Source: an uncultured Bacillota bacterium (GTDB taxonomy: Bacteria; Bacillota_I; Bacilli_A; RF39; UBA660). Taken from it: 43,614 nucleotides of DNA. A program made the position numbers and the translations under genes. The notes below the pieces were generated by a model. That model was not told the origin of the DNA and did not search any database. It was given only the letters and a program-made list of their open reading frames with translations. The stretch is from NCBI GenBank assembly GCA_947650795.1, contig CANSWR010000007.1, forward strand, positions 1 through 43,614. Reading direction: 5' to 3'. Below are positions 1-43,614 of this stretch, in pieces; the first letter of the stretch is position 1; each line of letters opens with the position of its first letter.

Positions 1-390
<390 letters not shown>

Positions 391-456
391 ATCTATTCGA
401 TTTTTTGGAATTGATTTTGTTTAAATCCTAACTATTAAACTCATTTCATTTTACTT

Positions 457-471
457 AGTTTTCAAAGATCA
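457..471 (-). promoter_or_regulatory. boxA-like antitermination element in rRNA leader
   Basis: On the minus strand TGATCTTTGAAAACT lies between the promoters and the 16S 5' end. It resembles the TGnTCTTTGAAAACT boxA of Bacillus rRNA leaders, bound by NusB/NusE for rRNA antitermination. Seen: the motif and its position. Inferred: the function. Confidence 0.6.
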
Positions 472-501
472 TTTCTTCTTGCTTTTCCTGGTTGCTCCTA
501 T

Positions 502-530
502 AATATATCAAACTCAGTTCTTAATGTCAA
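502..530 (-). promoter_or_regulatory. rRNA operon proximal promoter
   Basis: Minus strand: TTGACA (525-530), a 17-bp spacer, then TATATT (502-507). The predicted start is near 495, about 105 nt upstream of mature 16S. The match to the sigma-A consensus is near perfect. Confidence 0.85.
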
Positions 531-624
531 CATCTTTTTTTAATTTTTTTTAAGATGTTTACAAATTGTTTTAATTTCAGTATTTAACTGAGTTTTTCAA
601 CCTTTTCTTCGGTTGACGGGTTAT

Positions 625-653
625 ATATTACCACTCTTGTTTTAAAGATGCAA
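625..653 (-). promoter_or_regulatory. rRNA operon distal promoter
   Basis: Minus strand: TTGCAT (648-653), a 17-bp spacer, TAATAT (625-630), with A-rich DNA upstream like an UP element. About 120 bp before the proximal promoter, it makes a tandem P1/P2 arrangement typical of Firmicutes rRNA operons. A small hairpin (CAACC/GGTTG, 599-616) lies between the two and has no T-tract, so it is not a terminator. Confidence 0.65.
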
Positions 654-754
654 TACTTTTTTTTATTTTTTTTAATTTTTTTACAATTTTTTTATAAAAA
701 GCATATTAATTACCCGTTTTTAAATAGCTTTTCTACTTTAATATATGTCATAAA

Positions 755-810
755 TAAAAAAAGATTACTATTATTTACTTATCTTTTGATAAATTTTAAA
801 ATAGTAATCT
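755..810 (-). terminator. intrinsic terminator of ntdP
   Basis: Minus strand: 11-bp stem AGATTACTATT (800-810) with AATAGTAATCT (762-772), a long loop containing a second short stem, then a T-run at 756-761. The upstream arm lies inside the 3' end of the coding sequence. Confidence 0.75.
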
Positions 811-1298
811 ATTACTTTTGGATCAAAAGGTGACACACCTGCTCTTTTCATATTTATTAATGATGTTAATTCATATTTAATAATTTCATTAATTTCATAT
901 GGATACTTCATAATTCTTCTATGATAATTATATTCATTTCTATCAAGAACTCTAAATGCGCCATCTGCAAATACCCGTAAGTCTAAATCGTAATCAATAT
1001 ATTTTATTACACCGTTATCAATAACAAATGGACTTGCTATATTACAATAGTAAAATAATCCATTACTTTTTAGTTGTGCTATTATGTTAAACCATCTATT
1101 TCTGTAAAAAAACATTATAGCAGGTTCTTTAGTATGCCAACTTCTACCATCTTTTTTTGTTACTAATACATTATTATTTCCTAGTACTATATAGTCTTTT
1201 TTTATATCTAACACAACTGCTTTATTCCATGTTTTATATATTAGTCCGTTGTGTTTATAACAGTGAATTTTGATTACGTCTCCAATTTGTATTCTCAT
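771..1298 (-). CDS. ntdP: nucleoside tri/diphosphate phosphatase, DUF402 family (NtdP/YgaC)
   Basis: A 175-residue soluble protein matching the NtdP/YgaC family along its whole length. Seen: the N-terminal beta-rich segment with SYKHNG-like IHCYKHNGLIYKTW, the DGRSWHTKEPA segment (about 50-60), the WFN...YYCNIASPF segment, and the acidic YIDYDLD motif (100-106) expected to bind metal. Family knowledge: hydrolyses the gamma- and beta-phosphates of nucleoside tri/diphosphates in a metal-dependent way. The start is an ATG with AAAGAGG upstream. It is monocistronic, with its own extended -10 promoter and terminator. The family is typical of Bacilli, which supports the taxonomic reading. Confidence 0.9.
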   Translation of the reverse strand: MRIQIGDVIKIHCYKHNGLIYKTWNKAVVLDIKKDYIVLGNNNVLVTKKDGRSWHTKEPAIMFFYRNRWFNIIAQLKSNGLFYYCNIASPFVIDNGVIKYIDYDLDLRVFADGAFRVLDRNEYNYHRRIMKYPYEINEIIKYELTSLINMKRAGVSPFDPKVIDYYFKIYQKISK

Positions 1299-1322
1299 AG
1301 ATACGCCTCTTTCACTAATAAT

Positions 1323-1350
1323 ATTATAACATAATAATTTAATTTTTCAA
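1323..1350 (-). promoter_or_regulatory. ntdP promoter
   Basis: Minus strand: TTGAAA (1345-1350), a 16-bp spacer, TATAAT (1323-1328) preceded by TGT, giving an extended -10. It lies between the CHAP gene terminator and the ntdP ribosome binding site. Confidence 0.7.
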
Positions 1351-1391
1351 AATTTTTAGTTTTTATAAACTGTAAACTTTTTATAATTTTT

Positions 1392-1426
1392 AAAATAAAA
1401 AGCTTCACCTCTTTAAAGAAATGAAG
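1392..1426 (-). terminator. terminator after CHAP hydrolase gene
   Basis: Minus strand: CTTCATTTCTTTAAAGAGGTGAAG folds into a hairpin (1403-1426) followed by CTTTTTATTTTA. It sits 9 bp after the stop codon. Confidence 0.8.
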
Positions 1427-1434
1427 TTTAATTA

Positions 1435-2898
1435 TTAATAGTTCGGCGTGCCATATCCTAATATATATGCACTATTCATAGGATAGCTATGTGTACTACA
1501 ATCGTCATTTAATGTATTCCCTTCTACTGTATAAACTGTTCCGCCATCTGCATATCTAACATAACCAGCGTGATCTGATATTCCATTATAATCCCAATCA
1601 AAGAAAATTAAATCTCCTTCTCTTGGCACATAATCTCTACCTCTAAATAAACTATTATTCATAAACCAAGATGCTCCTACACTAGCTCTTGCAAATTTTG
1701 GAATTATATTTTCTGATATGCCAGCTTGATTAGCTACCCAAGATACAAATATACTACACCAATCAACACGACTAGCAAAACCATACCAAGACCAATAAGG
1801 ATATCCACCAACATTTCCTACTTGGGACATTGCAATGTTAACTACATCTACATTTCCTACTCCTGTTGGTTCTATATAATTATATGTAGGAGTATAATAT
1901 TTTTTCTCCTCTGCTTTTTTGATTTCTTCTTGTCTTTTTTGTTCTTCTAATTCTTTTGCTCTTATTTCTTCTTCTTTAGTTTTTTTAATTTCTTCTATTG
2001 TCTGGAATTCTGAAAAAGCAGGCATACATGATTCAGTTGGAAGTATAGCTATTGTCTTATCTGTTATATATGCTGTTGTTGGAGAATTATTAAAACCTAA
2101 TATAATTAATCCTAATAAAAGAATAGTAGGTATTAAATTAATCATTATTTTATTTTTAATTCTGCCTCTAACCCTATAAGCATATTTTAATATAGTTTTA
2201 TCTATATCAAATTTACTAAATATTTCATATTCTTCATTTGTAAGACTTTTAAAATATTCTTTACTTTTTCTTAATACTTCACTATGATTCATACTTGATA
2301 CTACCAATGGAGAAAATTCCGAATATTTTATAAGAAGGTTCTCTGCTATTTCTAATGAACTTTTTTCAATATTTTTAAGTGTATTTTCTTTTAAACTGTA
2401 ATCTAACATTTCACTTTCTATTAAAAGTATAGTTTTTCTATTTGGACAATTATCAAACAATTTTTCTAATATTTCCTTAAATATATTATATTCTTTATTT
2501 TCAATAAATATTTTCTTTATTAGCTTTTCTTCATATCCTCTGAATAGTAATAGATTTTTAAAATTAGTATTAGTAATATAATTAAATAATGTTATAGAGC
2601 TTTGAAGTTTTTCTAAATCTTTTTTACTCATTAAATCATTAAGATATTTTTTATTTTTTAATAAAAGATTTAGTACGTCTAAAATATTAGAAAAGATAAA
2701 TTTATCATTTAGATATTCTCTAGCTTCTATTATGTTATTTATTTCATAATCTTTTTCTTCTATTAATTCTACCCCATGTATTAATGGAAATATAAATTCT
2801 ATATATTTACCTATATTATTCTTTTTCTTTATATCAGATATTATTTCATTTAGTATTTCTTTTTGTTTATTTTTATATCTGTTTAGATTTATTGTCAT
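1435..2898 (-). CDS. membrane-anchored CHAP-domain peptidoglycan hydrolase
   Basis: About 487 residues. The N-terminal 240 residues are helical, Lys/Glu/Leu-rich and not recognised. A single membrane segment follows (about 250-270), then a Glu/Lys/Arg-rich coiled coil (302-335) and a C-terminal CHAP domain (350-487). The CHAP domain has the expected Cys in VDWCSIFV (about 381), His in SDHAGYVRY (about 443) and the EGN motif (459-461). Family knowledge: CHAP domains cleave peptidoglycan peptide bonds. There is no signal peptide, so the N-terminal half should be cytoplasmic and the enzyme outside (inferred). The start is the ATG at 2898, 8 nt after AAGGAG; the in-frame TTG two codons upstream is only 2 nt from it. 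An operator-like palindrome lies over its transcription start. Confidence 0.8.
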   Translation of the reverse strand: MTINLNRYKNKQKEILNEIISDIKKKNNIGKYIEFIFPLIHGVELIEEKDYEINNIIEAREYLNDKFIFSNILDVLNLLLKNKKYLNDLMSKKDLEKLQSSITLFNYITNTNFKNLLLFRGYEEKLIKKIFIENKEYNIFKEILEKLFDNCPNRKTILLIESEMLDYSLKENTLKNIEKSSLEIAENLLIKYSEFSPLVVSSMNHSEVLRKSKEYFKSLTNEEYEIFSKFDIDKTILKYAYRVRGRIKNKIMINLIPTILLLGLIILGFNNSPTTAYITDKTIAILPTESCMPAFSEFQTIEEIKKTKEEEIRAKELEEQKRQEEIKKAEEKKYYTPTYNYIEPTGVGNVDVVNIAMSQVGNVGGYPYWSWYGFASRVDWCSIFVSWVANQAGISENIIPKFARASVGASWFMNNSLFRGRDYVPREGDLIFFDWDYNGISDHAGYVRYADGGTVYTVEGNTLNDDCSTHSYPMNSAYILGYGTPNY

Positions 2899-2908
2899 TC
2901 TCAACTCT

Positions 2909-2930
2909 CCTTGTATTGTTCTTTACAAGG
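2909..2930. promoter_or_regulatory. palindrome over transcription start of the CHAP gene
   Basis: Perfect 7-bp inverted repeat CCTTGTA - 8 nt - TACAAGG. It overlaps the -10 box (2928-2933) and the Shine-Dalgarno (2907-2912). With the start predicted near 2921, half of it is untranscribed, which favours a DNA operator over an RNA hairpin. Confidence 0.5.
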
Positions 2931-2956
2931 ATATCAAAAAAAATCAACTTTGTCAA
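2928..2956 (-). promoter_or_regulatory. promoter of the CHAP hydrolase gene
   Basis: Minus strand: TTGACA (2951-2956), 17 bp, TATCCT (2928-2933). The expected 5' UTR is only about 23 nt. Confidence 0.65.
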
Positions 2957-2975
2957 ATCTGTGTAAAATTCTGCA

Positions 2976-3605
2976 CTACAGTATTGACTTGTGATGATTT
3001 AAAACTTCTTTTATAATAGATTCTCCATTTATTGAAGTATCTAACATTTTTAAAACATCATTGTGACTATATGTTTTTATTATTTTAAGAAAAAGATTGT
3101 AATAATCTTTAAAACTTGCATTACCATTTAGAATATCTTCTTCTGTAGATGTGATTTCTGTTTCTTCAAAGTGTTGTTTACTTAAAAATATTGCTATACC
3201 TTCCCAAAGTGGGGTAATTGGAAATAAACAATTTGAAAAGATTGCATTTATTACATGTATGAACTCATGAATAAAAGTTTTTCTATAATCTTCAAAGCTT
3301 TCTTTATAATGCACAGTATTTTTGTAGTCACTATATGAAAGTATATATATTCTATAAAATTCTTTAGAACAGTAAACAAAACCTACTACCCAGTCTTTGC
3401 ATTCATATTTTATTAATTCTAAAAATATATTATTTAGTTCTTGTTTTGTTGGTACAATATTTATTTCAATTCTTTTAGTAGGGTGTATTCCAAAAAAGTT
3501 ATAGATTTCTTCTTTATTTTCTTTTAAATATATTAGTAATTCTTCAATGTATGCTAGATCCGCTTTAGAATATTTTATTTCTATATTTTCTAAAAGTTTT
3601 TTCAT
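2976..3605 (-). CDS. HEXXH zinc metallopeptidase-like protein (gluzincin type)
   Basis: 209 residues with no signal peptide or membrane segment. Seen: HEFIHVIN (113-120) giving HExxH, and a second acidic residue in PLWEGIAIF (Glu135) 18 residues after the motif, the spacing of gluzincin peptidases (peptidase MA clan). Inferred: a zinc peptidase; the substrate is unknown. The start is an ATG after AGGAG. It lies 30 bp after the S41 gene but a terminator-like hairpin separates them, so expression probably depends on read-through. The gene ends about 20 bp before the CHAP promoter. I see no closer family assignment. Confidence 0.65.
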   Translation of the reverse strand: MKKLLENIEIKYSKADLAYIEELLIYLKENKEEIYNFFGIHPTKRIEINIVPTKQELNNIFLELIKYECKDWVVGFVYCSKEFYRIYILSYSDYKNTVHYKESFEDYRKTFIHEFIHVINAIFSNCLFPITPLWEGIAIFLSKQHFEETEITSTEEDILNGNASFKDYYNLFLKIIKTYSHNDVLKMLDTSINGESIIKEVLNHHKSIL

Positions 3606-3623
3606 AATTTACTCCTAATTTAT

Positions 3624-3648
3624 AAAAAACACAGTTTATTTAACTGCG
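3624..3648 (-). terminator. terminator/attenuator between S41 and metallopeptidase genes
   Basis: Minus strand: CGCAGTT - AAATA - AACTGTG, then six T. The upstream arm is inside the end of the S41 coding sequence, so the hairpin may only partly stop transcription before the next gene. Confidence 0.7.
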
Positions 3649-4865
3649 TTTATTGCGCTTTGAAGTTGTACATCTTCTTCATAAGGCATATTTTCATAGT
3701 ATGCACTGTTGGCTTCAATATCAGGATTAATTCCTTTTCCATTAATTTTATTTCCATTAGGTGTTAACCAATATGCTGTTGTTACTTTTATCATTCCACC
3801 TGTTTCAAGTTTTGAAGTTTCCTGAACTGTGCCTTTACCATAACTTGTTGTACCAACTAATGTGGCACCATAACTTTCTTTTAAGGCAGCAGCTAATATT
3901 TCTGATGCTGAGGCACTTCCATTATTCATGAGTACTGCTACTTTATAATTTCTAGAGGCTTTTGTTTTATCTTCATAAAAAGTTTTGTCATTTTTACTTT
4001 CTAGGCCATAAATATTTTTTCCTTTTTCTATAAATAATTCAGCAATACTTACAGCAGAATTTAGGTATCCTCCTCCATTATCTCTTACGTCTATAACTAA
4101 GCTGTTTATTTTTTCTTTTTCTAATTCTTCTAAGGCTTTATTAAATTGTTCATAGGTTGTATCAGAAAATGTTGTTATTTTTAGATATCCTACTCCTTCA
4201 AAAATATTTTTTTCTACTGATGGAATGTATACTTGTTTTTTATTTACAGTTACTACTTTTGTTATTCCACCTCTTAAAACACTTATTTCCACTTGATCTT
4301 TTTTTGAAGTTTTTATTAAATTAGATACTTCTGCTGCTGTTTTCTTTGTTACATCTTCGTTTTCAACCTTTACTATTATATCTCCTGGTTCTAATCCTGC
4401 CTCTTTTGCTGGACCATTTTCAAATACTGTGACGATTAAAACTCCTTCTTCTACTTTTGATATTTCTACACCAATTCCTTCATATTGTCCATTTAATCTA
4501 TCTGTTAAATCTTCTGTCATTTCTGGATCTAAATAACTAGTATAAGGGTCTCCTACATAGTTATACATTCCTTGTATAGCTGAATTTATTAAACCTTTTT
4601 CATCAACTTTTTCTACATAACTTTCTAATATATTATTATAAGCACTTTCAAATTCTTCTAAATAATCTCTTGCACCTAAAAATTTATTAAATCTTGTTCC
4701 ATTTGAATTATGATAAACAATTAAACCAGTTGAAACTGCTACTACTAAAGCAGTCATTAATATTATTATAGTCACTTCAAATAAGTTAAAAGTAGCAGCG
4801 TGCTCATTGTTCTTTGTTTTTATTTCTTCTTTTTTTATATTTTTTTCATCGTTCATTTGTATCAC
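3636..4865 (-). CDS. S41 family C-terminal processing peptidase (CtpA/CtpB-like)
   Basis: 409 residues. A short Lys/Glu-rich cytoplasmic N-terminus is followed by one membrane segment (about 28-51), a helical linker, a PDZ domain (about 125-205, with YEGIGVEI and GLEPGDIIVKV) and the S41 protease core. The Ser-Lys-Gln triad fits Ser319 in NNGSASASE, Lys344 in SYGKGTVQ and Gln348, matching the spacing in Bacillus CtpB. Family knowledge: tail-specific proteases act outside the membrane and cleave signalling proteins, in Bacillus during sporulation. The start is taken as GTG at 4865, 5 nt after AAGGAG; the ATG 9 nt downstream is 14 nt from it. Two 12-bp direct repeats lie just upstream. Confidence 0.9.
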   Translation of the reverse strand: MIQMNDEKNIKKEEIKTKNNEHAATFNLFEVTIIILMTALVVAVSTGLIVYHNSNGTRFNKFLGARDYLEEFESAYNNILESYVEKVDEKGLINSAIQGMYNYVGDPYTSYLDPEMTEDLTDRLNGQYEGIGVEISKVEEGVLIVTVFENGPAKEAGLEPGDIIVKVENEDVTKKTAAEVSNLIKTSKKDQVEISVLRGGITKVVTVNKKQVYIPSVEKNIFEGVGYLKITTFSDTTYEQFNKALEELEKEKINSLVIDVRDNGGGYLNSAVSIAELFIEKGKNIYGLESKNDKTFYEDKTKASRNYKVAVLMNNGSASASEILAAALKESYGATLVGTTSYGKGTVQETSKLETGGMIKVTTAYWLTPNGNKINGKGINPDIEANSAYYENMPYEEDVQLQSAINAVK

Positions 4866-4891
4866 ACTTTCTCCTTATTATAATCATATCA

Positions 4892-4919
4892 TAAAGATTT
4901 ATTTTATTAAAGATTTATT
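4892..4919. repeat. two 12-bp direct repeats upstream of the S41 peptidase gene
   Basis: TAAAGATTTATT occurs exactly at 4892-4903 and 4908-4919, a 16-bp period, in the promoter region of the S41 gene. A weak -10 (TATGAT on minus, 4883-4888) is adjacent. Could be a regulator site or chance in AT-rich DNA. I see nothing else in 4920-5071. Confidence 0.4.
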
Positions 4920-5071
4920 AATCTGTTTTCACATAATTTTACTTTTTTTATATGAATAACATAACTATAAGTCTGAGTATTAATAATTTATTTAACTATT
5001 TTAATTTTACTCTTAGAGTTTTGTTTTAATTCTTATATTTTATAAATGTTTAAAAAGTATATACTTTTGAC

Positions 5072-5106
5072 AAAATTAAAAACTCCAGATAAAACACTGA
5101 AGTTTT
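5072..5106 (-). terminator. terminator after the 124-residue unknown gene
   Basis: Minus strand: AACTTCAG - TGTTTTAT - CTGGAGTT with one G-T pair, followed by TTTAATTTT. Confidence 0.75.
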
Positions 5107-5111
5107 ATAAA

Positions 5112-5486
5112 TTACATTTTTCTTGAAGCTTCTTCTGTCAATTCTTCTGGTAATTCTCTTGCTATATTTAATCGCATGTTGTCTATTAAGTTTTGACCAT
5201 ACATTATAGATGAAACTTCAATAGGCACTTCTTTCAAACATACTCCTAAATCTTTTGAAGCTTCTCCTAAATAATTTAATACTGTTTCTAATTCCTTTGT
5301 TCTTACTACACTTAACTGTGCAATTAATTCTTTACCTGAACAATATAATCCATAATATTGAAACCATCTTCTTGAACCTATAAATGCATTTACTTTACAA
5401 TATTCAACTGCTTCACTTGATAAGTCTAGATAAGTTCTAGATAATAATAACCTTTCTCTTAATTTCCTCTTTTCATCATTTTTCAT
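5112..5486 (-). CDS. hypothetical protein, 124 aa
   Basis: Not recognised. It is soluble and mostly helical, with three Cys (positions about 30, 49, 82) and an aromatic patch SRRWFQYYGLYCSGKELIAQL (middle part, about 38-58). There is no signal peptide. The start ATG follows AAGGGGG at good spacing, and a strong promoter and a terminator flank it, so it is very likely a real, well transcribed gene standing alone. Confidence 0.75.
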   Translation of the reverse strand: MKNDEKRKLRERLLLSRTYLDLSSEAVEYCKVNAFIGSRRWFQYYGLYCSGKELIAQLSVVRTKELETVLNYLGEASKDLGVCLKEVPIEVSSIMYGQNLIDNMRLNIARELPEELTEEASRKM

Positions 5487-5511
5487 TTCTTTTCCCCCTT
5501 AACTGATTATA

Positions 5512-5540
5512 ATTGTACCATAAAAAGTATAATATGTCAA
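5512..5540 (-). promoter_or_regulatory. promoter of the 124-residue unknown gene
   Basis: Minus strand: TTGACA (5535-5540), 17 bp, TACAAT (5512-5517). Predicted start near 5505, about 19 nt before the ATG. It is one of the best sigma-A matches in the window. Confidence 0.8.
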
Positions 5541-5801
5541 TAGTTTTGTATTTTATTTTGTCTTTTACTATTTTTCACTTATATTATAAAATTTAGATTA
5601 GTTAGTTATTTAGTTTATTTGATAATACAAATAAGCGTGTTTTTAATTTACTTTGTATGAGTTTTATAATTTAATAATCCGCTATAGGAGGTAGAAAAAT
5701 GTATAAAGATACTTGATATTCCAGCATATAATTTTGCTTTAATTAGGAGTGGAGATTATGATTTTGAACAGACCAATAATGATATAGTTGATTTTAATAA
5801 T

Positions 5802-6158
5802 ATGAGAGTATTCTCTTTTGATGATTTAGACGGTCTAACTCTTAGAGAAATAGAAACATTACTTGGTCTTAAAAAGCTTAAATTTGGTTTAAATCAAATT
5901 TTTTCTTATAATAAATCTGGTTTAAATTATAGACATTTATTTTTTATTGTCAATTATGCTTTAGATTTAAAGGATTTAGAAGTAAATGATAAAAGAATTG
6001 ATGAGTTAATAGAAGAAAAACTTATGAACGCTTATCAAAGTGCTAGTGAAGAAGAAAAAAAGATATTTAATAGTTTCTTTGAAAGATATCAAGATAGAAC
6101 TCATAAAAATACTGTAAATAGAACTTATAGAATGCGTGGACTTAGGAATGATAATTAA
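5802..6158 (+). CDS. hypothetical protein, 5' end probably frameshifted
   Basis: The clean frame from ATG 5802 gives 118 residues: helical, charged, with a basic C-terminus (NRTYRMRGLRN). Family not recognised. ATG 5802 has no ribosome binding site. The same frame is open upstream to 5688 and reads ILDIPAYNFALIRSGDYDF..., which looks like protein. A perfect AGGAGG with an ATG (5699) at 7-nt spacing lies upstream but one base out of frame, stopping after MYKDT. Removing the G at 5708 would give MYKILDIPAYNF and a product of about 152 residues. Either the gene is broken, the base is a sequence error, or there is a shift event. A possible -10 (TATAAT, 5665-5670) precedes it. Confidence 0.6.
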   Translation: MRVFSFDDLDGLTLREIETLLGLKKLKFGLNQIFSYNKSGLNYRHLFFIVNYALDLKDLEVNDKRIDELIEEKLMNAYQSASEEEKKIFNSFFERYQDRTHKNTVNRTYRMRGLRNDN

Positions 6159-6166
6159 TTATTACA

Positions 6167-6201
6167 TAAAAAAACTCCAAATTTAATGGAGTGTTTTTTT
6201 A
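6167..6201. terminator. bidirectional terminator between convergent genes
   Basis: ACTCCA (6174-6179) pairs with TGGAGT (6187-6192). A-run on the left and T-run on the right let it stop both the plus-strand unknown gene and the ribosomal operon ending at rplQ. Confidence 0.85.
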
Positions 6202-6543
6202 TACTAATTCAAGACGTACTATTAAAGCGTCGTCTCCAATTCTTTCTTTTAGTTTGATGATTCTAGTATAACCACCTTGTCTATCAGCATAACGAGGTGC
6301 TAGTTCGTCAAATAATTTTTTTACTGCTTCTGTATCATTTTCTAAAAATGCTAGAGCTTTTCTTCTTGAATTCAAATCACCTTTTTTGGCATATGTAATC
6401 AATTTTTCAACAAATTTTCTTGTTTCTTTTGCTCTTTCTTCAGTTGTTTCTATAAATTCATTCATTATTACAGTTTTACTTTGACCAGAAAGAATACTTC
6501 TTCTTTTTTTAGTGTCTCTATTTAATTTTCTATATAATGCCAT
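6199..6543 (-). CDS. rplQ: 50S ribosomal protein L17
   Basis: 114 residues. It begins MALYRKLNRDTKKRRSIL, the L17 start region, with the usual alpha-beta core ending TRIIKLKERIGDDALIVRLELV. L17 sits at the peptide exit face of the large subunit. It is the last gene of the S10-spc-alpha operon, 9 bp after rpoA, as in Bacilli, and the bidirectional terminator overlaps its stop. Truncation or insertion is not seen; the length is normal. Confidence 0.96.
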   Translation of the reverse strand: MALYRKLNRDTKKRRSILSGQSKTVIMNEFIETTEERAKETRKFVEKLITYAKKGDLNSRRKALAFLENDTEAVKKLFDELAPRYADRQGGYTRIIKLKERIGDDALIVRLELV

Positions 6544-6552
6544 GAGTACCTC

Positions 6553-7503
6553 CTATTCTTCATCACGGAACTTAAGTCCCATTTCTTTAATTTTATCCAT
6601 AACTTCTTTTAATGATTTTTTACCTAAGTTTCTAATTTTCATCATTTCTGATTCTGTTAACGATGTTAAGTCTTGTAATGTATGATGACCTGCTCTCTTT
6701 AAGCAATTGTAAGCTCTTACAGAAAGATCTAATTCTTCAATTGGTGTTTCTAATGTCTTTTGGATTGGGTCTTCTTCTTTGTCTGCTAGAAGTCCTGTCA
6801 TGTCTGCGATTTTATTTAGTTTAGTTAATACATCGAAATGTTCTATTAATATTCTACTAGCTAGTGCGATTGCTTCTTGTGGAGTCATTGAACCATTAGT
6901 ATATACTTCCATAACAAGTTTATCATAGTTTTCGCTCTGTCCAACACGAGCTGGTTCTACTTCATAACTTATTCTTTCAATTGGACTATATAATGAATCT
7001 ATAGGTATTACTCCTACACTCATATTTTTCATTTCTTTTCTATTTTCTTTAGCATCTACATAGCCACGACCATTTCCTATAGTAATTTCCATGTCTAAAC
7101 TTCCGCCTTTTGCTAATGTTGCGATTACTAAATCTTGATTAACTATTTCAACATCTGCATCAGGAGTAATATCACCAGCTGTTACAACTCCTTCTCTATT
7201 AACTTTTAAGTATAGTTTTTTATCTTCTTCAACATAGTTTTTAACTACTAGTTTTTTCATGTTTAAAACTATTTCTGTAACGTCTTCTACTATACCATCA
7301 ATTTTTTGGAATTCATGTAATACTCCTTCAATTTTTATGCTTTTTACAGCACTTCCTGGCAAATTAGATAACATTACTCTTCTTAAAGCGTTTCCTAGTG
7401 TTGTACCAAATCCTCTTTCTAGTGGTTCAAGTACAAATTTTCCAAAGAAATTGTTTTCTTCATATTCAACTACTTTGTATACTGGTTTTTCAAATCTTAA
7501 CAT
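6553..7503 (-). CDS. rpoA: RNA polymerase alpha subunit
   Basis: 316 residues, normal length. The N-terminal domain (about 1-230) has the dimerisation and assembly core: FVLEPLERGFGTTLGNALRRVMLSNLPGSA, then VEPARVGQ. The C-terminal domain (about 245-310) has the helix-hairpin-helix LSVRAYNCLKRAGHHTL...KIRNLGKKSL that contacts UP-element DNA and activators. It lies directly between rpsK and rplQ; rpsD is not in this cluster, the Bacilli arrangement. Confidence 0.97.
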   Translation of the reverse strand: MLRFEKPVYKVVEYEENNFFGKFVLEPLERGFGTTLGNALRRVMLSNLPGSAVKSIKIEGVLHEFQKIDGIVEDVTEIVLNMKKLVVKNYVEEDKKLYLKVNREGVVTAGDITPDADVEIVNQDLVIATLAKGGSLDMEITIGNGRGYVDAKENRKEMKNMSVGVIPIDSLYSPIERISYEVEPARVGQSENYDKLVMEVYTNGSMTPQEAIALASRILIEHFDVLTKLNKIADMTGLLADKEEDPIQKTLETPIEELDLSVRAYNCLKRAGHHTLQDLTSLTESEMMKIRNLGKKSLKEVMDKIKEMGLKFRDEE

Positions 7504-7520
7504 AATAATTACCCCTTTCC

Positions 7521-7904
7521 TTAAACACGTCTTCTCTTAGGTGGTCTACATCCATTATGTGGTACAGGTGTTACATCTGTAATTCCAGTTATTTCTAATC
7601 CTGCAGTTTGTAAACTACGTATAGCAGTTTCACGTCCGCCTCCAATTCCACGAACAAATACAGAAACTTTTCTAAGACCCATATCATATGCTGCTTTTCC
7701 TGCTGCTTCTGCTGATTGTCCTGCTGCAAATGGAGTCTTTTTCTTTGATCCTTTATATCCTATTGAACCAGCTGAGGCCCAACTAACTACTCCGCCTTCT
7801 TCGTCAGTAATAGTTACTATTGTGTTATTATAAGTTGCATGTATGTGGGCTTGTCCTACAGTGACATCTTTCTTGACTTTTCTTTTTCTTCTATTATATG
7901 CCAT
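7521..7904 (-). CDS. rpsK: 30S ribosomal protein S11
   Basis: 127 residues with the S11 signature: [18 protein letters not shown], then [18 protein letters not shown], and the C-terminal [21 protein letters not shown]11 forms part of the 30S platform and touches the E-site mRNA. The ATG follows an AGGAGG-type site and the gene is 11 bp after rpsM. Confidence 0.97.
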
Positions 7905-7915
7905 TATTTAACCTC

Positions 7916-8281
7916 CTATTTTTTCTTATTAGCTATAGTTTTAGCTTTACCTTTACGAGTTCTTGCATTCCTACTAGTTCTTTGACCTCTTACAGGCAAC
8001 CCTTTTTTATGTCTTGTTCCTTGATATGAGTTAATTTCCATCTTAGTTTTGATGTTCATTTCAACTTCACGTTTTAAGTCTCCTACTAGTACATAGTTAT
8101 CACAAACTTTTCTTAGTTTGTTTACGTCATCAATGCTTAAATCTTTTACTCTTATATCTTCACTTACTCCAGCTTCAGCGCAAATCTTTTTTGCTCTTGA
8201 TGGACCTATTCCATAGATATAAGTTAATCCTATTACAACTCTTTTATCTTTTGGTAAATCAATATTTTTTATACGTGCCAT
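7916..8281 (-). CDS. rpsM: 30S ribosomal protein S13
   Basis: 121 residues. Seen: [29 protein letters not shown] with the helix-two-turn-helix, and the basic tail [28 protein letters not shown] that reaches toward the P site. S13 sits in the 30S head and bridges to 23S and L5. Follows rpmJ with a GGAGG site. Confidence 0.97.
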
Positions 8282-8293
8282 AATAACCTCCTA

Positions 8294-8637
<344 letters not shown>

Positions 8638-8641
8638 TTAT

Positions 8642-9391
8642 TCACTCTCCTGTTAGTATTTTATAACCTTCTTTGGTTACAACTATTGTGTGTTCATAGT
8701 GAGCAGCTGTGCTCCCATCTTGTGTACTAATTGTCCAGTCATCTTCTAATAACCACACTTTTCGTCCTTTTAAACTAAACATTGGTTCTATTGCAAGTGT
8801 CATTCCACTTTTGAGTGTAATATTTTTTGCTTCTTCGTTACTATAATTTGGAATATATGGATCTTCATGCATGGTCTTACCGATTCCATGCCCAGTTAAT
8901 TCTCTTATTATTCCATATCCATAAGTATTTGCAACACTTTCAATAGCTTCGCATACATCGTTTAGTTTTACCCCTTCTTTGATTACACTTAATCCTTTAT
9001 ATAAGGCCTCTTTAGTGTGAATCATAAGGTTTTTTTTCTCTTCAGATACTTTTCCGACTTTATAAGTTCTCGCTGTATCTGCGTGATAGCCTTTGTAACA
9101 AGCAACTACGTCTAATGATATTATGTCTCCATCTTTAAGCTTTCTATCTCCTGGTATTCCATGCACTACTTCTTCATTTATTGAAGTACATATACTTGCA
9201 GGATACCCCTCGTATCCTAATTCTGATGGAACACAATCATGACTTCTTATAAATTTGTCTGCAAAGTCATTTATTTCGCTTGTTGTTATTCCTACGCGTA
9301 TGAATCCCTCCATAGCTTCTAATAAGTCATAACATACTTTTCCTGCATATTCCATTAGACGTATTTCTTTGTCATTTTTTATGCTAATCAT
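8642..9391 (-). CDS. map: methionine aminopeptidase, type I
   Basis: 249 residues. It removes the N-terminal Met of new proteins. The five metal ligands are visible: Asp in ISLDVVACYKGYHADTART (two Asp), His in LTGHGIGKTMHEDP, Glu in LAIEPMFS and Glu in AAHYEHTIVV. A short type Ia form without N-terminal extension. Its start overlaps the end of adk by 8 nt, suggesting translational coupling. Confidence 0.96.
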   Translation of the reverse strand: MISIKNDKEIRLMEYAGKVCYDLLEAMEGFIRVGITTSEINDFADKFIRSHDCVPSELGYEGYPASICTSINEEVVHGIPGDRKLKDGDIISLDVVACYKGYHADTARTYKVGKVSEEKKNLMIHTKEALYKGLSVIKEGVKLNDVCEAIESVANTYGYGIIRELTGHGIGKTMHEDPYIPNYSNEEAKNITLKSGMTLAIEPMFSLKGRKVWLLEDDWTISTQDGSTAAHYEHTIVVTKEGYKILTGE

Positions 9392-10043
9392 TTTTTACTC
9401 CTAAAGCTTCTTCTATTTTAATGAATACTTCTTCTACTTTACCGCTTCCGTCTATTTCAATTAATTGATTTTTATTTTTATAATATTCTATAACTGGTAA
9501 AGTTTCATTCATATATATATTATATCTTGTTTCATATGCTTCCTCTGTATCATCTTTTCTTGAGTTTAATGAAGTACTACAATCGTCGCATATATTTGGA
9601 TTTTTAGGAGTTAGGTTAGGGTTTTCTAGATTGTAAATTTTTTTACAAACTGGACAAGTCATTCTACCTAATATTCTTTTAAGACCTGTTTCTTTTGTTA
9701 TATTTATAAATATTACTTTATCAATATTTATTTCTAATTTGTTTAATATTTTCTCTAGTTCTTCAGCTTGATTTATTTTTCGTGGAAATCCATCTAACAT
9801 AAATGGTTTAGATAAATTTATGTTTCTAAGTTTATTTTCAATTAACTTATATACGATTTCATCATTTATCATTTCTCCACGACTCATAAGCTGATTTATT
9901 TCTTCTCCTAGTAGTGTTTGTGCAGCAACTTCTTCTCTTAAAACATCTCCTGCACTTATATGAGTGAAACCATATTTACTACTCAATAAACTACTATATG
10001 TTCCTTTGCCTGCAGCTGGTGGTGCTATAAAAATTATATTCAA
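9384..10043 (-). CDS. adk: adenylate kinase
   Basis: 219 residues, the long bacterial form with a full LID. The P-loop reads PPAAGKGTYSS (usual GPPGAGKGT, so Gly is replaced by Ala). The DGFPRKINQAE motif binds AMP. The LID carries four Cys (CPVCKKIY and CDDC) that bind zinc in Gram-positive enzymes. Converts ATP + AMP to 2 ADP. It follows secY by 3 bp in the usual secY-adk-map order. Confidence 0.96.
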   Translation of the reverse strand: MNIIFIAPPAAGKGTYSSLLSSKYGFTHISAGDVLREEVAAQTLLGEEINQLMSRGEMINDEIVYKLIENKLRNINLSKPFMLDGFPRKINQAEELEKILNKLEINIDKVIFINITKETGLKRILGRMTCPVCKKIYNLENPNLTPKNPNICDDCSTSLNSRKDDTEEAYETRYNIYMNETLPVIEYYKNKNQLIEIDGSGKVEEVFIKIEEALGVKND

Positions 10044-10046
10044 TTT

Positions 10047-11303
10047 TTACCTCCTATACGCACGTGATGCTACTGAACTTTCTAATTGTTTATAAGTTTC
10101 TAGTAATACTCCTACTACGATTAGTATACTTGTTCCACCAAGAGATACAGTACTTGGTAATTTAGATATCCAACTGAATACTATTGGTAAAGCTGCTATT
10201 ATTGCTATGAATATTGCTCCTAGAAATGTTATTCTTGATAAAACTTTTGATATGTGCTTTGTTGTTTCTTTTCCAGGTCTTATTCCTGGAATATATCCAT
10301 TTTGTTTATTTAAGTTTTTAGATATATCTTCTGGATTTACTGATGCTACGTATGTGTATCCGTATGTAAATAATATTATTAACAATATGTATACTACAAA
10401 ACCTACTGGTGTAGTAGTTGTTAAGTATTTTGTTACAAATGTAGTAAAGCCTTTTCCTTTTATGAAGTATGTAAGCGTTGTAGGTATTGCCAATATAGCA
10501 GATGCAAATATTACTGGCATTACTCCTGCACTGTTTATTCTAAGAGGCAAGAATGATTGATTTTTTCCATATGATCCTGTACTTCTGTTAGAATATTGTA
10601 TAGGTATTCTTCTTTCTGCTTCTTGAACAAATATTACTCCAATTATTATTCCTATATATATAAGTAAGAATAATGCAAATGATAGACTTCCTAAAAATCT
10701 ATTCGCTCCACTTGATACTAAAGTTTTGAACGCATCTATCATCATACTTGGAACTGTATTTATTATACCTGCCATAATTATTAAACTTATTCCATTACCA
10801 ATTCCTTTGTTAGTAATTTCATCTCCAAGCCATAACAAGAATGCTGTTCCTGCAGTTAATATTACACTTATTTGAATATATTCTAGTGGAGATCCACCTT
10901 TTTGTAAGAACATTAATGAATATATGTATCCTTCTACGAAAGCAAAGAATATTCCTAAGTATCTATTAATCTTATTAATTTTTCTTCTACCTTCTTCTCC
11001 CATTTCTTTTAATTCTTGGAAATATGATATACCCATTATATCCATTTGTAATACTTGTAATATTATAGATGCTGTGATATATGGCATTACACCTAGAGCA
11101 AAGATACTAAATCTTTTTAGTCCGCCTCCACTCATTATGTTTAATAATTCTAGAAAGCCTAAGTCTCCAGTGTTAACGTTTACATTAGGGACTACAATTG
11201 CATTTCCTAGTGAAAATATGAAGAGTGCTACTATTGTGAATAGTACTCTATTTCTAAGGTCAATGTTTGTTTTCTTAAATATTTGCTTAAATGTTGCAAA
11301 CAT
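10047..11303 (-). CDS. secY: preprotein translocase subunit SecY
   Basis: 418 residues with the ten membrane segments of SecY. Seen: the first segment FTIVALFIFSLGNAIVVPNV, the plug region after it, GIGNGISLIIMAGI, the cytoplasmic QEAERRIPIQYSNR loop that binds ribosome and SecA, and the late loop NGYIPGIRPGKETTKHI. Forms the protein-conducting channel with SecE and SecG. The stop of rplO is immediately upstream and its ribosome binding site lies inside rplO. Confidence 0.97.
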   Translation of the reverse strand: MFATFKQIFKKTNIDLRNRVLFTIVALFIFSLGNAIVVPNVNVNTGDLGFLELLNIMSGGGLKRFSIFALGVMPYITASIILQVLQMDIMGISYFQELKEMGEEGRRKINKINRYLGIFFAFVEGYIYSLMFLQKGGSPLEYIQISVILTAGTAFLLWLGDEITNKGIGNGISLIIMAGIINTVPSMMIDAFKTLVSSGANRFLGSLSFALFLLIYIGIIIGVIFVQEAERRIPIQYSNRSTGSYGKNQSFLPLRINSAGVMPVIFASAILAIPTTLTYFIKGKGFTTFVTKYLTTTTPVGFVVYILLIILFTYGYTYVASVNPEDISKNLNKQNGYIPGIRPGKETTKHISKVLSRITFLGAIFIAIIAALPIVFSWISKLPSTVSLGGTSILIVVGVLLETYKQLESSVASRAYRR

Positions 11304-11747
11304 CTAAATCACCTCTACTTTTCCACCAATACTTTCTATTTTGTTTATTGCACTATTTGTGAATACATTAGCTTTAACTGTTAGTTTCTTTTCAAGTGTT
11401 CCACTTCCTAATATTTTAATTCCACTTAGTTCTTTTTTAACTAGTCCACATTCTTTTAAAGTTTCAGGTGTTACAGTTGCCCCATTTTCGAATCTGTTTA
11501 GGTCGCTTACATTTACTACAGAATATCTCTTTGTAAATCTAGCATTATTAAATCCACGTCTGGGAATTCTTTTATATATTGGATTTTGTCCTCCTTCAAA
11601 CCAAGGTTTAATGCTTGATCCAGAACGTGCTTTTTGACCTTTTTCTCCACGTCCACTTGTTTTTCCTAATCCACTTCCTGGTCCTCTACCTACTATTTTT
11701 CTTGTATGAGTAGATCCAGGATGATTTTTTAATTCATGTAATTTCAT
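11304..11747 (-). CDS. rplO: 50S ribosomal protein L15
   Basis: 147 residues: the N-terminal glycine-rich extension (RGPGSGLGKTSGRGEKGQKA) that threads through 23S rRNA, then a globular C-terminus. The start codon overlaps the rpsE stop as TAATG, leaving no room for rpmD (L30), which most Firmicutes encode here. Confidence 0.97.
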   Translation of the reverse strand: MKLHELKNHPGSTHTRKIVGRGPGSGLGKTSGRGEKGQKARSGSSIKPWFEGGQNPIYKRIPRRGFNNARFTKRYSVVNVSDLNRFENGATVTPETLKECGLVKKELSGIKILGSGTLEKKLTVKANVFTNSAINKIESIGGKVEVI

Positions 11748-12277
11748 TATCCTATAATCTCCTCTACTTTTTTACCACGTAATTCTGCAATATGTTCAGC
11801 ACTTCTTTGTTTTTTTAACGCATCCATAGCAGCTTTAGCAGTATTTATTTGTGTATTGCTTCCAAGTGATTTTGATACTATATCTTTTACACCTGCAAGT
11901 TCTAATACATTACGAACTGGTCCACCAGCAACTATTCCACGACCTGCTTGAGCTGGTTTTATTAAAACTTTAGCTGCGCCACAAATACCAATTACTTCAT
12001 GACTAAGAGTTCTATCTTCAACTAAGTTAACTTTAATAACATTTTTCTCAGCAGCTTTTATTGCTTTTGAAATTGCTTCTGGTACTTCATTAGCTTTTCC
12101 AGTTCCAAGTCCAACTTTACCTTTTCTGTCACCTACTGCAACAGTAGCAGTAAATTTCATTGTACGTCCACCTTTAGTTGTTTTTGATACACGTCCAATT
12201 GAAATTACTTTTTCTTCATAAGGACTTTTCTTAACAAATTCTTTTTTGTTATTTCTTTCTTTATTATTTTCTTTCAT
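11747..12277 (-). CDS. rpsE: 30S ribosomal protein S5
   Basis: About 176 residues from ATG 12277, chosen because GGGAGG lies 9 nt upstream and the N-terminus (MKENNKERNNKKEF) fits. A longer frame to 12316 would overlap rplR. It has the S5 double-strand RNA-binding domain (EKVISIGRVSKTTKGGRTMKF...) and the GxGxxAGGPVR loop region (GRGIVAGGPVRNVLELAG). S5 guards the mRNA entry channel and decoding accuracy. Confidence 0.96.
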   Translation of the reverse strand: MKENNKERNNKKEFVKKSPYEEKVISIGRVSKTTKGGRTMKFTATVAVGDRKGKVGLGTGKANEVPEAISKAIKAAEKNVIKVNLVEDRTLSHEVIGICGAAKVLIKPAQAGRGIVAGGPVRNVLELAGVKDIVSKSLGSNTQINTAKAAMDALKKQRSAEHIAELRGKKVEEIIG

Positions 12278-12293
12278 TAATAATATCCTCCCT

Positions 12294-12647
12294 TTAGAAT
12301 TTAAGTCCAGCTTCACGTGCTGCGTCTGCTAGGGCTTTTACTCTTCCGTGATATGCGTATCCTCCACGGTCGAATACTACTTCTTTGATGCCAGCTTTTA
12401 TTGCTCTACTTGCAACTTCAGCACCAACTTTTGTAGCAACTTCGATATCATTTTTATCAAGTTTCATATCTAATGAAGAGGCACTTACTAATGTTACACC
12501 TTTAACATCATCTATTATTTGAGCATAGATGTTTGTATTACTTCTGAATACATTTAATCTAGGTGTTTCGCTTGTACCAGATAAATTTTTTCTAATACGA
12601 GCGTGTCTTTTAATACGATTAACGTTTTTTGATTCTTTTTTTATCAT
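12294..12647 (-). CDS. rplR: 50S ribosomal protein L18
   Basis: 117 residues. Basic N-terminus ([27 protein letters not shown]) and C-terminal [26 protein letters not shown], typical of the 5S rRNA-binding L18. Standard place between rplF and rpsE. Confidence 0.97.
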
Positions 12648-12658
12648 ATTTTACCTCC

Positions 12659-13195
12659 CTATGCAGCTTTCTTTCCTTCCTTACGTCTTATTGTTTCATC
12701 TTTGTATTTAATACCTTTTCCTTTGTAAGGTTCAGGTTCTCTTACTTCACGTACTTGGGCAGCAAATTGTCCAACTACTTGTTTATTGAAACCACTTACT
12801 GTTAGTTCAGTTCCACTTGGGCATTCTAACTTTATTCCTGCTGGAGCTTCCATTTTTACTGGGTGACTGTACCCTGCGTTTATTGTTAGTGTATTGCCTT
12901 GAACTGCAAATTTATAACCAACACCATTTATTTCTAATTCTTTTTTGAAGCCAGTACTTACTCCTGTTAACATATTAGCTATGTTAGCATTTGTAGTTCC
13001 ATGAAGTTGTTTTTGTTCTTTTGTATCATTAGATCTTTTTACTAAAACTTTTCCATCTGTTGTAACTACTTCTATTCCAGGTTTAATATCTAGTGACATT
13101 TCACCTAATTTTCCAGATACTTTTACATTTTTATCGTTAACATTAACTGTTACACCTTCTGGTATAACTAATTCTCTTTTACCTATTCTGCTCAT
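12659..13195 (-). CDS. rplF: 50S ribosomal protein L6
   Basis: 178 residues with two related alpha-beta domains. It starts MSRIGKRELVIPEGV; the C-terminal domain has the L6 signature EPEPYKGKGIKYKDE. It sits near the sarcin-ricin loop and L7/L12 stalk base. Follows rpsH at the standard place with a short spacer. Confidence 0.97.
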   Translation of the reverse strand: MSRIGKRELVIPEGVTVNVNDKNVKVSGKLGEMSLDIKPGIEVVTTDGKVLVKRSNDTKEQKQLHGTTNANIANMLTGVSTGFKKELEINGVGYKFAVQGNTLTINAGYSHPVKMEAPAGIKLECPSGTELTVSGFNKQVVGQFAAQVREVREPEPYKGKGIKYKDETIRRKEGKKAA

Positions 13196-13204
13196 ATTAA
13201 CTCC

Positions 13205-13597
13205 TTACCAGATATATGCAAGAACTTCTCCGCCAAGGTTTTCTTTTCTTGCTTCCTTATCTGTCATTATTCCTTTTGAAGTTGATACTATAGCAATTCC
13301 AAGTCCATTTAATACTCTTGGAACTTCTTCTGCTTTAACGTACACTCTTAGTCCAGGTTTACTTATTCTTTTAAGACCAGTTATAACCCTTTCTTTTCTT
13401 GTACCATATTTTAAATGTAATGTTAACATCTTTTTAGCGCCTTCTTCTTTTTCTTCGAAGCCACTTATGTATCCTTCGCTTTCTAATATAGCAGCTAATC
13501 TTTTTGTCATTTTTGAACTTAATACATCAACTGTTTTATATCTCATTGCGTTTGCATTACGAATTCTCGTAAGCATGTCTGAAACTATATCATTCAT
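13205..13597 (-). CDS. rpsH: 30S ribosomal protein S8
   Basis: 130 residues from ATG 13597 ([18 protein letters not shown]), which matches the family start and lies after GGGAGG. The longer frame to 13624 would overlap the end of rpsN. C-terminal [13 protein letters not shown]...GGEVLAYIW is diagnostic. S8 binds 16S helix 21 and in many bacteria represses the spc operon. Confidence 0.96.
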
Positions 13598-13617
13598 TTT
13601 ACTATAGTCCTCCCTTC

Positions 13618-13803
13618 TTACCAACTTGACTTTTTAACGCCTGGTATTTGTCCTTTATAAGCTAATTCTCTAAAACATATACGGCATAGTCCGAATTTTC
13701 TTAATACTCCATGGGGTCTTCCGCATCTTTCACATCTAGTGTAATTTCTTGCACTAAATTTAGAGCCTTTTTTCCAGCTTACTTTTTTACTTGTTTTTGC
13801 CAC
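13618..13803 (-). CDS. rpsN: 30S ribosomal protein S14, zinc-binding type
   Basis: 61 residues, the short C+ form with two CxxC pairs (CERCGRP and CRICF) that bind one zinc. The C-terminus [14 protein letters not shown] matches type Z S14. It lies at the normal site between rplE and rpsH. Confidence 0.97.
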
Positions 13804-13815
13804 TTCCCGTCCTCC

Positions 13816-14355
13816 TTATTTCTTGAAAGGTAAACCGAAACCACTTAGTAGTTCTAGAGCTTCCTCATTAGTTTTTGCTGTTGTTACTATGCAAATATCT
13901 AATCCTCTAGTTTTGATTACTGTATCGTAGTCTACTTCTGGGAATATAAGTTGTTCTTTTATTCCTAAAGTATAGTTTCCTCTTCCGTCAAAACTTCCTT
14001 TTGAAATTCCTCTGAAGTCACGTACACGTGGAAGTGCTATTGTGATCAGCTTTTCTAAAAAGTTATACATGTTTTCTCCACGTAGTGTAACTTTACATCC
14101 AATTTTATTACCTTCTCTAAGTTTAAATCCTGCGATTGATTTCTTAGCACTTGTAATAATTGGTTTTTGTCCTGCTATTACTTCTAATTCTTTTACAGCA
14201 GCATCTAAGTATTTAGAATCTTGTGTAGCATCTCCTACACCCATATTTAATACTATTTTTTCTAGTTTAGGTACTTGCATTCTTGAAGTGTACTTAAACT
14301 TTTCTGTTAGAGCAGGCACAATTTTATTTCCATATAATTCTTTTAATGTTTCCAT
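13816..14355 (-). CDS. rplE: 50S ribosomal protein L5
   Basis: 179 residues. Seen: [36 protein letters not shown], and the C-terminal [23 protein letters not shown]5 binds 5S rRNA and contacts P-site tRNA and S13. Length normal. Confidence 0.97.
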
Positions 14356-14369
14356 TATTTGCCTCCTAT

Positions 14370-14687
14370 TTACTTACTTTCTTTTTCAGTTTTCTTCTTT
14401 GAACCTTCTTTTGTTTCTTTCTTTTCTACTGCTTTTTTAGGTTCTTTTTTTGTAGTTTTATTTTCTTCACTTGTTAAAACTTTTACATTTGAAATATGAA
14501 TAGGAGCTTCTGTTTCAAGAATTCCGCCTGTTTCGTTATTACGTCCTGGTTTAACATGTTTTTTTACCATGTTTATTCCTTCAACTATAACACGATTTTC
14601 TTTTCTTAAAACTTTTGATACTTTTCCTTCTTTTCCTTTGTTAGTTCCAGTAATTACTTTTACTTTATCTCCAATTTTAATTTTCAC
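14370..14687 (-). CDS. rplX: 50S ribosomal protein L24 with charged C-terminal tail
   Basis: 105 residues. KOW motif near the N-terminus ([20 protein letters not shown]), then [12 protein letters not shown]. The canonical fold ends near residue 75; the last 30 residues are a low-complexity Lys/Glu/Thr tail ([15 protein letters not shown]...). L24 starts 50S assembly at 23S domain I. The tail is unlike Bacillus L24 and looks like the charged tails of lineage-specific ribosomal proteins, as with L3 in this operon. Confidence 0.95.
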
Positions 14688-14698
14688 TTTGTATCCTC

Positions 14699-15067
14699 CT
14701 ATAATACTTCTGGCGCTAGTGAAATGATTTTCATGAAGTCTTTATCACGTAGTTCACGAGCGACAGGTCCTAGAACACGTGTTCCAACTGGACTCTTATC
14801 ATCTTTAATTAGAACACAAGCATTATCATCAAATTTGATGTGTGAACCATCAGATCTTTTTATGCCTTGTACTGTTCTAACTATTACAGCTTTTACGACT
14901 TTTCCTTTAGGAATGTTTGAGTTAGGGATTGCTTTTTTTACAGTTCCAACTACAACATCTCCAATATTTCCGCTTCTTACAAAAGATCCACCTAATACTC
15001 TTATTACTAATATTTCTCTAGCACCTGAGTTGTCGGCTACTTTTAAACGGCTTTCTGGTTGTACCAT
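14699..15067 (-). CDS. rplN: 50S ribosomal protein L14
   Basis: 122 residues, beginning [20 protein letters not shown] and ending IISLAPEVL, both diagnostic. L14 forms an intersubunit bridge with 16S helix 14. No anomaly. Confidence 0.97.
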
Positions 15068-15082
15068 AATACTTGTCCTCCT

Positions 15083-15340
15083 TTATAGTATGATAGCTTC
15101 TTCTACTATGCTATCAAGTTCATATCTTTTTGTTTTGCTTAGTGGACGACATGCTACTATTTTAACTATATCTCCAACTTTAGCTTTATTTTCTTCATCA
15201 TGAGCTTTATATTTTTTAGAATATTTTACTCTCTTTTTATATAGTGGGTGATTTTTGTAAGTTTCTATTTGAACTACAATTGTTTTGTCCATAGAAGCAC
15301 TTACTACTTTACCAACTTTTGTCTCTTTTTGCTTTTCCAT
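15083..15340 (-). CDS. rpsQ: 30S ribosomal protein S17
   Basis: 85 residues, OB-fold, with [18 protein letters not shown] and [20 protein letters not shown], the S17 signature. It binds 16S helices 7 and 11 and is placed between rpmC and rplN. Confidence 0.97.
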
Positions 15341-15348
15341 AATTCCTC

Positions 15349-15543
15349 CTACTTTTCGTCCTTGCGTTCGTTAAGTACGGTTTTCATTCTTGCTATAAAA
15401 TGTCTTAAATCCTTAATTTTATGAGGTTTCTCAATTTGTCCTGTAGATGAACTAAATCTTAAATTCCATAGTTCTTCTTTTGCTTCTTTTATTTTAGTAT
15501 TGATTTCTTCAGTGGTCATTTTTCTTATTTCACTAGTTTTCAT
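15349..15543 (-). CDS. rpmC: 50S ribosomal protein L29
   Basis: 64 residues from ATG 15543 ([18 protein letters not shown]), the usual L29 start. Two GTG codons upstream would extend it by four residues further into rplP. It is a two-helix protein at the exit tunnel, near the trigger factor and SRP site. Its first codons overlap the rplP end by 11 nt. Confidence 0.95.
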
Positions 15544-15967
15544 TTGCTTCACCACTTTCTTTCATAATAAATTTTGTTTTAATAGGTAGTTTATGTCCTG
15601 CTAAACGAAATGCTTCACGTGCTGTTTCTTCTGTTACGTCTGCCATTTCAAACATTATTTTTCCAGTTTTTACTACTGCTACCCATTCTTCAACGTTTCC
15701 TTTTCCGCTTCCCATACGAACTTCCAAAGGTTTTTTAGTTCTTGCTAAATGAGGGAATATGTTAACCCAAATTTTACCTCTTTTAGACTTTTTCATTTCT
15801 CTTGTCATTGCTACACGTGCTGCTTCTATTTGCCTTGCTGTTATGTATGCACCTTCTTTAGCAACTAATCCGTATTCACCAAATGATAATTTATTTTTAC
15901 CTTTTGATTTTCCTTCGTAACTTATACGATGAGGTTTTCTATATTTAGTTCTCTTTGGTAGTAACAT
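15533..15967 (-). CDS. rplP: 50S ribosomal protein L16
   Basis: 144 residues. [14 protein letters not shown] start and [21 protein letters not shown] with the conserved arginines. L16 lines the A-site tRNA region of 50S. The gene begins 23 nt inside rpsC, with its GGGAGG site also inside rpsC. Confidence 0.97.
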
Positions 15968-16622
15968 CTTTATTACCTCCCTTTACTTTCTTTGCAGGAA
16001 GGATTTCACCTTTGTAAATCCATACTTTTACACCGATTTTTCCATAGATTGTATCTGCTTCTTTATGAGAATAATCTATATCTGCTCTTAGTGTATGTAG
16101 TGGAACTGTTCCTTCTGAGTATCCTTCACTTCTTGCTATTTCTGCACCGTTTAGACGACCAGATACTTGAGTTTTAATTCCTTTTGCTCCTGCTTTCATT
16201 GTGTTTCTGATAGCACGTTTTTGTGCCACTCTGTATGAAGCACGATTTTCAATTTGTTGTGCAATATTTTCTGCTACTAATGCAGCGTTTAAGTCTGGTT
16301 GTTTAATTTCAACTATTGAAATGTAAATTTCTTCTCCAGTTAGTTTTGATAATTCTTTCTTGTGTTTTTCTATTTCTTCTCCACCACGTCCTATTACTAC
16401 ACCTGGTTTAGAAGTGTTAATTATAATGTTAGTTCTTTTTTTATTTCTTTCAATAACTATACTAGCGACTGAGCTACCTTTTAATTTCTTTTCTAAATAT
16501 TTTCTTATTTTAATATCAGTATTTAGGTATTTAGAAAAATCTTTACTAGGTGCATACCATTTGCTTTCCCAGTCTTTATTGATTCCTATTCTTAGTCCGA
16601 CTGGACTTACTTTTTGACCCAT
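15945..16622 (-). CDS. rpsC: 30S ribosomal protein S3
   Basis: About 225 residues from ATG 16622 ([20 protein letters not shown]), chosen by homology and GGGAGG 9 nt upstream; the longer frame overlaps rplV. It has a KH domain with [20 protein letters not shown] and the C-terminal S3 domain ([32 protein letters not shown]). Part of the mRNA entry helicase. Confidence 0.97.
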
Positions 16623-16626
16623 GCCT

Positions 16627-16977
16627 CTAGTCCTCCCTTGTTCCAAAACTGTCACTTACTTTTATATAAATGTGACTAGTTCTTTTGTCTCTTCTATCAA
16701 CACTACCACGAGAAGCAATTTTACTTCTTTTTAGTGTTGTGCCTTCGTTTATATAGGCTTCTTTAATATATAAAGTGTTTTCAGCTGCTCCATTATTATT
16801 AATTGCATTTGCTACTGCACTTTCTAATACTTTACTTATTAAACGACTTCCTTTAGTATTAGTGTTTAATAATATTGCTCTGGCTTCATTTAAGCTTTTA
16901 CCTCTTACAAGGTCAAGTGTCATTCTTGCTTTTCTAGGGGCAATCATGGCACCTTTATGTATTGCATAAGTTTCCAT
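16627..16977 (-). CDS. rplV: 50S ribosomal protein L22
   Basis: 116 residues. [16 protein letters not shown] near the N-terminus and the long beta-hairpin near 80-100 ([20 protein letters not shown]) that reaches into the exit tunnel. The C-terminus is slightly altered ([16 protein letters not shown] rather than the usual ending in HITVVVSE). Good GGAGG ribosome binding site. Confidence 0.96.
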
Positions 16978-16990
16978 TTATTTCACCCTC

Positions 16991-17257
16991 CTATTTGTTT
17001 TCGCCAGCGTGTCCACCAAACTTACGAGTTTGTGCAAACTCTCCAAGCTTGTGTCCTACCATGTCTTCTGTAATATACACAGGTATAAATTCTTTACCAT
17101 TATGTACTGCTATTGTATGTCCAACAAAATCTGGAAATATTGTTGAACGACGTGACCAAGTTTTTATTACTTCTTTTTTACCACTTTCGTTTAATGCTTT
17201 TACTTTTTTTAGTAATCTATCAAAAACGTATGGTCCTTTCTTTAAACTTCTTGACAT
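16991..17257 (-). CDS. rpsS: 30S ribosomal protein S19
   Basis: 88 residues from ATG 17257 ([11 protein letters not shown]), the family start, with AAAGGA 9 nt upstream; a GTG two codons earlier is possible. Signature [43 protein letters not shown] (parts) and FKGHAG-like [11 protein letters not shown]19 is in the 30S head with S13. Confidence 0.96.
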
Positions 17258-17274
17258 ACTCACAAATCCTTTCT

Positions 17275-18108
17275 TTATTTTTTCTTTCTACGTGATACGA
17301 TTAATTTATCACTTGATTTCTTTTTCTTACGTGTTTTATATCCAAGCGCTGGTTTACCCCATGGAGTCATAGGTCCTTTACGTCCGATTGGTGCACGACC
17401 TTCACCACCACCGTGAGGGTGATCGTTAGGGTTCATGACAGATCCACGTACTGTAGGACGCCATCCCATATGTCTTTTACGTCCAGCTTTTCCTAGTGAT
17501 ACTAGTTCATAATCTAGGTTCCCAACTGTTCCTATAGTCGCACGACATACACCTTGAACTAATCTTGTTTCACCAGATTTCAATCTTAATAAAACATATT
17601 TTCCTTCTCTTCCTAGGATTTGTGCACTTGAACCAGCAGAACGTGCAAGTTGTGCTCCTTTTCCAGGATTTAATTCTATATTGTGTACTACTGTACCTAC
17701 TGGAATATTCATTAGTGGAAGTGCATTACCTGTTTTAATGTCTACATTTTCTCCACTTTCTATTTTATCTCCAACTTTTAATCCAAGAGGTGCGATGATA
17801 TATCTTTTTTCTCCATCTACATAGTTTATTAATGCTATGTTAGCACTTCTATTTGGATCGTATTCTATAGAAGCTACTGTACCGATTACACCATCTTTAT
17901 TTCTTTTAAAATCTATTACACGGTATTTTCTTTTTACTCCGCCTCCACGATGTCTTACAGTGATTTTTCCTTGGTTATTTCTTCCAGAATTATTTTTTGT
18001 TTTCTTTGTTAATTTCTTTTCAGGAGTAGCTTTAGTGATTTCTTCGTTTACTAAAGTACTCATGTTTCTAGTACCATTTGTTATTGGTTTAAATTTTTTA
18101 ATTGCCAT
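17275..18108 (-). CDS. rplB: 50S ribosomal protein L2
   Basis: 277 residues. Seen: [17 protein letters not shown], the SH3-like middle domain, and the conserved loop [20 protein letters not shown] with the histidine needed for peptidyl transfer (in [11 protein letters not shown]). L2 also supports subunit joining. Length normal; TGG encodes Trp here. Confidence 0.97.
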
Positions 18109-18119
18109 TTAATCACCTT

Positions 18120-18389
18120 CTAAAACTCTATTTTAGAGCCTTCCTTAAGTTTTACATATGCTTTTTTATAAGCAGTAGTGAAACCAGTGTATTTTCCTAC
18201 TCTTTTCTTTTTACTTTGTGTATTAGTTGTATTAACACTTTCAACTTTTACACCGAATTTAGTTTCAATAACTTGTTTTATTTGTGTTTTATTTGCTTTC
18301 TTGTCAACTTTAAATACATAAACATTTTCGTTAGCAAGATTACTAGTTTTCTCAGTTATAACTGGTGCTTTGATTATTTCATAATTCAT
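18120..18389 (-). CDS. rplW: 50S ribosomal protein L23
   Basis: 89 residues: IIKAPVITEKTSNLANENVYVFKVDKKANKTQIKQVIE, then the loop NTQSKKKRVGKYTGFTTAYKKAYVKL. L23 docks trigger factor and SRP at the tunnel exit. The ATG overlaps the rplD stop (TAATG). Confidence 0.97.
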   Translation of the reverse strand: MNYEIIKAPVITEKTSNLANENVYVFKVDKKANKTQIKQVIETKFGVKVESVNTTNTQSKKKRVGKYTGFTTAYKKAYVKLKEGSKIEF

Positions 18390-19012
18390 TATTTAAGCAC
18401 CTCCTCTATTTTTGTTACACTTGCTTCGTCTATTAGTAAATTATCTGATCCAACTAAATCTAATACATTGATACTTGTAGGTTCAATGATATGTATATTT
18501 TGTAAGTTTCTAGACGCTAATGCTACATTTCCATTTTCTCCATCTGTTACTATTAAAGTTTTTCCATTTAGTTTTAATGTATCTAAAATATTATTAAAAT
18601 CTTTAGTTTTTGGAGTAGATAATTCTAAACTATCAACTACGCATAAGTTTTTATTTTGATATTTGTCAGAAAGAGCACTTTTTAATGCAAGGCGTCTTTC
18701 TTTTTTATTCATTTTGAAACTGTAGTCTCTAGGAGTAGGTCCTAATGCAACGCCTCCACCTACCCATTGTGCAGCTCTTATTGAACCTTGACGAGCACGG
18801 CCAGTTCCTTTTTGTCTCCATGGTTTACGTCCACCACCGCTTACTTCGCTTCTATCTTTTGTTTTGTGAGTTCCTTGTCTAAGTGAAGCGCTTTGTAATC
18901 TAATAGCGTCTGTTAAAACTACTTCGTTTATTTCTATATTCCATATTTCATCATTTAAAGTGATATCTTTTTTTGATTCACCATTAAGTGATAATACTTT
19001 AGTTTTTGCCAT
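18389..19012 (-). CDS. rplD: 50S ribosomal protein L4
   Basis: 207 residues. The extended loop with GGGRKPWRQKGTGRARQGSIRAAQWVGGGVALGP reaches into the exit tunnel. In gamma-proteobacteria L4 represses its own operon through the S10 leader; whether it binds the structured leader here is unknown. The start overlaps the rplC stop (TAATG). Confidence 0.97.
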   Translation of the reverse strand: MAKTKVLSLNGESKKDITLNDEIWNIEINEVVLTDAIRLQSASLRQGTHKTKDRSEVSGGGRKPWRQKGTGRARQGSIRAAQWVGGGVALGPTPRDYSFKMNKKERRLALKSALSDKYQNKNLCVVDSLELSTPKTKDFNNILDTLKLNGKTLIVTDGENGNVALASRNLQNIHIIEPTSINVLDLVGSDNLLIDEASVTKIEEVLK

Positions 19013-19836
19013 TACTCTTCACCTTCCTTTTGTGAAGTTTCTTCTGTTACTTCTTCATTGTTTTCAGTTTCAGTTGGTGTTTCAGTTAATTCTTCTGTTT
19101 CTGCTGAAGTTTCATTAACATTGTCAACTTCTTCAGTTATAACTTCATTTGTAGCTTCAATTTCTTCTTCTATAATATAAGAAACTAATTCTTTTGCTTC
19201 ATTTTTTCCACCATTTTTTACTGCTGTTTTTATTAGTACATAACCTTTTTTAGGTCCTGGAACGTTTCCGCTTACAAGTAAACAACTATTTTCAACATCT
19301 ACTGCTATTATTTCAAGATTTTGTATAGTTACTTGCTCATTACCCATATGTCCTGGTAATTTTTTACCTTTCAATACTCTCATTGGTAACATTGATCCAC
19401 GAGAACCTGGTTTTCTGTGATAATGTGATCCATGTGTCATTGGTCCACGTGAGAAGTTATGTCTTTTAATTGTTCCTTGGAAGCCTTTACCTTTTGATGT
19501 TCCTGTTACATCTACTAGTTCTCCAGCTTCAAACGCATCTACACCGATTACTTGTCCAACTTCATATGATGTAACATCTAATCCTTTTATTTCTTTTAAG
19601 AAGCGCTTAGGTGTAGTATTTGCTTTTTTTGCATGTCCCATTTCTGGTTTGTTAGATACTTTTTCACGTTTGTTAAAAGCACCCAACTGAATGCTATTAT
19701 ACCCATCTTTTTCCACTGTTTTAATTTGAGTTACAACATTCGATTCAACTTCAATAACAGTTACTGGTATAAGTTTTCCGTCAGTTAAGAATACCTCTGT
19801 CATCCCAACTTTACGGCCTAAGATTCCTTTTGTCAT
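19012..19836 (-). CDS. rplC: 50S ribosomal protein L3 with acidic C-terminal tail
   Basis: 274 residues. The canonical L3 fold occupies about 1-215 ([16 protein letters not shown]; the loop [33 protein letters not shown] near the peptidyl transferase centre). The last about 55 residues are a Glu/Thr/Asn-rich acidic tail ([15 protein letters not shown]...), absent from typical L3 of about 210 residues. No stop or frameshift separates the two parts. The tail may be disordered and surface exposed. Confidence 0.96.
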
Positions 19837-19857
19837 TTCATTTCCTCCCTATAAATT

Positions 19858-20166
19858 TTACATTTTAATTTCGATATCTACTCCACTAGGTAAGTCTAAG
19901 TGCGATAACGCATCAACTGTTTCTTTACTTGGACTTTCAATATCAATCAATCTCTTGTGTGTACGCATCTCGAATTGTTCACGTGAATCTTTATATTTGT
20001 GAACTGCTCTTAAGATTGTAAATTTTTCTACGTCAGTTGGTAGTGGAACTGGTCCAGATACTATACCACCTGTTCTTTTTACTGTATCAACAATCTTGCT
20101 TGCTGCTCCGTCCAATATTCTATGGTCGTAAGCTTTTAGTCTGATACGAACTTTTTCCTTTGCCAT
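19858..20166 (-). CDS. rpsJ: 30S ribosomal protein S10
   Basis: 102 residues. [39 protein letters not shown], and [23 protein letters not shown] are the S10 signatures. S10 (NusE) also pairs with NusB in antitermination at boxA. First gene of the operon, led by AAGGAGGG and a structured leader of about 120 nt. Confidence 0.97.
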
Positions 20167-20287
20167 TTTTTACCCTCCTTCGCCTATTTTAAATAGACCC
20201 GCTCGACATAAATTACCTGATACTAAATTAAATCTTTACAACTTAACCGGGTGTATCAGCAACCTTATGCTTCCCTGCAGTCATACA
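20167..20287 (-). promoter_or_regulatory. structured 5' leader of the ribosomal operon
   Basis: About 120 nt of transcribed leader. On the RNA strand CUGAUAC (20253-20259) pairs with GUAUCAG (20217-20223); inside its loop ACCCG (20248-20252) can pair with downstream CGGGU (20197-20201), giving a pseudoknot or two exclusive folds. A third stem CUAUUU/AAAUAG (20184-20196) lies next to the ribosome binding site. GC content is clearly above the surroundings. Likely autoregulatory, but the ligand is not known to me. Confidence 0.6.
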
Positions 20288-20293
20288 GTATCC

Positions 20294-20322
20294 ATTGTAT
20301 AACATAAATAGGGAAATTGCAA
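20294..20322 (-). promoter_or_regulatory. promoter of the S10-spc-alpha operon
   Basis: Minus strand: TTGCAA (20317-20322), 17 bp, TACAAT (20294-20299). Predicted start near 20287. No other strong promoter was found upstream of rpsJ. Confidence 0.7.
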
Positions 20323-20440
20323 CAATTTTTTCACAAAACTTTCAGAATTTATTCGTTTGGTTTTATTTATTCTAATAAGGCGTCATTTAATGATATGTTT
20401 CTTTTTAAGAATTTAGTATTAGGCATGTTATTTTTTTGTA

Positions 20441-20469
20441 TTTACATATTCTTTATTATAATGTATATT
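20441..20469 (+). promoter_or_regulatory. promoter of the methyltransferase gene
   Basis: TTTACA (20441-20446), 17 bp, TATATT (20464-20469), about 24 bp before the start codon. It diverges from the ribosomal operon promoter. Confidence 0.55.
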
Positions 20470-20492
20470 ATTTTTTATTAAAGGAGTTTTTT

Positions 20493-21605
20493 ATGTATAT
20501 ACAAGTTTTAGTGGATTTTGATATTTTAGGAGATTATAATACAAAGAAAAAGCAATTTGATGAAAATTTAGATACTTTAAATAAAATAGGAAGTATATAT
20601 AAAACACATTTATTTATTTCTTTAAAGGATATTGATTTTTTTAATTCTTTAAATATAAATGATAACATAATTATTTGTATAGAAGAAAATATTGCCAATA
20701 AAGATGAGTTTATTCTTAAATGCAAAGAAAATAGTGAATGGATATTATATTTTAGAAATAAAATACAAACTGTAATGTGTGAGAATAATATTGTTTATGC
20801 TCCTATAGAACTTAAAGAGGATATTAGTATTTTTAAAAATATTAGTTTTACTGAACATGCAAAAAATAAAAAGTATTATCATGATTTTTCAAATTATTAT
20901 ATGTATACTTTAGCTAATGATACTCAAAAAGAAGGGGAATTTTTAATTAAAGTTTTCAAAAAGTTTTTGAAGAAGGATACTGGTAATGTTTTAGATTGTT
21001 GCTGCGGGGTTGGAAGACATGCTTATATTTTAGCTATGAATGGATTTAGAGTTAGTGGGTTCGATTTTTCTAGCGATCAAATAGAGAATGCTAAGAAAAT
21101 TCATGGTCATATAAATATAGATTATAATGTTATGGATGCTAGATATTTTGATTTTGAAGATAAAGATTTTGATATGTCTTATTGTATGTGGACCACTTAT
21201 AATTATTTTTCTTTAGATGAGGATTTTAAAAAATTTATATTAGCAAATTATAATCATCAAAAAGAAGGTGGAATATTAGTTTTGGATAGTAAAAATATTC
21301 CAAGATTAGATTTTCATAGATTATATAATAGATATACTGAAAAAGAGAATTTTAAAATGGATATATTAATTAATAAGTATGTTTACAATAATATTCAAAA
21401 TTCTCAATATTTTCTTTTTATAAATGACGAAGGTAATAATAAATTCTTTTTTGATGATGAATTTGTAAGATTTTATACTATAGCAGAGCTAAAAAATATT
21501 ATTTCTGGACTTTATGAATTAGTTGATATTTACGGAGATTTTGATATGAATAGGTATGATGAAAAAAATAGTAATAGGTTCATTGTAATTTTAAGAAGAA
21601 AATAA
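20493..21605 (+). CDS. class I SAM-dependent methyltransferase with unknown N-terminal domain
   Basis: About 370 residues from ATG 20493, which follows AAAGGAG; the longer frame to 20436 runs through the promoter. The C-terminal half holds a Rossmann methyltransferase: motif I NVLDCCCGVGRHAYILA (about 165-181), an acidic end of strand 2 (SGFDFSSDQIENAKK), motif II/III DARYFDFEDKDFDMSYCMW. The residues resemble small-molecule or protein methyltransferases, but the substrate is unknown. The N-terminal about 145 residues (MYIQVLVDFDILGDYNTKKK...) are not recognised and may recognise the substrate. Single gene with its own promoter and terminator. Confidence 0.75.
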   Translation: MYIQVLVDFDILGDYNTKKKQFDENLDTLNKIGSIYKTHLFISLKDIDFFNSLNINDNIIICIEENIANKDEFILKCKENSEWILYFRNKIQTVMCENNIVYAPIELKEDISIFKNISFTEHAKNKKYYHDFSNYYMYTLANDTQKEGEFLIKVFKKFLKKDTGNVLDCCCGVGRHAYILAMNGFRVSGFDFSSDQIENAKKIHGHINIDYNVMDARYFDFEDKDFDMSYCMWTTYNYFSLDEDFKKFILANYNHQKEGGILVLDSKNIPRLDFHRLYNRYTEKENFKMDILINKYVYNNIQNSQYFLFINDEGNNKFFFDDEFVRFYTIAELKNIISGLYELVDIYGDFDMNRYDEKNSNRFIVILRRK

Positions 21606-21635
21606 GTTTTAAACTAAAAAGGGTAGGGGGATAAA

Positions 21636-21680
21636 TAAAAAGGCTGTAATGAAATAATTTCATTCAGCTTTTTTTATTTT
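21636..21680. terminator. bidirectional terminator
   Basis: GCTGTAATGAAAT pairs with ATTTCATTCAGC (stem about 21643-21668). A T-run follows on each strand, so it serves the methyltransferase gene (plus) and the cassette ending at 21674 (minus). Confidence 0.85.
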
Positions 21681-22231
21681 TTATTTAATTTTTGCTTTAC
21701 CATTTTTGAAAATTCTGGATAAACTTCTAATAAGTCATCTATTGCACCTGTAAGTCCAGAGTTTTCAAAGTTTATATATTTTTCTATCAAATCACTATTA
21801 TCTAATGGAATACTTTTAGGTCTATTAGGATACCTATATATTATTAAATTACCTTTTTTCTCTTCTTCTGTAATTTCTTCTAGTATATTTTTACAATACG
21901 TTTTGTTTAATGGTTTGATACTTTCTTCAAAAGAAATAACTTCTTGTCCCCACAGATAATCATAATGATTAAACGTACTTCCGTCTAATTCATATATGTA
22001 TCCATCTGTATTGTATATGTTATTTAATAAACCTGGTCTACGTTCTAGTAAAATTAGTTTTCCATTTATTGTAGCTATCATAGTATCTAAATCTTTTCTA
22101 CTTTCGACCATGAATAACATCGCAATAAGCTTTGATGGTGTAGCATATATACATTTTTGTTGATGTGTACTGATGTTCGGTTTAATTGTTTCTAAATTAC
22201 CATTTTTACTTCCATGATAAACTATTTCCAT
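21674..22231 (-). CDS. uncharacterised YHGS/YATPS protein, possible ART-like fold
   Basis: 185 residues, soluble. Seen: VYHGSKNGNLETIKP at the N-terminus, CIYATPSKLIAMLF about 25 residues later, and WGQEVISFEE near 92. The order His-Tyr...Tyr...Glu (YHGS, YATPS, GQE) resembles the H-Y-E pattern of diphtheria-type ADP-ribosyltransferase folds and KptA-like proteins, but the similarity is only motif-level; enzyme activity is not shown. It is the last gene of a three-gene unit, overlapping the 70-residue gene by 10 nt, which indicates coupled translation. ATG has AAGGAG upstream. Confidence 0.5.
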   Translation of the reverse strand: MEIVYHGSKNGNLETIKPNISTHQQKCIYATPSKLIAMLFMVESRKDLDTMIATINGKLILLERRPGLLNNIYNTDGYIYELDGSTFNHYDYLWGQEVISFEESIKPLNKTYCKNILEEITEEEKKGNLIIYRYPNRPKSIPLDNSDLIEKYINFENSGLTGAIDDLLEVYPEFSKMVKQKLNKK

Positions 22232-22434
22232 TTATTAGCTCCTTGTACTTTACTATCAATATATGTAACTAATTCTTTAATGTCTTCATCGTTTTTTGCT
22301 TTATAATTATTAAGTTTTGTATCTATATCTCTTTTTAATTTTTTAGAAGGATTATTAGGGCTTTCTAATTCTTTTTTTACTTGTACGATTTGCTTTTCAA
22401 TATCTTTTATTAATTCTTTTACATCATTTTCCAT
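22222..22434 (-). CDS. small helical protein, 70 aa
   Basis: Not recognised. It is strongly charged and predicted helical/coiled (VKELIKDIEKQIVQVKKELE, then a Pro-Asn break, then a second helix). It sits between the DUF6624 gene (9-bp gap) and the YHGS gene (10-nt overlap), with a good AGGAG site, so it is probably real. Its size and place would suit a partner or antitoxin of the next gene, an inference only. Confidence 0.6.
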   Translation of the reverse strand: MENDVKELIKDIEKQIVQVKKELESPNNPSKKLKRDIDTKLNNYKAKNDEDIKELVTYIDSKVQGANKWK

Positions 22435-22443
22435 TTTTATCTC

Positions 22444-23016
22444 CTATTTCTTTTTAAATTCTCCATTTGTCCAAGTTAAATCATAGGATTCAAGATATTC
22501 TTTCATAGGTGGAAGTCCAACAGTTGCACGTCTTTCATCCACCTTTTCAGGATATACTAAAGGCTCTACAACATAGTGTCCTAATTCCTCATTATATATT
22601 AATTGTGTTCCATATATTTGTTTTTTACCCTGTTTTACTAGTATTCTATCTTGTAACATTGCTAAGTCACATTTTCTAGCATTTCCAAGTTCTACCGCTT
22701 TTTCCATTATAGGAAAATATTTTATTTGTGTATCTAAACTAGCATGTTGTATTACTAAAAATATTGCTTCGCTTTCTTTAAAACCTATTATATCTTTACT
22801 TAACCAACCATATTGTTCTAATATTATTTCTATACGTTCTAAATTCTTTTTATCTAACATTGCTGTTTTTTCAATTATTTCTTGTACTTCTTTAGAATTT
22901 TGACCATATTGATCTAATAATTTCCTTGAAACTTTTCTATATTTCTGGTCATCTTCAAATACCTGATTTAATATTTTTTTAAGTTTTTCTACCACATCAC
23001 TAGATATCTCTTTCAT
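22444..23016 (-). CDS. DUF6624 family protein
   Basis: 190 residues, soluble. The family core is visible: a helical N-terminus, YGWLSKDIIGFKESEAIFLVIQHASLDTQIKYFPIM, then LAMLQDRILVKQGKKQIYGTQLIYNEELGHYVVEPL and a C-terminal RRATVGLPPMKEYLE. Function of DUF6624 is not established. First gene of the three-gene unit, with AAGGAG before the ATG. No sure promoter could be picked. Confidence 0.75.
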   Translation of the reverse strand: MKEISSDVVEKLKKILNQVFEDDQKYRKVSRKLLDQYGQNSKEVQEIIEKTAMLDKKNLERIEIILEQYGWLSKDIIGFKESEAIFLVIQHASLDTQIKYFPIMEKAVELGNARKCDLAMLQDRILVKQGKKQIYGTQLIYNEELGHYVVEPLVYPEKVDERRATVGLPPMKEYLESYDLTWTNGEFKKK

Positions 23017-23097
23017 ATACTTACTCCTTAAATTTATAATATCATTATTTGTTTTTTTAGTCTATTTATTTTGGTATAGTTTACAGAGAATAGAAGA

Positions 23098-23125
23098 TAA
23101 AAAAATGAATTATTAGCTAATCCAT
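23098..23125 (-). terminator. terminator after the broken kinase gene
   Basis: Minus strand: ATGGATT - AGCTAAT - AATTCAT with one G-T pair, then seven T. Confidence 0.6.
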
Positions 23126-23136
23126 AGTTTTTTTAG

Positions 23137-23692
23137 TTACATATCTTTTCCTATTATTTTAGTAAGGTCATTCAATACTTTTTCTCTTTCTTCTGCGCGT
23201 TTTGTATTAATCAATTTAAAATTATATTTTTTACAATCTTTAATTAATTTTTCATTTGTATTCAGTATAAATTTAATATTTCTTTCCAAATCTTTCTTCA
23301 CTACAGTATGCAGGCCAATCATATGGTTTAGAATACTTTTTTAAATCATCTCTTATATTATCAATAGTTGCATCTAAGTTTGCAAGATAGTATATTTCTA
23401 CTTGATTTATGTATTTAAAATTTTTCATTAGTTCAGGGGTAAAATCTATGTATTCAAAAACTGAACTGATACCATAATTTTCTGCAAATTCTAAAGCATA
23501 ACTTACCATTTCTTCTAAGAATTTTATATAATAAGGATCTCCTTCTAAATTCGTATACACTTCCTCTAACGAGTCTGTAATAGAATCAAAATTATAAAAA
23601 TTAAAACCTAACTTTTGATGTAATTTCATTGTTAGAGTTGTTTTTCCTGCACGTTTATTTCCACTTATTATAACTATCTTTCCTTTTTTCAC
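23137..23692 (-). pseudogene. P-loop nucleotide kinase-like protein, frameshifted
   Basis: The first 139 residues (from ATG 23692) give a Walker A GNKRAGKTT (11-19), a DSITD-type acidic segment, and run to YDWPAYCSEE before a false tail and stop at 23273. The rest continues in another frame: DLERNIKFILNTNEKLIKDCKKYN...NDLTKIIGKDM to 23137. Taking one A out of the AAA at 23293-23295 joins them as YCSEEDLERNIKF, giving a protein of about 185 residues. It resembles small adenylate/uridylate-kinase-like AAA proteins; substrate unknown. The run is short, so a true mutation is as likely as a sequencing error. Confidence 0.75.
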
Positions 23693-23702
23693 AATAATCC
23701 TC

Positions 23703-25430
23703 TCATTTTCTTGACTTTAATTCACTTTCATATAAATGTTTATAACTTTCACAATTTTTTAGTAATTCTTTATGTGTTCCTTCATTCTTTATAACTCCAT
23801 CTTCTATAAACATTATTCTGTCTGCATTTATGATTGTTGATAGTCTATGTGCAATTATTAAGATTGTATAATCTTTTTTCATATTGTCTATAGCTTTTTG
23901 TATCATTTCTTGCGTTTCATTGTCTAACGCTGAGGTTGCTTCATCGAAAAGTATTATTTCTGTTTTTTGTACAAATGCTCTTGCTATTGCTAAGCGCTGT
24001 TTTTGTCCTCCACTTAGATTTATTCCGCCTTCTCCTATCATCGTATCATATTTTTTTGGAAGTGTCATTATGTAGTCATGAAGACATGCTAATTTACAAG
24101 CTTCAACCATATCTTCTTCTGTTAAATTTTCTTTTACTAGCGTTAGATTTTCTCTTATTGTCATATTAAATATATAAGGATTTTGACTTATTATTGTTAT
24201 GTTTCCTCTTATAGTATCTTTGTCTAATTTTTTTATGTTTATTCCATCTATAGTTATAGTTCCTTTTTGGGGCTCATACATTTTGCATAATAAGTTAAAT
24301 ATTGTTGTTTTTCCAGATCCACTTTTTCCTACGAAAGCTACTGTTTCATTTGCATTTACTTTAAAATTTAATCCTTTTAATACTTTTTCTTTTTTATAAG
24401 AGAAGTATACATTTTTAAATTCAAAATCTCCATTAATATGTGGTAGGTGAGTGCTTCCAAATTTTTCTTTAGAAAATTCTTCTCCTTTTATTACATCAAA
24501 AACACGTTTTGCTGATAAGTTAAAATTCTTTATTATATCTACAATTCTTCCAAAATAATCTACACCATATAATACTGAGCTATAATTCCATAAGATTACA
24601 GCATTTACTGGTATTAAGTACTTTTTCATTAATAAATATATCATTATTAAAATAATTATAAAATCTAATATATTATTAAGAATTGAAGAGAGTAGGTTAT
24701 ATTTTCTACGAATTCCTTGCATTTTGAATAGTTCATTATTAGCGTCTTTTATTTTATTTTGAAATTCATTAATAAATGGTTCTTCTGCATTTAGCATTTT
24801 TATGTCTCTATTTCCTCTAACAAGTTCAGCAATGAATCCACTTGTGCTTTCTTTCTTCTCTCTAACTAGTTTATCTTTTTCATTTATTTTTTTAGCTCTT
24901 ACTTTTTCTATTATAGCTAGAAGTATAGTAGCTATTAATACATATAAAAATACTATTTTACTTATTATAAATATTCCGACATATTTTCCTAAATATGCTA
25001 ATAGATTTGTAATGTACTCAAATAGATTGTAAAATATATCAGCTAAACTAGAAGCATCACTTGATAGTCTTTGTATAAAAACACCACTTCCATTTTCTTC
25101 CATAACTTTATTTTCTAATTTTAAAGTTTCTTTTCCTAATTCTATTTGTATTTTAGTAAAACTATCTTTATAAATTATCTGTGCGATTAGTCTATTAAAG
25201 TAGTTTATTAGACTTCTTGCTAGTTCTATAAATGCAAGTATTATTGCTACAATAAATAGGTTAAATAGGTTATTATTTGAAAGTTCTACCATAATTTTAG
25301 CGTAGTATATAGGCATTAGTATACTAACTATTATTGCTAATATATTGATAAAAAATAATAATATTAACTTTAGCTTTTGATCTTTTGTGTAGTTCCAAGC
25401 AAACTTTAGATTCTTTATAAACTCTTTCAT
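23703..25430 (-). CDS. ABC exporter, fused permease and ATPase
   Basis: 575 residues. Six membrane segments in about 1-310 (type I exporter TMD), then the nucleotide-binding domain from about 335. Walker A GKSGSGKTT (about 370), Q-loop in IISQNPYIFN, signature LSGGQKQRLAIARA, Walker B IILFDEATSALD, and the H-loop IIAHRLSTI are all intact. A half-transporter that must dimerise; substrate unknown (drug, lipid or peptide). Starts 10 bp upstream of the broken kinase gene, so the two may share a transcript. Confidence 0.93.
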   Translation of the reverse strand: MKEFIKNLKFAWNYTKDQKLKLILLFFINILAIIVSILMPIYYAKIMVELSNNNLFNLFIVAIILAFIELARSLINYFNRLIAQIIYKDSFTKIQIELGKETLKLENKVMEENGSGVFIQRLSSDASSLADIFYNLFEYITNLLAYLGKYVGIFIISKIVFLYVLIATILLAIIEKVRAKKINEKDKLVREKKESTSGFIAELVRGNRDIKMLNAEEPFINEFQNKIKDANNELFKMQGIRRKYNLLSSILNNILDFIIILIMIYLLMKKYLIPVNAVILWNYSSVLYGVDYFGRIVDIIKNFNLSAKRVFDVIKGEEFSKEKFGSTHLPHINGDFEFKNVYFSYKKEKVLKGLNFKVNANETVAFVGKSGSGKTTIFNLLCKMYEPQKGTITIDGINIKKLDKDTIRGNITIISQNPYIFNMTIRENLTLVKENLTEEDMVEACKLACLHDYIMTLPKKYDTMIGEGGINLSGGQKQRLAIARAFVQKTEIILFDEATSALDNETQEMIQKAIDNMKKDYTILIIAHRLSTIINADRIMFIEDGVIKNEGTHKELLKNCESYKHLYESELKSRK

Positions 25431-25590
25431 AGGTACTCCTTTTTATTTATAATAACATTTTTATATTATTTAGTCTATTTGTTTAATTTATCTTTACATA
25501 TAAAAAAATTGTTAACAACTGATTAAATATTCACAAAATAAAAAGTCATGACAAATTTTTATGTGCATAACTTTAAAATTATTAACAATA

Positions 25591-26247
25591 CTATTCTGTT
25601 ATCCATAAGCAGTATAATGTTTCAGATAATTCTATATCTTCTGGAGTAAATGTATTTATTATTGTTTGAGCAGTTGTTTTGTAAAGGGATTTTTCTAGCA
25701 TTAATTCAGAGTTAAAATTAGATGGTGAAATATATTCAGTATTAAAAGGCTTAAAATCTACTTTTATACATTGTTTTAATGTTTTGCCTGCTGCTTCTGC
25801 AATTGTTTGAGCTTGTTTTTGAGCATCTTGATATGCTAATTTTAAGATTTGCTTTTGACACTCTTTTTTATTTTTAACACTAAAGTTGACTTTAAATGTT
25901 GGTGGATTTTTTAATAAAGATATATTTTCAATTATTCTTGCAATTATATTTTTATTATAATCAAATTTTAATGTTGCTTCTTGATTATAAGTAAATCCAT
26001 CTTTAATGTATGTTTTTGATATTTCATCATATTTTTCTTCTTCTCTTATAATTATATTTCTAGTTTTCATATCATCAACATTAAATCCAAGTGGTATTAA
26101 TAATTCATTTATAAAATTTTGAACATTGTTAACTCCTAAAGTTAATACTTCATTATAGCTTGGCCCTTTTATATAAAAGTTTAAGTTAAGTATCACTTCA
26201 TTTGGTGTTACAAACGCATTTCCTTTTCCTTCTACTATAATTTCCAT
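25591..26247 (-). CDS. SIMPL domain (DUF541) protein, cytoplasmic form
   Basis: 218 residues. The start IIVEGKGNAFVTPNEVILNLNFYIKG and the internal KKECQKQILKLAYQDAQKQAQTIAEAAGKTL region match SIMPL/DUF541. Most members are secreted or periplasmic, but this one has no signal peptide or membrane segment. Function of the family is poorly known (stress-linked, ring-shaped oligomers). It lies downstream of gpmI, separated by a terminator. ATG follows AAAGGAG. Confidence 0.8.
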   Translation of the reverse strand: MEIIVEGKGNAFVTPNEVILNLNFYIKGPSYNEVLTLGVNNVQNFINELLIPLGFNVDDMKTRNIIIREEEKYDEISKTYIKDGFTYNQEATLKFDYNKNIIARIIENISLLKNPPTFKVNFSVKNKKECQKQILKLAYQDAQKQAQTIAEAAGKTLKQCIKVDFKPFNTEYISPSNFNSELMLEKSLYKTTAQTIINTFTPEDIELSETLYCLWITE

Positions 26248-26270
26248 TTTTTCTCCTTTTATTTATATTT

Positions 26271-26293
26271 AGAAAAAGTGACTATTAGTCACT
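26271..26293 (-). terminator. terminator after gpmI
   Basis: Minus strand: AGTGACT - AAT - AGTCACT, then TTTTTCT. The upstream arm overlaps the gpmI stop codon. Confidence 0.75.
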
Positions 26294-27803
26294 AAAGTTG
26301 TTCTGGTTTTATAAGTAAGCTTTCGCCTGTCATTTTATCAGGTTTTTTTATTTCATATAAGTCAATAATTGTAGGTATTATATCTCTTAATGATCCTTCA
26401 CTTTTCAAGTTATATTCTTCATTACATAGTATAAATGGTACTTTACTTATTGTATGACTTGTAATAGGATCTCCGTCTTTAGTCAGCATTTTTTCTGCAT
26501 TTCCATGATCAGCAGTTATTATTAATTCATAAAAGTGTTCTCTAGCATGTTCAAATATTTTTCCTAAACAAAAATCACATATTTCTATAGCATCGATTGT
26601 AGCTTGTAAGTTTCCAGTGTGTCCTACCATATCTGGATTTGCAAAGTTTACTAATATAAAGTCATAATCATTATCTAATGTTTTCAATACTGCTTCGGTT
26701 ACTTCTCCCACACTCATTTCTGGTTTCATATCATATGTTGGTACTTGAGGGCTAGGAATTAATATTTTGTTAATTTTTGTGCTATTTAAGTCTCTCATTC
26801 CATCAAAGAAATATGTAACGTGAGCATATTTTTCTGTCTCAGCTATTCTAGCTTGAGTGAAGTCTAAACCATCTATGTATTCTCCAAATGTATTTGTTGG
26901 CTTTTCTGTATCAAAAGCATATTCTACGTTTTCATGAATGTTAAATATTGAAGCTAGGCGTAGATTTTCAAAATGTTTTGTTTGGAACATTTTAAAATTT
27001 TCTGTAGTGAATGCGTCGATTAGTTCTTTCATTCTTTCTGGTCTAAAGTTTATAAATAAAACTGCATCGCCATCTTTTATTTCTTTTCCTTTAGTTATAA
27101 CACTTGGGTTTAAAAATTCATCTGTTATATCTCTTTTATAATGTTCTTTAAAGCATTGCTCATATCTAGGAAATTCATTTCCGACTCCATAAACTATAGC
27201 ATCATATGCTTTTTTGATTCTTTCCCATCTATTATCTCTATCCATAGCATAGTATCTTCCACTTATTGTAGCTAATTCTCCTAGATTTAATTTTCTTGCA
27301 CGCTCCATGAAGTCTGTTACAAATGTAATGCCACTTGTAGGACTTGTGTCTCTTCCATCTGTTATGAAATGAAAAGCTACTCTTTTTACTTTGCATAGTT
27401 TTGCCATAGCTAAGGCAGCATAAAAATGATTAGCACTTGAATGTACACTTCCGTTTGATAAAAGTCCTATTAAATGAAGGGTACTTCCTTTTTCATTAAC
27501 GTAATTCATTAAATTTACTAAAGTTTGATTGCTAAAAAATGCTTTTGTCTTTATTTGTTCATTTATATGTGTTAAGGGTTGATTAGTTATACGGCCACTA
27601 CCTATAGTCATATGTCCAACTTCACTATTTCCCATTTGTCCTTTAGGAAGGCCTACTTCTGGACCGCTTGCTTCTAGTTCTGAGCATGGAAAAACTGTTG
27701 TTAGTTTATCTAAAACTGGTGTCTTTGCAAGTTTAACTGCATTTCCATAATCACTGCTACTCAAACCAAAACCATCCAAAATGAGTAATATAACTTTTTT
27801 CAT
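26292..27803 (-). CDS. gpmI: phosphoglycerate mutase, 2,3-bisphosphoglycerate-independent
   Basis: 503 residues. It interconverts 3- and 2-phosphoglycerate through a phosphoserine. Seen: ILDGFGLS (Asp10 metal ligand), KGQMGNSEVGH with nucleophile Ser60, TDGRDTSPTSG, GRYYAMDRDNRWER, NFANPDMVGHTGNL and TADHGNAEKM with the second metal site. All catalytic motifs of the alkaline-phosphatase-like family are present. It lies about 50 bp downstream of spo0A in the same direction. Confidence 0.96.
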   Translation of the reverse strand: MKKVILLILDGFGLSSSDYGNAVKLAKTPVLDKLTTVFPCSELEASGPEVGLPKGQMGNSEVGHMTIGSGRITNQPLTHINEQIKTKAFFSNQTLVNLMNYVNEKGSTLHLIGLLSNGSVHSSANHFYAALAMAKLCKVKRVAFHFITDGRDTSPTSGITFVTDFMERARKLNLGELATISGRYYAMDRDNRWERIKKAYDAIVYGVGNEFPRYEQCFKEHYKRDITDEFLNPSVITKGKEIKDGDAVLFINFRPERMKELIDAFTTENFKMFQTKHFENLRLASIFNIHENVEYAFDTEKPTNTFGEYIDGLDFTQARIAETEKYAHVTYFFDGMRDLNSTKINKILIPSPQVPTYDMKPEMSVGEVTEAVLKTLDNDYDFILVNFANPDMVGHTGNLQATIDAIEICDFCLGKIFEHAREHFYELIITADHGNAEKMLTKDGDPITSHTISKVPFILCNEEYNLKSEGSLRDIIPTIIDLYEIKKPDKMTGESLLIKPEQL

Positions 27804-27854
27804 ATCTGTTCACCTGGTAATATTTTAGCACATTATTTTTATAATTAAAAGTAA

Positions 27855-28619
27855 TTAACTTACTTTAAGCATTTCAAGTCTTAGTTTATCTGCTATTGTT
27901 ACTATAAATTCTGAATTTGTAGGTTTTGCTTTATCTATATCTACAGAGTGTCCGAATATTTCTTCCATTAAGTCCCAATCTCCACGGTTCCAACTAACTT
28001 CAATTGCATGTCTTATTGCACGTTCTACTCTCGTTACACTTGTTTCATATTTTTCTCCAATGCTTGGATATAATTCTTTTGTTATTCCACCTATTAAGGA
28101 AGGATTATCATATACCATACTTATAGCGTCTCTTATATAGGTATAACCTTTTATGTGAGAAGGTATTCCTAATTCGTGAAGAATTTTTGTTACTGATATT
28201 TGGATATTACTGTCTGATAGATTTAATATTTTATTTGCTTTTTTCTTTTCAGAAGTTATACTTAATATTCTTTTTTCAAGTTCTAATAAGTCAAAAGGTT
28301 TTAATACAAAGTATTTTACTCCATATTCACTTATATTTCTTATTGTTTCTTGTTCATTATAGCTTGTAACTACTATTACATTTACATTAATTTTTGATTC
28401 TTTTATTGAGTCTAATACATATAATCCATCTTTTCTTGGCATGATTAAGTCTAGTAATACTGCGTCAATATTTTTATGGTTTTCTTTTAGTTTTTCCCAA
28501 GCTTCTTCTCCATCGTATGCTGTGTCTACAACTTCAATTGCTTTATTGTCACTAAAATATTCTTTAAGCATTTCAACCATTGCTTTGTTATCATCTACTA
28601 CCATAATTCTCTTTTTCAT
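27855..28619 (-). CDS. spo0A: sporulation master regulator Spo0A
   Basis: 254 residues. Receiver domain with acidic pair Asp9/Asp10 (VVDDNKA), phospho-acceptor Asp57 (VLLDLIMPRKDG), Thr85 (VVVTSYNEQ) and Lys107 (FVLKPFD). The C-terminal effector (about 140-254) has the Spo0A DNA-recognition region ELYPSIGEKYETSVTRVERAIRHAIEVSWNRGDWD. Phosphorylated Spo0A binds 0A boxes (TGTCGAA) and starts sporulation. The presence suggests, but does not prove, a sporulating lineage. Three TGTCG repeats with 10-bp spacing lie upstream. Confidence 0.95.
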   Translation of the reverse strand: MKKRIMVVDDNKAMVEMLKEYFSDNKAIEVVDTAYDGEEAWEKLKENHKNIDAVLLDLIMPRKDGLYVLDSIKESKINVNVIVVTSYNEQETIRNISEYGVKYFVLKPFDLLELEKRILSITSEKKKANKILNLSDSNIQISVTKILHELGIPSHIKGYTYIRDAISMVYDNPSLIGGITKELYPSIGEKYETSVTRVERAIRHAIEVSWNRGDWDLMEEIFGHSVDIDKAKPTNSEFIVTIADKLRLEMLKVS

Positions 28620-28662
28620 CTTTTTTCTCCTTATTTTTACTTTTTTATTATATTACATGTAT

Positions 28663-28694
28663 TATAAAATAAACTAGAGTTTTTATGCTCTAGT
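28663..28694 (-). terminator. terminator after the ORF6N gene
   Basis: Minus strand: ACTAGAG (28688-28694) - 8 nt - CTCTAGT (28673-28679), then TTATTTTAT. It isolates spo0A from the upstream gene. Confidence 0.65.
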
Positions 28695-28705
28695 TTTGTC
28701 TCAAA

Positions 28706-28736
28706 TTGTCGATTTTTGTCGTTAAATGTCGATTAC
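28706..28736. promoter_or_regulatory. three phased 0A-box-like repeats upstream of spo0A
   Basis: TGTCGAT (28707), TGTCGTT (28717) and TGTCGAT (28727) recur every 10 bp, one helix turn, about 90-115 bp upstream of the spo0A start. The Spo0A box consensus is TGTCGAA; each copy matches 5-6 of 7. They lie outside the ORF6N coding frame, after its stop. Confidence 0.5.
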
Positions 28737-28737
28737 G

Positions 28738-29664
28738 TTATTTTTCAATGATTGATAAAGAATTATTTATAGTTTTTGTTATTTTTTCTTTTAATGTATT
28801 TATTATTTCTTTTTCTTCAAGTTTATTAATGTTAAAAGTTTTACTTCCTGCATAATTTAGACTAGCTCCACAATGATACAAGGTTTTGTTATCTAATAAA
28901 AAATATCTATCATGAAAACTATCATCTTTTATTATAGTTAAATTATTGTATTGTAAATTGTATTTTTTGATTTCTTCTTTTGTTATTTTTGATTTTGTTT
29001 TGGTTATTAATATTACTTTTACTTGCAATTTTGAAATTATTTCTAATACATTTATGTCTGCATATCCATCTATAATTATCAATTGGTTTTTTGCATTTTT
29101 TAATATTTTTAAAATTCCTATGTAAGAGTCAAATATTTGGCCATCTAAATAAACTAATTCTTTTTGTTCCTTTTTATTGAAACTAGAAAATAATATTTCA
29201 AATTTCTTGTCGTGTTCTAATAGTTTTTTATCAATAGTTTCTACTTTATTAGATATATTTATGGTGTGTTCTAGTAAACTATTATTTTTTATAAAGTGTC
29301 TCATTTGAACAAAGGCATCCATAATTTTTATGCTAATTTCTTCTGAAACAGGTGTTTTTAGAATTGTTGCTAGCATTGCAACACCTTCTTCTGTAAAAGC
29401 ATATGGCAATGTTCTAATCATATTAATATTCTTTGTGGTTTCAAATTGAAACCGCAATTTTTCCAATTCTTCTTTAGTAATTTGAAACATAAATCTTTCA
29501 GGAAATTTATTTATATTTCTTTTAACTGCTAGATTTAATGATTTAGTGCCATTTTTGCAACCATACAATATTGCTAAGTCACTATCCAACATAACTTGTT
29601 TTTCTCTTATTTCATATATTAGCTTTTCTACTTTTAAATTTTCTTTGATTTCATTCACAAACAT
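28738..29664 (-). CDS. ORF6N-domain protein with C-terminal PLD-like half
   Basis: 308 residues. The N-terminal ORF6N domain (about 12-125) has the family pattern REKQVMLDSDLAILYG...KSLNLAVKRNINKFPERFMFQ and FTEEGVAMLATILKTP. A linker follows (130-170), then a C-terminal half with IIIDGYADINVLEII and SFHDRYFLLDNKTLYHCGASLNYAGSKTF, a phospholipase-D-like motif in which HxK is replaced by His-Asp-Arg (251-253). ORF6N domains come from phage antirepressor-type proteins; here no phage genes are nearby. DNA binding is likely; nuclease activity is uncertain. ATG follows AAGGAAAC. Confidence 0.8.
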   Translation of the reverse strand: MFVNEIKENLKVEKLIYEIREKQVMLDSDLAILYGCKNGTKSLNLAVKRNINKFPERFMFQITKEELEKLRFQFETTKNINMIRTLPYAFTEEGVAMLATILKTPVSEEISIKIMDAFVQMRHFIKNNSLLEHTINISNKVETIDKKLLEHDKKFEILFSSFNKKEQKELVYLDGQIFDSYIGILKILKNAKNQLIIIDGYADINVLEIISKLQVKVILITKTKSKITKEEIKKYNLQYNNLTIIKDDSFHDRYFLLDNKTLYHCGASLNYAGSKTFNINKLEEKEIINTLKEKITKTINNSLSIIEK

Positions 29665-29771
29665 GTTTCCTTTCTCACATAAAGTGTAATATTATTTTAC
29701 CTTAAAAATTATTATAAGTAAAACTACTTTTGTTATAAATTCGTACTTGATTTTTGATACTCTGCTTATAG

Positions 29772-30461
29772 TTATTTTATTAAATTAAGTATTTCTATTA
29801 TTCCATTTATTTCAGTGCTGTTTTTTCCTAGTATCACACCATCAGTTATTGATAAAATTTCATTGATATTATTTTTATTTACTGACCCTCCATATAAGAA
29901 TGGTACATTTATTTCATAATGTTTATTCATATATTCTTTTATAAAGTTATTTACATATTTTATTTGTTTTATGTTTACTGTTTCTCCTTCTATTTTAGAG
30001 GCTGGCTCGAATGCTATTAACAGATTTTTTAGAGAACTTTCTTCTATTCCATTAAAGTAAAATTTTAATTCTTTTTTTAATATTTTTTCATTTTCATCAT
30101 GTCCTATACAAAGGATAGTTTTAAATCCTAAATTTATACTTCTAAAAAATTTATCTTTTATTTCTTGATATGAGTCTAGTTTTAATATTAATCTTTCAGG
30201 ATGACCTACTAAAGTATAATTAACATTTAAACTTTTTAATGTTTCTAGTGAGATTTCTCCTGTATATGAACCAAAATTATAACTATAAAAATTTTGTGCA
30301 CCTATTTTTATTTTTGAATTTTTAAAATGAGATAAATAGGCTAGGGTAGGCATTAGTATTAAGTTTATGTTTTCTATATTTTGTTTTTCTAATTCTATTT
30401 TATAATTTTCTATTTGTTCATATGATAAATAGCTTTTATGATTTAGTATTATGGTTTTCAT
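29772..30461 (-). CDS. tpiA: triosephosphate isomerase, divergent
   Basis: 229 residues, shorter than the usual 250. The catalytic set is present: Asn7 and Lys9 (LNHKSY), His87 with Glu89 (TLVGHPER), Glu152 (IAFEPASK), plus the phosphate-binding FLYGGSVN and GVILGKNS. The motifs deviate from the canonical GHSERR and AYEPVWAIGTG, and the loop-6 Trp is missing. It overlaps the pgk stop codon and follows pgk in a two-gene operon, which supports the call. Interconverts glyceraldehyde-3-phosphate and dihydroxyacetone phosphate. Confidence 0.85.
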   Translation of the reverse strand: MKTIILNHKSYLSYEQIENYKIELEKQNIENINLILMPTLAYLSHFKNSKIKIGAQNFYSYNFGSYTGEISLETLKSLNVNYTLVGHPERLILKLDSYQEIKDKFFRSINLGFKTILCIGHDENEKILKKELKFYFNGIEESSLKNLLIAFEPASKIEGETVNIKQIKYVNNFIKEYMNKHYEINVPFLYGGSVNKNNINEILSITDGVILGKNSTEINGIIEILNLIK

Positions 30462-31594
30462 TAATCCTCCATTATTTTTAAGGCAGGTAGTTCTTTTCCT
30501 TCTAAATATTCTAATGCAGCACCTCCACCTGTTGAAAGGTAATAAGGAATAAACTCATATTTTTTAGAAGCATTGCCTGTGTCTCCTCCACATATTATTG
30601 TATTAATTTCATTTGATGATAGAAATTCAAATATTTTTTTCGTTCCATTTTCATAATTAGGGTTTTCATATAATCCAAGTGTTCCATTCATTAGTACTAA
30701 TTTTTCGTTTGTTAAATTTGACTTGAAAAGTTCTATGGTTTTAGGTCCTATGTCAAAAATGCTTTCTTCATTTGTTATTTCGTTTAATTCTTTTATTCCA
30801 TTTTCAGTGATAACATCTATAGGTAATATTATTTTATTTGTTTCTATTAATTTTGTAACTTCTTTTATTTTATCATCTTCTACGAAAGTTTTTCCGACAT
30901 TAATATTTTGACTTTTTAGGAATGTTCCACACATAGCACCGCCTATTAATATTTTATTAGAAGTTGGTAATAAATTTTTTATTACATTTATTTTGTCACT
31001 TACTTTTGCTCCTCCTAAAATTATTGTCTTAGATTTTTCTTTTATATTTTCTAATTCTTTTATTTCTTTTTCTATTAAGAATCCAATAGCATGAGGAAGA
31101 TATTCACTAATGCCATAAGTTGAGGCATGAGCACGGTGCGCACTTCCAAAAGCATCTAATATAAATATTTCTCCTAGTGATGACCAGTATGATGATAGTT
31201 CTTTGTCACAGTTACTTTCTAATTTTTCTGGATAGTCCATATGTCGTGTATTTTCTAATAACAAGATTTCTTTTGGTTTAAGATTATTTATTTTATCTTC
31301 TAAATTTGTTCCTTTTAATTCTTCTGAAAATTTTATTTCTTCATTTAATATTTTTTCTAGTTCTTTTTTTACTGGAATAAGTGTGTTTTTTATTTTATCT
31401 TCTTCTGATTTTATTTTTCCTAAATGTGACATTAATATTATTTTTGCATTTTTACTTTTCAAATAATTAATTGTTTCTAGGCTTTGTATTATTCTATTAT
31501 TGTCTAAAACTTTTCCATTTTCTATAGGAACATTATAGTCGACCCTAAGTATTACTTTTTTATTTTCTATGTTTATGTCTGTTATTTTCTTCAT
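30461..31594 (-). CDS. pgk: phosphoglycerate kinase
   Basis: 377 residues, somewhat shorter than the usual 390-400. Seen: VILRVDYNVPIENG, MSHLGK, LLLENTRHMDYPEK, DAFGSAHRAHASTYG (substrate site), ILGGAKVSDKI (Lys at the phosphoryl transfer site), and the ATP region CGGDTGNASK...YYLSTGGGAALEYLEGKELPAL. The GGDT form replaces the common GGGDS. Makes ATP from 1,3-bisphosphoglycerate in the cytoplasm. First gene of pgk-tpiA, divergent from the metal operon. Confidence 0.95.
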   Translation of the reverse strand: MKKITDINIENKKVILRVDYNVPIENGKVLDNNRIIQSLETINYLKSKNAKIILMSHLGKIKSEEDKIKNTLIPVKKELEKILNEEIKFSEELKGTNLEDKINNLKPKEILLLENTRHMDYPEKLESNCDKELSSYWSSLGEIFILDAFGSAHRAHASTYGISEYLPHAIGFLIEKEIKELENIKEKSKTIILGGAKVSDKINVIKNLLPTSNKILIGGAMCGTFLKSQNINVGKTFVEDDKIKEVTKLIETNKIILPIDVITENGIKELNEITNEESIFDIGPKTIELFKSNLTNEKLVLMNGTLGLYENPNYENGTKKIFEFLSSNEINTIICGGDTGNASKKYEFIPYYLSTGGGAALEYLEGKELPALKIMED

Positions 31595-31712
31595 AATATC
31601 TCCTTCATATATTTTTTCATTATATATTTATTATACTCTTATATACAGAGAAAGAAATTACTATAGTAGTTATTTAACATTTTATTAACATTAAAATTTT
31701 TAACTAAATTTG

Positions 31713-31742
31713 TTGACAATTATGTATTATATTTAATATAAT
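31713..31742 (+). promoter_or_regulatory. promoter of the metal-efflux operon
   Basis: TTGACA (31713-31718), an 18-bp spacer, TATAAT (31737-31742). Predicted start near 31749, at the edge of the repressor palindrome. Confidence 0.8.
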
Positions 31743-31748
31743 ATTGAT

Positions 31749-31768
31749 AGTTGAACATATATTCAACT
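31749..31768. promoter_or_regulatory. ArsR/SmtB-type operator
   Basis: Perfect inverted repeat AGTTGAA - CATATA - TTCAACT between promoter and start codon. It contains the TTGAA-N6-TTCAA core typical of ArsR/SmtB sites, such as the CadC operator. Repressor bound here would block the start site. Confidence 0.8.
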
Positions 31769-31786
31769 GTATGATAGGAGAAGTTT

Positions 31787-32167
31787 ATGGAAAATAAGAA
31801 TTTATTTTGTGATTGTAATATAATTCATAAAGAAAAAGTTCAAAAGACTAAAAATAATATGCCTTTAGATGAAACTTGTGCAGATGTGTCTAACTTTTTT
31901 AAAGTTTTAGGAGATTCAACTAGAATTAAAATTTTATTTGCTTTAGACAATAATGAAATGTGTGTATGTGATATAGCTAATGTGTTAGGTATGACTAAGT
32001 CTTCTATATCTCATCAGCTTAGTACTTTAAGGTTAAATAATATTGTGAAATGTAGAAGAGATGGTAAAGAGGTTTATTATTCTTTAGATGATGATCATGT
32101 TAGGGAAGTTTTTGAAGTTGCCACTAGGCATGTTATAGAGAGGAGTGAAGAAAATGAAGAAGTTTAA
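31787..32167 (+). CDS. ArsR/SmtB-family metal-sensing repressor (CadC type)
   Basis: 126 residues. Winged helix with GDSTRIKILFAL and recognition helix MTKSSISHQLSTLR. Two metal sites can be read from the sequence: an alpha-3N site (Cys8, Cys10 at the N-terminus with Cys59 and Cys61 in EMCVCDI), as in CadC for Cd/Pb/Zn, and an alpha-5 site (Asp102, His104, His115, Glu118, the DxHx10HxxE pattern) for Zn. It is expected to bind the palindrome at 31749 and release it with metal. Overlaps the ATPase gene by 14 nt. Confidence 0.92.
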   Translation: MENKNLFCDCNIIHKEKVQKTKNNMPLDETCADVSNFFKVLGDSTRIKILFALDNNEMCVCDIANVLGMTKSSISHQLSTLRLNNIVKCRRDGKEVYYSLDDDHVREVFEVATRHVIERSEENEEV

Positions 32168-34184
32168 GTATAATATTAATAATTTAGATTGTGCGAATTG
32201 TGCTAGAAAGATAGAGGAGACATTATCTAATAATAAGGAATTAAATAATGTCAATGTTAATTTTAATACTATGAAACTTTCTTATGAATGTGAGAGAGAT
32301 ATTGCTGTAAAGGAAATTAATGATATTATTAAGAAAATAGAACCTGATACTTTTATTTCTGAAGAAGAAGTATTGAAGAAAAAAGAATTTTATTTATCTG
32401 TTTTAATTATTGCAGTTATTATAGGGATGTTTGGATATTTTTGTAAATTACCTAATTATTTAAAAATAATTTGTTATATTGTTTCTTATGGTTTACTTCT
32501 ATATAGAACTACTATTAATGCTATTAAGTTACTTTTTAAAAGTTTTACGATTAATGAAAATGCACTTATTACTATTTCATGTATTGGTGCTTTAGTTATT
32601 GGTGAAGTTCTAGAAGGCATGATGGTTATAGTTTTGTATACTATTGGTAAAATTTTAGAGGAAAAGGCTATTAATAATTCAAGAAAGTCTATTAAGAATT
32701 TAATGGATATTAAAGAACCTTATGCTAATAAATTGACTAAAGGTAATGAAGAAAAAGTTTTAGTTGAAGATATTAAAGTAGGGGATATACTTATAGTAAA
32801 AAAGGGGGAGAAAATTCCTGTAGATTCTATAATTGTTAAAGGGGAAAGTTTTTTAGATACTAGTGTATTGACTGGAGAAAGCGAACTAGTTAGTGTTAAA
32901 GAAAATGATATTGTTTTGTCAGGTAGTATTAATAATTCAAATATTTTACAAGTTAAAGCTACAGAGGTATTTGAAAATTCTACAGTTAGTAAAATATTAG
33001 AACTTTTAGAAGAAGCTACTGATAAGAAAACTAAAACTGAGACAATTATTTCTAAGATAAGTAAAGTTTATACACCTCTGATTATTTTGTTTTCTATTTT
33101 AATAATTGTATTAATGCCTATATTAACAAATATTAGTGTTAATGATGCGGTTTACCGTGCACTTACGTTTTTAGTTATTGCTTGTCCATGCGCGATTGCT
33201 ATTTCAATTCCTTTATCTTATTTTACTGGAATTGGAGTTTCTAGCAAAAAAGGAATACTAATTAAAGGAAGTAATTATTTAGATAATTTAAGTAATGTTA
33301 AAAATATTATTTTTGATAAAACTGGAACTCTTACTAATGGAACATTTAATGTAGTAGATATAGAAGTTATTAATAAAAATTATTCTAAAGAAGAAGTTAT
33401 AAACATTCTTGTAAAAGGGGAGTCTTTTTCTAATCATCCTATTGCTAAATCTATTATGAAACTTAATAAAAATGATATTAGTAATAATGATGTTAAAGAC
33501 TTTAAGGAAATTGATGGTAAAGGTATTAAATTTACTTTGGATAATAAAAATATTGCTATTGGCAATAAAAGTTTTTGTAATTGTGATATAGATACAGTCT
33601 TACACTTAAATATTGACGGAGAGCATATTGCTTCTATTAATATTAGTGATGGCATTAAGGAAAATGCTTTTGAAGTTATAACTAGTTTGAAAGATAAAGG
33701 AATTAAGACTTATATGTTTACTGGAGATAAAAAGAATATTTCTCTTAGTATTGGCAACAAATTAGGTATTGATGAGATTAGATATGAAATGCTACCAACA
33801 GATAAATATAAAAATTTTGAAGATATTTCTAATGGAAAAGATTTAACAGTATTTGTTGGCGATGGTATTAATGATGCTCCCGTTTTAAAGCGTGCAGATA
33901 TAGGAATATCTATGGGTGGAGTAGGAAGCGATTCTGCCATAGAAGCTAGTGATATTGTTTTGATGACAGATGATCTTAGTAAAATTCCACTTGCTATTAA
34001 TGTTTCAAAATATACTAAAAAAATAATTAAACAAAATTTAATATTTGCTATGGGTATTAAGATTACAATTCTACTTTGTTCTGTTTTAGGATTTGCTAAT
34101 ATGTGGTTAGCTGTCTTTGCAGATACTGGGGTGACTTTGTTAACTATTATTAATACTTTAAGAATTATTAAAAAGTTTAGATAA
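32154..34184 (+). CDS. heavy-metal P1B-type ATPase (Zn/Cd/Pb type)
   Basis: About 676 residues from ATG 32154, with AGGAG 8 nt upstream; the GTG at 32145 overlaps that site. N-terminal HMA domain with NLDCANC, then membrane segments, the TGES actuator loop (SVLTGESELV), CPCAI in the metal-binding membrane helix, DKTGTLTNG phosphorylation site, SNHPIAKSI (HP locus) and VGDGINDAPVLKRA. CPC with the CadC-type regulator points to Zn/Cd/Pb rather than Cu export (inference). Most likely exports toxic divalent metals across the membrane. Confidence 0.93.
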   Translation: MKKFKYNINNLDCANCARKIEETLSNNKELNNVNVNFNTMKLSYECERDIAVKEINDIIKKIEPDTFISEEEVLKKKEFYLSVLIIAVIIGMFGYFCKLPNYLKIICYIVSYGLLLYRTTINAIKLLFKSFTINENALITISCIGALVIGEVLEGMMVIVLYTIGKILEEKAINNSRKSIKNLMDIKEPYANKLTKGNEEKVLVEDIKVGDILIVKKGEKIPVDSIIVKGESFLDTSVLTGESELVSVKENDIVLSGSINNSNILQVKATEVFENSTVSKILELLEEATDKKTKTETIISKISKVYTPLIILFSILIIVLMPILTNISVNDAVYRALTFLVIACPCAIAISIPLSYFTGIGVSSKKGILIKGSNYLDNLSNVKNIIFDKTGTLTNGTFNVVDIEVINKNYSKEEVINILVKGESFSNHPIAKSIMKLNKNDISNNDVKDFKEIDGKGIKFTLDNKNIAIGNKSFCNCDIDTVLHLNIDGEHIASINISDGIKENAFEVITSLKDKGIKTYMFTGDKKNISLSIGNKLGIDEIRYEMLPTDKYKNFEDISNGKDLTVFVGDGINDAPVLKRADIGISMGGVGSDSAIEASDIVLMTDDLSKIPLAINVSKYTKKIIKQNLIFAMGIKITILLCSVLGFANMWLAVFADTGVTLLTIINTLRIIKKFR

Positions 34185-34191
34185 AATTTTG

Positions 34192-34214
34192 GCAGAGATT
34201 TCTCTGTTTTTTTA
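34192..34214 (+). terminator. terminator of the metal operon
   Basis: CAGAGA - TT - TCTCTG (34193-34206), followed by seven T. Confidence 0.85.
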
Positions 34215-34446
34215 TCATAAAAATATAGTAACTTTTCAATTATCTTTTTATAAGATTTTAAACGTCATTATAAGCATTATTTATAAGTATTTAAAGCATT
34301 TTTATTTTTTGTTGATATTCACATATATTTTCATAATTTATTATATTTTTGCTTTTAAAAGTAGTAAATTAGTAGTAAAAATTTACAATTTTTAGTATTA
34401 AAAATACTGTGCAATGTCATAAATATGTGGATATAGTTTTATAAAT

Positions 34447-34520
34447 AGGACCTAGTGGCGTAGCCACTAGAGTCTTCGACATAATAAGGCATAGTATTAC
34501 CCTTAGTAGCATGAAGCATG
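34447..34520. ncRNA. GC-richer structured element, possible small RNA or repeat
   Basis: In the 334-bp gap between the ATPase and SGNH genes, about 75 bp are much richer in GC than the surroundings. CTAGTGGC (34452-34459), loop GTA, GCCACTAG (34463-34470) is a perfect 8-bp stem extended by GGAC/GTCT with one bulge. A second stem TAAGG/CCTTA (34486-34506) and a CATG-AAG-CATG mini-hairpin (34510-34520) follow. No T-run on either strand, so not an ordinary terminator. Strand and function are unknown; no coding frame supports it. The rest of the gap (34215-34446) is AT-rich with only a small AGTATT/AATACT hairpin. Confidence 0.35.
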
Positions 34521-34548
34521 TAGCAAATTAATGATATTTACACAATTT

Positions 34549-35331
34549 TTATAAAGAATTGTATATGTTTATAAAATTATAATATATTTTTTCATGTCCC
34601 TTTTGGTTTGGATGAAAATCTATATTATTAAAATCTCTTTTTGACAAATTATCGTTATTAACAAATATAACATTATTATATTTCTTTGTTATTCTATAAA
34701 TAGATTCATTAACAATAGAAATGAAGTTTTTAAGATTTTTTCTTATGTATGAAATTTTTGTAGGTACAAATAATCCGATAATAAAGATTTTAATATTTGG
34801 ATTGATAGTTATTAAATTATTAATATTTTTTTCCAAGTTATTTAGAGTATTATCTATCTTTATTTTTTTTAATTCTTTTTTTATTTTTCCTGGTCTTAAA
34901 AGTTTAAATAAACTTAACCTTTGAGATTTTAATAAATCATTTACAAAAGCAGAATAAATAAAAATAGTATCATTATTTTTAATATATTCTTTAACAATAA
35001 TTTGTTTATCATTTTCCTTTGGTTTGTAATAACTTAGAAAATTTTTAGGCAATTCCAAAAAAGGATAAACACCTGAATATTTACATTTTTCAAGCATTTT
35101 GTTTTGGGTATACTTTATGTCAAATAAAGAAATATCATTAGAGATTAGACTTTTAATATATTGATTATCATTATTAGTAGACATATGAAAACAATTTATA
35201 GTAATAATATTATATTTTTTTGAAAGTTTTTCTTCAATCATTTCAAAAAAACCCACATGATGATGATTATCTTTTGTATAAGGAACACCTATAGAATCAG
35301 CTGCTCCTATTAACAACAGTTTTTTTTTCAT
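34549..35331 (-). CDS. SGNH/GDSL-family hydrolase
   Basis: 260 residues, no signal peptide or membrane segment. Block I reads LLIGAADSIGVPY (Ser13 as nucleophile, Gly-x-x-Asp-Ser in place of GDS) and block V is DFHPNQKGHEKI near the C-terminus (Asp238, His240). These are the SGNH catalytic pieces. The middle is Asn/Lys/Ile-rich and less conserved. Likely an esterase or lipase on small substrates; target unknown. AGGAGG precedes the ATG. No operon partner. Confidence 0.75.
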   Translation of the reverse strand: MKKKLLLIGAADSIGVPYTKDNHHHVGFFEMIEEKLSKKYNIITINCFHMSTNNDNQYIKSLISNDISLFDIKYTQNKMLEKCKYSGVYPFLELPKNFLSYYKPKENDKQIIVKEYIKNNDTIFIYSAFVNDLLKSQRLSLFKLLRPGKIKKELKKIKIDNTLNNLEKNINNLITINPNIKIFIIGLFVPTKISYIRKNLKNFISIVNESIYRITKKYNNVIFVNNDNLSKRDFNNIDFHPNQKGHEKIYYNFINIYNSL

Positions 35332-35595
35332 TTCTTTTACCTCCTATAAAGTACACTTACCTTTTAAGTATACAAGTGTGTCTTCTAATTTGATATATCC
35401 ATAATTTCAATAATATTATACTATAAATTTAAATATAATAAAACCTATACATTCATAGATACCTATTAGATGTAATGTTAAAAGAAAAAAATAAAACTAA
35501 TATTCCTGAAAAATATTTATAAGGTAGTAAAAATTTAAAAAATAATTATGTAAACCTTTAAAACAAATGGATTTGACACAAAATTAATGTTTTAT

Positions 35596-35630
35596 AATAA
35601 AAAAGCATGAAATTTCTTGAACTTCATTGC
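35596..35630 (-). terminator. terminator of the kinase-DUF5680-gapA operon
   Basis: Minus strand: GCAATGAA ... TTTCATGC (35605-35630) with a mispaired middle, then CTTTTTTATTAT. The upstream gap 35332-35595 is AT-rich and I see only weak promoter-like motifs in it. Confidence 0.65.
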
Positions 35631-35653
35631 TTAAATTAATAGAATTGTTATGC

Positions 35654-36658
35654 TTATTTCTCTTTACACCAATATACAAGTGTTCTAATCATCTGTGCAG
35701 TATATCCCCATTCATTATCATACCAAGCTGCTATTTTTATTAAAGTTTTTTTGTCTTGTTTTATTACTTTTGTTAATAATGAGTCTACTATTGCTCCTGT
35801 TTCTGTTCCTATAACATCACTACTAACTAATGGAACATTAACTATTTTTAATACATCACTTTGATTTGATTTTATTAACCTATTGATTTTATCACAAGTT
35901 GTACTTTCTTCAACTAATACTGTTAAATCTAACATACTACCATCTCCGACTGGAACTCTATATGCCACGCCATCTAACTTGCCATCTAAGTCTGGAATTA
36001 CTTTTCCAATTTGTGAAGCTGCTCCTGTAGATGTAGGAATAATATTTAAACTTGCAGCACGTCCGCGACGAGATTCTATACCTTTTTTATGTGGTATATC
36101 CAATGTTTCTTGATCATTCGTGATAGCATGGACTGTCGTCATAAAACCACTTATTACTTTATAATTTTTATGTAATATATCTAATACTGGAGCTAAACAA
36201 TTTGTAGTACAAGAAGCTGTGCTTATTACTTTGTCTTTATTAGTTAATAATTCTTCATTCACTCCAAATACTATTGTTTTTGCATCATCTTTTGCAGGGG
36301 CACTTATTATTACTTTTTTTGCTCCTGCTTTTATATGCGCTTTTGCTTTTTCTTTACTAGTAAATACTCCTGTGCATTCTAAAACAACATCTACTTCTAA
36401 GTCTTTCCATGGTAAATTATTAGGGTCACTTTCTGATAGTATTTTTATATCTTTTCCATTTACCACAATTTTATCATCTTCATATCCTACTTTTGAAGAT
36501 AATGTTCTATGAATAGAATCGTATTTATAAAGATAAGCTAGTGTTAATGAGTCAGTCAAATCATTTATTGCTACTACTTCAATATCATCTCTTTCACTTA
36601 TTTGTCTTAAAGCACATCTTCCTATTCTTCCAAATCCATTTATTGCTACTTTTATCAT
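35654..36658 (-). CDS. gapA: glyceraldehyde-3-phosphate dehydrogenase
   Basis: 335 residues from ATG 36658 (MIKVAINGFGRIGR), chosen because GGAGG lies at good spacing; a longer frame to 36679 has no such site. NAD site GFGRIGR and Asp33 (INDLTD, favouring NAD), catalytic Cys150 in STASCTTNCLAPV, His177 in TTVHAITNDQ. The ATG overlaps the DUF5680 stop (ATGA), so translation is coupled. No CggR-like repressor is nearby. Confidence 0.96.
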   Translation of the reverse strand: MIKVAINGFGRIGRCALRQISERDDIEVVAINDLTDSLTLAYLYKYDSIHRTLSSKVGYEDDKIVVNGKDIKILSESDPNNLPWKDLEVDVVLECTGVFTSKEKAKAHIKAGAKKVIISAPAKDDAKTIVFGVNEELLTNKDKVISTASCTTNCLAPVLDILHKNYKVISGFMTTVHAITNDQETLDIPHKKGIESRRGRAASLNIIPTSTGAASQIGKVIPDLDGKLDGVAYRVPVGDGSMLDLTVLVEESTTCDKINRLIKSNQSDVLKIVNVPLVSSDVIGTETGAIVDSLLTKVIKQDKKTLIKIAAWYDNEWGYTAQMIRTLVYWCKEK

Positions 36659-37116
36659 TTTATTATTCCTCCATGGCATTTTAATTTATATATTAATTTA
36701 TTATCTTTATATATTTCTTCTGTTCCTTCAAAGTTTTCTATTGTTCCACTTGAGAAAAATTTATATATGTATTCTTCATTTTTGTATTCACTAGGGCCTC
36801 TTACAGGAAGGACTTTTTCATCTGTTCCTACTTGCATTAGAGCAGGTCTTAGTGCTTTATCCATTGCTTCTTCTGATAGTTCTTCATCTAAAGTTACTCC
36901 ATAATAATTCATCGCCCATAGTGGAGTATCAGAGTTTAAGTATATTACTTCTTCTCCTATAAATTTTATTCCTCCAAAGTATGTATCATGATATGTAAAA
37001 TCTCCAGATGAGTATTCATAGTCTTTTGATCCTGTTCTGGATGATTTAACTCTTTCTATATTAGCATTTGCATATGTTTGTTGTTTTGCTTCTATTAAAA
37101 ATTTTATATAGTCCAT
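36655..37116 (-). CDS. DUF5680 family protein
   Basis: 153 residues, soluble. The family pattern is clear: FLIEAKQQTYAN at the start, DFTYHDTYFGGIKFIGEEVIY, PLWAMNYYG, and the C-terminal KCHGGIIK. Function unknown. It lies between a nucleoside kinase gene (9-bp gap) and gapA (4-nt overlap), so the three genes are co-transcribed. Confidence 0.8.
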   Translation of the reverse strand: MDYIKFLIEAKQQTYANANIERVKSSRTGSKDYEYSSGDFTYHDTYFGGIKFIGEEVIYLNSDTPLWAMNYYGVTLDEELSEEAMDKALRPALMQVGTDEKVLPVRGPSEYKNEEYIYKFFSSGTIENFEGTEEIYKDNKLIYKLKCHGGIIK

Positions 37117-37125
37117 TTTTCCTCC

Positions 37126-38775
37126 TTATTCAAAGTATCCATTACCTACAAATTCTCTTAATAATGCTGTGTTAGGTAATGTGTCTACTGGTATATTTAA
37201 GAAATTTTCTAAAAAGTTTATTATTCTTAATGCTTCTGGGTAGTATTCACTTTTATAATTAACAGAATACAATATTGGAATTGCATATGTTTTTAATATT
37301 CCTAATTCATATATTAATGCTGTGTCTAAAACTTTGTCTGCTTCTTTTTGATATGGGAATATGTATTTTTCTTCAGATACTCTAACGTTTTGCCATCCTT
37401 TTAATGTTCCTTCAGCGGAATATCCTCTAGTTCTGTAGTCTCTTACTAATCTTCTTATTAGTCTTAAATCAACTGTTGATATATGATTATGTCTATCTAG
37501 TCCTAATGGAGTAAATGGACTAATGTAAATTTTATATTTATGTTTTCTTTCTATGGATTTAGTTAGCTCTTCATTTAAAGTATGTATTCCTTCTATTATT
37601 ATTACATCTCTATTTTTTAATGTTGTTGGATTATTTTTAAATTCTTTTTCTCCTGTTAAAAAATTGTAAGTAGGTATTATTATTTCTTCTCCATTTAGTA
37701 ATTTAGTTAGATGGTCATTGAACATTTCTATGTCTATAGCTTCTAATATATCAAATTCGTATTCTCCTTTTTCGTTTTTTGGAGTTTCATTTCTATTTTT
37801 AAAGTAATCGTCTGTTGATATTACAAATGGATTTATTCCTAAGCTTTTTAAATACAAGGATAATTTTTTTGATGTAGTGGTTTTTCCTGAACTAGAAGGT
37901 CCTGCTATCAATATTAGTTTTAATTCTTTTATTTTTGTTTTTATTTCATATGCTATAGTTTGTAAATCTTCATTTTGCCTTATTTCATTTAGTTGTATGA
38001 ATTCTTTTATTCTTCCATTTATTACTATGTTATTAACTTCTGAAACATAGTTTACTCCAAGATTGGTAGACCATTTACCATAAGACTTAAATACATTTAA
38101 TACATCTTCCATGTGTGTGTAAGCTGGTATTAATCCATCAAATGTATTTGGATATTGTAATATTATCCCTCCATCGTTTGTTAGTGTTAAGTCAAAATTA
38201 TTTAGTATTCCTGTATTTATTGGCATTTTACTATAAAAGTATCCATAATAATCTAATAATGAATATAATGTTACAACGTCTCTAGTCATTTGTTTATAAT
38301 TATCAACTTTTTCTTGTTCTTTTATTCCTTCGTAATATTTTATTGCTTCTTTTCTATTAGTTGTTAGCTTTTCTATTTTTAAATTTCTGTTTGATAATTC
38401 TTTCATTTTTGCTTTTATATCTTCTACATGTTTTTCAGTTATATCTAAATCAATCCTTGTATATATTCCTTTATCAAGTGAGTGCTTTAGTTCTACCTTA
38501 GTGTTTACTCCATATAATTCTTTTATAGCAGCTATGTATAAAAATTTTAATCCACTTCTATATATTTTAGCTCCCATTCTTTCATTAATATGTATAAATG
38601 TTATTTTTGTATCATCTTTTATTTTATATGATAATTCTTGTATTTCATTATCTATTAATGCAGCTATTATTGTTTGTGGTGCATCAATTTTTTTTATTAA
38701 TTCTTCTACTGTTTTTCCACTTTGAAATATTACTTTGCCTTGATTAGTAATATCTACTATTATATTTTCTTTCAT
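37126..38775 (-). CDS. nucleoside kinase with TGS-like N-terminus (uridine kinase family)
   Basis: 549 residues. The N-terminal about 65 residues look like a TGS/ubiquitin-like domain; the next part (about 70-270) resembles the threonyl-tRNA-synthetase-like second domain of this family. The C-terminal half is a uridine-kinase-like P-loop enzyme: LILIAGPSSSGKTTTSKKL (Walker A), VISTDDYFKNR, and IIEGIHTLNE (Walker B region). Family knowledge: phosphorylates nucleosides. ATG follows AGGAGG. First gene of the operon leading to gapA. Confidence 0.85.
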   Translation of the reverse strand: MKENIIVDITNQGKVIFQSGKTVEELIKKIDAPQTIIAALIDNEIQELSYKIKDDTKITFIHINERMGAKIYRSGLKFLYIAAIKELYGVNTKVELKHSLDKGIYTRIDLDITEKHVEDIKAKMKELSNRNLKIEKLTTNRKEAIKYYEGIKEQEKVDNYKQMTRDVVTLYSLLDYYGYFYSKMPINTGILNNFDLTLTNDGGIILQYPNTFDGLIPAYTHMEDVLNVFKSYGKWSTNLGVNYVSEVNNIVINGRIKEFIQLNEIRQNEDLQTIAYEIKTKIKELKLILIAGPSSSGKTTTSKKLSLYLKSLGINPFVISTDDYFKNRNETPKNEKGEYEFDILEAIDIEMFNDHLTKLLNGEEIIIPTYNFLTGEKEFKNNPTTLKNRDVIIIEGIHTLNEELTKSIERKHKYKIYISPFTPLGLDRHNHISTVDLRLIRRLVRDYRTRGYSAEGTLKGWQNVRVSEEKYIFPYQKEADKVLDTALIYELGILKTYAIPILYSVNYKSEYYPEALRIINFLENFLNIPVDTLPNTALLREFVGNGYFE

Positions 38776-38841
38776 ATGTAACCTCCTAGTTATCTATTCT
38801 TTATATATTTTACCATATTTTAAGAAATTTTTGTGTTAAAT

Positions 38842-38873
38842 AGAAAAAATATTAGTACATTTGACTAATATTT
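38842..38873 (-). terminator. terminator of the zinc-ribbon membrane protein gene
   Basis: Minus strand: AAATATTAGT - CAAATGT - ACTAATATTT, then TTTTCT. The first arm touches the stop codon. Confidence 0.8.
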
Positions 38874-39391
38874 TAAATTTCTTCACAGTTTCTTATACTT
38901 TTTGTTTTTCCAGATGGACAACAAAACCATTCATCATATTCATATGACCCTGTTACATTTTTACCATTGATTAGTGAATACTCACTTCCATACGACCTAC
39001 ACATTTCTCTATTTATTTCATTTTTGATATCTAGTGAGTTATCTGCTATAAGTACTCCTACTATAAATATATATATTGAACTAATAATTATTGAAATTAT
39101 ACTTATTATTAATCCAGCTATAGCAAATCCTTTTCCAGAGTTGTTTTTCTTTGAAGTAACTAATCCTACAATTGCTAGAATAAATCCTATTATTCCAAAT
39201 ATTATTCCTATAAATATAAAAGATGTTATAAAACCTATTATTCCTAAAATAAATGAAACTAGACTTACTACATTAATTTTATTTTCTTCTTTATTGTTTT
39301 TATTTTGACCATTTAACATTTTCCCACATTTTAAACAGATATCTCCGCCTTCTGGTATTTCATTGCCACAGTTTGTACAAAACTTACTCAT
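38873..39391 (-). CDS. zinc-ribbon membrane protein (DUF4190-like)
   Basis: About 172 residues from ATG 39391 (MSKFCTNCGNEIPEGG), chosen because GGGAGAGA lies upstream and the zinc ribbon begins there. Zinc ribbon CxxC...CxxC (CTNCG, CLKCG) at 5-30, then two or three hydrophobic segments (about 40-120), and a C-terminal soluble part with Cys-rich EWFCCPSGKTKSIRNCEE. Function unknown; such proteins are common single-copy membrane proteins in gut Firmicutes. The tail Cys residues may form disulphides outside. Confidence 0.7.
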   Translation of the reverse strand: MSKFCTNCGNEIPEGGDICLKCGKMLNGQNKNNKEENKINVVSLVSFILGIIGFITSFIFIGIIFGIIGFILAIVGLVTSKKNNSGKGFAIAGLIISIISIIISSIYIFIVGVLIADNSLDIKNEINREMCRSYGSEYSLINGKNVTGSYEYDEWFCCPSGKTKSIRNCEEI

Positions 39392-39507
39392 TCTTAATCT
39401 CTCCCATCTGTTTAATTTTATCACATTTTTTAAAAATCTTTCAATATTTTTTATTTTTATTGTATAAAATTCTTTTTTTTGTCTAAATATATATTAGGGT
39501 GATTTTA

Positions 39508-40089
39508 GTGATTATACCAACTATAGTTGAAAAGGAAAAAGGTTATGAAAAAGTATATGATTTATACAGTAGGTTACTAAAGGATAGAATAATATTTTTA
39601 AGTGGAGAGATTACAGATGAGGTTTCTAATGTTGTAGTAGGGGAGTTACTTTTTTTAAATAGTCAAAGTGATGAAGATATTTATCTTTATATAAATAGTC
39701 CTGGAGGTAGTGTTACTGCTGGTATGGCAATTTATGATACTATGAATTTTATTAAAGCAGATGTTTGTACTATTTGTGTAGGAATGTGTGCAAGTATGGC
39801 AGCGTTTTTACTTTCAAGTGGTTCTAAGGGAAAAAGAATGTGTTTGCCCAATGGGGAAGTTATGATTCATCAACCTTTAGGTGGTGCTCAAGGACAAGCT
39901 ACGGAGATACAAATTGCTGCTGAAAGAATTATTAAGTTAAAAAAGAAGCTTAATTTAGAATTATCTAATAATACTGGTCAGAAACTTAGTAAAATTGAAC
40001 GAGATACTGAAAGAGATTATTTTATGGATGCTAATGAAGCGTTAGATTATGGCATAATTGATAAGATTTTAGAAAAGGATAACCAATAA
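39508..40089 (+). CDS. clpP: ATP-dependent Clp protease, proteolytic subunit
   Basis: 193 residues from GTG 39508 (reads [12 protein letters not shown], the family start); a GTG 9 bp upstream lies within the AGGGTGA site. Catalytic triad Ser96 ([10 protein letters not shown]), His121 (VMIHQPLGG) and Asp170 ([11 protein letters not shown]). Family knowledge: forms a tetradecamer with ClpC/ClpX. No CtsR box was found upstream. It faces the unknown helical gene, with a shared hairpin. Confidence 0.95.
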
Positions 40090-40106
40090 AGGCTATCCTT
40101 TTAATG
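40075..40106. terminator. shared hairpin between convergent genes
   Basis: AAGGATA (40075-40081) pairs with TATCCTT (40094-40100). It overlaps both stop codons; short T-runs on either strand make it a weak bidirectional terminator. Confidence 0.5.
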
Positions 40107-41103
40107 TTAAATGAGAAACTCCTTCTAATGAATTATTTGATCTATTAAAATTGGAGATGATCAAATCTAAAACTTTATTTGAATAATGAACTGTTTTATA
40201 ATTTTCTGAATGAATTATTTTTAGAAATTCATTTTGTATTGCTTCTTTTTGATCTAATGGTAAAAACTCTAAACAGCTTTTTATTATTAAATTTTTGAAT
40301 ATAATAGCAACTCTTGATTTAGGATATTCTAGCTCATAATCATAGTTTTTTATTAAATTTTTTAATTCTTGAAAAATTATTGAAAACATCATTCCATTTA
40401 TTAAGTTCGTATAGTTGCTTGATGATACATTTAAAAGTTTTGCTATTATTTCTGATTCTAAAAATATGTTTTCTAATGGTTGGAATGATTTCTCCATTAG
40501 TGTTTCTTCTAATTTGCTGTCTAACATTATTAATGAATATTTGTAGTCTATTAATAAATTTCTTCTTTCTATATTTGTTTCTTTAGATATTTCTTCTTCT
40601 AATAATTTATAAAGGAATAAGGAAATATCTCTTTTTATTGATAACTTTGTTTCTGCTATACCTGTGTAATCTTGTAGCGATTTTTCATCTATTTCTAATT
40701 CTAGATTTTCTAACGCTTCAGGTGGAAGTAATGATTGTGCTGCTTCTTTTAATATTTGATTTCCATCTAGTAAAAGCTTTTCATTTAATCTTTGTATAAT
40801 TCTGGCATATATTATATTATTTTGAGACTGTTGATTATTTAATATTATAGTGTCTAATATGTTTTGAGAAGGATTATAAATTGGACTTACTTCGTCTGAA
40901 ATAAATTTAATAGTTTCACTAGTTAAATTTATGTTATCAATTATGCTTCTTTCTAAATTTCTTGTTGTTTTTAAACATTCTACTAAACGCTCGAATTCTT
41001 CTGTGTTTCGTTTGTTTTGTTTTTCTAATAATAACATTTTATCATATATTTCTTTTACTGATTCACTCACACTTATTAATATTTTTAATTCTTCTTTTTT
41101 CAT
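40093..41103 (-). CDS. hypothetical helical protein, 336 aa
   Basis: Not recognised. Mostly helical with long amphipathic stretches, acidic/Leu-rich, no membrane segment or signal peptide. No catalytic motif seen. The Asn/Ile-rich C-terminus (SNFNRSNNSLEGVSHLTLKG) is probably disordered. ATG is followed by KKEEL and preceded by GGGG (AAGGGGGAAAA), a good site. It is a stand-alone gene facing clpP; role unknown. Confidence 0.7.
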   Translation of the reverse strand: MKKEELKILISVSESVKEIYDKMLLLEKQNKRNTEEFERLVECLKTTRNLERSIIDNINLTSETIKFISDEVSPIYNPSQNILDTIILNNQQSQNNIIYARIIQRLNEKLLLDGNQILKEAAQSLLPPEALENLELEIDEKSLQDYTGIAETKLSIKRDISLFLYKLLEEEISKETNIERRNLLIDYKYSLIMLDSKLEETLMEKSFQPLENIFLESEIIAKLLNVSSSNYTNLINGMMFSIIFQELKNLIKNYDYELEYPKSRVAIIFKNLIIKSCLEFLPLDQKEAIQNEFLKIIHSENYKTVHYSNKVLDLIISNFNRSNNSLEGVSHLTLKG

Positions 41104-41181
41104 ATTTTCCCCCTTGTTATTGGGAAGTATTTTATCATATAATTTATAAATTGTAAATAATTTTGTACTAATTGTTTTTTA

Positions 41182-41346
41182 TTAATCTATAATTAATTTA
41201 TATAATCTTTGTATTCTATCATCATTTTCAAATGTATCTATTTCTGATATGAAAGTCCAACCAAATTTTTCATATAGAACTTTATGTTTTGTGTAAAGAT
41301 ATATTTCTTTTAATTCTGTATTATTTTTAATTTTTCTATTTTTACT
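41182..41346 (-). pseudogene. remnant of a GNAT acetyltransferase (3' end)
   Basis: The frame without start codon between a TGA (41347-41349) and TAA (41182-41184) reads KNRKIKNNTELKEIYLYTKHKVLYEKFGWTFISEIDTFE... and ends RLYKLIID. YEKFGWxFI is the typical C-terminal motif of GNAT N-acetyltransferases. Only about 54 codons remain, no acetyl-CoA motif and no start, so it is a decayed or recombined gene end. Confidence 0.65.
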
Positions 41347-41348
41347 TC

Positions 41349-41375
41349 AAAAAAGTCAGAATTTAATCTGACTTT
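41349..41375 (-). terminator. terminator of whiA
   Basis: Minus strand: AAAGTCAG - ATTAAATT - CTGACTTT, then TTTTG. The upstream arm is inside the whiA 3' end. Confidence 0.8.
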
Positions 41376-42286
41376 GAAACCATTTCTTTTATTTTTCTAA
41401 ATCTATGATTTATTCCACTTTTAGTTATTTTTTTGTTTGTTTCAATACTAATTATATTTGCTAATTCTTGCATAGAACTTTCAGGATATTTTTCTTTATA
41501 AATGCAGATTTCTTTTATTTTATCATCTAATAATTCAAAGTCTTTTGTATTTTTTAGTTTTTTTATGTTTTCTAGTTGTTCATTTGAAGAAAATACTATT
41601 TTATCAATGTTTGCTTGTTCACAATTATTTAATCTATTTGTCATATTTTTATGATCCCTGTATATTCTAATGTCTTCATAATAGAATAGGGAATTATAAG
41701 CATTTAACAACTTTATAAAGTCACTTATTCTTTCTGATTCTTTGATGTAGACCATATAATTTTTTTCTCTTTTTAAAACTTTAGAGTTGTAATTTAATTC
41801 GTTTAAAAGACTACTTATAAATTCTGCTGTTTTTTTATTTTCTATTATAAATTCTAAATGATATCTACTAGTACTAGGGTCGTTTACACTTCCACATATT
41901 AGAAATGCTCCTCTAAGATAAGATTTTTTTTCTTCTAAAGAGTCATATATGTAATTTTTAGGAATATAAAGTCTTTTTCCTTCTTCGTTTATTATTCCTA
42001 AAGTTTTTAAAATCTTTTTTTCTTTATCTATAACTTCTATGTGTATTAAATAATTTTTGTTTAATCTATTAATCTTTTCTTTTTCTAATGAGATTTCTGC
42101 TTGAAATAAATCTTTTAATATTTTATATATTCTTCTTGAAACACCTATGTTTTCTATATAAATATGTATTTTGTCTCTTTTTATATTTGCACTGATATTT
42201 ATTATTGCTGATAATTCTGCGATTAATTCTGATTCATGATACGAGATATTTATTATTTCGTTTTTTATGTTTGTTGTAAATGACAT
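41363..42286 (-). CDS. whiA: DNA-binding protein WhiA
   Basis: 307 residues. The WhiA layout is visible: an N-terminal LAGLIDADG-like fold (SFTTNIKNEIINISYHESELIAELSAII and LRGAFLICGSVNDPSTSRYHLEF) and a C-terminal helix-turn-helix (SSMQELANIISIETNKKITKSGINHRFRKIKEMV). WhiA is conserved in Gram-positive bacteria and affects cell division and sporulation. It lies last in the ftsX-M23-whiA run, 9 bp after the M23 gene. Confidence 0.93.
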   Translation of the reverse strand: MSFTTNIKNEIINISYHESELIAELSAIINISANIKRDKIHIYIENIGVSRRIYKILKDLFQAEISLEKEKINRLNKNYLIHIEVIDKEKKILKTLGIINEEGKRLYIPKNYIYDSLEEKKSYLRGAFLICGSVNDPSTSRYHLEFIIENKKTAEFISSLLNELNYNSKVLKREKNYMVYIKESERISDFIKLLNAYNSLFYYEDIRIYRDHKNMTNRLNNCEQANIDKIVFSSNEQLENIKKLKNTKDFELLDDKIKEICIYKEKYPESSMQELANIISIETNKKITKSGINHRFRKIKEMVSKSD

Positions 42287-42295
42287 TATCTCACC

Positions 42296-43486
42296 TTACC
42301 ATGATCTCGAATACCAAAATCCGTTAGGAAAATATATTTTATCTCTAGGATTAAACATTGATGCACGATGATTTGTTGTATGTCCTGTTGCGAGTGTTAA
42401 ATGTAGATGTGCGCCTGTTGTACAACCATCATATCCTCCATGACTGGTACTTGTTGACCAACCACCCATTTGACCTATTTGGTCAGATACTTTTACTATG
42501 TCTCCTATTTTAAAACTTTCGTTAAATGATAGCATATGCATATAAACTGATGTATATTCTTTTCCATTTATATTATGCGCTATATAAAGCATATTTCCAC
42601 CACAACTTGACCTATATATTTTTGCAATAATTCTTCCATGCGCGACTGGAAATATTGGAGTGCCTTCTGCTGGACTAGAGTTTCCTAAATCTATTCCACT
42701 ATGTGTTTCTAATTTTCCTGTTATTGGACTTATTCTCCAATAGTATTCACTTGTTACTACACCTTTTTCAAGTGGTCTTAGAAATCCAGTAGCAGTAGGT
42801 ATTTGGTCTACACATGTCGATGTTTTATCACTTCTTTTACATCCATTATCTTCATAGAAAGCAATCATTTTTTCTTGCTCTTCTATTTGACTTTCTAAGT
42901 CTGCACCTTCTGCATCTATTTCGTCAATTTTACTTCCCAAAGAAGCTAGTTTTACTTTCATTTCAGCTTTTTTTGCTTCTTGTTCTTTTATGTTTTCTGC
43001 ATTTCTCTTTTTTAAATTATTATTTTGTACGATTAAATCATTAAGTATTCCAATTAATTCTTTATTATATTTGCTTATTTGTTCTACTATAGATATTCTG
43101 TGAATAAAATCAGTAAATGATTTAGCTTCAAATATGTACTCAAGGTATGCTTTTTCTCCATTAGATAGTTGTAAAAATACTAATATATTATCTATTTCTG
43201 TTTTCTTTATATTTATTTCTTTTTCTGATTTTTCAATTTCTTCTTCTGCTTCTTTTATTTCTTTATTTAATCTCTCTATATCTACGCCTATTTGATATAT
43301 TTCATTTGTTACTCTGTTGAATTCTGCTTCTGTCATTTGTTTTTCTGTTTCTTGTTTTCTTTTTTCTTCTTTTAATTCTTCTAAGTAATCATATTCATCT
43401 TGTAATGTGATACGAGACGCGCTTAATGTATTTGGCAGCATTATTATACAGACAAGAAATAGTAATATTTTTATACTTCTTTTCAT
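42296..43486 (-). CDS. M23 family peptidase with coiled coil (EnvC-like)
   Basis: 396 residues. Signal peptide (about 1-23, ends LSAS), a long coiled coil (27-215) like EnvC/CwlO-type FtsEX partners, then an M23 endopeptidase domain (about 250-385). The zinc ligands are intact: His262 and Asp266 in ETHSGIDLG, and His360/His362 in GAHLHLTL. Start overlaps the ftsX stop (TAATG), so it is coupled with ftsX. Inferred: an FtsEX-controlled peptidoglycan hydrolase acting at division. Confidence 0.9.
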   Translation of the reverse strand: MKRSIKILLFLVCIIMLPNTLSASRITLQDEYDYLEELKEEKRKQETEKQMTEAEFNRVTNEIYQIGVDIERLNKEIKEAEEEIEKSEKEINIKKTEIDNILVFLQLSNGEKAYLEYIFEAKSFTDFIHRISIVEQISKYNKELIGILNDLIVQNNNLKKRNAENIKEQEAKKAEMKVKLASLGSKIDEIDAEGADLESQIEEQEKMIAFYEDNGCKRSDKTSTCVDQIPTATGFLRPLEKGVVTSEYYWRISPITGKLETHSGIDLGNSSPAEGTPIFPVAHGRIIAKIYRSSCGGNMLYIAHNINGKEYTSVYMHMLSFNESFKIGDIVKVSDQIGQMGGWSTSTSHGGYDGCTTGAHLHLTLATGHTTNHRASMFNPRDKIYFPNGFWYSRSW

Positions 43487-43614
43487 TATATTTTTAAATG
43501 CCTCCTTACTGATAAGTATGAACCAAATGCACCTACAACTACACCTATTACTATGAGAATTAATGATAAATGAAATAATATATTATCTGGATTCACTAAT
43601 GTTATAACTTCTGT
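43486..43614 (-). CDS. ftsX: FtsX-like permease, C-terminal end only
   Basis: The last 42 codons are inside the window: TEVITLVNPDNILFHLSL..., a hydrophobic segment ILIVIGVVVGAFGSYLSVRRHLKI, and a stop TAA (43486-43488). GAFGSxLSVRRHLK is the characteristic FtsX end. The rest lies beyond the right edge, so this entry is partial. With the M23 gene it makes a classic FtsX-hydrolase pair. Confidence 0.75.
   Translation of the reverse strand, partial: TEVITLVNPDNILFHLSLILIVIGVVVGAFGSYLSVRRHLKI

What the first reader, a model, noticed from the sequence alone, without database searches (positions are those of the whole stretch)
28706..28736. Three TGTCG repeats with exact 10-bp phasing upstream of spo0A
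TGTCGAT, TGTCGTT and TGTCGAT begin at 28707, 28717 and 28727, on the same face of the helix, just past the stop and before the terminator of the neighbour gene. Spo0A boxes are TGTCGAA, so this may be an autoregulatory array with a changed last base. Phased tandem 0A-like boxes upstream of spo0A would be a variant worth comparing.
Basis: partly seen in the sequence, partly recalled or inferred. Interest (0 to 1): 0.55.

Follow-up and report, generated by a model that had tools for sequence, protein, structure and literature searches.

The report
Tandem Spo0A boxes before spo0A
A row of evenly spaced short DNA repeats in front of the sporulation master-switch gene spo0A is very probably where the Spo0A protein binds to control its own gene; the kind of switch is known, but here it is longer than usual and kept across a group of uncultured gut bacteria.

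Summary
TGTCGAT, TGTCGTT and TGTCGAT start at 28707, 28717 and 28727, with a weaker fourth unit (TGTCTCA) at 28697, all 10 bp apart. The array is a conserved promoter element of spo0A. It recurs upstream of spo0A in all 8 same-genus genomes that hold the full gene, although the neighbour gene differs. Across 100 relatives, CGACA lies within 200 nt upstream of spo0A in 98 and the exact reverse complement of the 0A box, TTCGACA, in 74; CGACA pairs occur only at spacings 10 and 20. Control stretches of the same loci hold CGACA in 3-7%. The nearest box keeps a fixed 43-44 nt to TATAAT in 59 of 75 anchored loci. The same phased boxes precede comK and a histidine kinase, and a differently spaced pair precedes a SigF-like operon. 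The Spo0A DNA-binding domain has the Bacillus recognition segment. Best reading: a tandem 0A-box array for Spo0A autoregulation. Binding, and whether it activates or represses, are inferred. Novelty is modest: a known kind of site, extended to four units in this genus. The 'terminator' is at most a weakly conserved hairpin.

The parts
28727..28733 (+). 0A-like box 1, TGTCGAT (spo0A strand: ATCGACA), farthest from spo0A
   Evidence: CGACA kept in 6 of the 7 genus loci where it is visible, exact TTCGACA in 4 of 7
28717..28723 (+). 0A-like box 2, TGTCGTT (spo0A strand: AACGACA)
   Evidence: CGACA kept in 7 of 8 genus loci
28707..28713 (+). 0A-like box 3, TGTCGAT (spo0A strand: ATCGACA)
   Evidence: CGACA kept in 8 of 8 genus loci
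28697..28703 (+). degenerate box 4, TGTCTCA (spo0A strand: TGAGACA), same 10-bp phase; start of the GACAAAACTAGA core shared with relatives
   Evidence: GACA kept in 7 of 8 genus loci; anchor of the family consensus
   Evidence: pairs kept 7,7,5,4,3,5,6,5 of 7 in the 8 genus loci; family consensus cTAGa.aatttt..cTcTag
28661..28666 (-). first TATAAT, 30 nt after the proximal GACA
   Evidence: offset 30 in 15 of 75 anchored loci
28647..28652 (-). second TATAAT, likely the -10 element, 44 nt after the proximal GACA
   Evidence: offset 43 or 44 in 59 of 75 anchored loci; start of transcription inferred
27855..28619 (-). spo0A, 254 aa, receiver plus Spo0A_C domain; proposed binder and target
   Evidence: PF08769 137.9 bits; TIGR02875 272 bits, cut-off 200; solved Spo0A DNA-binding-domain chains 1lq1 and 1fc3
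28738..29664 (-). ORF6N-domain gene, neighbour; not part of the element
   Evidence: PF10543 105.7 bits; other sequence, mostly tpiA, precedes the array in relatives

Best explanation
The repeats are a tandem array of Spo0A-binding sites (0A boxes): three good units and one weak unit, on the same face of the helix, in the promoter of spo0A. Phosphorylated Spo0A would bind as dimers on neighbouring boxes and, with four boxes, two dimers side by side. The array ends a fixed distance upstream of a sigma-A-like -10 element (proximal box near -60, others near -70, -80 and -90), so it most likely raises spo0A transcription in a steep, concentration-dependent way. Shown here: the array, its conservation, phase, fixed distance to TATAAT, and recurrence at comK and kinase genes. 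Inferred: Spo0A binding, cooperativity, the transcription start, and the sign of the effect (activation about 60:40 over repression).
For: Exact 0A box TTCGACA upstream of spo0A in 74 of 100 relatives and CGACA in 98 of 100, against 0 and 5 of 100 for the reversed strings and 3-7% CGACA in other stretches of the same loci. CGACA pairs only at 10 (22 loci) and 20 (13 loci); GACA pairs at 10 (54), 20 (24), 30 (17), every other spacing 0-3. In 9 genus genomes TGTCG pairs at spacing 10 lie on 20 contigs, mean 1.8 for other spacings. The array stays while the upstream gene changes. Same boxes at comK (8 of 8 genus genomes with comK) and at a KinB-like kinase (5 of 9). Recognition segment RVERAIRHAIEV identical to the solved Spo0A chains and invariant over 19 relatives except that the last two letters were compared by eye. 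Bases G2, C4, G5, contacted by Spo0A according to PMC3485338 (passages), are kept in all three window units. In that paper the C. difficile Spo0A DNA-binding domain binds spo0A upstream DNA most strongly, with multiple shifted species.
Against: No unit in the window is an exact TGTCGAA. No binding or expression data were found for this group. In B. subtilis the boxes at spo0A act mainly as repressors in one model (PMC12090719 abstract), so activation is uncertain. One divergent family member (L032, 37% identity) has no TTCGACA or TGTCGAA upstream and was left out of the 100. 46 of 100 loci have no two GACA units in phase 10, so long arrays are not required.
Confidence: 0.88

Rival explanations
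1. The array is bound by Spo0A but works as a negative autoregulatory operator that caps spo0A expression.
For: In B. subtilis the 0A boxes at spo0A are mainly repressive in a fitted model (PMC12090719 abstract). Many boxes would bind early and saturate.
Against: All boxes lie upstream of the likely -10, ending 43-44 nt before it, not across the start site. At sinI an upstream box (-46) activates and downstream boxes repress (PMC11264516 passage).
Confidence: 0.35
2. Another direct-repeat-binding response regulator (OmpR/PhoB family such as PhoP or WalR) binds the array.
For: Phased direct repeats of about one turn are typical of that family (recalled).
Against: Their repeats are spaced 11 bp (recalled); GACA pairs at 11 bp occur in 0 of 100 loci. 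The core is the 0A box, exact in 74 of 100. Targets are Spo0A-type genes: spo0A, comK, sporulation-type kinase, sigF-like operon.
Confidence: 0.05
3. The repeats belong to the neighbour ORF6N gene (3' end, terminator or a site for its own protein).
For: They start 5 nt past its stop codon, and a hairpin that scores as a terminator follows.
Against: The array stays when the gene upstream is tpiA or something else. Hairpin pairing and T tail are not kept: 3 to 7 of 7 pairs, 3 to 6 T of 8 in the 8 genus loci.
Confidence: 0.02
4. Chance repeat or local slippage.
For: The spacers are AT-rich and the single heptamer is not enriched in the window.
Against: Expected triples 1.5e-5 per genome; conserved in 8 of 8 genus loci and phased in the family.
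Confidence: 0.01

Closest known systems
0A boxes of the Bacillus subtilis spo0A promoter (0A1-0A4, Pv and Ps promoters)
   Same: Spo0A sites upstream of its own gene; several boxes with interaction between occupied boxes (PMC12090719 abstract and section 5).
   Different: There the boxes lie between two promoters (sigma A and sigma H). Here one compact array lies in a fixed register upstream of a TATAAT; no sigma-H promoter was looked for by program.
Clostridioides difficile spo0A upstream region
   Same: Consensus 0A box about 75 nt upstream of the start codon, bound by the Spo0A DNA-binding domain (PMC3485338 passages).
   Different: Multiple bands there suggest more than one site; a four-unit 10-bp array is not described in the passages read.
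Tandem 0A boxes of abrB and the Spo0A-C/DNA crystal structure (1LQ1)
   Same: Two boxes head to tail about one helical turn apart, bound by two Spo0A domains (recalled; only the title of the structure paper was seen).
   Different: The window has four units, three with the full GTCG core.

Membership tests
Spo0A-binding 0A-box array | Core TGTCGAA or near match | tested here: met
   Window units have 1, 2 and 1 mismatches; exact in 74 of 100 relatives
Spo0A-binding 0A-box array | Contacted bases G2, C4, G5 of the core kept | tested here: met
   Kept in all three reported units; the fourth unit keeps G2 and C4 only (contacts from PMC3485338)
Spo0A-binding 0A-box array | Tandem boxes one helical turn (10 bp) apart | tested here: met
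   10-bp pairs dominate in 100 loci and in 9 genus genomes
Spo0A-binding 0A-box array | Genome encodes a Spo0A with a conserved DNA-binding domain | tested here: met
Spo0A-binding 0A-box array | Same sites at other Spo0A-type targets | tested here: met
   comK, histidine kinase, STAS plus SigF-like operon
Spo0A-binding 0A-box array | Protein binding in vitro or in vivo | not testable with these tools
   needs footprint, shift assay or ChIP
OmpR/PhoB-family operator (PhoP or WalR type) | Direct repeats 11 bp apart (recalled) | tested here: not met
   GACA pairs at 11 bp in 0 of 100 loci
Intrinsic terminator of the neighbour gene | Stable stem plus T tract kept with the gene | tested here: not met
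   Scores as a terminator in the window, but 3-7 of 7 pairs and 3-6 T of 8 in the genus, and present without the ORF6N gene
B. subtilis-type Pv/Ps (sigma A / sigma H) spo0A promoter | sigma-H promoter downstream of the boxes | not tested
   only TATAAT elements were mapped

The most novel reading that the evidence does not exclude
In this genus spo0A carries an expanded array of four (perhaps five, counting a degenerate CTAGA unit) helically phased 0A boxes, on which Spo0A~P could assemble as adjoining dimers or a short filament. That would give a much sharper autoregulatory threshold than the one or two boxes of relatives, and could be part of a rewired sporulation entry in a lineage where no SpoIIE was found and no match to SpoIIAB reached the family cut-off.
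Probability: 0.3. Interest if true: 0.55.

Novelty: new member of a known kind. Interest (0 to 1): 0.36.

Why it matters
It extends Spo0A autoregulation by tandem boxes to uncultured gut Bacilli that cannot yet be tested genetically, with enough natural variation in box number (1 to 4) to ask how box number sets the sporulation threshold. It also gives a first outline of a Spo0A regulon (spo0A, comK, kinase, SigF-like operon) in a group that is probably the one predicted to form spores with a reduced gene set (order RF39, PMC10868615 passages; the placement of this genus in RF39 was not tested).

Tried and rejected
Tried: Rfam over the window gave only a 16S rRNA end, so no known RNA element lies in the array. 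Hairpin as neighbour's terminator: rejected. ORF6N as owner of the repeats: rejected. OmpR-type 11-bp repeats: not met. A search with up to 3 mismatches in the own genome was too loose: 63 hits against 98 for the reversed control. Of it only hits with 0 or 1 mismatch (comK, kinase, and one at the end of contig C19 with no clear target) were weighed; eight further or weaker sites were looked at and gave no clear target set.

Rows dropped before counts: the set was 100 loci, namely 80 named loci (the best 80 of 560 confirmed) plus 20 of the unnamed ones. L006, L008-L011, L013 and L015 were left out as duplicates of named loci; L032 (37% identity, no box upstream) and L033-L034 (receiver only) were left out as not clear spo0A orthologues. 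In one search the stretches upstream and downstream have 95-99 loci because of contig ends. In one search, 75 of 100 loci passed the anchor (2 mismatches or fewer). In one search, 19 of 30 comK loci were parsed; 11 gave no frame by my motif, and for some of the 19 (L214, L216, L219) the start was misplaced, so the two genus loci among these were read (L067, L080). The loci are related by descent, so counts are not independent.

Of the 20 contigs with 10-bp TGTCG pairs: 7 spo0A, 3 comK, 5 kinase, 5 others: one inside a coding start (L074), three upstream of unassigned or unrelated ORFs (L066, L068, L069), one not examined (G004:C39).

Full report
What is there. On the + strand TGTCGAT, TGTCGTT and TGTCGAT start at 28707, 28717 and 28727. 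A fourth unit, TGTCTCA, at 28697 keeps the phase. On the - strand, which carries spo0A (27855-28619; TIGR02875 272 bits, PF08769 137.9 bits), the array reads ATCGACATTT AACGACAAAA ATCGACAATT TGAGACAAAA CTAGAG. From the local TGTCG density about 1.5e-5 such triples are expected in the 1.52-Mb genome, and the genome has only two other places with a 10-bp TGTCG pair.

It belongs to spo0A. Eight of nine same-genus genomes (own included) hold a full spo0A; G006 has none above a receiver-domain match. In all eight the array stands roughly 80-120 nt upstream of the start codon, while the sequence beyond it is unrelated or is a different gene, mostly tpiA; the ORF6N gene stands there only in the window's genome among loci with enough upstream sequence. 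One contig (G004) starts inside the array. In the alignment the third unit has CGACA in 8 of 8, the second in 7 of 8, the first in 6 of 7 visible; the fourth has GACA in 7 of 8. The first unit is the exact 0A box (TTCGACA on the spo0A strand) in 4 of 7.

Wider conservation. In 100 spo0A loci (80 named ones, 20 unnamed), CGACA occurs in the 200 nt upstream in 98 and exact TTCGACA in 74; reversed control strings occur in 5 and 0. Pairs of CGACA occur at 10 bp in 22 loci and 20 bp in 13, at no other spacing from 5 to 30; GACA pairs occur at 10, 20 and 30 bp in 54, 24 and 17 loci, with 3 or fewer at any other spacing. Seven other stretches of the same loci (five farther upstream, one inside and one downstream of spo0A) show CGACA in 3-7% and almost no phased pairs. 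Chains of four phased GACA units were found in five loci, all of the window's genus; three-unit chains in four loci (three of them of the genus, one cut by the contig end); two-unit chains in 45; 46 have no phased pair. One divergent relative without boxes (L032) was excluded from the 100.

Promoter register. Anchoring 75 of 100 loci on GACAAAACTAG, a TATAAT starts 43 or 44 nt after GACA in 59; a second TATAAT at 30 nt occurs in 15, the window included. In the window these are 28647-28652 and 28661-28666. If the conserved one is the -10, the proximal box lies near -60 and the others near -70, -80 and -90 (inference). The scan found no sigma-70-type pair of hexamers ending at these TATAATs on the - strand.

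Other targets. Phased boxes also stand before comK (PF06338) in the own genome (three units: TTAGACA, TTCGACA, TTCGACA) and in all 8 genus genomes in which comK was found, at 10- or 20-bp spacing. They stand before a membrane histidine kinase in 5 of 9 genus genomes; in the own genome that gene lies close to spoIVA on the same contig. A pair 26 bp apart stands before a STAS gene followed by a SigF-like sigma gene in 4 of 9. Two units precede dnaN in the own genome. Five of the 20 contigs with 10-bp pairs are unassigned, not examined or a coding coincidence.

Who binds. The window's Spo0A C-terminal domain aligns over its whole length to the solved Spo0A DNA-binding domains 1lq1 and 1fc3, with RVERAIRHAIEV identical; the same segment is invariant over 19 relatives. 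According to PMC3485338 (passages) Spo0A contacts G2, C4 and G5 of TGTCGAA; the three reported units keep all three. That paper also reports that the C. difficile Spo0A domain binds spo0A upstream DNA with its highest affinity and several shifted bands. Hence the array is very probably a tandem 0A-box array. Binding itself was not tested.

How it may work. Spo0A~P is thought to bind as a dimer, and a fitted model for B. subtilis suggests attraction between occupied boxes (PMC12090719 abstract and passages). Four boxes on one face of the helix would favour cooperative loading and a steep response. Position upstream of the promoter argues for activation; the B. subtilis model, in which the boxes are mainly repressive, argues for caution. 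I give activation about 60:40.

The 'terminator'. The dyad 28673-28694 scores as a terminator in the window (fold z -2.5). Over the genus its pairing falls to 3-6 of 7 in six of eight loci and the T tail weakens, yet the letters cTAGa..cTcTag persist in the family consensus. It is better seen as a promoter element of unknown role, though in the window it could also end transcripts of the neighbour gene.

Setting. The relatives are uncultured, largely gut Bacilli (titles). I recall that Candidatus Scybalousia (L144) is placed in order RF39; this was not tested. SpoIVA was found in 8 of 9 genus genomes, SpoIIE in 0 of 9, and no SpoIIAB match reached the cut-off in 9, in line with the RF39 predictions in PMC10868615 (passages).

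Novelty. Spo0A autoregulation and tandem 0A boxes are known. Searches for 0A box with tandem, 10 bp, RF39 and spo0A promoter listed no paper on this array by title or abstract; the library holds only open-licence papers. I file it as a new member of a known kind, with box number as the point of interest.

Noticed in passing
L063:2078-3075 (own genome C41), also L065, L077, L082: A SpoIIAA-like STAS gene runs directly into a SigF-like sigma gene without spoIIAB between them. In the genus no SpoIIAB match reaches the cut-off (0 of 9) and SpoIIE was not found (0 of 9), so control of this sigma factor may differ.
   Followed up: partly
L003:295-2016 (own genome C20): comK follows dnaN directly, and the DnaN C-terminal end precedes comK in many family loci: a competence regulator parked beside a replication gene.
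   Followed up: no
L003:166-182: Two phased 0A-like units (TGTCGAA, TGTCATG) upstream of dnaN, which may link Spo0A to replication control.
   Followed up: no
window 28673-28694: Conserved partial dyad CTAGA...CTCTAG at the likely -35 region of spo0A promoters in the family; possible site of a second regulator.
   Followed up: partly
window 28738-29664: ORF6N-domain gene placed between tpiA and spo0A in this genome only, among the genus loci with upstream sequence; looks like a recent insertion.
   Followed up: partly
G005:C22:210-388 and G008:C10:9017-9193: Local 12-bp tandem repeats holding TGTCG, not phased at 10 bp; unrelated to the array.
   Followed up: no
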